A stretch of DNA of 64,000 nucleotides from NCBI RefSeq assembly GCF_025195095.1, contig NZ_JANAVZ010000003.1, forward strand, positions 1 through 64,000, written 5' to 3'. The stretch is from Paracoccus maritimus (GTDB taxonomy: Bacteria > Pseudomonadota > Alphaproteobacteria > Rhodobacterales > Rhodobacteraceae). The translations under genes and the position numbers were made by a program. The notes under the pieces were generated by a model. The model did not search any database, had not been told where the DNA came from, and saw nothing but the letters and a program-made list of their open reading frames with translations. Below, piece after piece: positions 1-64,000 of the stretch (positions are counted from its first letter, which is position 1; the number at the start of each line of letters is the position of its first letter).

Positions 1-1017
1 GGCATTGCCGTACTTCGAGATGCGGCTCTGACCGCGGAACATGCCGGACTGCACGGTGGCGAGATCCATGCCGCAGAACTTCAGGAACTGCCGGTGATGC
101 CGAAAGCGGCGCAGGTCGCCAGCCTCCGCCAAGATGGTCATGGCATTGATCGGGCCGATGCCGGGGATGGTTGTCAGCAACCGATAGTCAGGCAGATCGG
201 AGAGCAGCTCGACCGCCCGGGCCTCGATCTCGTTGCGCTGGCGGACAAGGCTTCTGCCTTCGGCAAGGACGAGGCGGAACATGCGAACCGCGTCGGAATC
301 TGGGTCCACCGGCAGTCCGACAGAGTCGACGGCCGTCGCGTAAATATCTGAAAGCAGGCGTTCTTTGGAAACCCTCTTGCCCACTACCTGCCAGGCATCT
401 GCGATGAAAGCGTCCTGGCTCATGGCCGTGATCATCGCCGGTGTCGGGTACTTCTCGAGGAATGCCAGAAACCAATCGGTTCGGGAGCTTCGATGAAACC
501 GCTCGGCTTCGGGGAAGTAGAGCGGCAGGTAATGCGTCAGGATGCGGTGCCAGAGCTCGGTCTTCGAACGCGAGACGATCTCGTGCGTCTTCGACAACTC
601 CTGGATGTCGGCGGTCCCGACGACCAGCGGGTCGTGGAAGAACTGTACGGCGCCAATCTCCAGCATGTGCAGGATGACCTGAGCGTCTTTCGGGTCGTTC
701 TTGTCCCAACAGTTGTGCAAGGCCTCGCGCGTCCGAGCGAGACCGACGGAGGAAACGAGCTTCAGTTCGAATCCGGCCTGTCCGAGATGATGCGCCAGCG
801 GCCGGTGATAGTTGCCGGTCGCCTCGAACCCAATCCGAACAGGCATGTCGTAACCGACCAACGCCGCGGACAAACGATGGAAGCCTTCCAACGTGTTCAT
901 GATCGTCATACGGCGACGACGCTTCTTGCCCGGTACCCCGATCAGCACCTCGTGGCGGTGCTTGGAAATGTCGATGGCGACCAACAAGGTCGGCGCGATA
1001 GAATGGGTGGCGGTCAT
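1..1017 (-). CDS. IS110-family transposase, 3' end beyond window
   Basis: The frame is open from an ATG at 1017 to the window edge (339 codons visible), so the C-terminus is missing. The N-terminal RuvC-like DEDD nuclease domain shows Asp16 in VAIDISKHRHE, Glu65 in GFEATGNY, and Asp108/Asp111 in KNDPKDAQ. The second half carries IPGIGPINAMTILAE, the helix-hairpin-helix start of the transposase_20 domain, and continues into FCGMDLATVQSG. IS110 elements move as circular intermediates without classic terminal repeats, and recent work shows that their noncoding end encodes a guide (bridge) RNA. The visible part has no stop or frameshift, so this is the only intact-looking transposase reading frame in the window. 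The family call is secure; whether the element is active is unknown. Confidence 0.9.
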   Translation of the reverse strand, partial: MTATHSIAPTLLVAIDISKHRHEVLIGVPGKKRRRRMTIMNTLEGFHRLSAALVGYDMPVRIGFEATGNYHRPLAHHLGQAGFELKLVSSVGLARTREALHNCWDKNDPKDAQVILHMLEIGAVQFFHDPLVVGTADIQELSKTHEIVSRSKTELWHRILTHYLPLYFPEAERFHRSSRTDWFLAFLEKYPTPAMITAMSQDAFIADAWQVVGKRVSKERLLSDIYATAVDSVGLPVDPDSDAVRMFRLVLAEGRSLVRQRNEIEARAVELLSDLPDYRLLTTIPGIGPINAMTILAEAGDLRRFRHHRQFLKFCGMDLATVQSGMFRGQSRISKYGNA

Positions 1018-1072
1018 AGCCGGTCTCCTCGGCGGTGTGGTTGTGCAAAACCACTGTTGAGACCTGAGACAC

Positions 1073-1123
1073 GGTTATGGCCACACGCTGCGCTATTTGG
1101 GGGCTGCGCGCGCGGCCATAACC
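1073..1123. repeat. Inverted repeat upstream of the IS110 transposase
   Basis: GGTTATGGCC at 1073-1082 is the exact reverse complement of GGCCATAACC at 1114-1123, separated by 31 bases. Flanking CTGTT and AACAG also pair imperfectly. The repeat lies 56 bases upstream of the transposase start, in the noncoding end of the IS110 element. It could be part of the element's end or of a structured RNA such as a bridge RNA. The boundary with the adjacent IS3 fragment (recognisable from 1154) is not resolved. Confidence 0.55.
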
Positions 1124-1153
1124 TCAAAACAGTGCCACTTCCCGACGTGCTAC

Positions 1154-1443
1154 GGCACGGAGTTCATCGCCCAGAAGGTGCGCGACTGGATCGCGGCGGT
1201 TGGGGTCAAGACCGCGTAGATCGAACCGGGATCCCCCTGGAAAAACGGCCATGTCGAGAGCGTCAACGCCAGGCCTCGGGACGAACTGCTCAACGGCGAA
1301 ATCTTCCATTCGCCGAGAGAGGCGCGGATCCTGATCGAACGATGGCGCCGCCACTAGCTGTGCGGCCGCATGGCGCCCTGGGCTATCGGCCACCGACGCC
1401 CGGGACCACCATCCCGATGGACCAAGGGCCAATCCTGCAATAA
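1154..1443 (+). pseudogene. IS3-family transposase OrfB fragment, stop and frameshift
   Basis: Translation from 1154 gives GTEFIAQKVRDWIAAVG, then a TAG at 1217-1219, then IEPGSPWKNGHVESVNARPR and a stop at 1355. A second frame resumes at about 1360 with VRPHGALGYRPPTPGTT and ends at 1443. These pieces are the C-terminal half of the DDE integrase core of IS3-family OrfB; the catalytic Glu is in the WKNGHVES segment. One in-frame stop and one frameshift make it nonfunctional, and the N-terminal two thirds of OrfB are missing. It sits next to the IS110 end at 1017-1123, which may have inserted into or beside it. Confidence 0.75.
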
Positions 1444-1481
1444 CTCTCAAACCGGACAACACGAGAGCGGCAGGTCAAAGT

Positions 1482-1700
1482 CCGCCAAGCCTTCAGCTTT
1501 TCGGCCGCATCCGCAAGGTTCATGAACCAGTGCTGGGTCAGGCATTCCGTCCGGAACCGACCATTGAACGCCTCAATGAACGCATTGTTGGTCGCCTGGC
1601 TGATGCCCATATTACGGTGAATCTCGGCAACGGGCGTGCCTTCCTCGCCTTGCTTCAGGATGAACGCCTTCTGCGCGTCCGGAAACTTGCTCGCCTTCAT
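1482..1700 (-). pseudogene. IS3-family element with internal deletion (OrfA start joined to OrfB end)
   Basis: The ATG at 1700 begins MKASKFPDAQKAFILKQG, the helix-turn-helix start of IS3 OrfA. After about 37 residues (GISQAT) it jumps into FIEAFNGRFRTECL and LADAAEKLKAWR, which is the C-terminal part of the OrfB integrase core. Everything between, normally some 250-300 residues, is gone without breaking the frame. Similarity stops at about 1482, where it meets the opposite-strand fragment ending at 1443. A sequence resembling an IS3 terminal repeat (CCCAGTTTTCGGGGATCAG) lies at about 1759-1777. It is a deletion remnant and not a functional gene. Confidence 0.75.
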
Positions 1701-1784
1701 GCGAATCCGCTCCTCTCCCAGCCGGGAAAGCGTCGCGGATAACTCCAGCCCAAAACGACCCAGTTTTCGGGGATCAGATCACCC

Positions 1785-1984
1785 CGCACGAGACCATGCC
1801 CTGCCAGTTGGAGACATAGGTGAGAACGCTGACACAGAACCGGTTCGGCATATCGGCGATGAAGCCACGGTTCACCCTGTCATCCGGACAAGCTTGGCTC
1901 GCATCGGGATTTGGTCGTGATCACCTTCTTGCCGCGGACAACACCATGTAATCCCATGGCCATCATCTGCCGTTCCAGCCTGCA
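1785..1984 (-). pseudogene. Second IS3-family OrfB remnant
   Basis: Read on the minus strand, one frame gives ERQMMAMGLHGVVRGKKV and then stops. A second frame gives VNRGFIADMPNRF and LTYVSNWQGM. These match the IS3 OrfB pattern in which the HTH_21 region (MxxxGLRGVxRGK) is followed by VNRxFxAxxPNxLWVxDxTYVxTWxG at the start of the integrase core. The catalytic first Asp of the DxTYV motif has been lost (SVLTYV). At least one frameshift separates the two parts. The fragment has no visible start or end and abuts the integrase stub at 1985. Confidence 0.65.
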
Positions 1985-2179
1985 GTGGGCGATGTCGTGA
2001 CCGCCGCGGCGACGCGCCTGCTGGACGCCGGCGCCGACCTCAAGGAAATCGCGACACATATGGGGTGGTCACTGAAGCACGCGACCGAGGTCACCGAGTG
2101 CTATGTCGCACTGTCATCGGCATTGCCTGACAGCCTCGGCGAGAATCTTCGAAAGGCCGAAACGGGAACAAAACGGTAA
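1985..2179 (+). pseudogene. Tyrosine recombinase (integrase) C-terminal fragment
   Basis: Only about 64 residues remain: AAATRLLDAGADLKEIATHMGW followed by TECYVALSS. This is the end of a tyrosine recombinase catalytic domain, where an xxTAATxLxxAG helix is followed by IAxxMGWS and the nucleophilic Tyr in a RYVAL-type context. Here that is the Tyr of CYVAL. The HxxR box and all upstream sequence are absent, and the frame begins directly after IS3 debris. It ends 41 bases from the 3' end of tRNA-Pro, the standard place for an integrase of an element inserted at a tRNA gene. The family call is moderate; it cannot be functional. Confidence 0.6.
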
Positions 2180-2220
2180 ACGTGCCTGTAAACCGGCCAC
2201 CTTGGAGAGGTGCTAAGTGC

Positions 2221-2297
<77 letters not shown>

Positions 2298-2340
2298 ACA
2301 GCGGTGCTTCTAGACCATGATCGCGGCGGTGGAAAGAGGG

Positions 2341-2913
2341 TTAGCGACAAGGCCAGGCGGCAGTTGGCTGCGGGATCCGGGGATGCGCCATCACCTGCCC
2401 CGGCGACAGCCCAAGGCGCGCCGCTTCGCCTCCGGCGAGCTCAAGCACCATCAGCCGTCGTGGATCAGGATCTCCGTTCACCGCGCCAGGGATCGGCGTC
2501 TCGTCCAGCGGACGCGCCTTGGCGTGGACATGGCGGATCACCCCCGTCCGGTCCAGAAAGATCATGTCCAGAGGGATCAGCGTGTTCCGCATCCAGAACG
2601 ACACCTCGCGCGCGCTGTCATAGATAAACAGCATACCCTCGCCTTCGGGCAGGTTGCGCCGGAACATCAGACCCTGCGCGCGCTCATCTACATCATCCGC
2701 GATTTCGACCGCGATGCTTTTCTGCCCGGTGGGCGTCTGGAAGATCACCTTGTCCGGGGCGCAGGCTGCGGGCACGCGGGCCGCCGCCGTGGCCAGGCCG
2801 GGTGCCGCGATCAGCAAAATCACCATCGCAAAGGCAAGGACGACCGCGCCCGACCTGTGCCTTCGCGATCCGTCAGCGGAAACGCTATTCGGCGACATGA
2901 GCCAGAAAGTCAT
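2341..2913 (-). CDS. DUF192 family protein, exported
   Basis: A protein of 190 residues. The N-terminus holds a basic stretch (SRRHRS) and a hydrophobic segment (VVLAFAMVILLIAAPGLATA) that should act as a signal or anchor. The rest is a DUF192 domain (PF02643), recognisable from RAQGLMFRRNLPEGEGMLF, VSFWMRNTLIPLDMIFLD and LELAGGEAARLGLSPG. Its molecular role is unknown. The ATG at 2913 was chosen because AGGA lies five bases upstream; ATGs at 2934 and 2898 are alternatives. Its start overlaps the end of the cold-shock gene on the same strand by 29 bases, so the two are probably co-transcribed and translationally coupled. Confidence 0.85.
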   Translation of the reverse strand: MTFWLMSPNSVSADGSRRHRSGAVVLAFAMVILLIAAPGLATAAARVPAACAPDKVIFQTPTGQKSIAVEIADDVDERAQGLMFRRNLPEGEGMLFIYDSAREVSFWMRNTLIPLDMIFLDRTGVIRHVHAKARPLDETPIPGAVNGDPDPRRLMVLELAGGEAARLGLSPGQVMAHPRIPQPTAAWPCR

Positions 2914-3487
2914 CCTGGTCCTGCTCCGGTTCATGTCCGGCTAAAGGGCCAAGGGCCAACTCACTTTCCTCTCCACCACGATCCCAGCTTGTGATTTGGG
3001 CGGCCATCAGTCCGCGCGGCCCCTCGACCACGCGCATGCCGATCGCCTCGCCGATGGCAAGGTCCGAGAAACCTGAATGGCGCAGAACCTCGATATGAAT
3101 GAACACGTCGTCGGGATGACCAAAGATATTCGCGAAACCGAATCCCTTGCCCTTGTCGAACCACTTCACGCGGGCGGGACGCAAAGGCAAAGCGTCCAGA
3201 TTCTCGACCACCTCGCTGTCGAGATCGGCGATCGGTGGCGTACCGTCGGATTCGGGCGGCTCGATCTCAAGAACCTCGGAGGCCTGCAGCCCCCGTGTGG
3301 TGGGCTGAACCCATGCCGTCACGCGAGACTGGTCGGCAACCGAACTGCGGCCGAAATTGCGCAAAACATTCGCGTGCAAAAGAATGTCGGGGCCACCATC
3401 CGCATTCAGGATGAAACCATAGCCCTTGGTGGGATCAAACCATTTGACCCGCCCCGAGACAAGCTTCATCCCATCATCATCAGTCAT
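2885..3487 (-). CDS. Double cold-shock-domain protein
   Basis: A 200-residue protein with two cold-shock domains joined by an acidic linker. The first has GRVKWFDPTKGYGFIL and DILLHANVL; the second has ARVKWFDKGKGFGFAN and DVFIHIEVLR. These are the RNP1- and RNP2-type nucleic-acid binding strands of CspA proteins. Tandem CSD proteins of about 200 residues are common in Alphaproteobacteria and bind single-stranded RNA or DNA. The ATG at 3487 has GGTGAG five bases upstream and is preferred over the upstream start at 3508. The protein continues past the second domain into an acidic tail (EQDQDDFLAHVAE) that overlaps the DUF192 gene. Confidence 0.92.
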   Translation of the reverse strand: MTDDDGMKLVSGRVKWFDPTKGYGFILNADGGPDILLHANVLRNFGRSSVADQSRVTAWVQPTTRGLQASEVLEIEPPESDGTPPIADLDSEVVENLDALPLRPARVKWFDKGKGFGFANIFGHPDDVFIHIEVLRHSGFSDLAIGEAIGMRVVEGPRGLMAAQITSWDRGGEESELALGPLAGHEPEQDQDDFLAHVAE

Positions 3488-3657
3488 TTTCTCACCACTA
3501 TCGCGCACTCGCTACCCTGCCCCTCAACATTACGCTTTCGGGCGGTCCGGTTCAAATGCTTTGAAAGCATGAAACTGCGCCCTAGAACGTCAAGAAATCA
3601 AGGTCTTCGACATACCCTGCTGAAAAGTGTCGATCCGCGTGTCTTTTCGGTCAAGCC

Positions 3658-4266
3658 TTACGGATGCAATCTTTCGACATTCCAGCAAAGATCCGCCTCT
3701 TTTGTCCAGCGGAACCGGTCATGCAAGCGGAACGCTCCGTCACTCCAGAATTCGATCTGGATGGGCGTGATCCTGAATCCACCCCAGAAAGGCGGGCGCG
3801 GCGGTTTCGTTCCGTGGACGAGCCCCTGCCGGGCCGCCGCGGCCATCAGCGTCGTGCGACTGTCCAGCGGCTGTGACTGCCGCGACGCCCAGGCACCGAT
3901 GCGGCTTTGCAGTGATCTGCTGTTGTAATATTCATCCGCCTGCAGGCCATCCTCGCGCGTGACGGTGCCGCGCACGCGAATCTGCCGGCGCAGCGACTTC
4001 CAGTGCATCACGAACGCCGCCTTTCCGGTGGCCTCGATCTGTCGGCCCTTGGCGCTGTCATAGTTGGTGTAGAAGACGAATGCGTCGGCCTCGATCTCTT
4101 TCAGCAAGACCATTCGCACATCCGGCAGCCCTTCGGGATCGACGGTGGCCAGCGCGATGGCATTTGGATCGTTTGGTTCGCTGGCCTCGGCCTCGGCCAG
4201 CCAGGCGCGTGCGATGGAAAACGGGTCGTCGCCCGCAAAGATACCTGTCCGGTCGCTCATCATCAT
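3658..4266 (-). CDS. pdxH: Pyridoxamine 5'-phosphate oxidase
   Basis: An FMN-dependent oxidase of about 200 residues that converts pyridoxamine or pyridoxine 5'-phosphate to PLP in the cytoplasm. Typical segments are [50 protein letters not shown], and the C-terminal [17 protein letters not shown] followed by RLHDRF, ending in WNVERLHP. Length and order match the family. Three ATGs in a row (4266, 4263, 4260) follow AAGGGG; the last has the best spacing. It is divergent from fabI, with a 73-base shared upstream region. Confidence 0.96.
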
Positions 4267-4339
4267 CCCCTTGCGCTTGATGCGGCAGCATACTTGGCCT
4301 AATCACGTCTCGACGGGTTGAAAGCGCGAGGGGCAGCAC

Positions 4340-5173
4340 ATGTCAAGCGAGCAGCATACCGGCCTGATGGCCGGGAAACGCGGTCTCATCATGGGACTGG
4401 CCAATGACAAGTCGATTGCCTGGGGAATTGCCAAGGCACTGGCGGACGAAGGTGCCGATCTGGCGTTTTCGTATCAGGGAGAGGCGCTGAAGAAACGGGT
4501 CGATCCTTTGGCGGCACAATTGGGGTCGGCGCTGGTCCTGCCCTGCGATGTCGGTGACGAAAGCTCGATCGAACTGCTGTTCAATCGTCTGGAAGAGGAA
4601 TGGGGCAAGCTTGATTTCCTGGTCCACGCGATCGGCTTTTCGGACAAGGATCAGCTGCGCGGCCGTTATGCCGAGACCACGCGCGACAATTTCCTGAAGA
4701 CGATGGACATCTCGGTCTTCTCGTTCACCTCCGTCGCCAAGCGGGCGGCAGCGCTGATGCCGGACGGCGGCAGCATGGTGACGCTGACCTATTACGGCGC
4801 GGAACGTGTGATGCCGCATTACAACGTGATGGGCGTCGCCAAGGCCGCGCTTGAGGCAAGCGTGCGCTATCTGGCCGAGGATTTCGGCAAGGACGGTATC
4901 CGCGTGAATGCGATCAGCGCCGGACCGATCCGCACCCTCGCCGCCAGCGGCATCGGCGATTTCCGCTACATCATGAAGTGGAACGAACTGAACGCCCCGC
5001 TGCGCCGCAACGTCACGCAAGAGGATGTCGGCAACTCGGCGCTGTATCTTCTGTCGCGGCTTGGCGCTGGCGTGACGGGCGAAACACATCACGTCGATGC
5101 GGGCTATCATGTCGTGGGCATGAAGGCGGTCGATGCGCCCGATATCGCAGCGGCGGTGGAGCGCAAGGACTGA
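4340..5173 (+). CDS. fabI: Enoyl-[acyl-carrier-protein] reductase (NADH) FabI
   Basis: A 277-residue short-chain dehydrogenase fold enzyme that carries out the last reductive step of fatty acid elongation. The N-terminus has the FabI version of the Rossmann motif (GLANDKSIAWGIAK). The active site shows Tyr151 and Tyr161-x6-Lys168 (YNVMGVAK), the spacing that separates FabI from ordinary SDRs. The substrate-binding loop SAGPIRTLAASGIGDF and the C-terminal GETHHVDAGYHVVGM are also typical. It is followed after one base by the LysE-type gene, so the two probably share a transcript, and gpt follows 12 bases later. Confidence 0.96.
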   Translation: MSSEQHTGLMAGKRGLIMGLANDKSIAWGIAKALADEGADLAFSYQGEALKKRVDPLAAQLGSALVLPCDVGDESSIELLFNRLEEEWGKLDFLVHAIGFSDKDQLRGRYAETTRDNFLKTMDISVFSFTSVAKRAAALMPDGGSMVTLTYYGAERVMPHYNVMGVAKAALEASVRYLAEDFGKDGIRVNAISAGPIRTLAASGIGDFRYIMKWNELNAPLRRNVTQEDVGNSALYLLSRLGAGVTGETHHVDAGYHVVGMKAVDAPDIAAAVERKD

Positions 5174-5174
5174 C

Positions 5175-5789
5175 ATGACGCTGGCGGCGCTGATCGCGGT
5201 CTATCTGGTGCATCTTGCGGCGGCAATTTCTCCGGGGCCTGCGGTCCTCATGGCGGCGCGCACCTCGCTTAGTCACGGCTTCGCGCGCAGCGCGTGGCTG
5301 TCGGTCGGTCTTGGCCTTGGCGCCTGTATCTGGGCGGTGACAGCGCTGTTCGGGCTGGCCGTGCTGTTTCGTGTCGCCCCGGCGCTGTTGGTGGCGCTGA
5401 AGATCGGCGGCGCGATCTACCTGTTGTGGCTGGCCTTCAAGATCTGGCGCCATGCCGCCGACGGCATCGAGGACGACGCGAACCTGCATCAGGTGCGCGG
5501 CCGCGCCGCACTGGTCCGTCAAGGCATCGCCGTGCAGCTGGCGAATCCCAAGCCCGCCGTGTTCTTCGGAACGATATTTCTGACGCTTGTGCCCCGCGAT
5601 GCGCCGATCTGGGCACTGGCGGTGATTCTGCTGATGATCTTCGTGAACGACGCCGGCTGGAACATGATCGTCGGCCGCATCTTCGCCTTTCGCCGCAGCC
5701 GGGCGACCTATCTGAACCTGAAGACCGTGATCGATCGCGTGTTCGGCGGGTTGCTGGCCCTGTTGGGCCTGAAACTTGCCACGACCTGA
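5175..5789 (+). CDS. LysE/RhtB family amino-acid exporter
   Basis: A 204-residue inner-membrane protein with about six hydrophobic segments. The LysE/RhtB signature is at the N-terminus (AAISPGPAVLMAARTSLSHG), followed by GLGLGACIW and by the second-half motif QLANPKPAVFFGTIF. Members export amino acids or homoserine lactone-type compounds; the substrate cannot be read from the sequence. The ATG at 5175 begins one base after the fabI stop, which argues for coupling and against the longer upstream frame. Confidence 0.9.
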   Translation: MTLAALIAVYLVHLAAAISPGPAVLMAARTSLSHGFARSAWLSVGLGLGACIWAVTALFGLAVLFRVAPALLVALKIGGAIYLLWLAFKIWRHAADGIEDDANLHQVRGRAALVRQGIAVQLANPKPAVFFGTIFLTLVPRDAPIWALAVILLMIFVNDAGWNMIVGRIFAFRRSRATYLNLKTVIDRVFGGLLALLGLKLATT

Positions 5790-5801
5790 GGAGTCCAACC
5801 C

Positions 5802-6302
5802 ATGAATGACCGTTTGCCGCATGAAAAGGGGTTCCATGTCAGTTGGGACCAGCTGCACCGTGATGCCCGCGCGCTGGCGTGGCGGCTGGACGGAACCGAC
5901 TGGCGGGCCGTCGTCGCGGTGACGCGCGGCGGGCTGGTCCCGGCGATGATCGTGGCGCGCGAACTGGATATCCGGACCATCGACACGATCTCGATCCGGT
6001 CCTACAAGGGCGTCGGGTCCGAGGCGGGTCAAGGCGCGCTACAGGTCTTGAAGCGCCCGGACGATACGCTGATGCAGGATGGCGAGGGTATTCTTGTCGT
6101 CGATGACCTGGTCGATTCCGGTCGTACGCTGGAACTGATCCGCGAAATGTATCCCAAGGCGCATTTCGCCACCGTCTATGCCAAGCCGAAGGGCAAGCCG
6201 ATGGTGCAAAGCTGGATCACCGAGGTCAGTCAGGATACTTGGATCTTCTTTCCGTGGGACATGGCGCTGCAATACGTCCAACCCTATCGCGGCGAGGATT
6301 GA
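5802..6302 (+). CDS. gpt: Xanthine phosphoribosyltransferase
   Basis: A 166-residue type I phosphoribosyltransferase of purine salvage that converts xanthine and guanine with PRPP to XMP and GMP. The PRPP loop is [15 protein letters not shown]. The N-terminal [19 protein letters not shown] and the C-terminal WIFFPWDM are typical of Gpt; the hydrophobic FFPW region stacks on the base. AGGAGT lies 11 bases before the ATG. It is the third gene of a probable fabI-lysE-gpt transcript. The following 233 bases (6303-6535) hold no recognisable gene or terminator. Confidence 0.93.
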
Positions 6303-6535
6303 TGCGGTAAGTCGGCAGGCCGGCGCCGACACGTTCACACCTGAGGGAACCATCTGATCAAGCTAGACAATTCCTGGTTCTGTGCAGGATAAAGATGGCT
6401 TGTGTGGCACCACCCGTGGCGGAATCCCGCTAGCATTTATCAATCGCAGGAACCGACCGCGCCCCCGGTTCATTGTCCTCTCGAAGCGCATCGCAGGGCC
6501 AACCTGCGGTCCGCGATGACAAACTGGAGGATAAT

Positions 6536-7357
6536 ATGCGTAAGCTTCTTCTGACCACCGCCTTCGTCATGCCGCTGTCGATGGGCGCGGCATTCGCTCA
6601 GGACGACGCCGCCACGACCACGCAAGATCCGGCCGCCACCACGCAGCCGATGGATGGTGCCGCCACCGACCCGATGGCGACGGACCCCGCAGCCGATCCT
6701 GCTGGAGGCGACATGGCCGCAGATCCGGACGCCGAAGCCGCCGATCAGGCTGCGATGGAAGCCGAGGTCGCGGCCAGCGGGAAGGTCGCACAGCAGCAGG
6801 CCGCGAACGAGCTGCGCCTTGACTGGATCACCGATGCGACTGTCACCTCTCCGGACGGAAGCTCGATCGGCGACATCAACGACCTGATTGTCGATGGCGA
6901 AAACGGCGAGATGATCGCAGCGGTTGTTGGCGTCGGCGGGTTCCTTGGCATCGGTGAAAAGCAGATTGCCCTGCCGTGGGATCAATTGACCGTCAACTAC
7001 GACGCGCAGGAGATCAGCAGCGACCTGACTCAGGAAGAGGCCGACGCCGCACCGGAATATGTTTTCCGTGAACGCGAGGAAGCACCCAGTGTCGCACCGG
7101 CAGGTGAAGAGGCGGGCATGGCGACCGATGACGCGATGGCACCGGCGGATGACACGATGGCCCCGGCCGACGGGAGCATGGCGCCAGCAGACGGTACCAT
7201 GGCACCGGCTGAAGAGGGAATGGCGCCTGCCGCAGACGGAATGGCCCCTGCCGAAGACAGCGCGATGCCGGCGGACGGAGAGACCATGGACGGCGAGCAA
7301 CCCGAATCGGACATGGAGCCGATGGAAGGCGAAACCGAACAGCCGGCCAGCAACTGA
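6536..7357 (+). CDS. Secreted PRC-barrel protein with Met-Ala-Pro-Ala heptad repeats
   Basis: A 273-residue protein with a clear signal peptide (MRKLLLTTAFVMPLSMGAAFA). Its middle is a PRC-barrel domain, visible in LRLDWITDATVTSPDGSSIG, DINDLIVDGENGEMIAAVVG and GIGEKQIALPWDQL. Flanking regions are acidic and low-complexity. Before the domain there are Ala/Thr/Asp/Pro runs, and after it seven tandem heptads based on MAPADGT. PRC-barrel proteins with such tails are frequent in Rhodobacteraceae, but their role in the periplasm is unknown. The start at 6536 is preceded by GGAGGATAAT. A strong terminator follows the stop by 23 bases. Confidence 0.88.
   Translation: MRKLLLTTAFVMPLSMGAAFAQDDAATTTQDPAATTQPMDGAATDPMATDPAADPAGGDMAADPDAEAADQAAMEAEVAASGKVAQQQAANELRLDWITDATVTSPDGSSIGDINDLIVDGENGEMIAAVVGVGGFLGIGEKQIALPWDQLTVNYDAQEISSDLTQEEADAAPEYVFREREEAPSVAPAGEEAGMATDDAMAPADDTMAPADGSMAPADGTMAPAEEGMAPAADGMAPAEDSAMPADGETMDGEQPESDMEPMEGETEQPASN
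7135..7281 (+). repeat. Seven 21-bp tandem units coding MAPAxxx heptads
   Basis: Inside the PRC-barrel gene, seven successive 21-base units encode MAPADDT, MAPADGS, MAPADGT, MAPAEEG, MAPAADG, MAPAEDS and AMPADGE. The codons vary between units (for example gcaccggcg, gccccggcc, gcgccagca), so the repeat is maintained more strictly at the protein level than in the DNA. Confidence 0.9.
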
Positions 7358-7380
7358 TCGGACCTGTCACACCATGCAGA

Positions 7381-7408
7381 AAGGGCGGCCATCTGGCCGC
7401 CCTTTTTT
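7381..7408 (+). terminator. Intrinsic terminator between convergent genes
   Basis: AAGGGCGGCC at 7381-7390 pairs perfectly with GGCCGCCCTT at 7395-7404 over a 4-base loop. The run of T continues to 7408. It terminates the PRC-barrel gene; A residues on the other side mean that it may also serve trpE from the opposite strand, though with a weaker T tract (TTTC). Confidence 0.92.
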
Positions 7409-7460
7409 AATGCTCACGCGCGTGATTGAATTTTGAGGACGTGCTTGCAGACCAACGCGG

Positions 7461-8963
7461 TCACTGATTGCCGCGAACAAACCGTGCCGCACCCTCGGCC
7501 GCGCGGCGAAGGGCGCGGCTTTTGTTGACGGTTTCCTGGAACTCCGCCTCGGGATCGCTGTCATAGACCACGCCGCCGCCCGCCTGGATATACAATGCAC
7601 GGTCCTTCACGACACCGGTGCGCAGCGCGATACACATGTCCATCTCGCCATTCGCGGCAAAATAGCCGACCGCACCGGCGTAAACGCCGCGTTTTTCGGG
7701 CTCCAACTCGTCGATGATCTGCATCGCCCGCACCTTGGGCGCGCCCGACACCGTACCTGCGGGCAGTCCCGCCAGCAGGGCTGACAAGGCGTCCTCGTCC
7801 TCGCGCAGTTCGCCCACCACGTTCGACACGATATGCATCACATGGCTATAGCGCTCGATCGTGAACTGCTCGGTCGGGCGCACGGTGCCGGGTCGCGCGA
7901 CGCGACCCACGTCGTTGCGGCCCAGATCCAGAAGCATCAGATGTTCGGCCAATTCCTTCTGATCGCCCAGAAGATCGGCTTCCAGCGCGCGATCGTCGGC
8001 CTCGTCGGCGCCTCGCGGACGAGTGCCGGCGATCGGGCGGATGGTCACTTCGCCGTCGCGCAACCGGACCAGAATCTCGGGGCTGGCCCCGACAATCTGG
8101 AATCCACCCATGTTCAGGAAGAACATGAAGGGCGACGGATTTGTGCGGCGAAGGCTGCGATACAGGGCAAAGGGCGGCAGCGGGAAATCCATCCGCCAGC
8201 GCTGCGACGGCACGACCTGAAATATGTCGCCCGCCCTGATATAGTCCTTGGCCTTCTCGACGGCGGCAAGATAATCGGGCTTGGCGAAATTCGAGACCGG
8301 TTCACCGATCTGCGCGTCGTGCCCCAGGGCGCGCGGCTCGGAGGGTTGCCGATCCAGAGACCGCAGCGCATCCATCACCCGTTCCGCCGCGCGGGCATAA
8401 GCGGCGCGCGCATCGCCCCCATCGTGCCATGCGGGCGCGCACAACGTCACCTCGCCCTTCACGCCATCCAGCACCGCCACGACCGAAGGCCGCATCAGCA
8501 TCGCGTCGGGCAGATCCAGGGGATCGGGATTCACATCCGGCAGATGTTCCACAAGCCGGATCATGTCATACCCCAGATAACCGAAAAGCCCGGCCGCGAC
8601 CGGCGGCACGCCCTCTGGCATGGCCTCGATGCGGCTTTCGGCGATCAGCGCGCGCAGACTGTCCAGTGCGGGGCGATCATCCGGCTGGAATTCGTCCGAA
8701 AAACGGGCACTGCGGTTGATGCGTGCCTGACCGTCGCGACAGTCCCAGATCAGGTCTGGTTTCATACCCACGATGGAATAGCGTCCGCGCACCTCGCCGC
8801 CGGTGACCGATTCCAGCATGAAGGACATCGGCGCGGCTTCTGCCAGTTTCAGCATCAGGCTGACAGGCGTGTCCAGATCGGCCGCCAGCCGGATCGTCAC
8901 CAACTGGTTCTGACCCGCCTTCCATCCCGCCTCGAAAGCCGGAAAATCGGGCGTCATCTCCAT
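7461..8963 (-). CDS. trpE: Anthranilate synthase component I
   Basis: A 500-residue chorismate-utilising enzyme that makes anthranilate with TrpG, the first step of tryptophan synthesis. The N-terminal domain has MLESVTGGEVRGRYSIVGM, including the LLES-type region that binds feedback tryptophan. The C-terminal chorismate-binding domain contains IFQVVPSQRW, RNPSPF-like TNPSPFMFFL, IAGTRPRG, LLDLGRNDVGRV, HIVSNV and AGTVSGAPKVRAMQII. The ATG at 8963 overlaps the ppiD stop (TGATG), so translation is probably coupled. The partner genes trpG and trpD lie about 4.2 kb away on the other strand. Confidence 0.96.
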   Translation of the reverse strand: MEMTPDFPAFEAGWKAGQNQLVTIRLAADLDTPVSLMLKLAEAAPMSFMLESVTGGEVRGRYSIVGMKPDLIWDCRDGQARINRSARFSDEFQPDDRPALDSLRALIAESRIEAMPEGVPPVAAGLFGYLGYDMIRLVEHLPDVNPDPLDLPDAMLMRPSVVAVLDGVKGEVTLCAPAWHDGGDARAAYARAAERVMDALRSLDRQPSEPRALGHDAQIGEPVSNFAKPDYLAAVEKAKDYIRAGDIFQVVPSQRWRMDFPLPPFALYRSLRRTNPSPFMFFLNMGGFQIVGASPEILVRLRDGEVTIRPIAGTRPRGADEADDRALEADLLGDQKELAEHLMLLDLGRNDVGRVARPGTVRPTEQFTIERYSHVMHIVSNVVGELREDEDALSALLAGLPAGTVSGAPKVRAMQIIDELEPEKRGVYAGAVGYFAANGEMDMCIALRTGVVKDRALYIQAGGGVVYDSDPEAEFQETVNKSRALRRAAEGAARFVRGNQ

Positions 8964-10927
8964 CACTGAACCTGCGCGTTGACGGCGTTGATCGCCTGCT
9001 GGTTCAGTCGCAAGCCGCCCTGACGCTGCGCCGCACGGGCGTAGTAGTCGAAGATATCGGCCTGCAGCGAACCTTCCAGCCGGGCGCTGACCGCATCCAG
9101 CACGCGTACTGCATCCTGAGTTTCCAGATCCGCTTCGTGGACGGCATCAAGACAGACCAGGAACACGCGGTTTTCCGCATCAACCACCTCAATCTCGCCG
9201 GGTTCGTCGATAGCGAAGGCGGTGGCGATCAGATCCGACGGCACGCCGTCGATCCAGCCATCGCGGGTCAGGTCGGTTTCCGACGTCCAGCCCGGCATTT
9301 TGGCGGCAAGGCCCGCCGTCTGCTGGCCTTCCGCCTCGGGTTGATCCGGCGCCGATTCGGGCGTTGCAACACGCGCCCCGGCGCCTTCGGGCGCGGGCGA
9401 CACGACCGGGTTCGGCGACGCTGTCGAACTGGCCTCGACCTTCCGCTCTTCGGCCAGCGCCAGCAGCTGGCGCTGTATCTCGGCGGCACGCCAGTCTTCG
9501 GCCACCTCGTCACGGACCTCCTCGAAGGGCCTCAGCGCGGGCGGCACGATCTCGTCCAGGCGCAGCGCGAAGACGCCGCCATCGTCCAGCCGGACCAGTT
9601 CCGGAAAGTCCTGCTCGGTCACGGCCGCCGCGCGGTCGCGGAATGCCTGATAGCCGGAAATGCTGCGTTCCGCCGGGGGTTCGCCCTGGGTCCAATCGAT
9701 CTGGCCAAGCTGCATCGGGGTTTCCTCGGCCAGCTGCTCCAGCGTGGCGCCACCTGCCAGCAGATCCTCGAACTCACCGCTGCGATCGTCGATCATCCGG
9801 GTGGCGCGATCCAGCGCCGCTTCTTCGCGCAAGCCCTCGCGCGCCTCTTCGAAGCTGATATCCACCGGATCAAGGATCGCGTTCATCGCAAACAGCGCCG
9901 GCCCAAGATCTGTATCCACCGGACCCACGATGCCGGGCTGATCAGTTGCAAAGACGGCTTCGCCCGCGGCACCCAGTTCCTCGCGGGTGACCTCGCCCAG
10001 ATCGACATCCTCCAGCGTCAGTCCGCGCTCCAGCACAAAAGCCTCGAACGGAGAATCGCCCGCGTCGATGGCCGCCTTGGCGGCGGCAGCATCGTCGCGG
10101 CTTGAAAACACCAACCGGCTGACCAGGCGCCGCTCGGGCTGGCGGTATTCATCGATATTGGCCTCGTAGGCATCGCGCAGCGCCTGTTCGTCCAGTGCCG
10201 CCTCTTCGCTAAGCATTTCGGGCGTCAGCCAGACATAGCTGATCCGGCGCATTTCGGGCGCGGTGAAACGATCGGCATTGGCCTTGTGCCAGGATTCCAG
10301 AGCCTCCTCGTCGGGATCATCGACGGGCGATTGCAGGTCATCCTCGGTCAGTTCCAACCAGGACAGGTCGCGCGTCTCAAGCAGCCATTTCGCGGTCTGG
10401 TCCACCATCGCTTCGGGGGCGACCACGCCGCCCGCGACGGCGCGCTGCAGCAACAGCCGCGCCTCGTCCTTGCGCACGGCGGATTCGAACTCGGCCTCGG
10501 ACATGCCCTGACGCTGCAGCACCTGCGCATAGGCGGTGCGATCGAAATTCCCGTTCGGCCCCTTGAACGCATCGGCATTCAGAATTGACTGCCGCACGCG
10601 GTCGTCGCCGACCGACACGCCGATTCGACGTGCCTGTTCCTCTAGCGCGGCCCCGGTGAAAAGCTGCGCCTGAACCGCCTGCGGCAGGCCAATGGCCTGC
10701 GCCTGCGCCATGGTGAAGGGCTGACCGGCCTGCTGCGAATAGGCGTTGATCTCGTTGCGCAGGCTGCGGGCATATTCATCCGCGGTGACCTTGGTCTCGC
10801 CGACGGACCCGATCTCAGTGCGGCCTCCGGAAAAGCTGGTCACGCCGAAACCGCCCAACCCCAGGATCAGAAGCCCCATCAGGATCCAGACGATCGTCGA
10901 TTTTCCGTGCGTGCGCAGGTTCTTCAT
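8963..10927 (-). CDS. PpiD-like periplasmic peptidyl-prolyl isomerase, membrane anchored
   Basis: A 654-residue protein. The N-terminus KNLRTHGKSTIVWILMGLLILGLGGFG is a single membrane anchor with the rest in the periplasm. Next comes a SurA-N-like chaperone helix region (residues 35-190). The central part resembles a degenerate parvulin domain (PERRLVSRLVFSSRDDAAAAKAAIDAG), followed by a second isomerase-like region. PpiD-type proteins assist folding of outer-membrane and secreted proteins. Parvulin catalytic residues are not obvious, so it may act only as a chaperone. It lies directly upstream of trpE with overlapping codons. It is named from architecture; confidence for PpiD-like is good. 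Confidence 0.85.
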   Translation of the reverse strand: MKNLRTHGKSTIVWILMGLLILGLGGFGVTSFSGGRTEIGSVGETKVTADEYARSLRNEINAYSQQAGQPFTMAQAQAIGLPQAVQAQLFTGAALEEQARRIGVSVGDDRVRQSILNADAFKGPNGNFDRTAYAQVLQRQGMSEAEFESAVRKDEARLLLQRAVAGGVVAPEAMVDQTAKWLLETRDLSWLELTEDDLQSPVDDPDEEALESWHKANADRFTAPEMRRISYVWLTPEMLSEEAALDEQALRDAYEANIDEYRQPERRLVSRLVFSSRDDAAAAKAAIDAGDSPFEAFVLERGLTLEDVDLGEVTREELGAAGEAVFATDQPGIVGPVDTDLGPALFAMNAILDPVDISFEEAREGLREEAALDRATRMIDDRSGEFEDLLAGGATLEQLAEETPMQLGQIDWTQGEPPAERSISGYQAFRDRAAAVTEQDFPELVRLDDGGVFALRLDEIVPPALRPFEEVRDEVAEDWRAAEIQRQLLALAEERKVEASSTASPNPVVSPAPEGAGARVATPESAPDQPEAEGQQTAGLAAKMPGWTSETDLTRDGWIDGVPSDLIATAFAIDEPGEIEVVDAENRVFLVCLDAVHEADLETQDAVRVLDAVSARLEGSLQADIFDYYARAAQRQGGLRLNQQAINAVNAQVQ

Positions 10928-10993
10928 GGCGCGGCCTTCCTTGCGGGTCGTGTCCTGCCGTCTTTATGACGGCGACCGCCGCGCCACAAGCCT

Positions 10994-12169
10994 TCAGGGG
11001 CGGAACAGGGCCAGCCGTTCAGCAAGCTGCGCGATACCTGTCCGGTCCACATTGGCGAAGGCCAGCCGGAAATGCCGGTCGCCGACCGGATCGCCCTCTG
11101 GCGTGAACATCGTGCCGGGCAGCGCCAGCACCGACGCCTCGCGCAGCAGACGCGGGGCCAGGGTCGCGGATGATGCGGCGAAGGGATGTTCCACCCAGGC
11201 GAAATAGGCGCCCGCGCTTTTCAGCCGCCAGCCTGTCAAACCCGCCAGCGCGGCAATCGTGGCGTCGCGGCGGGCAAGGGTTTCGGCCCGTTCACTGGCC
11301 AGCCAGTCGCGCAGATACGTCATCCCCCACAGCGCCCCGACCTGGCCAAGCTGCGAGGCCGAGATGGCGACGGTGTCCAGAAACTTCTCGGCCTCGCGCA
11401 TCCGCGCCATGCCGCAGACCATTGCGCCGACACGGTGCCCTGTCAGCCGGTAGGCTTTGGAAAAACTGTAAAGCTGGATCACGGTCTGATCCCAGCCGGG
11501 CCGTGTCAGAAGGTCATGCGGCGCGCCGGTACGGCTGTCGAAATCGCGATAGGTCTCGTCCAGGATCAGCGCGATGCCATGGCGCTGCGCCAGATCGAAG
11601 AACGCCGCCAACAACGAGGCGGGATATTCTGCCCCCGACGGGTTGTTCGGCGTGACCAGCACGATCGCGCGCGTGTTCGGGCCGATCATGGCTGCCGCAT
11701 CGTCCGGGTCAGGCAGCATGCCCGCACCGCAGGACAGCGGACGCGTCGTGATCCCCTGCATGTCCAGCCACATCTTGTGATTGAAATACCACGGAACCGG
11801 CAGGATCACCTCGTCCCCTGCCCCCGCAAGCGTGGTGATCGCGGCGCAGAACGCCTGATTGCAGCCTTGGGTGATCGCCACCTGATCGGCCGATACCGCT
11901 CCGCCATAGGCGTCGCTGAACTGATCGGCGACAGCCGCGCGCAGATCCGGGTTCCCCAGCACCGGCCCGTAAAGATGTGCGCCCGGCAGATCCATCGCGG
12001 CATCTGCGATGGCCCGCCGCAGCCCTTCGGGCGGGGCGTCGGCGGGGGCCGCCTGGCTGACATTGATCAGCGGGCGGTCGGGCGGAAACTCGATCCCCTG
12101 CAACCAGCGTCTGGCCTCCATCACGGGCGGGGCAAAGCTGGCGGCGATGGCGGGGTTGATACCGGCCAT
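10994..12169 (-). CDS. Class I/II pyridoxal-phosphate aminotransferase
   Basis: A 391-residue fold-type I aminotransferase. The PLP lysine is in YSFSKAYRLTGHRVG. VTPNNPSG, ILDETYRDF and the C-terminal FRLAFANVD (substrate carboxylate Arg) are the standard conserved blocks. TQGCNQAFCAAI matches the phosphate-binding glycine region. It may act on aspartate or aromatic amino acids; its position between trpE and trpG-trpD would fit an aromatic role, but this is inference. The ATG at 12169 lies just after the stop of the upstream gene (TGAC ATG); the in-frame upstream extension to 12316 is only the shadow of that gene. Confidence 0.88.
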   Translation of the reverse strand: MAGINPAIAASFAPPVMEARRWLQGIEFPPDRPLINVSQAAPADAPPEGLRRAIADAAMDLPGAHLYGPVLGNPDLRAAVADQFSDAYGGAVSADQVAITQGCNQAFCAAITTLAGAGDEVILPVPWYFNHKMWLDMQGITTRPLSCGAGMLPDPDDAAAMIGPNTRAIVLVTPNNPSGAEYPASLLAAFFDLAQRHGIALILDETYRDFDSRTGAPHDLLTRPGWDQTVIQLYSFSKAYRLTGHRVGAMVCGMARMREAEKFLDTVAISASQLGQVGALWGMTYLRDWLASERAETLARRDATIAALAGLTGWRLKSAGAYFAWVEHPFAASSATLAPRLLREASVLALPGTMFTPEGDPVGDRHFRLAFANVDRTGIAQLAERLALFRP

Positions 12170-12170
12170 G

Positions 12171-13034
12171 TCAGTCACGCTGCAGCGCGCGCAGATCGGA
12201 CAGATCCGGCGGCAAGGACAGGTCCAGCGACGGAGACGGCATCGCAGGCACGGTGGTCGTCTCGTCCTGCGCAGGCTCGGGGCGTTCGGGTCGGGACGGC
12301 TCGCGGCCTTCGGCACTCACGGCTGGCTCACTGGCCGGGTCGGCGGGCGGGGTCGGGTCTTCCGCGCGGATCGCGGCGGTCTGCGGCCGCTCGTCCCGAT
12401 CGCCAAATCCCGCCATCTGCGGCGCGTCCGGCATCACCGGCATGTCCAATGCCCCGGGCTGTGCGACGTCGGGCGCTGCATCGCCCGGCGCAGGCTGGGC
12501 CTGCGCGCGACCCGCGGCACCCTCGGGGGCCTCGGGCCTGCTGTCGCTGTCCGTGATGGCGACCGGTGCCGGTTCTGCCGCCGGGGCGCTGACGGCGGGC
12601 GCATCCGCCTGATCCATGCGCGAGGCCGGCGCCGCCAGCGGCGCGGGTTGCAGCGGCACCACATCTCCGCCCCGGCCGAATTCCGATCCTACCGGCAGAC
12701 CAACTGCCTCGGCCTGTGGCGCATCATCATCGGACGGGCTGGCTGTTGCAGACGTCTCGGGCGCCGCATCAGGCGTTGCGGCGGGCGAATCCGACGCCGC
12801 GGTTGTCGGTGCAGAAATCTCCGGCTCCGGCCGAGATGTGGTGTCCGATGCCGGTCCGGGCGCGGCGTCCGTTACGACCGGGTTCGCTTTACCCGGCCCC
12901 GTCGCAGCCGATTCTTCGTCCTGCTGCGGCACGGCCTGCGGGCCGGGCAACGGCAGGATCAGCGCCAATGACACCAGCACGACGGCGCTCAGCGCCGCAC
13001 CATGCCCCAAACCTGTCCAGAAACCGCGTGCCAT
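12171..13034 (-). CDS. Pro/Ala-rich membrane-anchored protein of unknown function
   Basis: A 287-residue protein that I do not recognise. After MARGFWTGLGHGA comes one hydrophobic helix (ALSAVVLVSLALILPLPG). The remaining 250 residues are low-complexity, rich in Pro, Ala, Asp, Glu, Ser and Thr, and are predicted disordered in the periplasm. The end (LDLSLPPDLSDLRALQRD) is more regular. The ATG at 13034 follows GAAGAGG and begins just before the membrane helix. It is divergent from trpG (118 bases between) and its stop sits one base before the aminotransferase start, suggesting a two-gene operon. It could be a periplasmic spacer or the truncated N-terminus of a larger envelope protein family. 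Confidence 0.7.
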   Translation of the reverse strand: MARGFWTGLGHGAALSAVVLVSLALILPLPGPQAVPQQDEESAATGPGKANPVVTDAAPGPASDTTSRPEPEISAPTTAASDSPAATPDAAPETSATASPSDDDAPQAEAVGLPVGSEFGRGGDVVPLQPAPLAAPASRMDQADAPAVSAPAAEPAPVAITDSDSRPEAPEGAAGRAQAQPAPGDAAPDVAQPGALDMPVMPDAPQMAGFGDRDERPQTAAIRAEDPTPPADPASEPAVSAEGREPSRPERPEPAQDETTTVPAMPSPSLDLSLPPDLSDLRALQRD

Positions 13035-13152
13035 GCGCCTCTTCTTTCCCCGGCCGGGCTTGACCCCCCGACGCGCTTTGGCCCATCTATAGCGGACCGT
13101 TTTCCGGGGGGAAACCGCCCCCAAGCCGCCACCGCAGATCAAGGCGCCCAAG

Positions 13153-13743
13153 ATGATCCTTCTGATCGACAATTACGACAGCTTCACCTGGAATCTCGTG
13201 CATTATCTGGGCGAGGCCGGGGCCGATGTCACCGTGCGCCGCAACGACCAGATCACTGTCGACGAGGCTCTGGCCCTGCGGCCTGACGGCATCGTGATCT
13301 CGCCCGGCCCCTGCGATCCGGCGCAGGCGGGAATCTGCCTCGACCTGATCCGCGCGGTGGCCGACCGGGCGATCCCGCTATTCGGGGTCTGCCTTGGCCA
13401 TCAGGCCATCGGCGAGGCGTTCGGCGGCAAGGTGGTGCGCGCCAACCGGATCCTGCATGGCAAAGTCGATGCGGTCGAACACGACGGCAGCGGCGTCTTT
13501 GCGGACCTGCCCTCGCCGCTGAACGCTACCCGCTATCATTCGCTGACGGTGCAGCCCGAGACCCTGCCCAATTGTCTGCGGGTCACGGCGACCTCGGATG
13601 ACGGCACGATCATGGGTCTGATCCATACGGACCTGCCCATCGAGGGCGTTCAGTTTCACCCGGAATCGATCGCCTCGGAATACGGGCACGAGATGATCCG
13701 CAACTTCCTGTCCCGCTGCCGCAAGGACGAAGCCGCCGCATGA
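13153..13743 (+). CDS. trpG: Anthranilate synthase component II (glutamine amidotransferase)
   Basis: A 196-residue class I glutamine amidotransferase that supplies ammonia to TrpE. The nucleophile is Cys80 in [17 protein letters not shown]. The His-Glu pair is in [14 protein letters not shown]. The start [16 protein letters not shown] and the block [13 protein letters not shown] are typical of TrpG/PabA; it may serve both anthranilate and aminodeoxychorismate synthases. It overlaps trpD by four bases (ATGA). Confidence 0.96.
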
Positions 13744-14762
13744 CCACCGATATCCGCCCGCTGATCGGCACCGCCGCCGTTCGTCCGCTGACCGGCCCCG
13801 AGGCAGAATCGGCCTTTTCGGCGCTGTTCGACGGGGCGGCGACGCCCGCGCAGATCGGTGGCCTGCTGATGGCGTTGCGCGTGCGCGGCGAAACCGTGGA
13901 CGAGATCGCGGCAGCCGCTCGTGCGATGCGCGCCCGGATGAACCGCGTCCATGCGCCCGCAAATGCCATGGACATCGTCGGCACCGGCGGCGACGGCAAG
14001 GGCACGCTGAACATCTCGACCGCGACGGCCTTCGTGGTGGCGGGGGCAGGCATCCCGGTCGCCAAGCACGGCAATCGCAACCTGTCATCGAAATCCGGGG
14101 CCGCGGACGCGCTGACCCAGATGGGCATCAATGTGATGGGGGGGCCGTCCGTTGCGCAGAAGGCGCTGGACCGGGCGGGGATCTGCTTCATGATGGCCCC
14201 GATGCATCACCCTGCGATGCGTCATGTCGGCCCGCCGCGTGCCGAACTGGGCACGCGGACGGTCTTCAACCTGCTTGGGCCGCTGACCAACCCCGCCGCC
14301 GTGCGTCGGCAACTGACCGGCGCCTTCTCGGCCCACTGGATCCGCCCGATGGCCGAGGTGCTGCGCGATCTGGGCAGCGACGCGGCATGGCTGGTGCACG
14401 GCAGCGACGGCACCGACGAGATCAGCATCGCCGGCGATACCGCGGTCGCGGCGCTGAAGAACGGCGAGATCACCGAATTCACCGTGACGCCCGAGGATGC
14501 GGGCCTGAGCCGGCATCCATTCGAGGCGATCATCGGCGGAGAGCCGTCGCAGAACGCCGCCGCGTTTCGCGCGCTGCTGGCGGGTGAGACCGGCGCCTAT
14601 CGCGACGCGGTGCTGCTGAATGCCGCCGCCGCGCTGCTGGTGGCGGGCGCCGCCCGCGACCTGCGCGAGGGTGCGGTGATGGCGGCGGAATCGATCGACA
14701 GCGGTGCCGCCAAGGCCCGGCTGACCAGCCTGGCCGACGTGACCGGCCCGCCAGAGCCGTGA
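13740..14762 (+). CDS. trpD: Anthranilate phosphoribosyltransferase
   Basis: A 340-residue enzyme that joins anthranilate to PRPP, the second tryptophan step. It shows the PRPP glycine motif [17 protein letters not shown], then [31 protein letters not shown] and [14 protein letters not shown], all in family order. The small N-terminal helical domain is complete. It overlaps trpG at its start and overlaps ung at its end (GTGA). In many Rhodobacterales the next gene is trpC; here it is not. Confidence 0.96.
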
Positions 14763-15394
14763 TTCCGCCCCACGCCTGGGGCGATCTGGCGTTCTTTGGT
14801 CAGAACTGGCCCGCGATCCGAGACCGGCTGGAGGATTGCGAATGGTTGCCCGGACCCGACCGGATCTTTGCCGCATTGCAGGCGACGCCGCCCGAACAGG
14901 TCCGCGTCGTGATTCTGGGGCAGGATCCTTACCCCACGCCGGGTCACGCCAACGGGCTTGCGTTCTCGGTCGCGCCACAGGTCCCACTGCCCCGATCGCT
15001 GCGCAATATCTTCACCGAACTGCGCGATGATCTGGGCCGGGCACCCCGAACGGGCGATCTTTCGCATTGGGCCGCGCAGGGCGTATTGCTGTTGAATACC
15101 GCATTGACGGTGCAGCCGGGAAATGCCGGGGCACACGCGAAATGGGGCTGGGACAAGCTGTCCCGGCAGGCCATTGCGAAGGCCCAGAACCACGGTCCGT
15201 TGGCGTTTCTGCTGTGGGGGGCACACGCGCAGAAGGCTGCCGCGGGACTTCCGCGCGATCAGGATATGGTCATTGCGACAGCCCACCCATCGCCGCTGTC
15301 GGCCCGGCGCGGCTTCTTCGGCAGCCGGCCGTTCAGTCGCATCAATGGCTGGCTGGCCGGACGTGGATATGCGCCCATCGACTGGTCCTGCTGA
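14759..15394 (+). CDS. ung: Uracil-DNA glycosylase, family 1
   Basis: A 211-residue base-excision repair enzyme that removes uracil from DNA. The catalytic water-activating Asp56 is in the motif [17 protein letters not shown]. The second motif is [19 protein letters not shown], with the catalytic His. [11 protein letters not shown] and WGWDKL are also family 1 blocks. The canonical His after GQDPY is Pro here. Translation appears to start at a GTG (14759) that overlaps the trpD stop as GTGA. The position directly after trpD, coupled to a tryptophan gene, is unusual for a repair enzyme. Confidence 0.9.
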
Positions 15395-15457
15395 CCACGA
15401 CCGGGCCGCCCCAAGATGCATGTTGCGGCGGGTCGGCGCGGATGCCACAAGATCTGC

Positions 15458-16834
15458 ATGGCAAAATCCGTTACCGCATTCACCTGCACCGCCTGCGGCG
15501 CCGCCCACAAGAAATGGGCCGGGCGCTGCGACGCCTGCGGGGCATGGAATACCGTTGTCGAGGAAGCGCCGCTTTCGCAGGGGCCAGGCCGCGGCCTTGG
15601 CGCCGCCAAGGGCCGCAGCGTGCCGTTGTCCGGCCTTGCCACGGACGAGCCGCCCCCACCCCGCCGGCAATCGGGGATGGCGGAACTGGACCGGGTTCTG
15701 GGCGGCGGACTGGTGCCCGGATCGGCCGTTCTGGTCGGCGGCGACCCCGGCATCGGCAAATCGACCCTTCTGCTGCAGGGTGCGGCGGCGTTTGCGCGGA
15801 TCGGTCTGAACGCCGTCTATATCAGCGGCGAAGAGGCCAGCGCACAAGTGCGGATGCGCGCCCAACGTCTGGGGCTGGTGGATGCGCCCGTGCGACTGGG
15901 GGCTGAAACCAATCTGCGCAATATCCTGACCACGCTGGACAGCGAACGTCCCGATCTTGCCATCATCGATTCCGTGCAGACCTTGTGGTCGGACACAGTC
16001 GAGGCCGCACCGGGCAGCGTGGCCCAGGTCCGCGCCGCCGCGCACGAGCTGGTGACTTTCGCAAAACGGCGCGGCGTCGCCATCTTACTGGTCGGCCACG
16101 TCACCAAGGACGGCCAGATCGCCGGTCCGCGCGTGGTCGAACACATGGTCGATACCGTTCTGTATTTCGAGGGAGAGCGTGGCCACCAGTTCCGCATCCT
16201 GCGCAGCGTCAAGAACCGATTCGGCCCCGCCGACGAGATCGGCGTGTTCGAGATGACGGGCGCCGGACTGGCCGAGGTCGCCAATCCTTCGGCGCTGTTT
16301 CTGTCGGAACGTGGCCAGCCCTCGCCGGGCAGCGCGGTTTTCGCCGGGATCGAAGGCACGCGTCCGGTGCTGACCGAGATTCAGGCGCTGGTCGCCCCCT
16401 CGACATTGGCAAGCCCGCGCCGCACCGTCGTGGGTCTGGACAGCGGCCGGGTCAGCACCATTCTTGCCGTGCTGGAGGCGCGCTGCGGCATCCCCTTCAC
16501 CGGTCTTGACGTTTTCCTGAACGTCGCCGGCGGCATGAGGGTCAACGAACCCGCCGCGGATCTGGCGATCGCGGGCGCGCTGCTATCGGCGCGCGAGGAC
16601 AGCGCCCTGCCGCCCGAGGCCGTGCTTTTCGGTGAAATCAGCCTGTCGGGCGCTCTACGTCCCGTCGCACAGGCCGAAAACAGGTTGAAAGAAGCGCAGA
16701 AACTTGGTTTTTCACAGGCGATTTTACCCGACGGCCAGAAAGTCGAGGGTGTGACGACAGATCGGGGCGGGATGGGCATGCGACGCATCGCCGACCTGAC
16801 AGGATTTGTGGGCGAGGTCTTCGGCGCCGGCTGA
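15458..16834 (+). CDS. radA: DNA repair protein RadA
   Basis: A 458-residue RecA-like ATPase helping recombination branch migration. Cys10, Cys13, Cys24 and Cys27 form the N-terminal zinc finger. The Walker A motif is GGDPGIGKSTLL. The RadA-specific motif KNRFG is in SVKNRFGPADEIG. The C-terminal part is a Lon-like (LonC) domain (FLNVAGGMRVNEPAADLAIA, LFGEISLSGALRPV). The ATG at 15458 was preferred over 15416 because the zinc finger then starts at the usual distance. It is followed by cvpA and purF on the same strand. Confidence 0.96.
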   Translation: MAKSVTAFTCTACGAAHKKWAGRCDACGAWNTVVEEAPLSQGPGRGLGAAKGRSVPLSGLATDEPPPPRRQSGMAELDRVLGGGLVPGSAVLVGGDPGIGKSTLLLQGAAAFARIGLNAVYISGEEASAQVRMRAQRLGLVDAPVRLGAETNLRNILTTLDSERPDLAIIDSVQTLWSDTVEAAPGSVAQVRAAAHELVTFAKRRGVAILLVGHVTKDGQIAGPRVVEHMVDTVLYFEGERGHQFRILRSVKNRFGPADEIGVFEMTGAGLAEVANPSALFLSERGQPSPGSAVFAGIEGTRPVLTEIQALVAPSTLASPRRTVVGLDSGRVSTILAVLEARCGIPFTGLDVFLNVAGGMRVNEPAADLAIAGALLSAREDSALPPEAVLFGEISLSGALRPVAQAENRLKEAQKLGFSQAILPDGQKVEGVTTDRGGMGMRRIADLTGFVGEVFGAG

Positions 16835-16876
16835 ACCGCCTGAAACGAAACGATATCCGGCGCAGGGGCAGGACTT

Positions 16877-17473
16877 ATGGACGGTTTCACGATCATTGAC
16901 GCGGTGGTGGCCGGCGTCATCATCCTTTCGGCCATTCTGGCCTGGTCGCGCGGCTTCGTGCGCGAATCGCTGGCCATTCTGGGATGGATCGCCGCAGCCA
17001 TCCTGGCATTCCTATTCGCCGCCACGGTGCGTCCGATGATCGCCCAGCTTCCCGTGCTGGACCGATTTCTGGGCGACAGTTGCGAACTGGCCACGATCGC
17101 CGGCTTCGCGGTGGTCTTCGCACTAGCGCTGGTGATCTTTTCGATCATCACGCCGCTGTTCTCATCGGTGGTGCAGCGTTCGGCGCTTGGCGGCATCGAC
17201 CAGGGCATGGGATTCCTGTTCGGCGTGGCGCGGGGCATTCTCTTGGTCGCCATCGCCTTCATCGTTTATGACCGCGTGATGACCAGCCAGCAGGTCGCCA
17301 TGGTCGAGAATTCGCGCTCGGCACAGGTGTTCGAGCGGATGCGCGGCCAGATGGACGAACAGATCCCCGACGATGCGCCAAGCTGGATCGTCAGCCGTTA
17401 TGAACAGATGGTCGGCGGTTGCACCGCGACCGAAACGGTCGCGCCAGAGGCGACCCCGCCCGCAGAGAATTGA
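16877..17473 (+). CDS. cvpA: CvpA family membrane protein
   Basis: A 198-residue protein with four hydrophobic segments in the first 130 residues (VVAGVIILSAILAWSRG, LAILGWIAAAILAFLFAA, ATIAGFAVVFALALVIFSII, GFLFGVARGILLVAIAFIV). The opening DAVVAGVIILSAILAWSRGF and the block GGIDQGMGFLFGVARG are the CvpA signatures. Members sit near purF in many proteobacteria and are linked to colicin V production and envelope stress; the biochemical role is unknown. The tail carries a cysteine and an acidic stretch. Confidence 0.9.
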   Translation: MDGFTIIDAVVAGVIILSAILAWSRGFVRESLAILGWIAAAILAFLFAATVRPMIAQLPVLDRFLGDSCELATIAGFAVVFALALVIFSIITPLFSSVVQRSALGGIDQGMGFLFGVARGILLVAIAFIVYDRVMTSQQVAMVENSRSAQVFERMRGQMDEQIPDDAPSWIVSRYEQMVGGCTATETVAPEATPPAEN

Positions 17474-17534
17474 TCCTGAAAGCCTGGATCTGGCTGCATG
17501 GCTGCCATGCCGTGACGCTTTCATGACGAAAAAC

Positions 17535-17558
17535 CGCCCCCGTGCTTGCACGGGGGCG
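17535..17558 (+). terminator. GC-rich hairpin between cvpA and purF
   Basis: CGCCCCCGTGC (17535-17545) and GCACGGGGGCG (17548-17558) form a perfect 11-bp stem with a minimal loop. There is no run of T after it (TGACTTTATG), so it may be a weak terminator or an RNA-stabilising stem downstream of cvpA. A run of A precedes it. It lies 64 bases before the purF start. Confidence 0.5.
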
Positions 17559-17621
17559 TGACTTTATGTTCCCTTGCCCCTACATACCGCCCGACAGCCC
17601 AAAGCCATTCAGGATGCCCTG

Positions 17622-19112
17622 ATGCAACCATTTCTGGCCCATCCGTTCGATTCGGACCGCCTTCATGAAGAATGCGGAATTTTCGGCGCGATCGGCATGG
17701 CCGATGCCTCCAGCTTCGTCGCCCTTGGCCTGCACGCGTTGCAGCATCGCGGACAGGAGGCCGGGGGAATCGTCACCCACGATCCCGAACACGGATTCAA
17801 CAGCGCCCATCGCTTCGGCTATGTGCGCGACAACTTCACCAAGGCCGACGTGATGGCGACGCTGCCGGGGCCGCTGGCCATCGGACATGTCCGCTATTCA
17901 ACCGCCGGAACCAAGGCCAACACCGCGATCCGCGACGTGCAGCCGTTCTTCGGCGAGTTCTCGATGGGCGGCTGCGCGATCGCCCATAACGGCAACATCA
18001 CCAATGCCGCCGCCCTGCGCCGCGAACTGACCGAGCGGGGCTCGATCTTCCAGTCCAGCAGCGACAGCGAATGCATCATCCACCTGATGGCGCGGTCGAT
18101 CCAGCGCAACCTGCCCGAACGGATGAAGGACGCGCTGCGTCGGGTCGAGGGGGCATTCAGCGTCATCGCCATGACCCGCACCAAGCTGATCGGCGTGCGC
18201 GACCCATTGGGCGTGCGCCCGCTGGTATTGGGCAAGGTCGGCGATGACGGTTTCGTGCTGGCCTCGGAAACCTGCGCGCTGGACATCATCGGCGCCGATT
18301 TCGTGCGCGAGGTCGATCCGGGCGAAATGGTCGTGATCTCGCGCGGCAAGGTCGAAAGCTCGCGCCCCTTCGGCCCGTCCACGGGGCGATTCTGCATCTT
18401 CGAACATGTCTATTTCTCGCGTCCGGATTCGATCATCGGCGGGCGTTCCGTCTATGAAACCCGCCGCCAGATCGGTGTCGAACTGGCCCGCGAAGCCCCG
18501 ATCGAGGCCGATCTGGTCTGCCCGGTTCCCGACAGCGGCACCCCCGCAGCAATCGGTTACGCACAGGAATCGGGCATTCCCTACGGCATGGGGATCATCC
18601 GCAACCAGTATATGGGCCGGACCTTCATCGAGCCGACCGAGCAGATCCGAAACATGGGCGTCAGGCTGAAGCTGAACGTCAACCGGTCGCTGATCGCCGG
18701 AAAACGGGTCGTTCTTGTCGATGACAGCGTGGTGCGCGGAACGACCAGCCGGAAGATCAAGGACATGATCCTGGATGCGGGCGCGGCCGAGGTGCATTTC
18801 CGCATCGCATCCCCGCCGACCGCATGGCCCTGCTTCTATGGCGTGGATACGCCCGACCGCGACAAGCTGCTGGCCGCGCAGATGACGACCGAAGAGATGC
18901 GGGAATGGATCGGCGTCGATTCGCTGGCCTTCGTGACGCTGGACGGTCTTTATCGTGCCGTCGGCGAGGCTGACGGCCGCAACAGCAAATGCCCTCAGTA
19001 TTGCGATGCCTGCTTCTCGGGCGATTATCCGGTCGCCCCCTTCGATCAGTTGGAGCGCGGATTCCGCATGAAGCCCGGATCCGAGACGGCTGTGAACGAG
19101 GCGGCCGAGTAG
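17622..19112 (+). CDS. purF: Amidophosphoribosyltransferase
   Basis: A 496-residue enzyme for the first committed step of purine synthesis, transferring glutamine ammonia to PRPP. Cys18 in LHEECGIFGAIG is the N-terminal nucleophile after propeptide removal. The PRPP loop is KRVVLVDDSVVRGTTSRK. ISPPTAWPCFYGVDTP-like SPPTAWPCFYGVD and the C-terminal CPQYCDACFSGDYP suggest the iron-sulfur type of enzyme. The ATG at 17622 has AGGA seven bases before it; the longer frame from TTG at 17574 is unlikely. Confidence 0.96.
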   Translation: MQPFLAHPFDSDRLHEECGIFGAIGMADASSFVALGLHALQHRGQEAGGIVTHDPEHGFNSAHRFGYVRDNFTKADVMATLPGPLAIGHVRYSTAGTKANTAIRDVQPFFGEFSMGGCAIAHNGNITNAAALRRELTERGSIFQSSSDSECIIHLMARSIQRNLPERMKDALRRVEGAFSVIAMTRTKLIGVRDPLGVRPLVLGKVGDDGFVLASETCALDIIGADFVREVDPGEMVVISRGKVESSRPFGPSTGRFCIFEHVYFSRPDSIIGGRSVYETRRQIGVELAREAPIEADLVCPVPDSGTPAAIGYAQESGIPYGMGIIRNQYMGRTFIEPTEQIRNMGVRLKLNVNRSLIAGKRVVLVDDSVVRGTTSRKIKDMILDAGAAEVHFRIASPPTAWPCFYGVDTPDRDKLLAAQMTTEEMREWIGVDSLAFVTLDGLYRAVGEADGRNSKCPQYCDACFSGDYPVAPFDQLERGFRMKPGSETAVNEAAE

Positions 19113-19177
19113 GTTCGATCTGCCATGACGGAGCTTGGGGGTCGCGGCCCCCGGCGACGTTCCGGGCAGCCCCAAGG

Positions 19178-19624
19178 TCAGGGCACGATGGTTTCCAGCG
19201 CGTCGTAATGCGCCGCCGCATCGCCCCAGAGCGCGGCGGCGAGGCTGTCGGGCTTGTGTCGCAGGGATGCAAGTTCGGCCCTCGTGACCCAGCGAAACCG
19301 GTTCACCACACCCATCGGGTCTGCCAATGAAATATCGTCGCCTGCCACTGGCATGGCGCGGAACTGGATCTCGACCTGGTGAAAGCCGCTGGCGGGATCG
19401 TGGAATTCGTTTATCAGAAAGGGCGCCCCGACACTGACGATCAGGCCGGTTTCCTCGGCCACCTCGCGCATCAGGTTTTCTGGCAGCGACTGACCCGGCT
19501 CGACCCCTCCGCCGGGCAGGCACCACAGATCGCTGTCTTGTCCCGGATAGGCATTGACCATCAGCAGCCGGTCACGATGCAGAACCGCTGCGCGCACCGC
19601 CAGACGGGGTCGCGCCAGCCTCAT
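19178..19624 (-). CDS. Nudix hydrolase
   Basis: A 148-residue Nudix protein. The Nudix box is GGGVEPGQSLPENLMREVAEETGL, which fits Gx5Ex7REUxEExGU and places the metal-binding glutamates. The substrate (a nucleoside diphosphate linked to another group) cannot be told. Its ATG overlaps the purK stop (ATGA), so it is the last gene of a purE-purK-nudix operon. It converges on purF, with 65 bases between that contain an imperfect GGGG/CCCC hairpin without a T tract. Confidence 0.9.
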   Translation of the reverse strand: MRLARPRLAVRAAVLHRDRLLMVNAYPGQDSDLWCLPGGGVEPGQSLPENLMREVAEETGLIVSVGAPFLINEFHDPASGFHQVEIQFRAMPVAGDDISLADPMGVVNRFRWVTRAELASLRHKPDSLAAALWGDAAAHYDALETIVP

Positions 19625-20658
19625 CCGGCGATCCGGTTCACATGGCCCATCTTGCGGCCCGGCCGCGCATCGCCCTTGCCGTACAGATGCAACTGCGCGC
19701 GCGGGGTGGCCAGCAGGTCGGGCACCCGGTCGATGTCGTCGCCGATCAGGTTCTCCATCACCACATCGGCGTAACGCTTGCCATCACCCAAGGGCAGGCC
19801 TGCGACCGCGCGGACATGTTGTTCGAACTGATCGACGGCACAGCCCGCCTGCGTCCAGTGACCCGAGTTATGCACGCGCGGCGCAATCTCGTTCACGATC
19901 ATCCCGGCAGGCGTCACGAACAGCTCGACCCCCATGACGCCGACATAGTCCAGCGCGTTGGCGATGCGGGCCGCGATCAGGACGGCATCGGTCGTCACGT
20001 TTGCCGGCAACCCGCAGGGTACGGTCGTCGTGCGCAGGATACCGCCCTGGTGGACGTTCAACCCCGGATCGAACGCGGACACCTGCCCATCAGCGCCACG
20101 CGCGATGATGACGCTGATCTCGGCCGAGAATTCGACGAACCCTTCCAGCACCGATGGCGCGCCGGTCCAGTCCGCCTGCGCCGGATCGGTGATCCGCACC
20201 TGGCCCTTGCCGTCATAGCCCATGCGCCGGGTCTTGAGGATCGAGGGTGTCCCGATCCGCGCGACCGCCTCGGCCAGGTCCCCCTTGCCCGGCACATCGA
20301 CGAAGGGTGCCGTGGCAAGTCCGATCTCGTTCAGAAAGGTCTTTTCCGTCAACCGATCCTGCGACACTGCCAGCGCGCGACGGTTCGGGCGGATCGGGCA
20401 GATCGATTCCAGCAGGTCCAGCGCCGAGGTCGGCACGTTCTCGAATTCATAGGTGATGACATCGACCGATTCGGCAAAGGCGCGCAGGGCCGCGCTGTCC
20501 TCATAGGGGGCGGTGGTCAGGCGATGCGCGACATCGCCCGCAGGCGCGGCACCCGGTTCATAGACATGGCAACGCAGGCCAAGACGGCTGGCCGCCACTG
20601 ACAGCATCCGTCCCAGCTGGCCGCCGCCCAGAATTCCGATGGTGCGGACTTCAGTCAT
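19621..20658 (-). CDS. purK: 5-(carboxyamino)imidazole ribonucleotide synthase
   Basis: A 345-residue ATP-grasp enzyme that carboxylates AIR for PurE. The opening [14 protein letters not shown] is the hallmark. [41 protein letters not shown] and [14 protein letters not shown] follow in the right order. The ATG at 20658 overlaps the end of purE by eight bases. The in-frame extension to 20736 is only the purE shadow. Confidence 0.96.
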
Positions 20659-21136
20659 CCTGCGGCTCCTCGGGAATGCTGTCCGACAGGGCCGCCCGCC
20701 ACGCATCCAGCCGCGCCGCCAGCGCCGGATCATCAAGCGCCAGGATCGACGCGGCCATCAGCCCGGCATTGGTCGCGCCCGCGGCACCGATCGCCATCGT
20801 CGCAACGGGAAAGCCTCGCGGCATCTGCACAATGGAATACAGCGAATCGACGCCTGACAGCGCACGGGTCTGGACAGGCACGCCGATCACCGGCAGGCGC
20901 GTCTTCGAAGCCATCATGCCGGGCAGATGCGCCGCCCCTCCGGCCCCGGCGATGATGACCTTCAAGCCGCGCTGAACGGCGCTGCGACCGTAGTCCCACA
21001 ACCGATCCGGGGTGCGATGGGCGCTGACGATACGTGCCTCGTAGTCGATGCCCAGATCGTCAAGGATCGCCGCTGCCTCGCGCATGGTCGACCAGTCCGA
21101 CTGGCTGCCCATGATGATTCCGACCGGTCTGTCCAT
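20651..21136 (-). CDS. purE: N5-carboxyaminoimidazole ribonucleotide mutase
   Basis: A 161-residue octameric mutase acting after PurK in purine synthesis. It shows [27 protein letters not shown] (catalytic His), [15 protein letters not shown] and [15 protein letters not shown] with the conserved [13 protein letters not shown]. The ATG at 21136 begins [10 protein letters not shown], the usual distance before the motif. It is the first gene of the operon with purK and the Nudix gene. Confidence 0.96.
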
Positions 21137-21211
21137 ACGGCGCCCCCTTGCTTGTTCTGGGTCCAGCGTTTTCGTGCGCACCGCAATACCGCGCGCGCGC
21201 CGGGGCCGCAA

Positions 21212-21463
21212 TCAGGCGATGATGTCGGGGGTCAGTTCATCTTCCAGCCGCGCGATCCGATCCTTCAGCACCAGCTTCTGCTTCTTCAGGCGCTGCAGGG
21301 TCAGCGACGAGGTCATCTGCTGCGATGCCAGCGCGGCGATGGCCTGGTCCAGATCGCGATGTTCGCAGCGCAGCGCGATCAGCCTGGCGCGGACGATTTC
21401 CTCGTGGGACATCTCGTGGTGCATGTTCATCTGGCTGGCCCGGCTGGCATGACGCGTTTCCAT
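21212..21463 (-). CDS. YdcH/DUF465 family small helical protein
   Basis: An 83-residue protein whose last 55 residues form a coiled coil (DLDQAIAALASQ and LQRLKKQKLVLKDRIARLEDEL). This is the DUF465 pattern seen in many proteobacteria; the function is unknown. The ATG at 21463 (METRHASR) is one of several possible starts (21478, and ATGs at 21412-21406 region). It is divergent from a secreted protein gene at 21594. Confidence 0.8.
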   Translation of the reverse strand: METRHASRASQMNMHHEMSHEEIVRARLIALRCEHRDLDQAIAALASQQMTSSLTLQRLKKQKLVLKDRIARLEDELTPDIIA

Positions 21464-21593
21464 CCCGCTTATAGCCATTTGTTTCACGCCTGTTAACAAA
21501 GACTTCGCAAACCTGTCCCGCCCATACATTAAAATTGATCTTTCGCCGTGTCGGCGCAACACTTCTTCCGGATCACCGAACCGGAGAAAAGCC

Positions 21594-22178
21594 ATGAAAC
21601 TGATCGGCTTGACCGGCGCGCCTGCGGCCGCGCTGTTGTTGGCAGGGCTGTCCGTCGCAACCCCGGCCCACGCGCAGATGGACGGCGAGGAATTGCAGCG
21701 ATGCATCTGGCGTTGCCTTGCGGATTCGCCGGGTGCCGGTAGCAGTCAATACAATTCCTGCGTGGCCCGGTCGTGCAGCGGTCAGACGCCCTCGGCGCCA
21801 TCACAGGCGCGCGCCACCTGGACCGTCAGCGGGGCGGCGACCGGCGGCCAGATGGCGTCGGTGACCGTGGGCCGCAGCACGTTCAGCTATGTCTGTCAGG
21901 CTGGCAAACCCGCGCTGCTGGCAATCAGTGGTTTGCCGGGACCGTCCTCGGGCGTGGTGCTGTCAGTCGATGGCCGCGAATTCCGCCCGCCCTTCGCCGG
22001 GCGCGACGGTGTGCATTACACTTCGGCACGGGCGGGATCGGGGCTGATCAACGCACTGCTGGCAGGAAATGCGGTCCAGGCACGCAATCGCGCCGGAAAT
22101 TCGGTGTCGAATTTTCCCCTTTCTGGATCCGGAAAGGCGATCAGAACGGCCATGTCGCGTTGCGGCATCCACCCCTGA
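21594..22178 (+). CDS. Secreted cysteine-containing protein, unknown function
   Basis: A 194-residue protein with a signal peptide (PAAALLLAGLSVATPAHA, cleavage before Gln28). The mature start has four closely spaced cysteines (C37-x3-C41-x14-C56-x4-C61), which suggests a small disulfide-bonded motif. After a Ser/Ala linker comes a beta-rich region (ATWTVSGAATGGQMASVTVG, FSYVCQAGKPALLAISGL) ending near a final Cys (SRCGIHP). I do not recognise the family. Similar layouts occur in periplasmic proteins with a C-terminal beta domain. It stands alone between DUF465 and the heat-shock pair. Confidence 0.75.
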   Translation: MKLIGLTGAPAAALLLAGLSVATPAHAQMDGEELQRCIWRCLADSPGAGSSQYNSCVARSCSGQTPSAPSQARATWTVSGAATGGQMASVTVGRSTFSYVCQAGKPALLAISGLPGPSSGVVLSVDGREFRPPFAGRDGVHYTSARAGSGLINALLAGNAVQARNRAGNSVSNFPLSGSGKAIRTAMSRCGIHP

Positions 22179-22203
22179 CACGTGGCCGGTTGCCGTCGCG
22201 GCC

Positions 22204-22233
22204 CTTGCAGCCCGGCGATCGCATTCACATATT
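22204..22233 (+). promoter_or_regulatory. Candidate RpoH (heat-shock) promoter of hsp20
   Basis: CTTGCA at 22204-22209 and CATATT at 22228-22233 are separated by 18 bases. This resembles the alphaproteobacterial sigma-32 pattern (CTTG near -35 and a CxTATxT-like -10). It lies 70 bases upstream of an hsp20 start. No other promoter-like pair is as close to consensus in this gap. Confidence 0.4.
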
Positions 22234-22260
22234 ATAACCATGTCGGGTCGCCGCAACGGG

Positions 22261-22295
22261 GCCCTTTTCAGACAGTCGCTTCACCGCAAAAGGGC
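22261..22295 (+). promoter_or_regulatory. Candidate RNA thermometer hiding the hsp20 ribosome-binding site
   Basis: GCCCTTTT at 22261-22268 is the perfect reverse complement of AAAAGGGC at 22288-22295. The right arm contains the Shine-Dalgarno AAAGGG, eight bases before the ATG at 22303. The fold would therefore sequester the ribosome site at low temperature, and the A-U half of the stem would melt easily. FourU and ROSE thermometers work this way in front of small heat-shock genes. A TCGCT (UYGCU-like) lies in the loop. Confidence 0.45.
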
Positions 22296-22302
22296 TGATG
22301 AG

Positions 22303-22713
22303 ATGAGCAAGATATCACTGGGGTCGCATCCCTATCTTCTGGGTTTCGACCAGTTGGAGCGCTTGGCCGAACGCGCCGCAAAGGGCTCCGAGGGCTATCC
22401 GCCCTATAATATCGAACATCTCGCACCCGACGGGTTTCGGATCACGCTGGCCGTGGCGGGTTTTGGCGAAGACGAACTGGCCGTCACCACCGAGGATCGG
22501 CAACTGGTCATCCGCGGTCGTCTTGCAGAGCCGTCCGAGGACAGGGTCTATCTGCATCGCGGCATCGCCGCGCGGGCATTCCAGCGCAGTTTCGTGCTGG
22601 CCGACGGGGTCGAGGTCGTCTCGGCGCAGATCGAGAATGGCCTGCTGCATGTCGATCTGAAGCGAGTGAAGCCGCAGCAACTGGTTCAGACAATTCCGAT
22701 CAGCCGCAAGTAA
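22303..22713 (+). CDS. Hsp20/alpha-crystallin family small heat-shock protein
   Basis: A 136-residue ATP-independent holdase. The N-terminal arm (SLGSHPYLLGFDQLERLAER, YPPYNIE) is the IbpA type. The alpha-crystallin domain runs from about residue 37 to 125 (FRITLAVAGFGEDELAVTTE, LVIRGRL, FQRSFVLADGVEV, IENGLLHVDL). The C-terminal I-x-I anchor is IPI. Together with DUF1150 it forms the pair seen in many Alphaproteobacteria. A possible heat-shock promoter and a hairpin covering the ribosome site lie upstream. Confidence 0.95.
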   Translation: MSKISLGSHPYLLGFDQLERLAERAAKGSEGYPPYNIEHLAPDGFRITLAVAGFGEDELAVTTEDRQLVIRGRLAEPSEDRVYLHRGIAARAFQRSFVLADGVEVVSAQIENGLLHVDLKRVKPQQLVQTIPISRK

Positions 22714-22724
22714 GGGGGATCAAC

Positions 22725-22952
22725 ATGGATACCAAATTCGATTTCGGCGACAGCGACGCGCAGAACACCGTCTATGTCCGTCAGGTCGCGACACACACCC
22801 TGCCCGAGGACGTCCGCGAACAGGTGCCCGGCGTCGAGACCATGTATGCCGTCCACGATTCAGACGGCGAACGCCTTGCGCTGGTGCGTGAACGCGCGAT
22901 GGCCTTCATGCTGGCGCGCCAGAACGAACTGGTCCCGGTCAGCGTCCACTGA
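22725..22952 (+). CDS. DUF1150 family protein
   Basis: A 75-residue protein matching DUF1150 (PF06620): VYVRQVATHTLPEDVREQV, YAVHDSDGERLALV and the end FMLARQNELVPVSVH. The function is unknown. Its constant place after an alphaproteobacterial hsp20 gene suggests a role with that chaperone. The ATG is preceded by GGGGGATCAAC, 11 bases after the hsp20 stop. Confidence 0.92.
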   Translation: MDTKFDFGDSDAQNTVYVRQVATHTLPEDVREQVPGVETMYAVHDSDGERLALVRERAMAFMLARQNELVPVSVH

Positions 22953-22962
22953 TCGTCACCCA

Positions 22963-22994
22963 CAGCGCGCGCGCCGGATCAGGCGCGCGCGCTG
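22963..22994. terminator. 13-bp perfect GC hairpin between convergent genes
   Basis: CAGCGCGCGCGCC (22963-22975) pairs perfectly with GGCGCGCGCGCTG (22982-22994) over a 6-base loop. It starts 11 bases after the DUF1150 stop, and its right arm lies inside the last codons of the convergent TolB-like gene. No T tract follows on either strand, so it may block RNA decay or cause Rho-assisted termination and not be a classic terminator. Confidence 0.55.
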
Positions 22995-23800
22995 TCCGCC
23001 TGCGGCGCATAGCGCATGAAGGCGAAGGCCCGACCATCGGGCGACCAGCAGGGCACGTTCAGCGTCCCCTGCCCTCCGAACAAATCCAGGACCCTGCGTC
23101 GCTGGCCGCCATCCGTGTCCATCAGCCACAGTGACACATCGCGGTCGCGCGGGTGCCCCGTCGTGCCGGGTTGATAGGCAAGATAGAGGACATGACGCCC
23201 ATCGGGCGACGGATGCGGAAACCAGTTCACGTTGTCGTCACGAAAGACCGGCGCGGCGTTCTGACCGTCCAGCGTCATACGCCAGATCTGGGCATGTCCC
23301 GAGGCGTCCGAGTTGAACCACAGAAACCTGCCGCAGGCGGAAAAATCGGGCCCGTCATGATGGCCGGGCATCGGGGTCAGGATCTGTTCGGCACCATCCT
23401 CCATGTCCAGCGTCGCGATGCGGACCGCGCGATCCTGCCGCGCGCAGGCATAGGCGATCAGTCGGTCATGCGCGCTGTGCCACCAGCTTGGCCGTCCGAC
23501 CGGAACCGGCTTCACGCCATCCGCGTCCAGAACATGGATGCCCGCGCCCTGTGCATCGTGACAGGAAAAGATGATCCGGCCGTCTGGCAGGAAGCCGTGA
23601 TCATTGTTGCAGCGCGTCAATCCGCCGGTGTCGATCGGCGTCAGCCCCGACATGTCCGCGCGCCACAGCCGCCCGTCACCATTGACCAGAAACCAGCCGT
23701 CGGGATGCCAGTTTGGTGCCTCGATCAGGTGCGGGCTGCGCAGCACGACGCGACAGCGCCCGGTCGCGATCTGGCACACCTCCAACGATGATCTCCACAT
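22979..23800 (-). CDS. TolB/WD40-like beta-propeller protein
   Basis: A 273-residue protein without a signal peptide. It has repeated PD40-type blades: APNWHPDGWFLVNGDGRLWRAD, HDGPDFSACGRFLWFNSDASG, VNWFPHPSPDGRHVLYLAYQ and VPCWSPDGRAFAFMRYAP. These are the WxPDGxxL(A/V)F repeats found in TolB, DPP4-like and tricorn propellers. With no peptidase domain attached, it may bind a ligand or protein in the cytoplasm. Its stop is two bases from the MFS gene start on the same strand; it is probably the distal gene of that operon. Confidence 0.8.
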   Translation of the reverse strand: MWRSSLEVCQIATGRCRVVLRSPHLIEAPNWHPDGWFLVNGDGRLWRADMSGLTPIDTGGLTRCNNDHGFLPDGRIIFSCHDAQGAGIHVLDADGVKPVPVGRPSWWHSAHDRLIAYACARQDRAVRIATLDMEDGAEQILTPMPGHHDGPDFSACGRFLWFNSDASGHAQIWRMTLDGQNAAPVFRDDNVNWFPHPSPDGRHVLYLAYQPGTTGHPRDRDVSLWLMDTDGGQRRRVLDLFGGQGTLNVPCWSPDGRAFAFMRYAPQADSARA

Positions 23801-23801
23801 G

Positions 23802-25280
23802 CTAGCGCGCCCCCGGCCCGAGCATCGGTGGGGGACCGTCCGCCCCCTCGGTCTTCGGCCGGGGCCGGATCAGCCAGCTGCGCAGCGACAGCACCAGCAG
23901 GATCGTGATGAATACCCCCAGTTGATAGACCAGCGCGTGGTGGATGGCCTGCGGATAGTCCGCATCTGCCCCGTGATGCAGCTGCACGAAGAAAAGACTG
24001 GACACGACGGCGATCCCCACGGCCGCACCGACCTGCTGAAATGCCTGCATGGCGCCCGAACCGGCGCCCGCGTCATGGCCGGGCACGGCCTGAAGCACCA
24101 GCTGAAACAGCGGCGAAATCGCCAGCCCCATACCCATTCCGCAAATCGCCAGCGGCGCCGCAATCGCAAGCGGCGTGAACGGCTGTGGCGGGTTTCCGGC
24201 CGCATGGCGCAGCCACGCCATCCCGACCAGCAGGACCAGCGCCCCTGCCCCCATCCGCAGCGGCAAGCGGCTGGCCCCGAAACGGCCCGTAACGTAGCTG
24301 CCCAGCATCACCCCCAGCGGAAACGGCGCCGTGGCCAACCCCGAAGCCAGCGGTGACAATCCGAACCCGGTCTGCAGATAGATCGCAAGGATCAGGAACA
24401 TGCCCGGAATGGCAGAAAAATGCAGCATGACCATCAGGACGCCGGACAGATAGCCCGGATTCCTCATGAGGGCGATGGGCAGAAGCTGCGTCCGCCCCCC
24501 CCGCGCCAGCGCGGCCTGCCGCAGGACAAAGACAGCCCCCATCGGCGCAGCACCTAGAAGCAGCGCGATGCACCACCAGGGCCATCCCAGAAGCGCGCCC
24601 TCGATCACCGGAAGGACGATCATGACAATCGCAAGCGCGAACACCACCATGCCGATCCAGTCGATTGTCATGTCCCGATCCCGCTGCAGGGCGGGTATCC
24701 ATCGCAGCCCGGCAAGGATCACGAAGATTCCGACCGGAAGATTGACCAGGAAGATCGGACGCCAATCCAGCCCATGGATATCGGCGGTGATCAGCGCCCC
24801 TCCCAGCAGCGGCCCGGTCACCGCGCCCATGCTGACGACCACCCCTGCCAGCGCGAAGGCCCGTGCCTTCTGGTCGGGGGGAAACATCACATGGATGATC
24901 GCCATGACCTGCGGCACCATCATCGCGCCGCCCAGCCCCTGAATCGCGCGCGACCCGATTAGCATCGTCATGTTCTGTGCCAGCCCGCAAAGCGCCGATG
25001 CCAGGGTGAACAACGCGACCCCCAGCAGGAACAAGCGCTTGCGACCCAACTTGTCGCCAAAGCGCCCGAACGGCAGCAAGCCCGCCGCGAAGGCCAGCAC
25101 ATAAGCTGCGGACACCCATTCTATCTGACTGGCCGAGGCGCCCAGGTTACGCTGGATCGATGGCAGCGCCACATTGACGATGCTGACATCGATCAGGTTC
25201 ATGAAGTTTCCCATCAGCAGCAACACTGTCGCCAGCCAGGGGTTGAACTCTGGCGGCGCGGCGACGTGGCTGTCTGACAT
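23802..25280 (-). CDS. MFS multidrug exporter, DHA2 (14-TM) family
   Basis: A 492-residue inner-membrane protein with 14 hydrophobic segments. The loop 2-3 motif is GRFGDKLGRKRLFLLGV, and motif C is in ALAGVVVSMGAVTGPLLGG. The helix-1 block MNLIDVSIVNVALPSI is typical of the EmrB/QacA group, which exports drugs or organic compounds by proton antiport. No efflux partner (membrane-fusion protein) is adjacent, so it may work alone. The substrate is unknown. Confidence 0.9.
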   Translation of the reverse strand: MSDSHVAAPPEFNPWLATVLLLMGNFMNLIDVSIVNVALPSIQRNLGASASQIEWVSAAYVLAFAAGLLPFGRFGDKLGRKRLFLLGVALFTLASALCGLAQNMTMLIGSRAIQGLGGAMMVPQVMAIIHVMFPPDQKARAFALAGVVVSMGAVTGPLLGGALITADIHGLDWRPIFLVNLPVGIFVILAGLRWIPALQRDRDMTIDWIGMVVFALAIVMIVLPVIEGALLGWPWWCIALLLGAAPMGAVFVLRQAALARGGRTQLLPIALMRNPGYLSGVLMVMLHFSAIPGMFLILAIYLQTGFGLSPLASGLATAPFPLGVMLGSYVTGRFGASRLPLRMGAGALVLLVGMAWLRHAAGNPPQPFTPLAIAAPLAICGMGMGLAISPLFQLVLQAVPGHDAGAGSGAMQAFQQVGAAVGIAVVSSLFFVQLHHGADADYPQAIHHALVYQLGVFITILLVLSLRSWLIRPRPKTEGADGPPPMLGPGAR

Positions 25281-25346
25281 GGTCGAGTCCTTTGAAGATA
25301 CTTTTCATAACGATCCGGCCTTGCAGCGCGTTCCGTCAGAATGAAC

Positions 25347-25375
25347 GCGGCCCCGTCCCTTGGGAACGAGGCCGC
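25347..25375 (-). terminator. Hairpin downstream of sat/cysC, weak T tract
   Basis: On the minus strand GCGGCCTCGTTCCC pairs with GGGACGGGGCCGC apart from one or two mismatches, with AA in the loop. It sits 25 bases after the sat/cysC stop. The following sequence (GTTCATTCTG) has few T residues, so its strength as an intrinsic terminator is doubtful. Confidence 0.45.
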
Positions 25376-25399
25376 ATGTCACACATGGCTGGGGATCGT

Positions 25400-27109
25400 T
25401 CAGTTCAGGCCGATCAGCCCCATGCTTTCCAGCGTCAGCAGCACCTGATGGGCGCAGTTGTCGACTTCGATATCCTGCGTATCGACGCGCAGTTCCGGCT
25501 GTCTGGGTTCTTCATACGGGTCCGAAATGCCGGTGAATTCCTTGATCTTGCCCTCGCGCGCCAGCTTGTACAGGCCCTTGCGGTCACGGCGTTCACATTC
25601 CTCAAGCGAGGTCGCGACGTGAACCTCGACGAAGGCGCCATATTGTTCGATCATCTCGCGCACGGCACGGCGGGTCGCGGTGTAGGGCGCGATCGGCGCA
25701 CAGATCGCGATGCCGCCATTCTTGGTGATCTCGGACGCGACATAACCGATACGCTTGATGTTGATGTCGCGGTGTTCCTTGGAAAAGCCCAACTCGCTGG
25801 ACAGGTGCTTTCGCACCACGTCGCCATCCAGCAGCGTCACGGGGCGACCGCCCATTTCCATCAGCTTGACCATCAGCGCGTTGGCGATGGTCGATTTGCC
25901 GCTGCCGCTGAGACCGGTGAAGAACACCGTGAACCCCTGCTGCGCACGCGGAGGAGAGGTGCGGCGAAGCTGCTGAACCACCTCGGGAAAGCTGAACCAT
26001 TCGGGAATGTCCAGGCCTTCGCGCAAGCGGCGGCGCAGTTCGGTCCCGCTGATGTTCAGGACGGTAACGCCTTCTTCGATCTCGTCTGCCGGTTCGTACT
26101 GGGCGCGCTCCTGCACATAGACCATGTGCTTGAAGTCGACCATCTCGACGCCGATTTCGTCCTGATGCTTGCGGAACAGGTCCTGCGCGTCATAGGGACC
26201 ATAGAAATCCTCGCCCGCGCTGTTCTTGCCCGGTCCGGCGTGATCCCGACCGACGATGAAATGCGTCGCACCATGATTGCGGCGGATCAGCCCGTGCCAG
26301 ACCGCCTCGCGCGGGCCGGCCATACGCATCGCAAGATTCAGCAGCGACAGCGTGGTGGTCGCCGACGGATATTTGTCCAGCACCGCCTCGTAGCAGCGCA
26401 CGCGGGTGAAATGATCGACATCGCCCGGCTTGGTCATGCCGACGACCGGATGGATCATCAGGTTGGCCTGCGCTTCCTTCGCAGCGCGGAAGGTCAGTTC
26501 CTGATGCGCGCGGTGAAGCGGGTTGCGGGTCTGGAACACCACGACGCGACGCCAGCCCAGCTTCTTGAACTGCGCGCGCAGTTCATTGGGCGTGTTGCGG
26601 CGGCCCCGGAAATCGTAATGCGTCGGGGCCTGAAGGCCCTTGATCGGCCCGCCCAGATAGACCGGACCGGCGCTGTTGTGCAGATAATTCACGGCCGGAT
26701 GGGCCAGATCATCGGCGCCGAACACCTTCTCGGCTTCATGCGCCTTGTTCGGCACCCATTTGTCGGTCACCGACATGATCGCAAGGATAACACCTTCCTG
26801 ATCACGCAGCGCGATGTCGGTGCCGGGCTCGATCCCGTCGGCGAATTTCTCGCTGACATCAAGATTGACCGGAATCGGCCAAAGCGCACCCGAGGTCAGG
26901 CGCATGTCGTTGACGACGCCATCGTAATCCGCCTCGGTCAGAAAGCCCTTCAGCGGACTGAAACCGCCATTCATCAAAAGCTCCAAATCGCAGATCTGGC
27001 GCGGCGTCAGATCCCAGCTGGGCATCTTGCCCGCTTCGTGCTTCAGCGACGATGCAGCCTCTTCAGAGACATAGAGTTCGGGGATTGGCGCCTGATTGGG
27101 ATGGGTCAT
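25400..27109 (-). CDS. Bifunctional sulfate adenylyltransferase/adenylylsulfate kinase
   Basis: A 569-residue fusion for sulfate activation to PAPS. Residues 1-380 are a PUA-like plus ATP-sulfurylase region with QTRNPLHRAHQELTFRAA, GRDHAGPGK and SGTELRRRLREG. Residues about 390-569 are an APS kinase with the P-loop FFTGLSGSGKSTIANAL, LDGDVVRKHL, and FTGISDPYEEP. The fused form is common in Rhodobacterales and lets one protein carry both steps. The ATG at 27109 starts MTHPNQAPIPELYV, a normal ATP-sulfurylase N-terminus. No sulfate permease or cysN lies nearby. PAPS made here could feed the sulfotransferase at 30306. Confidence 0.95.
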   Translation of the reverse strand: MTHPNQAPIPELYVSEEAASSLKHEAGKMPSWDLTPRQICDLELLMNGGFSPLKGFLTEADYDGVVNDMRLTSGALWPIPVNLDVSEKFADGIEPGTDIALRDQEGVILAIMSVTDKWVPNKAHEAEKVFGADDLAHPAVNYLHNSAGPVYLGGPIKGLQAPTHYDFRGRRNTPNELRAQFKKLGWRRVVVFQTRNPLHRAHQELTFRAAKEAQANLMIHPVVGMTKPGDVDHFTRVRCYEAVLDKYPSATTTLSLLNLAMRMAGPREAVWHGLIRRNHGATHFIVGRDHAGPGKNSAGEDFYGPYDAQDLFRKHQDEIGVEMVDFKHMVYVQERAQYEPADEIEEGVTVLNISGTELRRRLREGLDIPEWFSFPEVVQQLRRTSPPRAQQGFTVFFTGLSGSGKSTIANALMVKLMEMGGRPVTLLDGDVVRKHLSSELGFSKEHRDINIKRIGYVASEITKNGGIAICAPIAPYTATRRAVREMIEQYGAFVEVHVATSLEECERRDRKGLYKLAREGKIKEFTGISDPYEEPRQPELRVDTQDIEVDNCAHQVLLTLESMGLIGLN

Positions 27110-27360
27110 TTGGAATGCTCGGACATTGAACGGACAGGATGAGGACACGTCCGGCCGGTCGGCGGGTCGTGACTTGGTGCCGCCCATAGCCCCGGCATCG
27201 CGAACATTCAACCGGCGCGCAGCGTCCACAGCGGCTAATCCAAGCAATGCGGCAAGAATGACGCGAGGAGGTCAGGAACAATATCTTCATGACGGGGGCA
27301 ATCCCGGGATATCGGTTTGCCCTGTCGGCGATACGCCGGTCAACGTCTCTCGATTGCGGC

Positions 27361-27386
27361 GCTAATCATGACAGATTAGCTTTTTT
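27361..27386 (+). terminator. Orphan intrinsic terminator, plus strand
   Basis: GCTAATC (27361-27367) pairs with GATTAGC (27374-27380) over ATGACA and is followed by six T residues. It reads as a good terminator on the plus strand, but no plus-strand gene precedes it: the nearest upstream genes, sat/cysC and the TolB-like and MFS genes, run the other way. On the minus strand it lies just past the stop of a small gene (27386) without a T tract after it. Confidence 0.75.
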
Positions 27387-27598
27387 CATCGGCAAGGATG
27401 TAAATCGGCTGCCTCCGTTTGCGTGTGGTCAGGACAAGGCCAAATTGCCCGCCCGTCGGGACGAGGCAGCGGAAGATCGTCCAGATCGCGTGGCCCCATG
27501 TTGGCAAGGTCGGGGTGGTCCAGCGGATCAAGGAGTGGCGGCAGCGGGGCCATCGCGTCGCCGATGCGACGCAGAATTCGGCGTAGATTATGTTTCAT
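27386..27598 (-). CDS. Small Leu/Pro/Asp-rich protein, function unknown
   Basis: A 70-residue protein beginning MKHNLRRILRRIGD, with a basic N-terminus, then PLPPLLDPLDHPDLANMGPRD and DLPLPRP. The repeated xPL/HPDL pattern resembles small uncharacterised Rhodobacteraceae proteins, but I cannot name a family. The ATG at 27598 is 71 bases from the divergent LysR regulator start, so it could be a target of that regulator. The longer frame from 27643 is less likely. Coding status is probable only. Confidence 0.55.
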   Translation of the reverse strand: MKHNLRRILRRIGDAMAPLPPLLDPLDHPDLANMGPRDLDDLPLPRPDGRAIWPCPDHTQTEAADLHPCR

Positions 27599-27668
27599 GA
27601 TCGAAATATAGGGGTCATGCGCCTCAAACAGGATTGAGAACATTCGCGAGCCGTTTTAGATTTTCTGA

Positions 27669-28565
27669 ATGCAGCCCCTGAACCGGATCCCCCTGAGCGG
27701 CCTGCGCGCCATCGAAGCCGTGGCGCGGCTTGGCAGCTTGTCTTCCGCCGCCGAGGAACTGGGCGTGACGCCCGGCGCGCTCAGCCAGCGGATCTCGCGG
27801 ACCGAGGCACAGTTGGGCCGCCGCGTCTTCGACCGCATGGGCACAGGCCTGACGCCTAACGACCTTGGCCGTCAGATGGCTGCACATCTGTCGCACGGCA
27901 TGGCGCAACTTTCGGCCGCAGTGGCGCTGACCGATCCGGGCCATGACGATCTGTTGAACGTCTCCGTCGCACCTCTTTTCGCCAGCCGTTGGCTGATCTG
28001 GCGACTGCCGCGCTTTTCCGCCGCCCATCCCACCATCCGCGTTCGGATCGAACCGGTCGTACAGATGATCACACCGGGGCTGGGCGGAGTCGATATCGGC
28101 ATCCGCGTGGGACGCGGCGCCTGGTCGGGACTGCGGGTCGAAAAATTGCTGGATCAGCGCGTGATGCCGGTCTGTGCGCCGTCTCTGGCGAACGACATCC
28201 GGACAACCGCGGATCTGCTGCGCTTGCCCGTGATCCGCGAAAACGACGATCTTGCCGGCTGGCAGGACTGGCTTGCTCCGCACGGATTGTCGTCGAAGGA
28301 CGTTCCGTCCGGTCCGGTCTATGCCGATGGTGGACTGTGTCTAGACGCCGCCAAGACCGGACAGGGCGTCTTCATGGCGTGGGAAACGCTGGCCTCGGAT
28401 TCGTTGTCTTCGGGGCAGTTGGTCACGCCCCTGCCCGGCCGCGCACCCACAACCAATGCCTACTGGTTCGTCACCGCAGAGGGCACGCGGAAACCCGCCA
28501 TCGCCCGATTTCGAGACTGGCTGCGCGCAGAGCTTGCCGACACCGCACGCGACTGGCCGACCTGA
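27669..28565 (+). CDS. LysR-family transcriptional regulator (GcvA-like)
   Basis: A 298-residue regulator. The winged-helix domain at residues 5-65 has LSGLRAIEAVARLGSLSSAA and LGVTPGALSQRISRTEAQLG. The remaining 200 residues are a LysR substrate-binding domain (LNVSVAPLFASRWLIWRLPRF, GVDIGIRVGRG, VMPVCAPSLA). The P-L-S-G-L-R-A opening and the DIGIR block are the GcvA type. LysR genes usually control a divergent neighbour, here the small gene at 27386-27598. It ends directly against the convergent trxB. Confidence 0.92.
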   Translation: MQPLNRIPLSGLRAIEAVARLGSLSSAAEELGVTPGALSQRISRTEAQLGRRVFDRMGTGLTPNDLGRQMAAHLSHGMAQLSAAVALTDPGHDDLLNVSVAPLFASRWLIWRLPRFSAAHPTIRVRIEPVVQMITPGLGGVDIGIRVGRGAWSGLRVEKLLDQRVMPVCAPSLANDIRTTADLLRLPVIRENDDLAGWQDWLAPHGLSSKDVPSGPVYADGGLCLDAAKTGQGVFMAWETLASDSLSSGQLVTPLPGRAPTTNAYWFVTAEGTRKPAIARFRDWLRAELADTARDWPT

Positions 28566-29591
<1,026 letters not shown>

Positions 29592-29710
29592 TCAGGTAAT
29601 CCCTCGGCGCGGCTTGTGCAACGCATCGCGATACCGGAAAGAATGTTGCGCATATCCGGTCCGCATTGTAGTTTCCGGCAACGCCGCAACCCAATCCAAG
29701 AAAGAGCAGC

Positions 29711-30211
29711 ATGGCTGGCGCGAAACTGGACGACATCGACCGCAAGATCCTGGCCGAACTTCAGGCCGACGGCCGGATGACGAATGTCGAACTTGCACGC
29801 CGCGTCGGCATCTCGGCGCCGCCCTGCCTGCGCCGTGTCCGTGCCTTGGAGGAACTGGGCTATATCCGCGGCTACCACGCCGATATCGACGCCCGCGCGC
29901 TGTGCTTCGAGGTGCAGGTCTTCGCGATGGTGCGCCTGGCCAGCCAGTCCGAACGCGACCTGTCCGCGTTCGAGGATCTGGTGCGCGGCTGGCCCCTGGT
30001 CCGCGAATGCCACATGCTGAACGGCGAGATCGACTTCATCCTGAAATGCGTCTCGCCCGATCTGTCCACCTTCCAGCGGTTCCTGACCGACAATCTGACC
30101 GCCGCGCCCAACGTCGCCAGCGTCAAGACCTCGCTGGTGATCCGCGCCGGAAAGGACGAGCCCGCGGTTCCTTTCGAGATCGTCGAGGAACGGGTGCGCG
30201 AGGCGGGCTGA
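29711..30211 (+). CDS. Lrp/AsnC family transcriptional regulator
   Basis: A 166-residue regulator. The N-terminal helix-turn-helix is in LDDIDRKILAELQADGRMTN and VELARRVGISAPPCLRRVRALEELGYI. The C-terminal RAM (ligand-sensing) domain runs from about residue 70 to 150 (EVQVFAMVRLASQSERDL, VRECHMLNGEIDFILKC). It faces trxB across 146 bases, an arrangement often seen in Rhodobacteraceae, so trxB is a possible target. The effector is unknown. Confidence 0.92.
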   Translation: MAGAKLDDIDRKILAELQADGRMTNVELARRVGISAPPCLRRVRALEELGYIRGYHADIDARALCFEVQVFAMVRLASQSERDLSAFEDLVRGWPLVRECHMLNGEIDFILKCVSPDLSTFQRFLTDNLTAAPNVASVKTSLVIRAGKDEPAVPFEIVEERVREAG

Positions 30212-30305
30212 AACCGGTTCGACCGCATATCAAGTCACCACGATACGGTCTGGCGACATACCTCCGCTGCCGCCAAGGACGCTACGCAAAGGGATCGGGG
30301 CTGCG

Positions 30306-30992
30306 TCACGACGGGAACGCAGCTTCCTTTGTGATACCCTCGAAGCAATAGCCATACCGCTCGATGTCGTCGCCATAGGTATCCTCGACCCATCTTCGCG
30401 CCTTAGGTGTGTAGAAATGGTGATAGCTCGTCTTGTTCCGCCCGAAGATTCTTGACCACATCGAAACCTTGCCAAGGTGAGAGCGGTTGAAGACCGGCAG
30501 GCTTGTGTCCGCAAGCCCGATCCGCCGAGCGATCCGCCTGAACTCGCCCTCCAGATCCTCGAACCGCATGACATCATCCATCAGATTTCTTCCCTTCCTG
30601 TCACAAAGGGCCAGCTTCGGGACCAATCGCTTTTTCTGAACGATGGTGTTCAGGTATCTCTCGAACCTTTCCGGCGTCGCCCGCTCCTTGTGGCGCATGC
30701 GGCGATACAGCGAAAAGATCTGAGCATACGGATTGCGAACGACCGAGAACTTGAAGAATTCATCAAATTCCTTCGGGTAACATTTGCGGACCTCCAGCGC
30801 GGTATCGTGGATGCCGGTTCCGCGCCGATCGACTTTGTTCCTTGTGGCATCCCGATGGATGCGATTGTTCCATTCAGACGCCTCGCGCCCCTCCTGATCC
30901 AGAAGGACAAGCCCATCCATGGCGGCTTCGATGGAATTTCCGCCGGTGCGCTTCAGATGGATGAAGATGGCCTTGTGATCGAACGAAATCAT
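30306..30992 (-). CDS. Sulfotransferase family protein
   Basis: A 228-residue cytoplasmic protein. The 5'-phosphosulfate-binding loop is in AIFIHLKRTGGNSIEAAM (usual form HIPKTGGTS). The 3'-phosphate-binding region is FKFSVVRNPYAQIFSLYRRM. Both define sulfotransferase family 2-type enzymes, which move sulfate from PAPS to a carbohydrate or other hydroxyl. The ATG at 30992 has GGAGGGTGC in front. A possible acceptor-modifying partner, an acyltransferase, is divergent at 31337. Donor PAPS could come from the sat/cysC enzyme. The acceptor is unknown. Confidence 0.85.
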   Translation of the reverse strand: MISFDHKAIFIHLKRTGGNSIEAAMDGLVLLDQEGREASEWNNRIHRDATRNKVDRRGTGIHDTALEVRKCYPKEFDEFFKFSVVRNPYAQIFSLYRRMRHKERATPERFERYLNTIVQKKRLVPKLALCDRKGRNLMDDVMRFEDLEGEFRRIARRIGLADTSLPVFNRSHLGKVSMWSRIFGRNKTSYHHFYTPKARRWVEDTYGDDIERYGYCFEGITKEAAFPS

Positions 30993-31336
30993 GCACCCTC
31001 CGGATCGTGAACAGGAAAAAACGCAAGTTGGCACTGGCCTTCGGGCCAGCGATCATCGACATGGGCGACGCGTGGTCCTCCGCTGCTGTCCGGCACAAGC
31101 CAAGCGCAATCAAGTTGATGACCTGCCAACGCTTCGACCCTATCCGCTGTTCCGGCCGGTTTGCATCGCTGTGCCGAACAGGGATTGGCGCACGGCACAG
31201 CCACATCGCGTGCGGTCGCCGCGCGTTGAAAGGCTTGCCTATTCCCGCGTCATCACGCAGACAGGCCCGCACAAGCGGACCAGCATCACTCAAGGGCCAC
31301 GGCCCCTGCGCCCCGCCATCGTATCGAGAGAACGGC
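30993..31336. other. 344-base divergent intergenic region
   Basis: This stretch separates the minus-strand sulfotransferase from the plus-strand acyltransferase. Several open frames cross it on both strands, but none has a ribosome site or a recognisable product; the plus-strand frame is just an upstream extension of the acyltransferase. I see no tRNA, terminator with T tract, or clear regulatory repeat. Confidence 0.6.
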
Positions 31337-31942
31337 ATGAGCATCTTCACCGAAGAGGAAATCGCGGAATTCCACCTGCTGACCGACGCCGCACAGATCG
31401 AGTCGGGCGAGATTCGCGGAGACCTGGACAGTTGCATGATCGCGGGCAACGTCCTTTGTGGAAAACACACGACGATCAACGGCTATCTGAACGCCCGTGG
31501 CAGCATCCGGATCGGCAAGTATTGCGCGCTCGGGCGGTTCATCTCAGTTCATGCCGGAAATCATCGCACCGACATGCCTAACCAGCAGGTTCTTTTCAGC
31601 AGGCGTTTCGGTTTCTCGCTCGCGTTCGAGAGGCGGCGCGTCGAAATTGGCCATAATGTCTGGATCGGCGACAAGGTGAATATTCTGGCCGGAGTGACCA
31701 TCGGACATGGCGCGGTCCTGGCGGCGGGGGCGACGGTCGTGTCGGACGTGCCGCCATTCGGGATCGTCGGCGGTGTGCCAGCCAAGCTGTTGCGCAAGCG
31801 TTTCAGCGATCACGTCATTGAACAGATGCTGGAAATTCGCTGGTGGGACTGGGACGACGACAAGATCAGGGCGAACAAGGTGTTTTTTGAAAGCGCGCTT
31901 GAGCCCGATGCGGATTACGACCTTTACCCGGCGATCGTCTGA
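31337..31942 (+). CDS. Hexapeptide-repeat acyltransferase (CatB/Vat-like)
   Basis: A 201-residue left-handed beta-helix protein. Hexapeptide turns run through CMIAGNVLCGKHTTINGYLN, ARGSIRIGKYCALGRFISVH and VWIGDKVNILAGVTIGHGAV. The active-site His is probably in HAGNHRTDMP. The C-terminus (VSDVPPFGIVGGVPAKLLRKRF and IRWWDWDDDKI) is that of the xenobiotic/streptogramin acetyltransferase group, which also includes sugar O-acetyltransferases. Beside a sulfotransferase, surface-glycan acetylation is more likely than drug resistance; this is inference. The ATG at 31337 follows GAGAGAACGGC. Confidence 0.85.
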   Translation: MSIFTEEEIAEFHLLTDAAQIESGEIRGDLDSCMIAGNVLCGKHTTINGYLNARGSIRIGKYCALGRFISVHAGNHRTDMPNQQVLFSRRFGFSLAFERRRVEIGHNVWIGDKVNILAGVTIGHGAVLAAGATVVSDVPPFGIVGGVPAKLLRKRFSDHVIEQMLEIRWWDWDDDKIRANKVFFESALEPDADYDLYPAIV

Positions 31943-32052
31943 CAACTCTCGGCGTCCGTCGCGCGATCTGTCCGCATCGTGCATACGCGTTCTTTCTGGC
32001 GCCCAACTGATGCGCGATCCAAAGCCGTCAAAGCCGCGATAGTTCCGAAAGC

Positions 32053-32092
32053 AGGCCGCCGCTTTGCGATCAGGACATCCAATCGGCGGCCT
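32053..32092. repeat. Inverted repeat between acyltransferase and tRNA-Arg
   Basis: AGGCCGCCG (32053-32061) is the exact reverse complement of CGGCGGCCT (32084-32092), with a 22-base loop. It lies 110 bases after the acyltransferase stop and 87 bases beyond the 3' end of tRNA-Arg. It could be a terminator for either, but the T tracts are short (TTT). The rest of 31943-32178 shows nothing else. Confidence 0.4.
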
Positions 32093-32178
32093 TTGCAAGA
32101 ACCTTCGGGCCGCGCCTTCAGGACCGCACCACGGCAAAGCCAGGCCGAGGCAAGTGTCGGTTCAGAGATCGATGATCT

Positions 32179-32255
<77 letters not shown>

Positions 32256-32336
32256 CTGAGGCTTCAATATCCGCGCCGGCGCGGCTGTGCAATGCCGAAT
32301 TGGCCGGGTTTGCCGGTGATCGTTGCCACCAGGCAA

Positions 32337-33023
32337 TCAGACATGCAGGAAGCGTTCCTTGATCTCCGGTGTCGCGCGCAGGGCGGCGTTGTCGCCCGAC
32401 CAGACGGTGCGACCTTTCTCGATGACTACGTGCCGGTCGGCAAATCGGGTCAGCGCGTCCACGTTCTTGTCCACGATCAGGATCGATTCGCCCGCCGCCT
32501 TCAACTGCGTCAGGCAGGCCCAGATCTCGTCCCGGATCAGCGGGGCAAGCCCCTCGGTCGCCTCGTCCAGGACGACAAGGCGCGGATTGGTCATCAGGGC
32601 GCGTCCGATGGCCAGCATCTGCTGTTCGCCCCCTGACAGCTGATCGCCGCGATTGGACATCCGTTCGCCCAGTCGCGGAAACAGCGCCAGCACGCGATCC
32701 AGCGTCCACTGACCGGGTCTTGCCATCGCGATCAGGTTCTCGCGGACGTTCAGCGTCGGAAAGACCTGACGGCCCTCTGGCACCAGCCCCAGACCGGCGC
32801 GCGCGATCCGATGCGGCGCGGTATTCGTCATGTCGGTGCCCGCGACGATCACCCGGCCGTGCCTGGCGGGAAGCAGGCCGAAGATCGTGCTGATAGTGGT
32901 GGTCTTGCCCATGCCATTGCGCCCCAGCAGCGTGACCACCTCGCCCTCGGCAACCTCGAGATTGATGTCGTGCAGCACCTGACTTTCCCCGTAAGCCGCC
33001 TGCAGCCCCTGAACCTTCAGCAT
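32337..33023 (-). CDS. livF: Branched-chain amino acid ABC transporter ATPase LivF
   Basis: A 228-residue ATP-binding subunit. Walker A is [16 protein letters not shown], the signature is [16 protein letters not shown], and Walker B is [14 protein letters not shown]. The short length and the start [19 protein letters not shown] are LivF-like. It overlaps livG by one base (TGATG) and is the last gene of the livJ-H-M-G-F operon. Confidence 0.93.
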
Positions 33024-33772
33024 CAGGTGCCCTCCTCTTCGCCCAGATAGGCGGCGCGCACCTGCGGGTCGTCGCGGATCTGGTCCGGGGTTCCGGTGGC
33101 GATGATCCGGCCATAGACCAGCACGCTGATCCGATCGGCAAGCGCGAAGACCGCATCCATGTCATGTTCGATCAGCACAAGGGTCACGGCCCCCTTCAGG
33201 CCGCGCATGACTTCGACCAGGCGATCGGCCTCGGCGCCGCTGGTGCCGGCCAGCGGTTCGTCCAGCAGCAGCAGACGCGGCCGGGTCGCCAGAGCGATCG
33301 CCAGTTCAAGCTGCCGTTTCTCGCCATGCGACAGGCTTCCGGCGTTGAAGAAGGCACGATCCGCGATGCCCACGCGGTCAAGCGCCGCCAGCGCCTGATC
33401 GTTCAATGCGCTTTCTTCCGCGACCGGAGAGAAGAAGCGAAAGCTGCTGCCTGATCGCGCTTGAACCGCGGACGCAACGTTTTCCAATGCAGTGAAGCCG
33501 GGCAGGATCGACGTGATCTGAAAGCTGCGAGACATGCCGGCACGAACCCGGCGATGCATCGCGCGTCCCATCATCTCGGTTCCGTCGAACCGGACGGACC
33601 CGCCATCGGACCCGGATTGTCCCGAAAGTTGTGCGATCAGCGTTGATTTGCCCGCTCCGTTTGGGCCGATGATGGCGTGCAGTTCGCCCTCTTCGACCGA
33701 CAAATCCAGATCGTCGGTGACCTTCAGTGCGCCGTAGGATTTGCGCAGGTTGCGGACCTCCAGCAGGCTCAT
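33023..33772 (-). CDS. livG: Branched-chain amino acid ABC transporter ATPase LivG
   Basis: A 249-residue ATP-binding subunit with Walker A IIGPNGAGKSTLIAQLSGQ, signature LSHGEKRQLELAIALA and Walker B LLLLDEPLAG. The C-terminal extension (RIIATGTPDQIRDDPQVRAAYLGE) is the LivG type. The ATG at 33772 overlaps the livM stop by four bases. Compared with many LivG proteins the signature reads SHGEK and not SGGQ, which is normal for this family. Confidence 0.93.
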   Translation of the reverse strand: MSLLEVRNLRKSYGALKVTDDLDLSVEEGELHAIIGPNGAGKSTLIAQLSGQSGSDGGSVRFDGTEMMGRAMHRRVRAGMSRSFQITSILPGFTALENVASAVQARSGSSFRFFSPVAEESALNDQALAALDRVGIADRAFFNAGSLSHGEKRQLELAIALATRPRLLLLDEPLAGTSGAEADRLVEVMRGLKGAVTLVLIEHDMDAVFALADRISVLVYGRIIATGTPDQIRDDPQVRAAYLGEEEGT

Positions 33773-34707
33773 CGACGCCCCCGGAACAGACCCGACAGAC
33801 CGTCGCGTGAATACAGGACGACCAGCACCAGAATCAGGCCGAACAGCAGCGGCCAGTGTTCCGTCAGCACGGCCAGCCATTCCTCCAGCAGCAGCGCGAT
33901 GGTGGCCCCCGCGACCGCGCCCAACAAGTTGCCGATCCCGCCGAAGACCACCATCACCACCAGCTCGCCCGACCGGTGCCAGTTCATGAAGGCGGGCGAG
34001 ACATAGCTGGTCTGGTTGGCAAGCATCACCCCCGCAATGGCGGTCATGCAGCCCGAGATGATGAAGGCGGTCAGCTGGTAGCGGAACGGAGAAAACCCGA
34101 TCGCCTGCATCCTTACCGGGTTCTCGCGGGCGCCGGTCAGCACCCTGCCAAAACGCGACCGTGTGATCGCGACGGCCAGTAGGTAAAGCCCGATCAGCAG
34201 GACCAGCACCGTATAGTAAAGCGCCGTATCGTCCTCGAGAATGGTTTGGCCGAACAGGGTCGAGCGGGCGTTCAGCGTGACCCCGTCATCGCCGCCATAG
34301 GCCGACAACGACACGAAGAAGAAATAGGCCATCTGCGCGAAGGCCAGCGTGATCATGATGAAATAGATGCCGCGCGTGCGCAGAGAGATTGCGCCCGTCA
34401 CAAGCGCGAAGACTGCCGCAGCAGCGATGGCGGCCAGCATGTGCAGGCCCAGATCAGTGATGCCGGCACGCGAAAGGATGGCGACCGCATAGGCGCCGAT
34501 GCCCAGATATGCCGCGTGGCCAAAGCTGACCATGCCGCCATAGCCAAGGATCAGATCCAGCGCCAGCGCAGCGATGGCATAGCACAGGATGCGGCTTGCA
34601 ATGACGACAAGATAGCTGTCATCCAGTGCGACCGCCAGAAACGGCAGAACGGCAAAGGCCGTGAACAGGATGGTCGCCGCCCAGGCGCGGTTAGGGATCA
34701 GCCTCAT
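33769..34707 (-). CDS. livM: Branched-chain amino acid ABC permease LivM
   Basis: A 312-residue inner-membrane permease with eight or so hydrophobic helices. ILCYAIAALALDLILGYGGMVSFGHAAYLGIGAYA and GAREN-type TGARENPVRMQAIGF are the family motifs. The ATG at 34707 (MRLIPNRAWAATILF) overlaps livH; the longer frame to 35151 lies within livH in another frame and was rejected. It pairs with LivH to form the channel. Confidence 0.92.
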   Translation of the reverse strand: MRLIPNRAWAATILFTAFAVLPFLAVALDDSYLVVIASRILCYAIAALALDLILGYGGMVSFGHAAYLGIGAYAVAILSRAGITDLGLHMLAAIAAAAVFALVTGAISLRTRGIYFIMITLAFAQMAYFFFVSLSAYGGDDGVTLNARSTLFGQTILEDDTALYYTVLVLLIGLYLLAVAITRSRFGRVLTGARENPVRMQAIGFSPFRYQLTAFIISGCMTAIAGVMLANQTSYVSPAFMNWHRSGELVVMVVFGGIGNLLGAVAGATIALLLEEWLAVLTEHWPLLFGLILVLVVLYSRDGLSGLFRGRR

Positions 34708-35621
34708 GTCCTGGCCCCGAAAAGGCCCGCGGGACGGGCCGCCAGAATCGCCGCCATCAGGATATAGACCAGCATCGGCGCCAGCACCCTTCCCGCCTGA
34801 GCGGCCGCCGAAGGTTCCATCACCGCGCGCAGGATGATCGGCCCGAAACTGCGCCCCAGCGTATCGACCAGCCCGACCAGCAAGGCACCCGCAAACGCCC
34901 CCTTGACCGACCCGATGCCGCCGATGACGATGACCACGAAAGCCAGGATCAGGACGCTTTCGCCCATCCCCGGATCGACCGTCAGGATCGGCGCCACCAT
35001 TGCGCCGGCGAACCCTGCCAGCATGGCACCGAAGGCGAAGATGATCGTGAACAGCTTCCTGATATCGACCCCCAGCGCCGAGACCATCGCCCGGTTCGTG
35101 GCCCCGGCGCGCAGCCGCATCCCGATCCGTGTCCGGGTGATGACCAGCCACAGTCCCGCAGCGGTCACCAGCCCGGCCCCGATCACGACAAGGCGAAACA
35201 CCGGATAGCGCATCGGACCGACCAGCGGCACCGACCCCGACAGCAGGTCCGGCATCCGCACCGACAGCGGCGCGGCCCCCCAGATGATCTCGACCGCCTC
35301 GGTCAGGACCATCACCAGACCGAAGGTGGCCAGAACCTGATCCAGATGCGGCCGGTCATACAGCTTGCGAAACACCAGCAGTTCCAGCAACAGCCCGATC
35401 AGCAGCGTCGCCGGCAGCGTCAGCAGCAGGCCCAGACCATAGCTGCCAGTCATCTGTGCGAAGGTCACCGCAAGATAGGCGCCGATCATGTAGATCACGC
35501 CATGCGCAAGATTGACGAAATCCATGATCCCGAAGACCAGTGTCAGGCCAGCGGCGATCAGGAACAACAGGATGCCGAACTGCATCCCGTTCAGAAGCTG
35601 AAGCAGAAACAGGTTGGTCAT
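34704..35621 (-). CDS. livH: Branched-chain amino acid ABC permease LivH
   Basis: A 305-residue membrane permease. GLTLVFGIMDFVNLAHGVIYMIGAYLAV near the N-terminus and RMRAGATNR-like LRAGATNRAMVSALGV are LivH hallmarks, as is GGIGSVKGAFAGALLVG. It overlaps livM by four bases. A GC-rich hairpin between this gene and livJ probably lowers its expression relative to the binding protein. Confidence 0.92.
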   Translation of the reverse strand: MTNLFLLQLLNGMQFGILLFLIAAGLTLVFGIMDFVNLAHGVIYMIGAYLAVTFAQMTGSYGLGLLLTLPATLLIGLLLELLVFRKLYDRPHLDQVLATFGLVMVLTEAVEIIWGAAPLSVRMPDLLSGSVPLVGPMRYPVFRLVVIGAGLVTAAGLWLVITRTRIGMRLRAGATNRAMVSALGVDIRKLFTIIFAFGAMLAGFAGAMVAPILTVDPGMGESVLILAFVVIVIGGIGSVKGAFAGALLVGLVDTLGRSFGPIILRAVMEPSAAAQAGRVLAPMLVYILMAAILAARPAGLFGART

Positions 35622-35643
35622 GTGACAAGGCCCCGGTCGGCGT

Positions 35644-35664
35644 GGGGCGCGTCAGCCGCGCCCC
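35644..35664 (-). repeat. Stable hairpin between livJ and livH
   Basis: GGGGCGCG (35644-35651) and CGCGCCCC (35657-35664) form a perfect 8-bp stem with a 5-base loop. It starts eight bases after the livJ stop on the transcribed strand and has no T tract. Such stems protect the mRNA 3' end of binding-protein genes and give them higher expression than the downstream permease genes. Confidence 0.6.
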
Positions 35665-35671
35665 TGCCCGA

Positions 35672-36841
35672 TCAGTTCATCTGGCATTCGCCGACATAAT
35701 TATCCGCGTAATCGTCGAAGATCTTCTCGACGACCGAGGTGGCGAACTTGCCATCCTCGCGTTGAACGACCTTGGTCAGATAGAAATCCTGAACCGGATA
35801 GTGATTTGGGCCGAAGCTGAAGTCGCCGCGGACCGAATTGAACGGCGCGGATTCCAGTGCCGCGATCAGCGCGTCCTTATCCGCGGTGCCACCCGCCTCG
35901 CGCAGGGCGCCGTCGATCAGGTAGGCGGCGTCATAGGCCTGCATCGCATAGACGGCGGGCACCTTTCCGAATTTTTCCTCGTAGGCCGCGACGAACTCGG
36001 CATTGCCCGGGGCATCAAGATCGGGCGCCCAGTTCGACCCGCCAAAGAACCCCAGCGCGGCGTCCTGTTGGGCCGGCAGCGTCGATTCGTCCACGGTGAA
36101 AGCCGACAGGAACGGGATGGTCTCCAGCCCTGCCTGACGATACTGCTTGACCAGGTTGACGCCCATGCCGCCGGGCATGAAGGCGAACACGGCGTCGGGC
36201 TGCATCGCCGCGATCTGCGCCAGTTCCGCCGAATAATCCAACTGGCCAAGCTGGGTGAAGATCTCGCCCGCGACATCGCCCTGATAGCTGTGCCGGAATC
36301 CCGCCAGACTGTCCTTGCCCGCCTGATAGTTCGGGGCCAGCAGGAAGACATTGTCGAAACCCTGCTTCTGGGCATAAGCGCCCATGACCTCGTGCATCTG
36401 GTCGTTCTGATACGAGGTCACGAACAGATGCCGAGAACAGTCCGCACCGGCCAGATTGGAGGGCCCGGCATTCGGACTGATCAGGATGGTGCCGGAATCG
36501 GTCACGGGTTTGACGATCGCACCAAGGATGTTCGAAAAGATCGGACCTACGACGATATCGACCTGGTCGCGCTCGACCAGCTCGCGCGCCTTGTTTGCGG
36601 CGATGTCGGGCTTCTGCTCATCGTCCATCACGACGATTTCGGTCTTCATGCCGCCGATCTCGCCGATCTGTTCCGCAGCCAGCAGGAAACCGTCGCGCCC
36701 CATCTCGCCCAGCACCGCGGCAGGCCCCGAAAGGGTGAAGATCAGACCTATCTTCAGCGTGTCGTCGTCCTGTGCGGCAGCGGGGCCAGCAAGGCATGTG
36801 GTCGCTGCAAGCAGCGCAAGAATGTTCCGGGACTTGGTCAT
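35672..36841 (-). CDS. livJ: Branched-chain amino acid ABC substrate-binding protein
   Basis: A 389-residue periplasmic binding protein with a signal peptide (NILALLAATTCLAGPAAA). LKIGLIFTLSGPAAVLGEMG, IVVMDDEQKPDIAANKARELV, VDIVVGPIFSNI and YQAGKDSLAGFRHSYQGDV are type I periplasmic-binding blocks of the amide/urea/branched-chain group. The ligand is not certain; some members bind amides or aromatic compounds. The ATG at 36841 has AGGAAGG six bases before it. It is the first gene of the liv operon. Confidence 0.9.
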   Translation of the reverse strand: MTKSRNILALLAATTCLAGPAAAQDDDTLKIGLIFTLSGPAAVLGEMGRDGFLLAAEQIGEIGGMKTEIVVMDDEQKPDIAANKARELVERDQVDIVVGPIFSNILGAIVKPVTDSGTILISPNAGPSNLAGADCSRHLFVTSYQNDQMHEVMGAYAQKQGFDNVFLLAPNYQAGKDSLAGFRHSYQGDVAGEIFTQLGQLDYSAELAQIAAMQPDAVFAFMPGGMGVNLVKQYRQAGLETIPFLSAFTVDESTLPAQQDAALGFFGGSNWAPDLDAPGNAEFVAAYEEKFGKVPAVYAMQAYDAAYLIDGALREAGGTADKDALIAALESAPFNSVRGDFSFGPNHYPVQDFYLTKVVQREDGKFATSVVEKIFDDYADNYVGECQMN

Positions 36842-36999
36842 GGGCACCTTCCTGTTGCGATCCGCCGCGTTGATCGCGGCATGGCTGTCCGTTCCACCTA
36901 GAACGCACCAACAGCGGGCCCTGAGTCAAGAAATTATTTCAGGCTTAAAATATTCTGATGCCGCGAACTGTGCCAAGTCTGCGGCAATCCATCAGGACC

Positions 37000-37734
37000 T
37001 CAGAAACCGAACGAGAACTTCCGCACGATGCCCAGACGCAGCGCAGGCTGGTATTTGTCTTCCACGATCGGGGAATCGGCTGCGTCACCGATCAGGCGGC
37101 CATATTCAACCTCACCCATGATCGCCGTCCGGTCGTTCAGCGCATAGCGCGCGCGGAACTTGATCGCGGCGCTGTTGAAGCCGCCGCCGGGGGCGTATTC
37201 AGGATATCCGCTGGTCACCGACTCGGCCGGCGTGACACCGAAATACGTTTCCGAATATTCCGAGCTTCCCCAGCCGAATTCGACACCGGACCACAATGTG
37301 ACACGGTCGCTGAGATCGGTGCGGTAGGTGGTGCCAAGTTCGCCGACCACGCCCTCGTGCCCGCCGAATCCACGACGGATCGTCCCGTAGGCCGTCACCG
37401 GACCTTGGCCATAGCTGACCTTGCCGCCCAGCTCGTAGGCCCGGTCGATCTGGTCCATTCCGGCCAGCGCGTCATCGTCCGACGGATCCCGTTCGCCGAT
37501 CGAGCTGAACGACGGAGAGAACGAAAATCCTTGCGGGTTACCGCCAGTGCCAATCTGGAAATTCTGCCAGATCAACCACGGGGCGGCATCGGTATCGTCG
37601 GAACCCGGATAGACCGGGCGACCCTGCGCACCCAGACCAAGCTCGACTGACACATCGCGCCCTGCAAGACCGAAGTCTTGGGCCGAGGCCGAACCGGCGG
37701 CGGCGACAAGGGCGACAACAGCGAGAAATTTCAT
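37000..37734 (-). CDS. MipA/OmpV family outer-membrane protein
   Basis: A 244-residue outer-membrane beta barrel with a signal peptide (MKFLAVVALVAAAGSASA). Alternating hydrophobic strands end in the aromatic-terminated LGIVRKFSFGF, suitable for Bam recognition. VSVELGLGAQGRPVYPGSDD and the later SEYSETYFGVTPAESVTSGYPEY are MipA/OmpV family blocks. Members scaffold murein enzymes or respond to stress, but the exact role here is unknown. The ATG at 37734 was selected because the signal peptide begins there. Confidence 0.88.
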   Translation of the reverse strand: MKFLAVVALVAAAGSASAQDFGLAGRDVSVELGLGAQGRPVYPGSDDTDAAPWLIWQNFQIGTGGNPQGFSFSPSFSSIGERDPSDDDALAGMDQIDRAYELGGKVSYGQGPVTAYGTIRRGFGGHEGVVGELGTTYRTDLSDRVTLWSGVEFGWGSSEYSETYFGVTPAESVTSGYPEYAPGGGFNSAAIKFRARYALNDRTAIMGEVEYGRLIGDAADSPIVEDKYQPALRLGIVRKFSFGF

Positions 37735-37854
37735 GGCATAGATCCGGTCGGAATTCAGGGATATCACCTTCCTAGGTCCGAATCGCCGGACGGCACAAGC
37801 CATTCGCGGCAACGTGACCGAAGGTGGATCGCGACGACGCATTTGCGCAACAGA

Positions 37855-39711
37855 TCAGACCTTCTCGGCGCCTTCCAGCTTTTCAAGCGCCGCCATCCAC
37901 AAAGATTCTGCACGTGCCATCGCCTGGACCGCCTCGGCGCGTTTCTTCGACCATTTTTTCGCCTCGTGCGGGTCATTGTAAAGCGCCGGATCGGCCAGTT
38001 TCACGTCCAGTTTTTCCAGCATCTCGGTCAGTTTTTCGACCCGTTCTTCGGACCGGCGCACCTCGGATCGAAGGGCCAGCAACTCGTCACGCGCGGGACG
38101 TTTGGGTGCAGGCTTCGCGACCGGCTCGGCGGGTTTGGGTTTCGCGGCCTCGTCTCCGTTCAGCAGAAAGCGACGGTAGTCGTCCAGATCACCGTCATAT
38201 GTGCTGACCGCCGCGTCATTGACCAGCCACAGCCGGTCCGCGACCAGACTCAGCAGGTGCATATCGTGACTGACCAGCACCACCGCGCCGGTATAGTCGT
38301 TCAGGGCCTCGGACAACGCCTCGCGGCTTTCGATGTCCAGGTGGTTGGTCGGCTCGTCCAGCACCAGCAGATGCGGGGCGTCGATGGTCGCGATCAGCAG
38401 TGACAGCCGCGCCTTCTGCCCACCGGACAGTTGTCCGACCTTGGTTTCGGCCTGTGCCTCCATCAACCCGAAACCGGCAAGCCGGGCCCGCAGACGGGCT
38501 GGCGCCTCGTTCGGGCGCAGGCGGCGGACATGCTCGATCGGGGTTTCGTCCAGGGACAGTTCATCGACCTGATGCTGGGCAAAATAGCCGACGCGCAGCT
38601 TGCTTGACCGGGTGATCCGACCATCCATCGCAGCAAGCCGTTCCGCAAGCAGCTTGGACAGGGTTGACTTGCCCTGCCCGTTCCGACCCAGCAGCGCGAT
38701 CCGGTCGTCCTGATCGATGCGCAGGTTCAGCCGCTGGAGGACCGCGCGATCGCCATATCCCACCGCGACGTTTTCCATGGCGATGATTGGCGGCGACAGT
38801 TCCTCGGGCTGCGGGAAACTGAAGCGGTGAAACTTTGCCTCTTCGGGCGCGGTGATCGGCTGCATCTTCTCCAGCATCTTGACCCGCGCCTGCGCCTGAC
38901 GCGCCTTGCTGGCCTTGGCGCGGAAACGGTCCACGAAGCTTTGCAGATGCGCCCGCCGGTCGGCCTGTTTCCTGGCCTCGGCAGCCTGCAATGCACGTTT
39001 CTCGGCGCGAATGCGGGTAAAGCCGTCATAGCCGCCTGTATAGAGCGTCAGCTTGCGGTTCTCGACATGCAGGATGTGGCCCACGGCGCGATTCAGCAGG
39101 TCGCGGTCATGGCTGATGATGATGACCGTATGCGGATAGCGCGCCAAATAGGTTTCCAGCCACAGCGCCCCTTCAAGGTCCAGATAGTTGGTCGGTTCGT
39201 CCAGCAACAACAGATCCGGCTGCGAGAACAGCACGCCCGCCAGCGCGACCCGCATCCGCCACCCACCCGAGAAATCGCTGGTCGGCCGCGCCTGATCCAC
39301 CTGCGAAAAGCCAAGGCCCACCAGAATCGAGGACGCGCGCGCCTCGGCCGACCATGCGTCGATATCGGCCAGTCGGGTCTGGATCTCGGCGATGCGGTGC
39401 GGATCCTTCGCAGTCTCGCTTTCGGCCATCAGGGCTGCGCGTTCCTTGTCTTCGGCCAGAACCGTGGCAAGAACCGACGTCGCGGTGCCCGGCGCCTCTT
39501 GTGCCACCCCGCCGATGCGGGCGCGCGAGGGCAAGGTGATCTCGCCGCCATCGACGGCAAGCTCACCCCGCAACATCCGGAACAATGTCGTCTTGCCAGC
39601 CCCGTTCGGGCCGACAAGGCCAACCTTGTGGCCCTCGGGGATGGTGGCCGAGGCATGCTCGAAAAGCGGGCGGCCCTGAATGGCGAAGGAGATATCGTCG
39701 ATACGCAGCAT
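37855..39711 (-). CDS. ABC-F family ATPase (Uup/YheS-like)
   Basis: A 618-residue soluble protein with two ABC cassettes and no membrane segment. The first has [17 protein letters not shown] and signature [14 protein letters not shown]; the second has [16 protein letters not shown] and signature [14 protein letters not shown] charged linker ([20 protein letters not shown]) joins them, and the C-terminus is a coiled coil ([19 protein letters not shown]). ABC-F proteins act on the ribosome, for translation rescue or antibiotic protection. It is divergent from the COG0523 gene at 39850. Confidence 0.92.
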
Positions 39712-39792
39712 GGGCGGGGCATGACCGAAGGCGAGCAGGTCGTCAATGGCAAGACCTTCGTTCCAGTCTCTCCGGCATCGTGTTGCAAGCTG

Positions 39793-39813
39793 ATATGTAA
39801 TACTATAACGTTA
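39793..39813. promoter_or_regulatory. Candidate Zur (zinc uptake regulator) operator
   Basis: ATATGTAATACTATAACGTTA centres on the C at 39803 and is an imperfect palindrome. The core GTAATACTATAAC differs by one base from the alphaproteobacterial Zur core GTTATAnTATAAC. It lies 37 bases before a COG0523 gene, a classic Zur target, in the divergent region with the ABC-F gene. Confidence 0.6.
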
Positions 39814-39849
39814 ATCGACTTAACGACATTGCTCGCAGGGACGCCATTC

Positions 39850-41067
39850 ATGAACCTAGATACCCGCCTTCCCGTCACCGTCCTGTCCGGCTTTTTGGGG
39901 GCCGGAAAAACGACGCTGCTGAACAACATTCTGAATAATCGGGACGGGTTGCGCGTCGCGGTGATCGTGAATGATATGTCCGAAGTGAATATCGACGCGG
40001 ATCTTGTGCGTGCCGAAGGCGGGATGGCCCGCACTGACGAGACCCTGGTCGAAATGTCGAATGGCTGCATCTGCTGCACGCTGCGCGAGGATCTGTTGAC
40101 CGAGGTTCGGCGCCTGGCTTGTGCCGGACGGTTCGACTATCTGCTGATCGAATCATCAGGCATTTCCGAGCCATTACCGGTCGCGACCACCTTCGAGTTC
40201 CGTGACGAGAACGGCGACAGCCTGTCCGACGTTGCGCGGCTGGATACGATGGTAACGGTCGTGGATGCGCTGAGCCTGCTGAAGGACTATTCAAGCCATG
40301 ATTTCCTTGACGATCGTGGCGAGACCGCAGGACCGGGCGACGATCGCACACTGGTCACCTTGCTGACAGAGCAGATCGAGTTCGCCGATGTGGTGGTGCT
40401 GAACAAGGTCAGCGACGCCGGTCCCGACCGTGTCGATGCTGCGCTTGCGATCATCCGCAGCCTGAACGCGGATGCCAAAGTTATCCGCACCGACCATGCC
40501 CGGATCAACGCGCGCGACATCCTGAATACAGGTCTGTTCGATTTCGACCGAACCCATGAGCATCCGATGTGGATGAAAGAGCTCTACGGTTTCGGCGACC
40601 ATGTGCCGGAAACCGAGGAATACGGCGTCACCTCGTTCGTCTATCGGGCAAGACGGCCGTTCGAGCCACGCAAGGTCCATGAATTGCTGAACAGCCCCCT
40701 ACCGGGTGTGATCCGCGCAAAAGGGCATTTCTGGATTGCCTCACGCCCGGACTGGGTTGCCGAATTCTCTCTGGCGGGGGCGCAGTCGACGGTGCGGCCT
40801 CTGGGCACATGGTGGGCATCCGTGCCACCTGAACGCTGGCCGGATCATGGTCAGGCGCGCACCTATATCGCCCAGCATTGGGCCGACCCGTGGGGGGATC
40901 GGCGGCAGGAGCTGGTCTTCATCGGCTGCGGCATGGACGAGGATGCGATACGGTGCAGGCTGGACGCTTGTATTCTGGGCGAAGAGTGGGGCGAGGAACC
41001 CCGGGCCTGGACCGACCTTCCCGACCCGTTTCCAGCTTGGCGACGGGCCGACGAGGTGGCGGCATGA
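39850..41067 (+). CDS. COG0523 GTPase, probable zinc metallochaperone (ZNG-like)
   Basis: A 405-residue G3E-family GTPase. The P-loop is [15 protein letters not shown] (Lys20). The metal-binding CxCC motif is Cys73-Cys75-Cys76 in [12 protein letters not shown]. The nucleotide motif is VVLNKVSD, and the C-terminal CobW domain includes [15 protein letters not shown] and [10 protein letters not shown]. Zur-controlled members deliver zinc to enzymes under zinc limitation; others insert cobalt or iron. A Zur-like operator upstream supports zinc. Its stop overlaps the start of DUF1826 (ATGA). Confidence 0.93.
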
Positions 41068-41687
41068 GGATCGCAGCCCGCCCACGCGCCGCCACCGCGA
41101 TCAATCAGTCCTTTGATCCGCGCGTCCTGGGCACCATCGCCATGTCCGGGGTAGGCGCGGCGATCTGGCAACGGGATGTCGCACCCAGATTACTGAAATG
41201 GTTGGAGGAATTGCCGACCGACCACCTGCCTCGATTGCGCGAAAGACTGCGGCCCAAGGATGCCGCCGCTGCCGTGAAGGCCGCGTGCCTCACCGCCAGA
41301 ACGCCCGCCTCGCCTGAACGCGATGCATTTGTGGTCGAGGTTTCCGACCTCGTGCAAGTTGCGGCAGCCCAGACCGGTGCCGTGTTGGTCGACCTGCGTC
41401 TGGATTCCGTTTTTGGACAGCCCTGCCCGAAATGGCATCTGGATGCTGTTCGGGCACGCTTTCTGTGCACGCTGCGTGGCGCGGGAACCGAGTTCGGACC
41501 AGCAGGTTCCGATGGCGACGTCACCGCCACCCATCGGGTGCCTCTGGGCTGCCCCGCAATGTTCCGTGGTCGTGATTGGCCGGGTGAAGAAGTCTCGGGA
41601 ATTCTGCACCGGTCTCCACCTACCGAAAACGGTCAATGCCGTTTTCTGGTGGTAGTCGATCCGGTCGATCCGATCGGGACATGCTGA
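41064..41687 (+). CDS. DUF1826 family protein
   Basis: A 207-residue protein recognised as DUF1826 (PF08856) from [12 protein letters not shown] at the start, the central [10 protein letters not shown] and [19 protein letters not shown], and [12 protein letters not shown]. The central His and several Cys could bind metal, but the activity is unknown. It is coupled to the zinc-chaperone gene and probably works with it. DUF1826 often accompanies COG0523 in proteobacteria. Confidence 0.85.
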
Positions 41688-41941
41688 TCATGGCGCGGAA
41701 CGGCAATCTGGGCCGAACAGCGCAACGGCTGCGACGGCGAACCCGTGATCCGATGGCCGCATTCGATGCCCTGCCCGCGCCGCTGCGGCGATGGCTGGCG
41801 TATGCGGCACTGCCGTGGTCACCGGCATCATGTCGCCGATTGTGGCAAAACGCACGCGCTGCGGGCGCCTCGACCCAACAGGCGCTGGAGTTGCTTGATC
41901 GCGCCCAAGCGCGCGCCTTGCAGCGCGAAACCATCGAGTGA
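41681..41941 (+). CDS. DUF6525 family small protein
   Basis: An 86-residue basic protein: NLGRTAQRLRRRTRDPMAAFD, LPAPLRRWLAYAALPWSPAS, then a helical tail. It resembles DUF6525, a Rhodobacterales-type small protein that I associate with COG0523-DUF1826 operons. The start may be 41681 or 41690. It overlaps the DUF1826 stop, so the three genes make one transcript. The function is unknown. Confidence 0.75.
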   Translation: MLIMARNGNLGRTAQRLRRRTRDPMAAFDALPAPLRRWLAYAALPWSPASCRRLWQNARAAGASTQQALELLDRAQARALQRETIE

Positions 41942-41989
41942 CTTGCATGAAGATTGGATGGCGCCGCATCACGCCGCGGCACCACCGCC

Positions 41990-43591
41990 CTATTTGACTG
42001 TGATGCGTCCATCCAGAGCCGGGGCGAAGTCCGCCCCCCGAGACGCCAGATAATCGGCAAGAACCTCGGCCAGGTCCGGTCCGAAATCATATGCGTCCGA
42101 TGCGTTTGCAGCAAAGACCTGATAGCCGTCTCCACCGCCGCGCATGTAGTTGTTCGAGACGACCCCATATGTCGCGGACGGGTCGAGCGGCGCCCAGTCC
42201 TGATCCCGACGAACCATCACATCGCTGATCCTGCTGCCGGGTTCGGCATCAGGATCAACAGTATATTTCAGTCCGGCAACCTGAGCAAAGCGACCTGCCG
42301 CTTCTTCGTATTGGCTTGCACCATTCTCCAGCGCGGCGAGGACATCCTTCCCCGAAAGCCGGAATGTCGCCAAGGTATTCTGGAAGGGCAGCACAGTATA
42401 GACTTCGCCCATCGTGACCGGACCTTCGTCGATCGAGGCCCGCAACCCGCCGCCATTCGCGATCGCGATGTCGATGCCCTGATCCTTAACGCGTTCCAGC
42501 ATCGCATCCGCCACAAGATTGCCCATCTCGCATTCCCTGGCACGACAGTTGTCGCGTCCACCATCTATCGGCGCCGCGGTCCGGGCGACGACCTTCTGTC
42601 GCAACTCCTCGATTGGCGCGGCCATCTCGGCGACGCGGGCGGCGATGGCCTTGTCCTCGGGAACCGAATTATCCAGCAGGATCGGCTGTCCTTCGGCCTT
42701 TGTCAGAATGCCGTCGTCGTCGAAGGTCAGAACAAGATGGCCAAGATATTTTGAGTAGGCATAGGCAGTTGCCACCGGCACCTCTGTCCCGTCCGGACCT
42801 TCGACAAGAGTCGGATACGGACCAGCCGCGGAATCCATGCTGCCGAGCAGGGTGTGTGAATGCCCGCCGATCACCGCATCCAGACCCGGCACTTCACGGG
42901 CGATCTGCTGATCGCGCAGATATCCGACATGCGTCAGCGCAATGATCTTGTCGACGCCCTGATCGGTCAATGTCTGCACGTCGGCAGCAAGACTGTCGAT
43001 TTCGTCCATGAAGATCACATTGGGACCGGGCGATGACGTCTCGGCCGTATCCGTCGCCAGTGCGGACACGATGCCGACCTTTTCGCCGCCGATGTCCAGC
43101 GTGACGATGTCATCCACCTTGCCTTTCAGCACGTTCGAGCGCGACAAGTCCAGATTGCCGGATATTACAGGAAATGCGACCCCATCGGACAGGACCGCCA
43201 GACCTTCGGGACCATCATCGAATTCGTGATTGCCTACCGCCATGGCGTCATAGCCGATCGCGGTCATGAATTCGGCAACATCCTTGCCCTTGTAGGTGGT
43301 ATAGAACAGGCTGCCTTGATACTGGTCGCCCGCGTCCAGGACGATGACATTGCCGCCCTGCGCCGCTATCTGATCTCGTAATTCGGCGACCTTGCTGGCC
43401 AACCGCGCAACGCCGCCGAAGCACTCGCCCGCATCGCGCGTCTCCTGGTCGCACGTGCTGTCGTATTTGTTGATCGGTTCGATCCTGCTGTGCAAATCGT
43501 TGGTATGCAGGATGTGCAGCGTCATCTCGGCCTGAGCAGCCACGGCTGACAGCGCCACGGTGGAAGCTGCAATCAAATATCGAACATGCAT
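41990..43591 (-). CDS. Periplasmic 5'-nucleotidase/2',3'-cyclic phosphodiesterase family
   Basis: A 533-residue secreted enzyme with a signal peptide (IAASTVALSAVAAQA). The metallophosphatase domain has ILHTNDLHSRIEP, VLDAGDQYQGS, GNHEFDDGPEG, ALTHVGYLRD and GGHSHT, the five metal-binding blocks of UshA-like enzymes. The C-terminal nucleotide-binding domain has IANGGGLRASIDEGPVTMGEV and YGVVSNNYMRGGGDGY. It would dephosphorylate nucleotides outside the inner membrane for uptake. Loops include CDQETRDAGECFGG, a likely disulfide. It converges on DUF6525. Confidence 0.93.
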   Translation of the reverse strand: MHVRYLIAASTVALSAVAAQAEMTLHILHTNDLHSRIEPINKYDSTCDQETRDAGECFGGVARLASKVAELRDQIAAQGGNVIVLDAGDQYQGSLFYTTYKGKDVAEFMTAIGYDAMAVGNHEFDDGPEGLAVLSDGVAFPVISGNLDLSRSNVLKGKVDDIVTLDIGGEKVGIVSALATDTAETSSPGPNVIFMDEIDSLAADVQTLTDQGVDKIIALTHVGYLRDQQIAREVPGLDAVIGGHSHTLLGSMDSAAGPYPTLVEGPDGTEVPVATAYAYSKYLGHLVLTFDDDGILTKAEGQPILLDNSVPEDKAIAARVAEMAAPIEELRQKVVARTAAPIDGGRDNCRARECEMGNLVADAMLERVKDQGIDIAIANGGGLRASIDEGPVTMGEVYTVLPFQNTLATFRLSGKDVLAALENGASQYEEAAGRFAQVAGLKYTVDPDAEPGSRISDVMVRRDQDWAPLDPSATYGVVSNNYMRGGGDGYQVFAANASDAYDFGPDLAEVLADYLASRGADFAPALDGRITVK

Positions 43592-43718
43592 CCGCTGATC
43601 CTTTCAGGCACGGTCAATCTTCTCGGCAGCTTCGCCTAGTCGATTGACTTGGTCAAACCTTCTGTTCTGGATCGATTGTGCCCTTGACCGTGATGCCGCC
43701 AGCACGGCAAATGCCGCC

Positions 43719-44054
43719 ATGCTGATCTACAAGATTTTTCGTGCGCAGGAATGGAGCGAGATGCAGGCGAAGGGGCACAGCGATGGCGCGCCTGTCGATC
43801 TAGCCGACGGGTTCGTGCATCTCTCAACCGCATTGCAATTGCAGGGCACACTTGCAAAGCACTTTGCGGGCGAAGAAGACCTGACGCTGTTGGCCTGCGA
43901 TACAGAAACGATGGAAGACGCGCTTCGATGGGAGCCATCGCGCGGCGGCGCAATGTTCCCCCACCTATATCGCCCTTTGCGGATGGCCGATATCCGCTGG
44001 ACGCGCAGGATCCAGTTGACCGGCAACGGCCACCAGACCGGACCGCTGGCATGA
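43719..44054 (+). CDS. DUF952 family protein
   Basis: A 111-residue cytoplasmic protein of DUF952 (PF06108). Its blocks are [58 protein letters not shown] and FPHLYRPL. Its chemistry is not established. The ATG at 43719 starts with the usual MLIYKI. It overlaps pyrD by four bases (ATGA), as in other Alphaproteobacteria. Confidence 0.9.
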
Positions 44055-45109
44055 ATATGATTGAAAAGCTGGGTCTTGCCGCATTGCATCGGGTCAATCC
44101 CGAAGTCGCGCATGACATGTCGATACGCGCGCTGGCGGCCGGCCTCGTCCCATTGCCAGGCGGGCCGGTGACATCCGACCGGCTGCGACTTGATCTGGCA
44201 GGTTTGCATCTTGCCAACCCCGTGGGTCTGGCCGCGGGCTATGACAAGAACGCGCGGGCCTTGTCATCGCTGATGCGTGCAGGTTTCGGCTTCATTGAGT
44301 TGGGGGCGGCGACTCCGCGTCCACAGCCGGGAAATCCGAAGCCACGACTGTTCCGCCTTCGCCAGGAGCGCGCGATCATCAACCGCTTCGGCTTCAACAA
44401 CGACGGTGCCGAAGCGATTACCGCCCGCCTTGGCGTACGCGATCACATCATTCCCGTGGGACTGAATATCGGCGCGAACAAGGACAGCGCCGACCGCAGC
44501 GCCGATTTCGAAGAAGTCGTTCGTGTGGCCGGGACTGCGTCGGATTTTCTGACGGTGAATGTGTCATCACCAAATACCGAAAGGCTGCGTGACTTGCAGG
44601 GCGCCGACGCTTTGGCGGCGCTTCTGGACCGGGTGATCTTGGCACGCGACGCGCTGCCAAACCGGCGACCGGTCTTTGTCAAGATTGCGCCGGATCTGGA
44701 CGACAAGGCACTGGCGGATATCGCGGCAGTCGCCCGTCAGGCGCAGGTAGACGGAATCATTGCGACGAACACGACATTGTCTCGTGACGGCGTGCAAAAC
44801 GGACAGAAGTCCGAGACCGGCGGGCTGTCAGGCGCCCCCCTGTTCCAGCGTGCGACACATGTTATTGCAAAGCTCCACCGCGAGACGAAAGGAGAGATCC
44901 CTCTGATCGGCGTCGGTGGGATCGGCTCGATCGATCAGGCATGGGAAAAGCTGCGCGCAGGCGCCACCGCGATCCAGCTGTATTCGGCCCTGATCTATCA
45001 GGGTTTTTCGCTTGTCCCGGAGATCGCCAAAGGACTGGACGCCCGGCTTGCGCAGGAGAACATGACACTGGCCGAAGTTACGGGCAGCGGCGTCAGCGAC
45101 TGGGTCTAG
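44051..45109 (+). CDS. pyrD: Dihydroorotate dehydrogenase (quinone), class 2
   Basis: A 352-residue FMN enzyme of pyrimidine synthesis linked to the respiratory chain. The N-terminal helical region ([20 protein letters not shown]) is the membrane-associating part that defines class 2. [57 protein letters not shown] (catalytic Ser) and GVGGIGS follow. Its stop codon shares CTAG with the stop of the convergent cysE gene. Confidence 0.96.
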
Positions 45110-45960
45110 AAATACTCTTCGATACCCAGCAGCTGATTCATGCTGTGCGAGGGTTCAGGGCATCCGGCGTCTCCAATAACCCGCGCCGGAACGCCGGCCA
45201 CCGTCTTGCAGCAAGGCACATCGTGCAGCACGACCGAACCGGCGGCGATCCGCGAATGGTGCCCGATCCGGATGTTCCCAAGCACTTTAGCGCCTGCCCC
45301 GATCATCACGCCATCGCCGATCTTCGGATGCCGGTCACCGTCTTCCTTGCCGGTTCCGCCAAGGGTGACGGAATGCAGCATCGACACGTCGTTCCCTACT
45401 GTAGCTGTTTCGCCAATAACGATGGAATGCGCATGGTCGATCATCACGCCCGTGCCAATCTTCGCCGCCGGATGAATATCCACGCCGAAACACTCCGAGC
45501 ATCGCATCTGTACGAAATAAGCCATGTCGCGGCGATCCTGCTGCCACAGCCAATGCCCCATGCGATAAGCCTGAAGCGCCTGATATCCCTTGAAGAACAG
45601 GATGGGCTGGATCAATCGGTGCGTCGCGGGGTCGCGGTCATAAACAGCCATCAGATCCGCGCGCGCCGCCTCGGCCAATTCGGGCGAAGCCGCGTAGGCA
45701 TGATCAGCAAGTTCGCGCAGGATCTGCTCGCTCATCTCTCCAGATGCCAGTTTCAGAGAAAAGCGATAGGCCAACGCGGCCTCTAGGCTGTGGTGATGCA
45801 GCAACCCAGCATGGATCAGCGACCCCAGCAAAGGCTCTCCGCGCACCGCCTCGGTCGCCTCATCACGAATCTGCGCCCAAATCGCATCGCGATCCAGGCT
45901 CAGTGCGTTGGCGTTGCTGCTATCTTGCATGTTCATCAGAACCATCCGCGACTTTCCCAT
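45106..45960 (-). CDS. cysE: Serine O-acetyltransferase
   Basis: A 284-residue enzyme that acetylates serine, the first step of cysteine synthesis. The N-terminal helical domain ([21 protein letters not shown] and [19 protein letters not shown]) is followed by the hexapeptide left-handed helix ([24 protein letters not shown] with the catalytic His, [23 protein letters not shown]). The C-terminal tail ends near LLGIEEYF, where cysteine synthase binds through the last Ile; here the tail ends in ...EEYF. The ATG at 45960 follows AGGAAAG. It follows the GTA cluster on the same strand. Confidence 0.95.
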
Positions 45961-45988
45961 ACTTTCCTAACGCAGTTTGTCAGGCGGG

Positions 45989-46008
45989 AAAAGCCGCGGA
46001 TGGGCGGC
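45989..46008 (-). terminator. Short terminator-like hairpin after the GTA cluster
   Basis: On the minus strand GCCGC, six loop bases, GCGGC and then TTTT occur five bases after the DUF2793 stop. The stem is only 5 bp, so termination is probably partial. It is the only terminator-like signal between the GTA genes and cysE. Confidence 0.4.
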
Positions 46009-46013
46009 ATGCT

Positions 46014-46727
46014 TCAATCTGGAAGGCGCAATTCCAGCCAGTGGACTGCAAGCTTGATGCGTCCGCCGGAAAACTGACCGCCCTCTGCGGTCATCAGCAG
46101 GTTCGCATCGTCGTAGTAAGCCATGGGCGAGCCAAGCAAGCCGCGAGCCCAGGAATCCATCGATTTGCCCAGCCCTTGCCCGAAGCGGTCATCGGCACCC
46201 AAGTTACCAAGCCGCCAACTGGACAAGCTGCCGGTCAAGGCCTGTGTCACCCGCGCGGTTGCACCAATCACCATTACGCCTGCGGGAATCGTTAGGCCGG
46301 TGTCGAATACCGCACCGGAAGAGACCGAAACATTGGCCTCTGCAATGCCGGTCAGCAATCCTGCGCCGGACTGGCCCAAGGTCACAGCTCCATTGACCCA
46401 TCGTGTCCCGTCATGGATCGCACAGATGCCATGATCCACAATAAACGCGCGCATGCCAGGACCGGCCGGAACGAACACCCATCCTCCATTGGACCCGATC
46501 GCGATGCGACCCGACTGGCCAGCCCAAGCACCACTTGGATTAGCAGGGACGCCCCAGCACTGACCATCGATCACCTGCGAAGGGGGGATCGCGGTTGCGA
46601 CGCTTTGCAGAGTCAGATTCACCAGCCCGTCAAGCCGCATCAGGGCCTCGTTGACCGTGACATGTTTCTGGGCCTGTGCAGGTTGAAGCAACGGCATCTC
46701 CAGCCGCTGGGTTTCATTCGTCGGCAT
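46014..46727 (-). CDS. DUF2793 protein at the 3' end of the GTA cluster
   Basis: A 237-residue protein. The DUF2793 domain covers the first 100 residues (RLEMPLLQPAQAQKHVTVNEA, LDGLVNLTLQSV, QCWGVPANPSGAWAGQ, GGWVFVPAGPGMRAFI). The remainder is a beta-rich C-terminal module (GVMVIGATARVTQALTGSL, SSWRLGNLG, FGQGLGKSMD). In phages and GTAs such proteins follow the tail-tip gene and may form fibre or receptor-binding parts; this is inference. The ATG at 46727 has AGGAGG and overlaps the gp15 stop by 14 bases, which ties it to the GTA transcript. Confidence 0.8.
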   Translation of the reverse strand: MPTNETQRLEMPLLQPAQAQKHVTVNEALMRLDGLVNLTLQSVATAIPPSQVIDGQCWGVPANPSGAWAGQSGRIAIGSNGGWVFVPAGPGMRAFIVDHGICAIHDGTRWVNGAVTLGQSGAGLLTGIAEANVSVSSGAVFDTGLTIPAGVMVIGATARVTQALTGSLSSWRLGNLGADDRFGQGLGKSMDSWARGLLGSPMAYYDDANLLMTAEGGQFSGGRIKLAVHWLELRLPD

Positions 46728-49700
46728 TGAATATCCTCCTGACAAACGGTCCGATCCCGTATTGGTCTGACAACTGTGCAACCTCGACCAAATAGGCGCC
46801 TCCGCCGTTGATCGCCTGCCAGATATCGATTGGGATGACATATTCCGGTGCGCCCAGTTGCACCTCATGCAGAGTCGCGCCGAACTGGATCACGCGCAGC
46901 AAATAGGATTCGCGCGTTTCATTCAGCGGGACATCGGGTCCATCCCAACTATCGCCATCGAAACGGGTGCGGCGAATCCAGCTGACCCGACGCCCAACTG
47001 ATCGAAGATGGCACGGCGCATACGGTCTCAGCCCGGCGCCGCGGATCTCAGTCGTCAACGTACGATAGCTGGAATCGTCGGGCGAACGCGATGCCGGACC
47101 AATTCTCCAGAATCGCTCTTGTCCGCGGGCGCTGGGTGGCAGTACCACCTGCTTCGGCGCGCCATCCAGCAACACGATCATGCTACCTGCCGGCCATGCC
47201 TCAGGCATCATGGAATCCGTGCCCGCCTGCCCACGCAACCGCGAGCTGATTTCCCAAACCCCGTTGCCGAGGGGTTGGGCGCTTGCGAACTGAATGATTT
47301 CCCAGTTGCCTGACGTCCCGTCCCCGATCGCCATGACGTTCGCACCAGCCAGCAGGGCGCGCTGCGTGACTGATCGTAAATCGTCAGACTTCAGCTGAAT
47401 TCGCAGCGCGTTTCCTCGGTCGAACAATCCCGGCTTTGCCCATGGCAACGCATTTTTGGTCAGTCCGATCACAGCGCGGCGATTCAACGTAAGGTTCAGA
47501 TTATACCCCCCTTCGGGTTCGGCCGAGACATAGGCTGCGACAGTGCCCGGCCACGGTTTCGCTGTGGCCGCCAGATAGGGTGCATGCGGCACCTCATCGC
47601 CGCGCAGCAGCGGCAGGTCCAGAAACAGCGGCATCACCGGCATCGGCGGAACATAGCGGCGGATCGACGGCTCGCCCTCATTGGTCAGCGCTGGTCGATA
47701 GACACCGGGATCCACCCGCACGGCGTCCACCGTAGTAGCGCCGGCGCGTTCGACGCGATCGATCCGCCATCGGCTGGTCTCGATGCCGTCGCAGTGCAGC
47801 CGAACGACGTCGCCCGGTCCCAGGCGACCTTGCGAAGGTGGCAACGCGAAACGCGCTGTGTCACGCGACACCGTCGCTTCGACCAGCCATCTCTCGGCTA
47901 TCGCCCTTCCCTCGGCACGCGTCAGCACCAACGGAAATTCGCTGTCGGTCACGGACTCTTGGTCAGCATCCGGAAGACTGGTCTCTGCCGTTGCAACAGA
48001 GTAGTCGGCACCAGCCTCGACATGCATCAAACGCAGGCGTCCGGCAATCTCCGGTTCGGCTGCGCGTACCGTTTCCAGCCCACTGACGTCGTCAGAAATT
48101 GCCAAATGGTCGGCCCCGATATCGGCCTTGGCCATCCCGTCGCGCTTGATAAAGCGCAACACAGCGTCACGCTCGATCGCATCGAACCCAAGGGCAAGCA
48201 TCAAGGGTTGCAACGCGGCGCGACCGCTTTGGCCGCCCTGCAGCGCAAAACCGCGAACGACACCCGACAAACCCGAAACGTCGAAGGATTGAACCCCTGA
48301 GAACCTGCAGATGTCAGCGACGACAGCGCTCAGCATGACGGCCCCGGCCCTGCCGTTCAACCAATGCCCACGTTCCCAGGCAGGGCCGTCCGACCACAAG
48401 TCTGCGCGTGCCGGAAATGCAGGATATGGACGCGCATCCCAACACCAGACGTGCGCGCGTGCAAGATCCAGCATGGCCCCGCCGTCGTCGTTGACCGGAT
48501 TGTTCCCCGGGACGGACCAGTAGGCGGCGACCGCATGAACATAAGCCGCCTGGATAGCGTCGTCACGCTGACCGGTTGAGTAATACGGCAGCACGCTTTC
48601 CGAACTCATTGCATCCAGAAACTTGTTTGGCTGGTTCGTGGCCTTGTCCAATGCCGCGCAGCCGTATTCTGTGAACCATATCGGCTTGGAACCTGGAACC
48701 CATCCGGTCGCCTCGCGCGATCGCACGCCTTCCGGGCGGTCGAAGTGCAGGTTTTGCCACCAGCTTGCCACGTCCTTGTAGCGCCATACCCATGCTTCGT
48801 CATACTGACCATCGGTGATCGGCGTGCGGATCTGGGCATCGCGGTCAGCCTCACTGGCATAGTACCAGTCATACCCCTCGCCACCGCAGACATTGGCTTG
48901 AAGATAGTCGGGGTTGTCGATGCGACCCCAATGCGCGTCCAGATGATCCTCGCCATCCCGCCAGTCCGACAACGGCATGTAGTTGTCGATGCCGATGAAG
49001 TCGATATTCTCATCCGACCACAGCGGATCCAGATGGAAGAACAGTTCACCGTTTCCTGGATGATGGCCGAAATATTCGGACCAGTCCGCCGCATATCCGA
49101 TCTTCACATCCGGACCCAGAATCGCGCGCACATCCGATGCCAGCCGCCTGAGTTGTGCGACGGCGGGATAGCTGTTTTGCGGTCCGCGAATCTGCGTCAT
49201 GCCGACCATCTCGGAACCGATCAGGAACGCGTCTATGCCGCCCGCTGCTGCGCAGAGATGTGCATAGTGCAGGATAAACCTGCGATAGGACCATTCGTCA
49301 GGTCCGTGATAGGCGATGATTTCACCGGAACGGGAAAAATCATCCGCCTCGGCCTCTCCAAAAAATGACGCGACCTGATCGACCGCAGCCTGTGTGAGAT
49401 CGGAAGAACCGGACCTTCCGGGTGCCAACGGCGTCGTGATCCGCCCTCGCCATGGCATGACCGGCTGCTCTGCACCACCATACGGATCGGAAAGACCGTT
49501 CCCGGCCAACTGCTCCATAAGGATGAAAGGATAGAAGACCGCTCGTCGTCCGCTTTCCTCGATCGCGCGCAAGGCCTCGATCACCGAACTATCGCACGGC
49601 GTGCCGCCATAGATCGGTCGTCCATCGACCCGCGACACCTCTTGCGCTTGACCGCGCGCGATTCCCCCCGCGCGCCACGGCATCTCGCTGCCTTCGGCAT

Positions 49701-50598
49701 CGACCTGTTCAACCTTGGGGCACAGGCTGCAGCGATCAATGCGAAGATCGTCGCCGAACCACGACACGACTAGAGACACTGACCCGACATTCGGAAGTTC
49801 GCGCCCCATCACATCCATGGAAGCACTGAAATCGGTCCCGCCCATCGGCGTATTGACATTGACCGAACGCGTCTCGCCTAGACCAAGATCTTCAGTGACC
49901 GCCGTGGTCGCCAGCGAATATTCTCCGGTTCCCGGAATCAGCGCCACCGCGCGCACCTCGCTGCACAGGCCGCTGCCGTCCTGGGCCGGGCAGGTCACTT
50001 CGAAGCTCAACTGCGGCATACGGTTGCCCCAGCGCTCAAGGCTCAGATCCTCAAGGACCACATAAGCCACGCCGCGATAGGCAGGGGCGTTTTCGCCCTC
50101 ATGGGCCGAGATGGCCGGATCGGGCATCTGCGCTTCGGTGCCCCGATAGGCCCGCATGTTCAATTCAGAAGCCGAGACCTCCTCGCCATCAGCCCAAACA
50201 CGCCCGACCCCAAGAATATGCCCTTCGCAAAGCGCCAGCGCCACCGACAGCCGATAGCTTATCTGCGTCACCTTGGGTTGCGGAGCGCCCTTGCCGCCAC
50301 CGCCTTCGCTACTGCGGATCTCGGCCAGGGGCGAGGACCAGATAACATGGCCCGGCACCCGCATCTGCCCCCAGATACGCGGGATCGGCGCGCCCTCGCC
50401 CGCTGTCTGCAACCTCAGCCGGTCGATCCGGCCCGTCTCGACAGCTTTCGAGCCGCCGCCCAGAAGACGCTGGTCAATGGCACGGCCCACACTCGCGCCA
50501 ATGGCGCGTCCGATGACCGCACCCGACAAGCCCAGAAAGGCACCGCCGAAGCCGCCTCCGATGGATGCACCCACTGCCGACAGCACGATCGTCGCCAT
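46714..50598 (-). CDS. GTA host-specificity/megatron protein (RcGTA gp15-like)
   Basis: A 1294-residue tail-tip protein. The N-terminus is Gly/Ala-rich with GXXXG repeats (SIGGGFGGAFLGLSGAVIGR). Next come hub-like domains (PIPRIWGQMRVPGHVIWSS). Around residues 430-730 lies a GTA TIM-barrel-like domain, with IDFIGIDNYMPLSDWRDG and KPIWFTEYGCAALDKATNQ, resembling a glycoside hydrolase whose acid could be the Glu of WFTEYG. The C-terminal third is the Rcc01698 C-terminal/fibronectin-like part (LRGQAGTDSMMPEAW). It should contact the recipient cell. The ATG at 50598 has GAGGAG upstream. It is the largest gene in the cluster. Confidence 0.93.
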   Translation of the reverse strand: MATIVLSAVGASIGGGFGGAFLGLSGAVIGRAIGASVGRAIDQRLLGGGSKAVETGRIDRLRLQTAGEGAPIPRIWGQMRVPGHVIWSSPLAEIRSSEGGGGKGAPQPKVTQISYRLSVALALCEGHILGVGRVWADGEEVSASELNMRAYRGTEAQMPDPAISAHEGENAPAYRGVAYVVLEDLSLERWGNRMPQLSFEVTCPAQDGSGLCSEVRAVALIPGTGEYSLATTAVTEDLGLGETRSVNVNTPMGGTDFSASMDVMGRELPNVGSVSLVVSWFGDDLRIDRCSLCPKVEQVDAEGSEMPWRAGGIARGQAQEVSRVDGRPIYGGTPCDSSVIEALRAIEESGRRAVFYPFILMEQLAGNGLSDPYGGAEQPVMPWRGRITTPLAPGRSGSSDLTQAAVDQVASFFGEAEADDFSRSGEIIAYHGPDEWSYRRFILHYAHLCAAAGGIDAFLIGSEMVGMTQIRGPQNSYPAVAQLRRLASDVRAILGPDVKIGYAADWSEYFGHHPGNGELFFHLDPLWSDENIDFIGIDNYMPLSDWRDGEDHLDAHWGRIDNPDYLQANVCGGEGYDWYYASEADRDAQIRTPITDGQYDEAWVWRYKDVASWWQNLHFDRPEGVRSREATGWVPGSKPIWFTEYGCAALDKATNQPNKFLDAMSSESVLPYYSTGQRDDAIQAAYVHAVAAYWSVPGNNPVNDDGGAMLDLARAHVWCWDARPYPAFPARADLWSDGPAWERGHWLNGRAGAVMLSAVVADICRFSGVQSFDVSGLSGVVRGFALQGGQSGRAALQPLMLALGFDAIERDAVLRFIKRDGMAKADIGADHLAISDDVSGLETVRAAEPEIAGRLRLMHVEAGADYSVATAETSLPDADQESVTDSEFPLVLTRAEGRAIAERWLVEATVSRDTARFALPPSQGRLGPGDVVRLHCDGIETSRWRIDRVERAGATTVDAVRVDPGVYRPALTNEGEPSIRRYVPPMPVMPLFLDLPLLRGDEVPHAPYLAATAKPWPGTVAAYVSAEPEGGYNLNLTLNRRAVIGLTKNALPWAKPGLFDRGNALRIQLKSDDLRSVTQRALLAGANVMAIGDGTSGNWEIIQFASAQPLGNGVWEISSRLRGQAGTDSMMPEAWPAGSMIVLLDGAPKQVVLPPSARGQERFWRIGPASRSPDDSSYRTLTTEIRGAGLRPYAPCHLRSVGRRVSWIRRTRFDGDSWDGPDVPLNETRESYLLRVIQFGATLHEVQLGAPEYVIPIDIWQAINGGGAYLVEVAQLSDQYGIGPFVRRIFNADE

Positions 50599-50620
50599 TG
50601 CGGTCTCCTCAAGTTGTTCA

Positions 50621-51055
50621 TCATGGAAAGCGGAACCTGGCGGCAATCCGTTGCCGCCAGGGACTGGTCAGTTGGCTTTCTATCACGCCGTGATGCGTAT
50701 AGGCGTCAAGGAACCGCGCCGGATCCTGCGCCACCGAGACGATGCCCAGATGCTTGGCAACCGCACCCTGGCGCATTCGGAACAGCAGGACCTGCCCTTC
50801 ACAGAAAGGATCTGTCCGCACGATGGGCACTAGATGCCGCGCCGCCCCGGCCAGAAGCGGTTCGTCCGCGCGGAATTCTCCCCAGTCGGGTGTGTATTCG
50901 GGCGTCGCCTCGGGCTCGCATCCATAGAGTGATCGCCATATTCCACGGATCAGACCCAGACAGTCTGCACCCGCACCCTGCACGCTGGCCTGATGCACAT
51001 ACGGCGTTCCGATCCAGCCGCGCGCGATCGCCACCACCCTGTCGCCATCACCCAT
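50621..51055 (-). CDS. GTA NlpC/P60 cell-wall peptidase (gp14-like)
   Basis: A 144-residue papain-like peptidase of the NlpC/P60 family. The nucleophile is Cys32 in GAGADCLGLIRGIW, and the general base is His102 in AKHLGIVS. RcGTA gp14 cuts peptidoglycan so that DNA can enter the recipient. The ATG at 51055 follows GAGGG and overlaps the gp13 stop by eight bases; 51070 is possible. It ends 22 bases before gp15. Confidence 0.92.
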   Translation of the reverse strand: MGDGDRVVAIARGWIGTPYVHQASVQGAGADCLGLIRGIWRSLYGCEPEATPEYTPDWGEFRADEPLLAGAARHLVPIVRTDPFCEGQVLLFRMRQGAVAKHLGIVSVAQDPARFLDAYTHHGVIESQLTSPWRQRIAARFRFP

Positions 51056-51881
51056 TTCGGCCCTCGGCACCCGGTGCCATCAACCAGTCTTCGCTTGGCA
51101 AATGTGGAAAGCCGCGGAAGTTCAGGAAGTTGGCGAACTTCTTCTGGCATGTGTCGGCGCGCTTGTCGCAACCTGTGGTCAGTCGAAGACGGTCGCCCAC
51201 CCGGGGCAGTATCGCCATCGCCTGCCACAGTTCGATCTCTCGCGCACCGCCCGGCAACGAAATGTCATTCTTGACGACCCCGCCCAAACCCTTCGCGGGA
51301 CCGTCAAGAACCAGCAAGGATCCGCGTTCGAACCATCCCCTCATGAAATTTCCGAACGACGCAAAGCGCAGGATCCGACCCTCTTCCAGGCCTTCGACAG
51401 CGACAGTTCCGCGCCATCTGTCGTCGGCAAGGTCAAGCTTGCAGCACCCATCCCCAAGCCGGGCCGAGCAGCGTGGATGGTAAACCCGGCCCTGCGCTGC
51501 ATTCAGCGGTTCGGACAACCCCCGCAATTCGGCACGGAAAGAACCGTTTCCTCGCGAAACCTCGCCCAACGATCCGGCAAAGATCAGCGTCCGTGCACGA
51601 GGGTCGTTCCAATCGATTTCCCACATCCGCAGCGTCGCGCCGTCCCAAAGCCCGGCCAGCAGGTCACGTTCGGTGATTGCATCATCCGACAACGCGCCTG
51701 CAGCCTCAGAATTGTCCACCGACAAGCCTGACCCCTGCACCAGTGCCCGCGCACTCATGCCGTGATCCGGCCGAAACAGGATACCGTCGAATTCAATCCG
51801 TGCATCGTGATCGGTGAACCCCAGAACAACGCCATCACGCCTCTGAATGGCCCAGGCCCGACAAATCGTCGTTGTGGTCAT
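51048..51881 (-). CDS. GTA hub protein, DUF2163 (gp13-like)
   Basis: A 277-residue tail hub protein of the DUF2163/BR0599 type. CRAWAIQRRDGVVLGFTDHD opens the first domain, and SLGEVSRGNGSFRAELRGLSEPLNA follows. Four or more cysteines lie in CSARLGDGCCKLD and in TTGCDKRADTCQKKFANFLNFRG; in related tail-hub proteins this region holds an iron-sulfur cluster. It is coupled to gp12 (ATGA overlap) and to gp14. Confidence 0.92.
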   Translation of the reverse strand: MTTTTICRAWAIQRRDGVVLGFTDHDARIEFDGILFRPDHGMSARALVQGSGLSVDNSEAAGALSDDAITERDLLAGLWDGATLRMWEIDWNDPRARTLIFAGSLGEVSRGNGSFRAELRGLSEPLNAAQGRVYHPRCSARLGDGCCKLDLADDRWRGTVAVEGLEEGRILRFASFGNFMRGWFERGSLLVLDGPAKGLGGVVKNDISLPGGAREIELWQAMAILPRVGDRLRLTTGCDKRADTCQKKFANFLNFRGFPHLPSEDWLMAPGAEGRNG

Positions 51882-52510
51882 ATCCGCACCTCGACCACAG
51901 GGATCTGCGGGATCTCGCCGGCATGGAACGAGGCGACGGAAACCGCGATCCGATCGGTGTCGAACCTGACGGGAACGTCGTATTCATAGCCTGCAGAGAC
52001 GCGTGCGCCGGGTTCGGGGGGCACGCGAAACGTGACGACACCGGTGCCGAAATCGACATCATAGTCAATGTCCGGATACCGTTCGACGCCGCCCACACCC
52101 GCGCGGACCGTGTCTCGCACCGGCTTTGTGACGGGCCGATGGTATTTCGCCGGTCCCGAAGCATAGGACTTGATCAGCTGGAAGCTGAGGGTGTTGCCGT
52201 CGCCCCGTGCGATCTCCTGATCGTCGAAGGCTGGTTCCTTCGACGGAACGCAGCTCTTGAAGTCCGACCAATCCTTCCACCGGAACCCGTGCAACTGTCC
52301 AGCCCGTGCCTCGAAAAACGCCACAAGCGCCGCAAGATCGTCCAGCGAACGCAATCCCATTCCGGCGTCAAAGCGGCGGCGCGCATGTGCCCATGGCGTA
52401 TTGCGTTCCTCGAAACCGCTGGCCAGCGCGACGATCTCGGTTCTCCGTTCCGGCCCCCCGATCGATCCGAACGACAGGTTCGCGGGGAATCTGACCTCAT
52501 GAAATGCCAT
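51878..52510 (-). CDS. GTA distal tail protein, DUF2460 (gp12-like)
   Basis: A 210-residue protein of DUF2460 (PF09343). HEVRFPANLSFGSIGGPERRTEIVAL, RRRFDAGMGLRSLDDLAALVAF and FRWKDWSDFKSC are the typical blocks, and GTGVVTFRVPPEPGARVSAGYEYDVPVRFD ends the domain. In RcGTA it forms the distal tail ring at the baseplate. The ATG at 52510 has GAGGAGG ten bases before it. It is separated from gp11 by 16 bases. Confidence 0.93.
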   Translation of the reverse strand: MAFHEVRFPANLSFGSIGGPERRTEIVALASGFEERNTPWAHARRRFDAGMGLRSLDDLAALVAFFEARAGQLHGFRWKDWSDFKSCVPSKEPAFDDQEIARGDGNTLSFQLIKSYASGPAKYHRPVTKPVRDTVRAGVGGVERYPDIDYDVDFGTGVVTFRVPPEPGARVSAGYEYDVPVRFDTDRIAVSVASFHAGEIPQIPVVEVRI

Positions 52511-52526
52511 TTCTGCCTCCTCGCAC

Positions 52527-53183
52527 TCAGGCGTTGCGATCACCGCGCGCCAGCGCGCGGCCCAATTGCGCCGCGATCTGCGACTGGCTGCGCTGGAAAC
52601 CTGCGACATCAGGCGTGCTGACATTGACCGTGACATTGACGGGTCTGGCTGCCCCACCCGCCGCCGCTACGCCAAGACGGCCATCCGCGCCACGCCGCAG
52701 GGGCATGATCGCCTCGGGGCCAGCCTCGCCCATCAATCCCGTGGCGCCGCGCATCGGAAAATGCGTGGGCTCGGCGACGACCCCCCCCTTAGCGAATGGC
52801 ATCACACGCCCCTGAACGAAGGCCCCCCCTTGCGCAAAGGGCAGCGCGCCCGACAGCATCCCTGTCACGCCCCCCGCCAAGGATCCTGCCAAGGCACTTT
52901 CCACCGGCTTCATCGCGATCGAAAAAACGGTATCCGCGATCTGCCGTCCGATGCCTTTCAGCGCGTCCGAGAGCTTTTGCCCATCGAAGATCAATCCATC
53001 AAAGGCCCGACGCAGGCCAGTTTCGATGCCCGAGCTCAAGCTGCCAACCTCGCGCGTGGTAAACATCATCGACTGCCGAAGCCGCGCCAGCTCGGCCTCG
53101 AATTCCGCCGCCATCCGGCTGGTCTGGCCAAACCCCTCATCCACCTGGTCCAGCGTGGTTCCGAAACCGTCCTTGTTCGCCAT
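52527..53183 (-). CDS. GTA short tape-measure protein (gp11-like)
   Basis: A 218-residue tail tape-measure protein. The short length matches gp11 of RcGTA, which has a short tail, and is far below normal siphophage tape measures. The N-terminal half is helical (MAAEFEAELARLRQSM and ALKGIGRQIADTVFSIAM). The middle is Gly/Ala-rich and hydrophobic (GSLAGGVTGMLSGALPFAQGG). The conserved end (EAGPEAIMPLRRGADGRLGV) is the tape-measure C-terminal motif. It fixes tail length. Confidence 0.9.
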   Translation of the reverse strand: MANKDGFGTTLDQVDEGFGQTSRMAAEFEAELARLRQSMMFTTREVGSLSSGIETGLRRAFDGLIFDGQKLSDALKGIGRQIADTVFSIAMKPVESALAGSLAGGVTGMLSGALPFAQGGAFVQGRVMPFAKGGVVAEPTHFPMRGATGLMGEAGPEAIMPLRRGADGRLGVAAAGGAARPVNVTVNVSTPDVAGFQRSQSQIAAQLGRALARGDRNA

Positions 53184-53201
53184 GATGATGGCCCCCGCTT
53201 G

Positions 53202-53438
53202 TCAGTTGTCCTTGTTGCCGGATGGCGCGGTCATCGGCCTGTCCGGATATCGGGCGGCCAATTCGGCCAGCCGATCACGTGTCATTGCCGGGGGTCCGGC
53301 CTCGATGCCCAGCATCAGGGCCAATTCTGCCGGTGTCAGAGACCAGAACTGATCCGGTCGCAGACCCAGCCCCCGCAATCCGGCCTGCATCAGGCCGGAC
53401 CAGTCCAGCCCGGCCTTCGCCCCGTCACTGCGCGTCAT
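53202..53438 (-). CDS. GTA tail assembly chaperone (gp10.1, rcc01693-like)
   Basis: A 78-residue protein: LDWSGLMQAGLRGLGLRPDQFWSLTPAELALMLG, then a short charged tail. The WxxLTPxEL pattern is that of the small phage-tail assembly chaperones encoded after gp10 in GTAs. It overlaps gp10 by four bases. Such proteins hold the tape measure during tail polymerisation and may be made by frameshifting in phages; here it is a separate reading frame. Confidence 0.85.
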   Translation of the reverse strand: MTRSDGAKAGLDWSGLMQAGLRGLGLRPDQFWSLTPAELALMLGIEAGPPAMTRDRLAELAARYPDRPMTAPSGNKDN

Positions 53439-53749
53439 GCGTCGATCCGAAATGCGCGTGCCAGCAGCTCGGCAGCGGCGCGCCCCGCCGCGACCGGTCC
53501 GCCGCCGATCTCGGTGGTCAGCAAGTCAGCTGCCCGGCCCTGCCATCCGCCGCCCCGTAGCCCGGCCACCAGCACCGACAACACGTCGCGGCTTGAGAAG
53601 CGACCGGCCTCGAACCGTTCGGCGACCGCCAGCAGGCTGTCGGCGCCCAGATCATGTTCAAGTTCCGCCAGCGCGCCCAATGTCAGCCGGGCGACATACG
53701 GCTGACCGTCCAGCACCACCTCGACCTCGCCACGCAACGGGTTCACCAT
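53435..53749 (-). CDS. GTA gp10-family tail chaperone
   Basis: A 104-residue protein of the GTA gp10/Phage_TAC_11 family (PF11836). NPLRGEVEVVLDGQPYVARLTLGALAELEHDLG is the family opening, followed by FSSRDVLSVLVAGLRGGGW and the helical C-terminus. It is probably a tail assembly chaperone. The ATG at 53749 overlaps the gp9 stop (TGATG), so translation is coupled to the tail-tube gene. Confidence 0.9.
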   Translation of the reverse strand: MVNPLRGEVEVVLDGQPYVARLTLGALAELEHDLGADSLLAVAERFEAGRFSSRDVLSVLVAGLRGGGWQGRAADLLTTEIGGGPVAAGRAAAELLARAFRIDA

Positions 53750-54162
53750 CACAGCGCCGTAAAGCCAAGCACCCCGGCCGAAGCCATGGTCAGCTCATAG
53801 GTCGCCTCGCCATTGTAGCTTCCCGAATATTCCAGCGCCGTGATCTGAAACGGCCCTTCGACTGTGCCGAAATCCGGGATCACCACCTGGAAAAGCGGGA
53901 CTTCACCGTCGAAGAATGCCTGCCGTGCCCTTGCATCGGTATCGGCGTCGCGAAACACGCCCGATCCCGAGACCGAAGCGCTGCGCATCCCGGCTCCGCC
54001 CAGCAATTCGCGCCAGCCCCCCTCGCTTTCCAGCGAAGTGACGTCCACCGTCTCGGCGTTGAAGGACAGGCGGCTTGCGCGCAGCCCGGCCACCGTCTCA
54101 AAGGCGCCATCGCCCGTCATGTCCATCTTGATCAGCAGATCGCGTCCGTTCTGTACCGCCAT
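53749..54162 (-). CDS. GTA major tail tube protein, TP901-1 family (gp9-like)
   Basis: A 137-residue tail tube protein. NGRDLLIKMDMTGDGAFETVAGLRASRLSFNAETVDVTSLES, in pieces, is the TP901-1 major tail opening. SVSGSGVFRDADTDARARQAFFDGEVPLFQVV and YNGEATYELTMASAGVL complete the fold. Rings of this protein stack around the tape measure. It starts 12 bases after gp8. Confidence 0.93.
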   Translation of the reverse strand: MAVQNGRDLLIKMDMTGDGAFETVAGLRASRLSFNAETVDVTSLESEGGWRELLGGAGMRSASVSGSGVFRDADTDARARQAFFDGEVPLFQVVIPDFGTVEGPFQITALEYSGSYNGEATYELTMASAGVLGFTAL

Positions 54163-54174
54163 GGGTCCGTCTCC

Positions 54175-54594
54175 TCAGCCCAGATCAATGCGCGCGCGGA
54201 ACGTCAGATCGACCCGCCGCGCAGCCCCGTTTTCCACCCGCCGCGCCTTGGCGCGCAGGAACCACAATCCCGCCAGATGCCCGCGTTCCAGCGACATCGC
54301 GCCGTTTTCCAGCGCCTCGCTGACAGCCACCGCCGTTGTCTTGACGGCGGCGAAACCTGCGCTGTCATCGGCCCCCGACAACACCGATACGATGAAATCG
54401 TGCTGCGACCCGGAAGCGGTCATGTCGCCCGCATCCCGTGTCTCCTCCGGCCCCAGCGACACGAACACGCCGCTTGGCGCATCGACCGGCATCGCATCGA
54501 AAATCGCATCGCCCACCAGCGCGGCCAATGCCGTGTCGGCGCGCAGATGCTGATAGACCGCGCCCTGCAGCGCCACCCCGGCCGCATAGCTCAT
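54175..54594 (-). CDS. GTA tail terminator/completion protein, DUF3168 (gp8-like)
   Basis: A 139-residue protein of DUF3168. ALQGAVYQHLRADTALAALVGDAIFDAMP, PSGVFVSLGPEETRDAGDMT and HDFIVSVLSG are the typical blocks. In RcGTA it sits between head and tail. The ATG at 54594 overlaps the gp7 stop (ATGA); the longer frame to 54630 lies in gp7. Confidence 0.9.
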   Translation of the reverse strand: MSYAAGVALQGAVYQHLRADTALAALVGDAIFDAMPVDAPSGVFVSLGPEETRDAGDMTASGSQHDFIVSVLSGADDSAGFAAVKTTAVAVSEALENGAMSLERGHLAGLWFLRAKARRVENGAARRVDLTFRARIDLG

Positions 54595-54929
54595 GCGGGT
54601 TCCTCCTCTTTCGCGAAGCAGGTCAGCCAAAGACCAGCCGCGTCACGCTCAGCCACCGCCTCGATCCGGAACAGGCGGTCCTGCAATCGCAAGCGCTGTC
54701 CCGGCAGGGGTCTGCGTGGGTCGCCCGAAGGCGCGCCACGCACCGTGATCCGCCACGAGACGACGCTTTCGGGGCCGACCTCGGCGAACCTTTCCCGTCC
54801 CGAACCCGCGTTCATCTCGGCCCACAGCGTGCCAAGACGCTGCCAGACGACGCGATGCCCGCCCATGCCGTCGGCCTGCCGTTCCGGGGCCTCCAACGCG
54901 AGGCGGGTGTTCAACCTCGGCACACTCAT
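54591..54929 (-). CDS. GTA head-tail adaptor (gp7-like)
   Basis: A 112-residue head-tail joining protein (phage_H_T_join family). LNTRLALEAPERQADGMGGHRVVWQRLGTLWAEM and GQRLRLQDRLFRIEAVAERD fit the SPP1 gp16-like pattern. It overlaps gp6 by one base (TGATG) and gp8 by four. Confidence 0.9.
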   Translation of the reverse strand: MSVPRLNTRLALEAPERQADGMGGHRVVWQRLGTLWAEMNAGSGRERFAEVGPESVVSWRITVRGAPSGDPRRPLPGQRLRLQDRLFRIEAVAERDAAGLWLTCFAKEEEPA

Positions 54930-55543
54930 CAGCGCATCTCCCGGCTGCCGCGGCCGGCCAGGGTCCGCACCTGGCGCCAGCGCTCGATCAACGCGCTGAC
55001 CCCAAACGGCATTGCGCCCTTGCTGCCCTCGAAGCTGCGATCCTCATAGTATCTGGCTGCCAGCATCAGCACCGCCTGGGCCAGATCGGCAGGCACCGCC
55101 GCCCAGTCCGCGCCGAACCCCGCCGTGAACGTCGCCGTCACACTGCCGCGACGCGGCACATGCGGCAGGATCACCCCGGTCGGCAAGATCATCGGACGTT
55201 GGCTGTCGGGCAGCAAACGCCAACTTTCCGGAGCCATCTCTGTGACGGTGCCCGCACCGTCTTCTATCGAGATCCCCTGAACCGAGATCACCGGCGCCAA
55301 AGGCAGGGGTTGCCCCAGCCGGTCACGCCAGTCATCCAGCTGCATCCGAAAGCGCCGGGTCAGCAGCACCTTCCCGGTGCGGGCCTCGATGGTGGCAATC
55401 GCGGCGCGCAGATACCCCGTCAGCGCCGCAGTCTCGGCGCTGTCTTCGGCGATCTGGAAGCCCGAGCCAAGCCGCAAATGCTCGCGCAGCGCGGCGACCG
55501 GCAGCGCCTCCGCCGCCGGCGCCGTTTCCTCAATCAGCATCAT
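54929..55543 (-). CDS. GTA head-tail connector (gp6-like)
   Basis: A 204-residue connector adaptor of the HK97 gp6/phiE125 gp8 type. ALREHLRLGSGFQIAEDSAE, TGYLRAAIATIEARTGKVLL, RRFRMQLDDW and DLAQAVLMLAARYYEDR are the family blocks. Two ATGs in a row at 55543 and 55540 follow GGGAGG. A 190-base noncoding gap separates it from the capsid gene. Confidence 0.9.
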   Translation of the reverse strand: MMLIEETAPAAEALPVAALREHLRLGSGFQIAEDSAETAALTGYLRAAIATIEARTGKVLLTRRFRMQLDDWRDRLGQPLPLAPVISVQGISIEDGAGTVTEMAPESWRLLPDSQRPMILPTGVILPHVPRRGSVTATFTAGFGADWAAVPADLAQAVLMLAARYYEDRSFEGSKGAMPFGVSALIERWRQVRTLAGRGSREMR

Positions 55544-55733
55544 GTCGCGAACCTCCCGTCCTGCCGTCCGCCTGGTCGTTCTACGTCGGCGGGCCCCCAG
55601 CGGCCCCGCCTGGTTTTCGTATGTGGGAAGGGGCCGCGCCCGCGCGCAGGCCATCAGCGCGCGCGGACAGATGCAAAGCCGGAATGACCCGTGACCCGTG
55701 CGCAGCCCCCTCCCTCGCCCGATCCGGAAGGGA

Positions 55734-56897
55734 TCAGGCGAACTGCAGCAGCTTGACGGCACGGAAGTCGGTGACGCCCCCTCCGACGCGCTTGGTCGCA
55801 TAGAACAGAACATGCGGCTTGGCGCTGAACGGGTCGCGCAGCACGCGCAGGTCAGGACGTTCGACGATCGTATAGGCCGCGCGGAAGTCACCAAAGGCGA
55901 TCGACAGAGATTCCATCTCGATGTCGGGCATGTCCTCGCTGATCATCACCGGATATCCCAACAGCTGCGGCGCCTGGCCCGCCGACAGCGCATCCGTCCA
56001 TAGGAAGCGGCCATCGGCATCCTTCATCTTGCGGATGCGCGCGGCGGTCTTGGAGTTCATCACGAAGCTGGCGTTCGAACGATACTCTGCACCCAGAGCA
56101 TAGATCAGGTCGATCAGCGCATCCGCTGGCGCCTCAGGGTTGAAGTCGCCCAACGCACCGCTGGTGACGATTCCGATCTGACCGTCGGCGGCTGCATCGT
56201 TCGCGGCGACCGGATAGGACAGGATGCCGCGCGGCTTGGCGACGCCGTCGCCGATCACGAAGGCGGCAGCCTCGGAACGAGCGAACTTGTCGGCGATCCG
56301 CTCGGCCAGCCAGGCCTCGACGTCGAACGCGGCATCATCCAGCAGGCGCTGACTGGCCTTGGGCATCGCTGACAGTTCATGCACCGGAATCGAGATACGC
56401 TCGATCCCACCGGTCGCGGTTTCTGTCGAATCCGCCTCGGTGGACCATCCGGCACCCATGTCGCCCTTGTCCACCAGAACCTCGTAGGCCGAGGATTCCA
56501 CGGCCACGACATTTGCCAGCTTGCGCAGCGACGCGCCCGAACGCAGTACGCTCTGCACCGCTTCCGCGACCCGAGGCGCTGCCAGGAAGCCCCCATCGCT
56601 GGCGACCGTCAGGCCTTTCTCTTCGATGACCAGACCGCGCAGCCCGTCATCGTCACCGCTGCGCAGATAGGCATTGAACGCCTTCTGGTGTGGGATCTCA
56701 GTTTCGGCGGTGGTCGAAAGGGGCGCACGGCCCCGGATGGCGGTCTTGCGATCAAGCATGTTCATGCGCTCTTCCTGTGCTTGCAGTTTTGTCTGGATAT
56801 CTTCCCGGAAACCCCTGAGTTCACCGACGAACCCCATCATGGCCCCTTTCAGATCGGCGGACGGATCTCCGCCGTCCGCGGCCTTTGCCTCGGTCAT
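55734..56897 (-). CDS. GTA major capsid protein, HK97 fold (gp5-like)
   Basis: A 387-residue capsid precursor. Residues 1-90 are a charged helical scaffold (GELRGFREDIQTKLQAQEER) that the gp4 protease should remove. The HK97 fold follows with GLTVASDGGFLAAPRVAEAV, LRKLANVVAVESSAYEVLV, WLAERIADKFARSEAAAFV, GDGVAKPRGIL and DFRAAYTIVERPDLRVLRDPF. It forms the particle shell. The ATG at 56897 has AGGAGAAGACC. Its start is 108 bases from gp4. Confidence 0.94.
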   Translation of the reverse strand: MTEAKAADGGDPSADLKGAMMGFVGELRGFREDIQTKLQAQEERMNMLDRKTAIRGRAPLSTTAETEIPHQKAFNAYLRSGDDDGLRGLVIEEKGLTVASDGGFLAAPRVAEAVQSVLRSGASLRKLANVVAVESSAYEVLVDKGDMGAGWSTEADSTETATGGIERISIPVHELSAMPKASQRLLDDAAFDVEAWLAERIADKFARSEAAAFVIGDGVAKPRGILSYPVAANDAAADGQIGIVTSGALGDFNPEAPADALIDLIYALGAEYRSNASFVMNSKTAARIRKMKDADGRFLWTDALSAGQAPQLLGYPVMISEDMPDIEMESLSIAFGDFRAAYTIVERPDLRVLRDPFSAKPHVLFYATKRVGGGVTDFRAVKLLQFA

Positions 56898-57005
56898 GGT
56901 CTTCTCCTCATCGCGATGTGCGGGGCCCACCCGCCCCTGTTGCCGGACCAGCTTGCAGGGCAAGGTCCGAACCCATGGGATGCGCGCTTGCGCGCGGCAT
57001 CTATT

Positions 57006-57536
57006 TCACTCGGTCCGCAGCACCTCGGATGCCGCAATGAACAGCGCGGCGATCTCGCGCAGTTCATCCGCCTCCTTGCGACCGACCTTGGCCTCGGGAA
57101 GCATGGGGAAGGTCACCAGCGACACTTCCCACAATTCAACTTCGGTCAGCGCGCGCCGGCCCTTCTGGTCGCGTTCGGCCCTGATCGTGCGATAGCCGAT
57201 CGACAGCCCGTCGATCGCGCCCGCCTGGATCAGCGCAGCCGCCTCGCGGGCCTGCGCCACATCGGGCAGCAATCGCCCCTTGACCCATAGACCCCGTTCG
57301 TCCTCGCGAACCTCGTCCCAGACACCGATGGGCCGGGTCGGATCGTGCTGCCACAGCATCCGGACCTTGTCGCCCTTGCCCGTCAGTCGCTTCAGACTGG
57401 CCGCGAAGGCGCCCGGCAGCACCGCATCGCCGCCCTGATCGGTCATCCCGAAAAGGCTGGCATAGCCCTCGATCACATGACCTTCGGACAGGATCGGTGC
57501 CCCGCCCGCGAATTTCACCTCAAGTCCCGGAACCAT
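57006..57536 (-). CDS. GTA prohead protease (gp4-like)
   Basis: A 176-residue HK97-type serine protease that matures the capsid. VIEGYASLFGMTDQGGDAVLPGAF opens it, the catalytic His is in RMLWQHDPTRPIG, and the Ser is in GAIDGLSIGYRT. The ATG at 57536 has AGGAGG upstream; the ATG at 57560 is possible. It follows the small head gene by four bases. Confidence 0.93.
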   Translation of the reverse strand: MVPGLEVKFAGGAPILSEGHVIEGYASLFGMTDQGGDAVLPGAFAASLKRLTGKGDKVRMLWQHDPTRPIGVWDEVREDERGLWVKGRLLPDVAQAREAAALIQAGAIDGLSIGYRTIRAERDQKGRRALTEVELWEVSLVTFPMLPEAKVGRKEADELREIAALFIAASEVLRTE

Positions 57537-57540
57537 TCCC

Positions 57541-57786
57541 TCAGCCTCCTTTCGGCGCATATTCCAGAATGCCCTGCACCGCCTGTGTCAGGATCACCGC
57601 GACGACGCCGTAGACGGTCATCCACAATCGCCTCTCCAGCCCTTCGATCAGCGCCTCGATCCGCTCCAGCCGCTTCTCGACGGTGCCGAACTGCAGCGCC
57701 ATGATCCGCTCCTGCGCCTCGAACCGCTGATCGTGCCAGCCGAAGGCATCCTTGACGAAACGAGATCCCTCCATCGCCTCACCCAT
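57541..57786 (-). CDS. GTA head formation protein, rcc01685-like (gp3.5)
   Basis: An 81-residue protein between portal and protease. A helical, charged first part (DQRFEAQERIMALQFGTVEKRLERIEALIEGLERR) is followed by one hydrophobic helix (LWMTVYGVVAVILTQAVQGIL). This matches the small protein at the same site in RcGTA that is needed for heads. The start may be 57786 or 57774. It overlaps the portal stop by eight bases. Confidence 0.8.
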   Translation of the reverse strand: MGEAMEGSRFVKDAFGWHDQRFEAQERIMALQFGTVEKRLERIEALIEGLERRLWMTVYGVVAVILTQAVQGILEYAPKGG

Positions 57787-58963
57787 CGGCCAGCGGCGGC
57801 AGCCCCAGCAGCGCCCGTTTCTCGGCATCGGTCAGGAAACCGGCCTCGCTGATGCGCTTCCACTGCTGATCGCGTTCATCCGACAAGGCCGGGATCCGGT
57901 CGGGATCGGGGCGCAGATCGATCTCGGTGCCAAGATGCTCGGACAGCCACCAGGCGACCGAGGCAGCCACCCGCGTCGCCAACGGCAGCACGGTCAACCG
58001 ATAGAAGGCCCGGTGCGCCTCGGCATAATTGGCATAGGTCGCATCGCCGGGGATCCCCAGCAGCATCGGCGGCACGCCGAACGCCAAGGCGATCTCGCGC
58101 GATGCTGCCATCTTCGTCTGATGGAATTCCATGTCGCTGGGGCTGAACCCCATGGGCTTCCAGTCCAGTCCGCCCTCCAGCAGCATCGGCCTGCCCGCAT
58201 TCCGCGCGCCCTGGTGGTTCATCTCGATCTCGCCCACCAGCCGGTCATACTGTTCGGGGCTCAGCACGCCCTGCCCATCCGCACCCTTGTAGACGATCGC
58301 ACCGCTGGGTCGCGCCGCGTTGTCCAGCAACGCCTTGGACCAGGCCGAGGCGCTGTTGTGGACGTCCAACGCCACCGCTGCCGCCTGCATCGGGGACAGA
58401 CCGTAATGGTCGTCCTGCGGATGAAAGCTTTTCACATGACAGATCGGATCGGGGCTGCCCGTCATGTCAAAACGGTGCTTGCGGCCGCCGACCGCATACT
58501 CGAAGGCGACCGGCCAGCCATCCTCGCCCGGCACGATGCTCATCCGGTCTGAACGCAGGACATGCAACTCTTCGGGCAGCCCTGCCACGGACAGTCCGAC
58601 CGCCTCGACATAACCGTTTCCCGACAGCAGCATCTGCCCGAATAACGCCTCGAACAGCTCGGCGCGTCCCTGCCCCGGATTGGGTCTGCGCAGCAGGTCG
58701 ATGACCGGATGGGTGTCATAGCGCCGCTCGCGATCCTGGCACACCAGGGGCACCGCAGCCGCGGCCTCGGCAATCAGCTTGACGCAGCGAAAACCCACGG
58801 GATTTCCCACGAACCCGCCCCGCGTCAGCGACCCGGTGTCGCGCGCCGACCAGACTGGCCGCCCCGAACCGGTCGCGAACGCCACAACCCGGCCCGTCGC
58901 GCTGGCCTTCCTCTCCTGCACGGGAGCGATCTTTTCCTCCCGCGAAAATAAACGAAACGCCAT
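57779..58963 (-). CDS. GTA portal protein (gp3-like)
   Basis: A 394-residue HK97-type portal. FVGNPVGFRCVKLIAEAAAAVPL, HPVIDLLRRPNPGQGRAELFEALFGQMLLSGNGYVE in blocks, SPMQAAAVALDVHNSASAW, NAARPSGAI, FSPSDMEFHQTKMAASREIALAFGVPPMLLGI in blocks, and TVLPLATRVAASVAWWLSEHL are typical. It forms the DNA entry ring. The ATG at 58963 follows GGAGGCGAGC. A terminator-like hairpin lies just upstream. Confidence 0.94.
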   Translation of the reverse strand: MAFRLFSREEKIAPVQERKASATGRVVAFATGSGRPVWSARDTGSLTRGGFVGNPVGFRCVKLIAEAAAAVPLVCQDRERRYDTHPVIDLLRRPNPGQGRAELFEALFGQMLLSGNGYVEAVGLSVAGLPEELHVLRSDRMSIVPGEDGWPVAFEYAVGGRKHRFDMTGSPDPICHVKSFHPQDDHYGLSPMQAAAVALDVHNSASAWSKALLDNAARPSGAIVYKGADGQGVLSPEQYDRLVGEIEMNHQGARNAGRPMLLEGGLDWKPMGFSPSDMEFHQTKMAASREIALAFGVPPMLLGIPGDATYANYAEAHRAFYRLTVLPLATRVAASVAWWLSEHLGTEIDLRPDPDRIPALSDERDQQWKRISEAGFLTDAEKRALLGLPPLADG

Positions 58964-58987
58964 GCTCGCCTCCATGTCCCGGCCATG

Positions 58988-59014
58988 AAAAAGGGCCGAC
59001 CCGCAGGCCAGCCC
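58988..59014 (-). terminator. Terminator-like hairpin between GTA gp2 and gp3
   Basis: On the minus strand GGGCUGGCC pairs with GGUCGGCCC (nine pairs, two of them G-U) over the loop UGCG, followed directly by five U residues at 58992-58988. This is a normal intrinsic-terminator layout. It lies 57 bases after the gp2 stop and 25 bases before the portal start, inside what should be a single transcript. It may be an attenuator, a partial terminator or a processing site. Confidence 0.65.
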
Positions 59015-59070
59015 CTTCTTCTTTGCTGAAATTTCCTGGGGGTCCGGGGGTGGAACCCCCGGCACCGTCG

Positions 59071-60417
59071 TCACAAGCGCCGCATCTGAGGCCGCCGCCA
59101 TCCCGCGGCCGGTTCGATCATCAGCTCATGGATGGCCCAAACCATCGCATCCAACCGATCAGGCGACCCTCGTCCTTCGAACCCCCGAACCGTCATCTGG
59201 CACATCTGGTCCTCCAGCGCCCCAAGACTGCCGCTCCGCACATGCCGGACGCGACCCTGCTCGTACAACGCCGCGACAGGCTCGGCGCGCAGCCCCTTGC
59301 CGCGACCGGCCCGCAGCGCCTTGAAGGGCACCAGAGGGTCGATCTGCCGGATCACGCTCTCAACCAGATCACCGCCCTGATTGACCTCGGCCACCAGTTT
59401 CTCGGCCCCATGCCGGTCCATGGCGGCAATCGCCGCACGCGCCCAGTCCGTCGGCCCGCCCCTGATCGTCGCATCTTCCAGCACAAAGGCGCGCCAGTCG
59501 CGCGGCTCGCCATCGGCCAGAACGCCAGCGACCACGATCCCGCATTCGTCGCTGGCCTTGCTTGCCGTGACCGCCGGATCGACCGCGACCACAACGCGGC
59601 TCAGTTTCGGCGCGTGATCCACCCGCGCGCCCTCCAGCATCTGGGTCGTCCACAGCGCGCCTTCCACATCGTCCAGCAGAACCCCGTCCAGTTCCTGCCG
59701 TCCCAGTCTCGTTCCGCCGTAACGCGCCTCGACCTCGGCCAGGAAACTTTCGGCCAGATAGGCCCGGTTGGCGTCGGTCGGCGCGTGGGTCGTCACGGTG
59801 CTGGCATTGCCAAGTATGCGCTTCAGCACGCCGACATTGCGCGGAGTCGTCGTGACGACCTGCTGCGGATGCCGCCCCAGCCGCAGCGCGAACTGAAGCA
59901 TGTCCCAGCTGTCCTCCGCCTTCTTCCACTTGGCCAACTCATCGACCCAGGCAGCGTCGAATTGCGGCCCGCGCAGCGCTTCGGGTTCATGCGCAGAGTA
60001 GACCGTCGCAGTCGCACCGTTGGCCCAGACCAGCCGGCGTCGCCCGGCCTCCCAGACCGGCCGGCGATCCGGAGGAGAGCAGGCAAGAATGCCGCTCTCG
60101 CCCATCACCATCACCTCACGCGCCTGATCGAAGGTCTCTCCGACCAACGCGACGCGATGGCACTTGCCGGGTGCGGCGGCGGTCGGCCCCTCGACCATCC
60201 GCCGCACCCACTCCGAGCCTGCGCGGGTCTTGCCCGCACCACGCCCGCCCATGATGACCCAGCTTTTCCAATCGCCTTCCGGCGGCAACTGGTGCGGCAG
60301 GGCCCAGAACTCGAACAGCCAAGGCAACGCCATCAGCGCGTTCTCGGACAGGCCACCCAGAAACGCGTCAACTTCCTCCGGCGCGGCGGAGGCAAGCCAG
60401 GCGGCGCCCGATCTCAT
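59071..60417 (-). CDS. GTA large terminase subunit (gp2-like)
   Basis: A 448-residue packaging motor. The ATPase has Walker A VIMGGRGAGKTRAGSEW (residues 57-64 GGRGAGKT) and Walker B followed by Glu in FDAAWVDELAKW. The nuclease domain has VAVDPAVTASKASDECGIVV, LVAEVNQGGDLV and DRLDAMVWAIHEL, with the acidic metal ligands. In GTAs it packages random host DNA. The ATG at 60417 overlaps gp1 by 50 bases; a TTG at 60486 is less likely. Confidence 0.93.
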   Translation of the reverse strand: MRSGAAWLASAAPEEVDAFLGGLSENALMALPWLFEFWALPHQLPPEGDWKSWVIMGGRGAGKTRAGSEWVRRMVEGPTAAAPGKCHRVALVGETFDQAREVMVMGESGILACSPPDRRPVWEAGRRRLVWANGATATVYSAHEPEALRGPQFDAAWVDELAKWKKAEDSWDMLQFALRLGRHPQQVVTTTPRNVGVLKRILGNASTVTTHAPTDANRAYLAESFLAEVEARYGGTRLGRQELDGVLLDDVEGALWTTQMLEGARVDHAPKLSRVVVAVDPAVTASKASDECGIVVAGVLADGEPRDWRAFVLEDATIRGGPTDWARAAIAAMDRHGAEKLVAEVNQGGDLVESVIRQIDPLVPFKALRAGRGKGLRAEPVAALYEQGRVRHVRSGSLGALEDQMCQMTVRGFEGRGSPDRLDAMVWAIHELMIEPAAGWRRPQMRRL

Positions 60418-60787
60418 CTCTTGCCGCGTCAAGATCGAGGCTGCCTCCTCCGACCCCGCCGGCGATATCCTTGCGAAGTTTGTCAACCCTGTCCCTTTCC
60501 GTCATCATCATGTGGATGGCTTCGCGGACACCCCGCGCCACCTGCGTGGCCTTCTTCAACTCTGCCGGATCGACAGAAGCCGAACTTCCCGCCGCCAGGG
60601 CATCCTGATACGCTTCCAGGTCCTTGACGTAAGAGAAGAATAGCCCATCCGCGACGGTGATCGCCTCTTCCGGATCATATCTTCGCCGCGCTTCCCCGAC
60701 CTGGTCCGCAGGCTTGTCGGTGACGTGCGACGTGGCCACAAACGGCCCTTCGGGATCACCGACCCCGCCCCATTCCATATCGTTCAT
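60368..60787 (-). CDS. GTA small terminase subunit (gp1-like)
   Basis: A 139-residue protein at the head of the cluster. It is helical: ADGLFFSYVKDLEAYQDALAAG, LKKATQVARGVREAIHMMMTERDRV in blocks, and DLDAARDEIGRRLACLRRAG at the end. This is the pattern of GTA gp1, shown in RcGTA to be a small terminase without specific DNA binding. The ATG at 60787 was chosen; 60826 is an upstream in-frame start inside the leader hairpin region. Confidence 0.85.
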   Translation of the reverse strand: MNDMEWGGVGDPEGPFVATSHVTDKPADQVGEARRRYDPEEAITVADGLFFSYVKDLEAYQDALAAGSSASVDPAELKKATQVARGVREAIHMMMTERDRVDKLRKDIAGGVGGGSLDLDAARDEIGRRLACLRRAGGS

Positions 60788-60826
60788 GCAAACTGTCCCG
60801 CCTCGTGTCCTGTCCGCACGAGCCAA

Positions 60827-60876
60827 GAAATGGAAAAGCGGCCCAAGGGGTCACCCCCCGGCCGCTTGCCCATTTC
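60827..60876 (-). repeat. 50-base inverted repeat in the GTA leader
   Basis: GAAATGGAAAAGCGGCC (60827-60843) and GGCCGCTTGCCCATTTC (60860-60876) pair at 15 of 17 positions. Within the loop GGGG and CCCC pair again. On the transcribed strand the inner GC stem is followed by TTTTCC, so it could work as a terminator or attenuator. It lies 40 bases before the gp1 start and just after the candidate promoter. Confidence 0.7.
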
Positions 60877-60891
60877 TCCCAGCATGTATAA

Positions 60892-60920
60892 TTTCTACCC
60901 TAGGGCGTTCGGTTAGTCAA
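60892..60920 (-). promoter_or_regulatory. Candidate GTA promoter
   Basis: On the minus strand TTGACT (60920-60915), 17 bases, then TAGAAA (60897-60892) resemble -35 and -10 elements. The surrounding 60890-60980 is markedly AT-rich compared with the GC-rich genes. In RcGTA the transcription of this cluster depends on the activator GafA, whose site I cannot assign here. Confidence 0.4.
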
Positions 60921-61042
60921 TCTATAAACCATCGGACGATCTACGCGTCAAAATTTACATAACAATAATAGATACTTAGTTCGCGCAACATCCTTTGCGT
61001 ACGCTGCGCAACACCAGTCCCGTTCTGCAAGAATCGCGCACG

Positions 61043-61072
61043 AAAACGCCCGCCACACCGACGTGGCGGGCG
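61043..61072 (-). terminator. Intrinsic terminator of the phasin-like gene
   Basis: CGCCCGCCAC (61047-61056) and GTGGCGGGCG (61063-61072) form a perfect 10-bp stem with a 6-base loop. On the minus strand it is followed by TTTT. It stands 21 bases after the phasin-like stop and isolates that gene from the GTA transcript downstream. Confidence 0.88.
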
Positions 61073-61092
61073 CGAGATCGCCAAGCCGGACA

Positions 61093-61530
61093 TCAGCCCT
61101 TCTTTTTGGGATTTCCCTTCGCGCGCGCTTCGGTCGCTGCCGCGATGGCGGTGCTGGCTTCATCCTGCATCTTCTGCGCGAAAGCCACCATCTGCGCGGC
61201 ATAGGCCTCGGCCCAATCCGGGAAATGGCCGCTCTTCAGGGCCTGCTCTCGCATCTCCTCGCCCTTTTCACGCATCTTCTGAAACTGCTCTTCCCAAGCG
61301 GATTGCATGGTCTGCCACTGGGTGCGCACATTCTCGTTCGCTTCCTCGAAATAGCCGCGCATCTGTGCGTTCAACTCGTCCTGCCGTTGCAAGGCGGTCT
61401 CTTGCCACTTCCGGGCACCAGCCATCATCTCGTCATTACGAGCGCTCATGTCGTCCTGCCATTCGGCGGCCCGCTGTTCGAACGTTCGGGCGTTCTCGGC
61501 GAGGGTCGAAAACATGTCGGACAGTTTCAT
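61093..61530 (-). CDS. Phasin-like helical protein
   Basis: A 145-residue all-helical protein rich in Glu, Gln, Arg and Met. It begins MKLSDMFSTLAENARTFEQR and has long amphipathic helices (ARKWQETALQRQDELNAQMRG, WQTMQSAWEEQFQKMREKGEE). It then ends in WAEAYAAQMVAFAQKMQDEAS, ATEARAKG, like phasins that coat polyhydroxyalkanoate granules. No PHA gene is adjacent, so the role is uncertain. The ATG at 61530 follows AGGAGGATGCGTG. It has its own terminators on both sides. Confidence 0.7.
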   Translation of the reverse strand: MKLSDMFSTLAENARTFEQRAAEWQDDMSARNDEMMAGARKWQETALQRQDELNAQMRGYFEEANENVRTQWQTMQSAWEEQFQKMREKGEEMREQALKSGHFPDWAEAYAAQMVAFAQKMQDEASTAIAAATEARAKGNPKKKG

Positions 61531-61581
61531 CACGCATCCTCCTTATATCAGAGGGTGCGGGCCGGCGCAGCCGACGCCATG

Positions 61582-61630
61582 AAAAAAGCCCGCCCCATCA
61601 CAACGCAGCCTGCGGCGTGGGGCGGGCTTT
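61582..61630 (-). terminator. Intrinsic terminator after mltG
   Basis: AAAGCCCGCCCCA (61585-61597) pairs perfectly with TGGGGCGGGCTTT (61618-61630), 13 bp. On the minus strand the stem is followed by a run of T (61587-61582). It begins 23 bases after the mltG stop and closes the fabF-mltG operon. Confidence 0.92.
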
Positions 61631-61652
61631 GTCAAACCCTATGCAGCGGCGC

Positions 61653-62837
61653 TCAGCCGCCTCCCTGCACGGGGCTGTCCGTGGCCTCTCCTCGCTGCGC
61701 CTCGATCTCGCGCCAGCGCGCAACATTCCGGTTATGCTCGTCCAGCGTGCGTGCAAACGCATGTCCGCCCGTTCCATCCGCAACGAAGAAGATGAAATCC
61801 GTCTGCGCGGGATTCAGCGCCGCGTTGATCGCCGCACGTCCGGGATTGGCGATCGGCGTCGGCGGCATCCCGTCGATGCGATAGGTGTTGTAAGGCGTCG
61901 TCGTGTTCAGTTCCGACCGCCTCAGACCCCGATCAAGGACACCCTGGCCGTTGGTGATACCATAGATCACGGTCGGGTCGGTTTCCAGCCGCATGCCCTG
62001 TTCCAGCCGGTTGACGAACACGCTGGCGACCTGCGGACGTTCGGCCGCGACGCCCGTTTCCTTCTCGACGATCGAGGCCATGATCAACGCCTCTTCCGGC
62101 GTTTCATAAGGCAGACCAAAGGGCCGCGCCTCCCACTCGGCGGCAAGGATCGCGGTTTGACGGCGCGCCATGTCGGCCAGCAGCGCGGTTCGCGACGATC
62201 CCTTCTCGACCTCATAGGTGTCGGGTGCCAGGCTTCCCTCGGCTGGAACCTCATCGATCTCACCGCTCAGGAAGCCGGCCGCCTTCAGTCCTTCGACGAT
62301 CTGCCAGCTGGTAACGCCCTCGGCGACGGTGATCCGCATCCGGGCATCGGGGCTGTCCGTCGCGACGGTGATCGCTTCGGGCTGTTCCTCGTTGGCGGGG
62401 TTATAGCGTGCCATTTCCTCGAATGCGCCGGTCTGCTGGTTCATGTCGCGCAACAGGACGGTGTTTTCGCGCACGCCGACCCGCAGGATCACTTCTGTCC
62501 CGCAGGTCGAAGGGCCGCCCGCCGTCACCACGCCGACGATGTCCTGCATGCTGGCACGCGGCGGCACAAGATAGCTGCCGAATTTCAGATCGCGCGACTT
62601 GTCCATATAGTCGGCGCCCGCGCGAAACAGATAGGCGCTGCTGACCGCGCCCTGCGCGGCAAGCTGCTGGCTGACTGCGTTCAGGCTGGCGCCCGGCGCG
62701 ATCTCGACGCATTGGGCGACCTCACTGGGACCGGGGCCGCTGAACTCGTGCTTGGCCCAAGCCACCGCGGCTGCCACCGCGATCAGCAGAACGATCAGCA
62801 GGGTCAGGAAATTCGAGGCGATGTTGCGCCAGATCAT
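61653..62837 (-). CDS. mltG: Endolytic murein transglycosylase MltG
   Basis: A 394-residue inner-membrane enzyme with one N-terminal helix (FLTLLIVLLIAVAAAVAWA) and a periplasmic YceG domain. The catalytic Glu is in LIMASIVEKETGVAAERPQVASVF, in blocks. RLEQGMRLETDPTVIYGI, YNTYRIDGMPPTPIANPG and FIFFVADGTGGHAF follow. It ends new glycan strands. It overlaps fabF by four bases (ATGA), and the fatty acid/wall gene order is usual in Alphaproteobacteria. Confidence 0.95.
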   Translation of the reverse strand: MIWRNIASNFLTLLIVLLIAVAAAVAWAKHEFSGPGPSEVAQCVEIAPGASLNAVSQQLAAQGAVSSAYLFRAGADYMDKSRDLKFGSYLVPPRASMQDIVGVVTAGGPSTCGTEVILRVGVRENTVLLRDMNQQTGAFEEMARYNPANEEQPEAITVATDSPDARMRITVAEGVTSWQIVEGLKAAGFLSGEIDEVPAEGSLAPDTYEVEKGSSRTALLADMARRQTAILAAEWEARPFGLPYETPEEALIMASIVEKETGVAAERPQVASVFVNRLEQGMRLETDPTVIYGITNGQGVLDRGLRRSELNTTTPYNTYRIDGMPPTPIANPGRAAINAALNPAQTDFIFFVADGTGGHAFARTLDEHNRNVARWREIEAQRGEATDSPVQGGG

Positions 62838-64000
62838 CCTGCGACCTTCCCAAGGATCAGACTGGCATTGGTGCCGCCGAATCCGAAACTGTTGGACAGA
62901 ACCACATCGACCTTGCGCCGAACCGCGGCATTCGCGGCCAGATCCAGCTTCGGCTGCACCGCCGGATTGTCCAGATTGATGGTCGGCGGACAGATCTGGT
63001 CACGGATTGCGAGGATGCAGAAGATCGCCTCGACAGCGCCCGCCGCACCCAGAAGATGCCCGATGCTGGATTTGGTGGACGACATCACGGCATTGGCCGC
63101 ATGTTCGCCCATCAGCCGTTCAACGGCGCCCAGTTCGATCGTGTCAGCCATCGTGCTGGTGCCATGCGCGTTGATATAGTCGATCTTCTCGGGACCGATC
63201 TTCGCACTGCGCAGCGCGTTCTGCATGGCCCGGAATCCGCCGTCGCCATCCTCGCTGGGTGCGGTGATGTGATAGGCGTCCCCCGACAGCCCGTATCCCA
63301 GCACCTCGGCATAGATTGTCGCGCCGCGCGCCTTGGCGTGTTCGTATTCTTCCAGAACCACACACCCCGCGCCTTCGCCCATCACAAACCCGTCCCGATC
63401 CTGGTCATACGGGCGGCTGGCGGCCTGGGGATCGTCGGCCCGCTTGGTCGACAATGCCTTGCAGGCGTTGAAGCCCGCGATTCCGATTTCGCTGATCGGC
63501 GCCTCGGCACCGCCCGCGACCATGACATCCGCATCGCCCAGCATGATCAGCCGCGCGGCGTCGCCAATCGCGTGCGCCCCGGTCGAACAGGCCGTCACGA
63601 CTGCATGGTTGGGGCCCTTGAACCCGAACCGGATGCTGACCTGACCCGAGATCAGGTTGATCAGCGCGCCTGGAATGAAGAACGGACTGACACGCTTGGG
63701 GCCGCGTTCCTTGATCAGAACAGCCGTTTCCGCGATCGAGGTAAGACCGCCGATGCCGGACCCGATCATGACGCCGGTGCGCAGGCGGGATTCCTCGTCC
63801 TCGGGTTCCCAGCCGGCGTCCTTCACCGCTTGCGTGGCGGCGGCCATGCCATACAGGATGAAATCATCGACCTTGCGCCGGTCCTTCGGCTCCATCCAGT
63901 CATCAGGGTTGAAGCTGCCGTCGCTGCCATCGCCGAACGGGATCTCGCAGGCGTATTTCGTCACCACGTCCTTGGGATCGAACCGGGTGATCGGACCGGC
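62834..64000 (-). CDS. fabF: 3-oxoacyl-ACP synthase II FabF, N-terminus beyond window
   Basis: The frame is open from its stop at 62834 to the window edge; AGPITRFDPKDVVTKYACEI lies at the edge, so about 30 N-terminal residues are missing. It is a condensing enzyme of fatty acid synthesis. The catalytic triad is Cys in VTACSTGAHAIGDA, His in YINAHGTSTMADT and His in SSIGHLLGAAGAVEA. The C-terminus NSFGFGGTNASLIL is also typical. An internal GTG at 63967 is not the real start. mltG follows with an ATGA overlap. Confidence 0.95.
   Translation of the reverse strand, partial: AGPITRFDPKDVVTKYACEIPFGDGSDGSFNPDDWMEPKDRRKVDDFILYGMAAATQAVKDAGWEPEDEESRLRTGVMIGSGIGGLTSIAETAVLIKERGPKRVSPFFIPGALINLISGQVSIRFGFKGPNHAVVTACSTGAHAIGDAARLIMLGDADVMVAGGAEAPISEIGIAGFNACKALSTKRADDPQAASRPYDQDRDGFVMGEGAGCVVLEEYEHAKARGATIYAEVLGYGLSGDAYHITAPSEDGDGGFRAMQNALRSAKIGPEKIDYINAHGTSTMADTIELGAVERLMGEHAANAVMSSTKSSIGHLLGAAGAVEAIFCILAIRDQICPPTINLDNPAVQPKLDLAANAAVRRKVDVVLSNSFGFGGTNASLILGKVAG

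Follow-up and report, generated by a model that had tools for sequence, protein, structure and literature searches.

Gene order and hairpins of the Paracoccus maritimus GTA cluster

The window analysed here, a stretch of 64,000 nucleotides from Paracoccus maritimus, encodes a set of GTA genes on its minus strand. The identity of the cluster is indicated by matches to terminase, portal, prohead protease and capsid proteins, and further matches were found to the GTA megatron, the baseplate hub and an Rcc01695-type tail protein. Its first gene (60368..60787, minus strand) encodes 139 amino acids, had no Pfam or NCBIfam match, and is TerS-like by position. It is followed by the open reading frame of the terminase large subunit (59071..60486, minus strand; Terminase_6N and Terminase_6C), whose real start possibly lies further in, and by the gene for an HK97-type portal protein (57779..58963, minus strand; PF04860, TIGR01537), with its ATG at 58963-58961. 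The terminase open reading frame and the portal gene are separated by a gap of 107 nt (58964-59070).

Within this gap lies a U-tailed hairpin (58988..59019, minus strand), which by its form is a predicted intrinsic (Rho-independent) terminator. On the minus strand it reads GGGCUGGCC-UGCG-GGUCGGCCC (59014-58993), with UGCG as the loop, and its stem of nine pairs, two of them G-U, is lengthened by five A-U/G-U pairs. The stem is directly followed by UUUUU at 58992-58988, and then by 24 nt to the portal ATG. The hairpin thus has a G-C-rich stem within the range of about 5–14 pairs, a short loop, and a U-run immediately 3' of the stem, as intrinsic terminators do. Folded in isolation (59022-58985), it reached -23.9 kcal/mol (z -3.9) and none of 200 dinucleotide shuffles was as good, confirming the nine-pair stem with five U residues that an initial annotation of this DNA had placed before the portal start. 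The entire 107-nt gap folds less remarkably (z -1.76, with 12 of 200 shuffles as good). A generic terminator scan of the window listed neither this hairpin nor the leader hairpin described below; the gap hairpin was probably passed over because the scan pairs A-U into the stem, leaving no free T-tail. At gathering score, Rfam 15 yielded two tRNAs in the whole window and no match to either hairpin.

A second hairpin in the gap, CCGGGGGUUCCACCCCCGG (59044..59062, minus strand), lies upstream of the U-tailed one, has no U-run, and is variable among relatives. Between the two is an element of the form AGGAAATTT..AAGAAG (59015..59037, minus strand), kin of a motif that is repeated in some Paracoccus genomes. 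We considered and rejected the upstream hairpin together with AGGATATTT..AAGAAG as the conserved core of the gap, since many gaps lack it and Paracoccus genomes carry a close motif at other sites as well. The related motif CCCCNGAGGATATTT..AANAAGA behind a G/C hairpin was counted 0 to 13 times per genome in nine genomes and 0 times in reversed controls. Copies lie at 59015-59062 of the window and elsewhere in three genomes (G036, G039, G047); the motif is found in the terminase-portal gap of many Paracoccus, and in the opposite orientation in Rhodobacter. We take it to be a small repeated element.

Upstream of the TerS-like gene we recognised a putative GTA promoter (60892..60920, minus strand; spacing 17), with boxes assigned by inspection: a -35 box TTGACT (60920-60915), a spacer element CGAACG (60911-60906) and a -10 box TAGAAA (60897-60892). 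A conserved early transcribed stretch, CATGCTGGGAGAAATGGGC (60868..60886, minus strand), leads into the leader hairpin (60834..60867, minus strand), a predicted promoter-proximal terminator composed of a hairpin at 60867-60836 and a T-run at 60837-60834. The leader hairpin to which the initial annotation had referred is therefore real. Between this hairpin and the TerS start, a further leader hairpin of the form CTCGTG-CGGACAGGA-CACGAG occupies 60802-60822 on the minus strand, and pairs resembling it, CTCGTG..CATGAG, can be seen by eye in many leaders of the genus, of Rhodobacter and of the family. A role as an RNA element in TerS translation or in antitermination is conceivable. Reading of the sequence revealed yet another hairpin at 61560-61620, with a T-run-like tail on either strand, after the gene at 61093-61533.

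Conservation of the two hairpins among relatives

A terminase match was found in 96 of 101 Paracoccus genomes. From the 95 genomes other than that of the window we took 80 clusters, leaving out 15 genomes that offered fragments or contig ends or were of low rank. One cluster (L058) had no portal, so that the 80 Paracoccus gap loci comprise 79 clusters with both terminase and portal, plus the window. The loci L032 and L213 are almost identical to the window. Using RNAfold anchored on T-runs, with thresholds of -12 kcal/mol or lower and at least 3 T, we found a T-tailed gap hairpin in 76 of the 80 loci, and in 66 the hairpin adjoins TTTT. Random windows of the same clusters gave 333 hits in 1600 with at least 3 T, and 50 in 1600 with TTTT. 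The four loci without a call at this threshold were L065 and L107, with no hairpin, and L090 and L103, with weak ones only. A strict gapless terminator call succeeded in 72 of 80 loci; in the eight failures (L038, L044, L059, L060, L061, L063, L065 and L069) the stem is visible by eye and the U-run is short or broken.

The position and composition of the hairpin are conserved as well. In 68 of the 76 Paracoccus hairpins, 22–31 nt separate the beginning of the T-run from the assigned portal start, and the remaining distances include loci whose assigned start codon probably sits too far in; 66 of the 76 have a GGAG 10 or 11 nt upstream of the portal start. After the last G-C pair, a mean of 4.7 of 6 nucleotides are T, versus 17% T in the loci, and the stem is preceded by an A-rich stretch (mean 2.7 A of 6). 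Among 73 distinct gap hairpins, GC or CG occupies the outermost position and three to six pair types occur at each of the next eight, stem bases having changed on both sides across relatives. Because the stem pairs were taken from predicted folds and are paired by construction, the evidence resides in the variety of pair types, and the counts carry no correction for relatedness.

To locate U-tailed hairpins along the cluster we divided it into 250-bp bins and scored hairpins of -15 kcal/mol or lower with TTTT. The gap bin was positive in 58 of 80 Paracoccus loci and two leader bins in 50 and 38 of 80, the leader bins possibly also reaching into the preceding gene's end. Among the other bins within the cluster the highest count was 13 of 79 loci, and one bin upstream of the cluster was positive in 14 of 80. 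A differently scored scan (score 28) gave 52 of 80 for the gap bin and at most 8 of 80 for any other downstream bin. Comparably conserved U-tailed hairpin sites elsewhere in the cluster are absent.

The initial annotation had named absence of the stem from close relatives as a refutation of its reading, and the comparison of relatives did not refute it. In Rhodobacter, 17 of 18 genomes had a match. A gap hairpin with TTTT was called by script in all 17 loci, one of them (L308) doubtful, and a leader hairpin was seen by eye in all 17. The genus was recognised as Rhodobacter by the gap sequences of two of its loci, that of L306 being the same as in R. aestuarii (L291) and that of L308 the same as in R. 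maris (L288). In L308 and L288 the called hairpin is not the obvious one, as its TTTT is part of a loop; the hairpin ending in CCTTGTTT is the likely one. Among named loci with both genes, which are mostly Paracoccus and overlap the main set, 64 of 79 carry the gap hairpin with TTTT.

Further from the genus the gap hairpin becomes scarce. Of 133 genomes of the family with a match we took 60 loci, one per genus; three lacked a portal match, and in the remaining 57 a gap hairpin was present with TTTT in 13 and with at least 3 T in 23. In a terminase tree of 74 rows, Paracoccus, Rhodobacter and their neighbours form a supported clade (96/91) in which 20 of 21 rows have the hairpin, versus some such hairpin in 9 of the 53 rows outside it, several of these unlike that of the window. 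We therefore rejected family-wide conservation of the gap hairpin (12 of 60 by the strict call, 13 of 57 with TTTT, clade-limited on the terminase tree); most other genera of the family lack it, though promoter and leader are common to their clusters. In eight genera (G169, G203, G239, G178, G142, G243, G236 and G191) the terminase match is confined to roughly the first 185 residues of an open reading frame of about 830–880 amino acids, and the gene looks like one carrying an insertion such as an intein. Outside the family, loci were taken from 40 of 66 genomes of the class, 23 of them with a portal match; a TTTT hairpin followed the terminase in 5 of the 40 loci, mostly weak or distant from the portal. 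The leaders of these loci were covered by a scan.

The promoter and leader hairpin, by contrast with the gap hairpin, extend across the family. Among the genus loci listed, the region upstream of TerS contains TTGACT, CGAACG, TAGAA-like boxes, a CATGCTGGGAGAAATGGGC-like sequence and a hairpin with T-run. The promoter scored at least 16 at 80 of 81 loci in the genus and at 45 of 60 in the family; background sequence also reached 16 at best, so a few of the 45 family promoters are doubtful. A leader hairpin of -15 kcal/mol or lower adjoining a T-run was present in all 81 genus loci and in 44 of the 45 family loci with a recognised promoter (with TTTT, in 78 of 81 and 41 of 45), the sole exception being L117, whose promoter is a false anchor. 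Control windows gave 21 of 609 (5 with TTTT), and shuffles 1 of 225 (none with TTTT). Family loci without a recognised promoter had a hairpin of -10 kcal/mol or lower in 5 of 15. The T-run lies 50–65 nt after the -10 motif (median 55). A bulge is common in the 3' arm (57 of 81 hairpins in the genus, 34 of 44 in the family) and rare in the 5' arm (1 of 81 in the genus, none in the family). A bulge-free hairpin finder, whose yield of leader hairpins was only 56 of 80 in the genus and 11 of 45 in the family, was replaced by T-run-anchored RNAfold.

The CGAACG between the -35 and -10 boxes is conserved, and its sequence differs from the Caulobacter ZBE palindrome. Without mismatches, the promoter signature occurs once in each of three genomes, at the GTA; with two mismatches, it is no commoner than in the reversed control. 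The CATGCTGGGAGAAATGGGC stretch varies little within the family, and exact or near-exact copies occur once per tested genome, at the GTA. It could be a pause or loading signal.

A GafA-like factor and the proposed function of the hairpins

The genome encodes one protein with DUF6456, the GafZ-type domain, which is 379 amino acids long and scored 196.9 bits against a cut-off of 26.3. By inspection it has the layout of GafA, with DUF6456 at the C-terminus and a stretch resembling a helix-turn-helix close to the N-terminus. A DUF6456 protein was found in 101 of 101 Paracoccus genomes, including five (G017, G066, G067, G074 and G081) without a terminase match, one of them only 71% complete. The regulator may thus outlast the GTA or have other targets. 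GafA is reported to activate the promoter of RcGTA, and its C-terminal domain to bind a promoter fragment carrying the -10, the -35 and the start site (PMC9638019); the same domain is described as homologous to the Caulobacter antiterminator (PMC11150451).

Processive antitermination is, by analogy with Caulobacter, the best reading of the two hairpins. We consider it probable, at roughly two chances in three, that the conserved gap hairpin is an intrinsic terminator which RNA polymerase passes only once modified by GafA. GafA would bind the GTA promoter via its GafZ-like C-terminal domain and load onto the polymerase, making it resistant, and the modified polymerase would read through the leader hairpin first and the gap hairpin second. 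The hairpins would stop any polymerase that had started without GafA or entered from outside. Ribosomes should be unable to carry polymerase through the leader hairpin, since it lies ahead of the first start codon. The purpose of such an arrangement may be that of a lock against stray transcription, so that non-producer cells make neither capsid nor later products; since GTA producers die, a hard off-state matters. Several observations weigh against this reading: the Paracoccus loci in which the hairpin calls fail, the rarity of the gap hairpin in the rest of the family, the repeat structure of the Caulobacter terminator, the divergent central region of GafA, a CGAACG box unlike the ZBE sequence, and DUF6456 proteins in genomes lacking the GTA. 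The initial annotation had suggested antitermination from two barriers in a single GTA transcript, and this part fits, both hairpins being conserved and a GafA-like gene being present. Its alternative, a separation of packaging genes from capsid genes, found little support: a separate capsid-gene promoter is unlikely, as the U-run and the portal ATG are only 24 nt apart, ribosome-binding site included, and the gap contains no promoter-like match. The negative promoter scan is weak evidence, because the scan also misses the GTA promoter.

Other functions can be postulated for the hairpins. The gap hairpin is placed exactly between the packaging and the structural genes, and might be a plain attenuator that halts a constant fraction of polymerases unaided, setting the ratio of terminase to capsid message; read-through in the Caulobacter reporter was indeed partial, reduced about 8-fold even with GafZ (PMC11150451). 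We regard this as unlikely, because an attenuator would lower capsid relative to terminase, opposite to the presumable need of a particle with many capsid proteins, and because the leader hairpin, preceding the whole operon, cannot set a terminase:capsid ratio. Intercistronic hairpins have roles in RNA processing and stability in the puf operon of Rhodobacter, and the gap hairpin, with its strongly conserved stem located right after the stop codon and before the ribosome-binding site, might likewise shield the 3' end of the terminase message or mark a cleavage site. However, such a hairpin does not need a U-run, and the U-run is kept (4.7 of 6 T) along with the stem; this, and a leader hairpin of the same form near the 5' end, makes a pure stability role quite improbable.

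It is also conceivable, with lower probability still, that the hairpins insulate the cluster without antitermination, blocking read-through from neighbours or antisense transcription while a strong GafA-activated promoter leaks through. The A-rich stretch before the stem could allow action on both strands, and the reported activation of the RcGTA promoter would be in keeping with this; but the leader hairpin, sited after the GTA promoter, would act on the wanted transcript, and the homology of the GafA C-terminal domain to an antiterminator also speaks against it.

Extending the antitermination reading to the family, we tentatively favour, by a little over even odds, a lambda-Q-like organisation of Rhodobacteraceae GTAs. 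A family-wide bulged leader terminator would stop unmodified polymerase, GafA at CGAACG would make polymerase terminator-proof, and the second terminator of the Paracoccus–Rhodobacter clade would form a double lock before the capsid genes, with GafA acting as both activator and antiterminator.

Comparison with known systems

The initial annotation was mistaken in regarding such an arrangement as not described for GTAs. Antitermination is already known from Caulobacter, where terGTA lies immediately downstream of the terminase gene and is bypassed by GafZ (Tran and Le 2024, PMC11150451), and is cited for Bartonella (Korotaev, Niggli and Dehio, cited in PMC13236601). Three points are new: that the structure is a simple hairpin, that this hairpin is conserved in the clade to which the classic Rhodobacter GTA belongs, and that a promoter-proximal hairpin is present family-wide. 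In the open-access literature searched we found no report of a short U-tailed hairpin between terminase and portal or of a Rhodobacteraceae-wide promoter-proximal hairpin. The GTA of Bartonella is of an unrelated type, and the likeness to it consists in antitermination in another GTA.

The closest parallel is with Caulobacter. Like terGTA, the gap hairpin lies directly after the terminase and before the portal, and both systems have a DUF6456-type factor and a promoter element conserved between -35 and -10. GafZ is described as binding the GTA promoter between these boxes and associating with polymerase, NusA, NusE and NusG, and rrnB T1 can substitute for terGTA (PMC11150451). However, terGTA is described there as three 150-bp GC-rich direct repeats with imperfect inverted repeats, compared to one short U-tailed hairpin in a 107-nt gap in Paracoccus, which additionally has a promoter-proximal hairpin beyond the Caulobacter system as that paper presents it. 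In place of GafY and GafZ there is one fused GafA, differing in the central omega-binding region (PMC11150451).

The cluster and its activator are homologous to those of RcGTA in Rhodobacter capsulatus (Sherlock and Fogg 2022, PMC9638019). GafA of RcGTA is reported to bind 75–125 bases upstream of the TerS start, and the CGAACG of the window lies 119–124 upstream of 60787. PMC9638019 treats activation only, and "terminator" occurs 0 times in its text; a search of a phage collection for an RcGTA record returned distant portals only. Tran and Le could merely suggest that R. capsulatus GafA might have an unrecognised antitermination activity (PMC11150451). With two conserved hairpins at exact positions, which the genus of the classic GTA shares, antitermination by GafA becomes directly testable.

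In the lambda Q system, the factor is bound between -35 and -10, a terminator lies close behind the promoter, and more terminators follow within the operon. GafZ resembles Q proteins in neither sequence nor structure (PMC11150451), and the likeness is one of arrangement: as in the lambda Q late operons, which the same paper names, the GTA leader places a predicted terminator close behind the promoter, its T-run 50–65 nt after the -10 motif.
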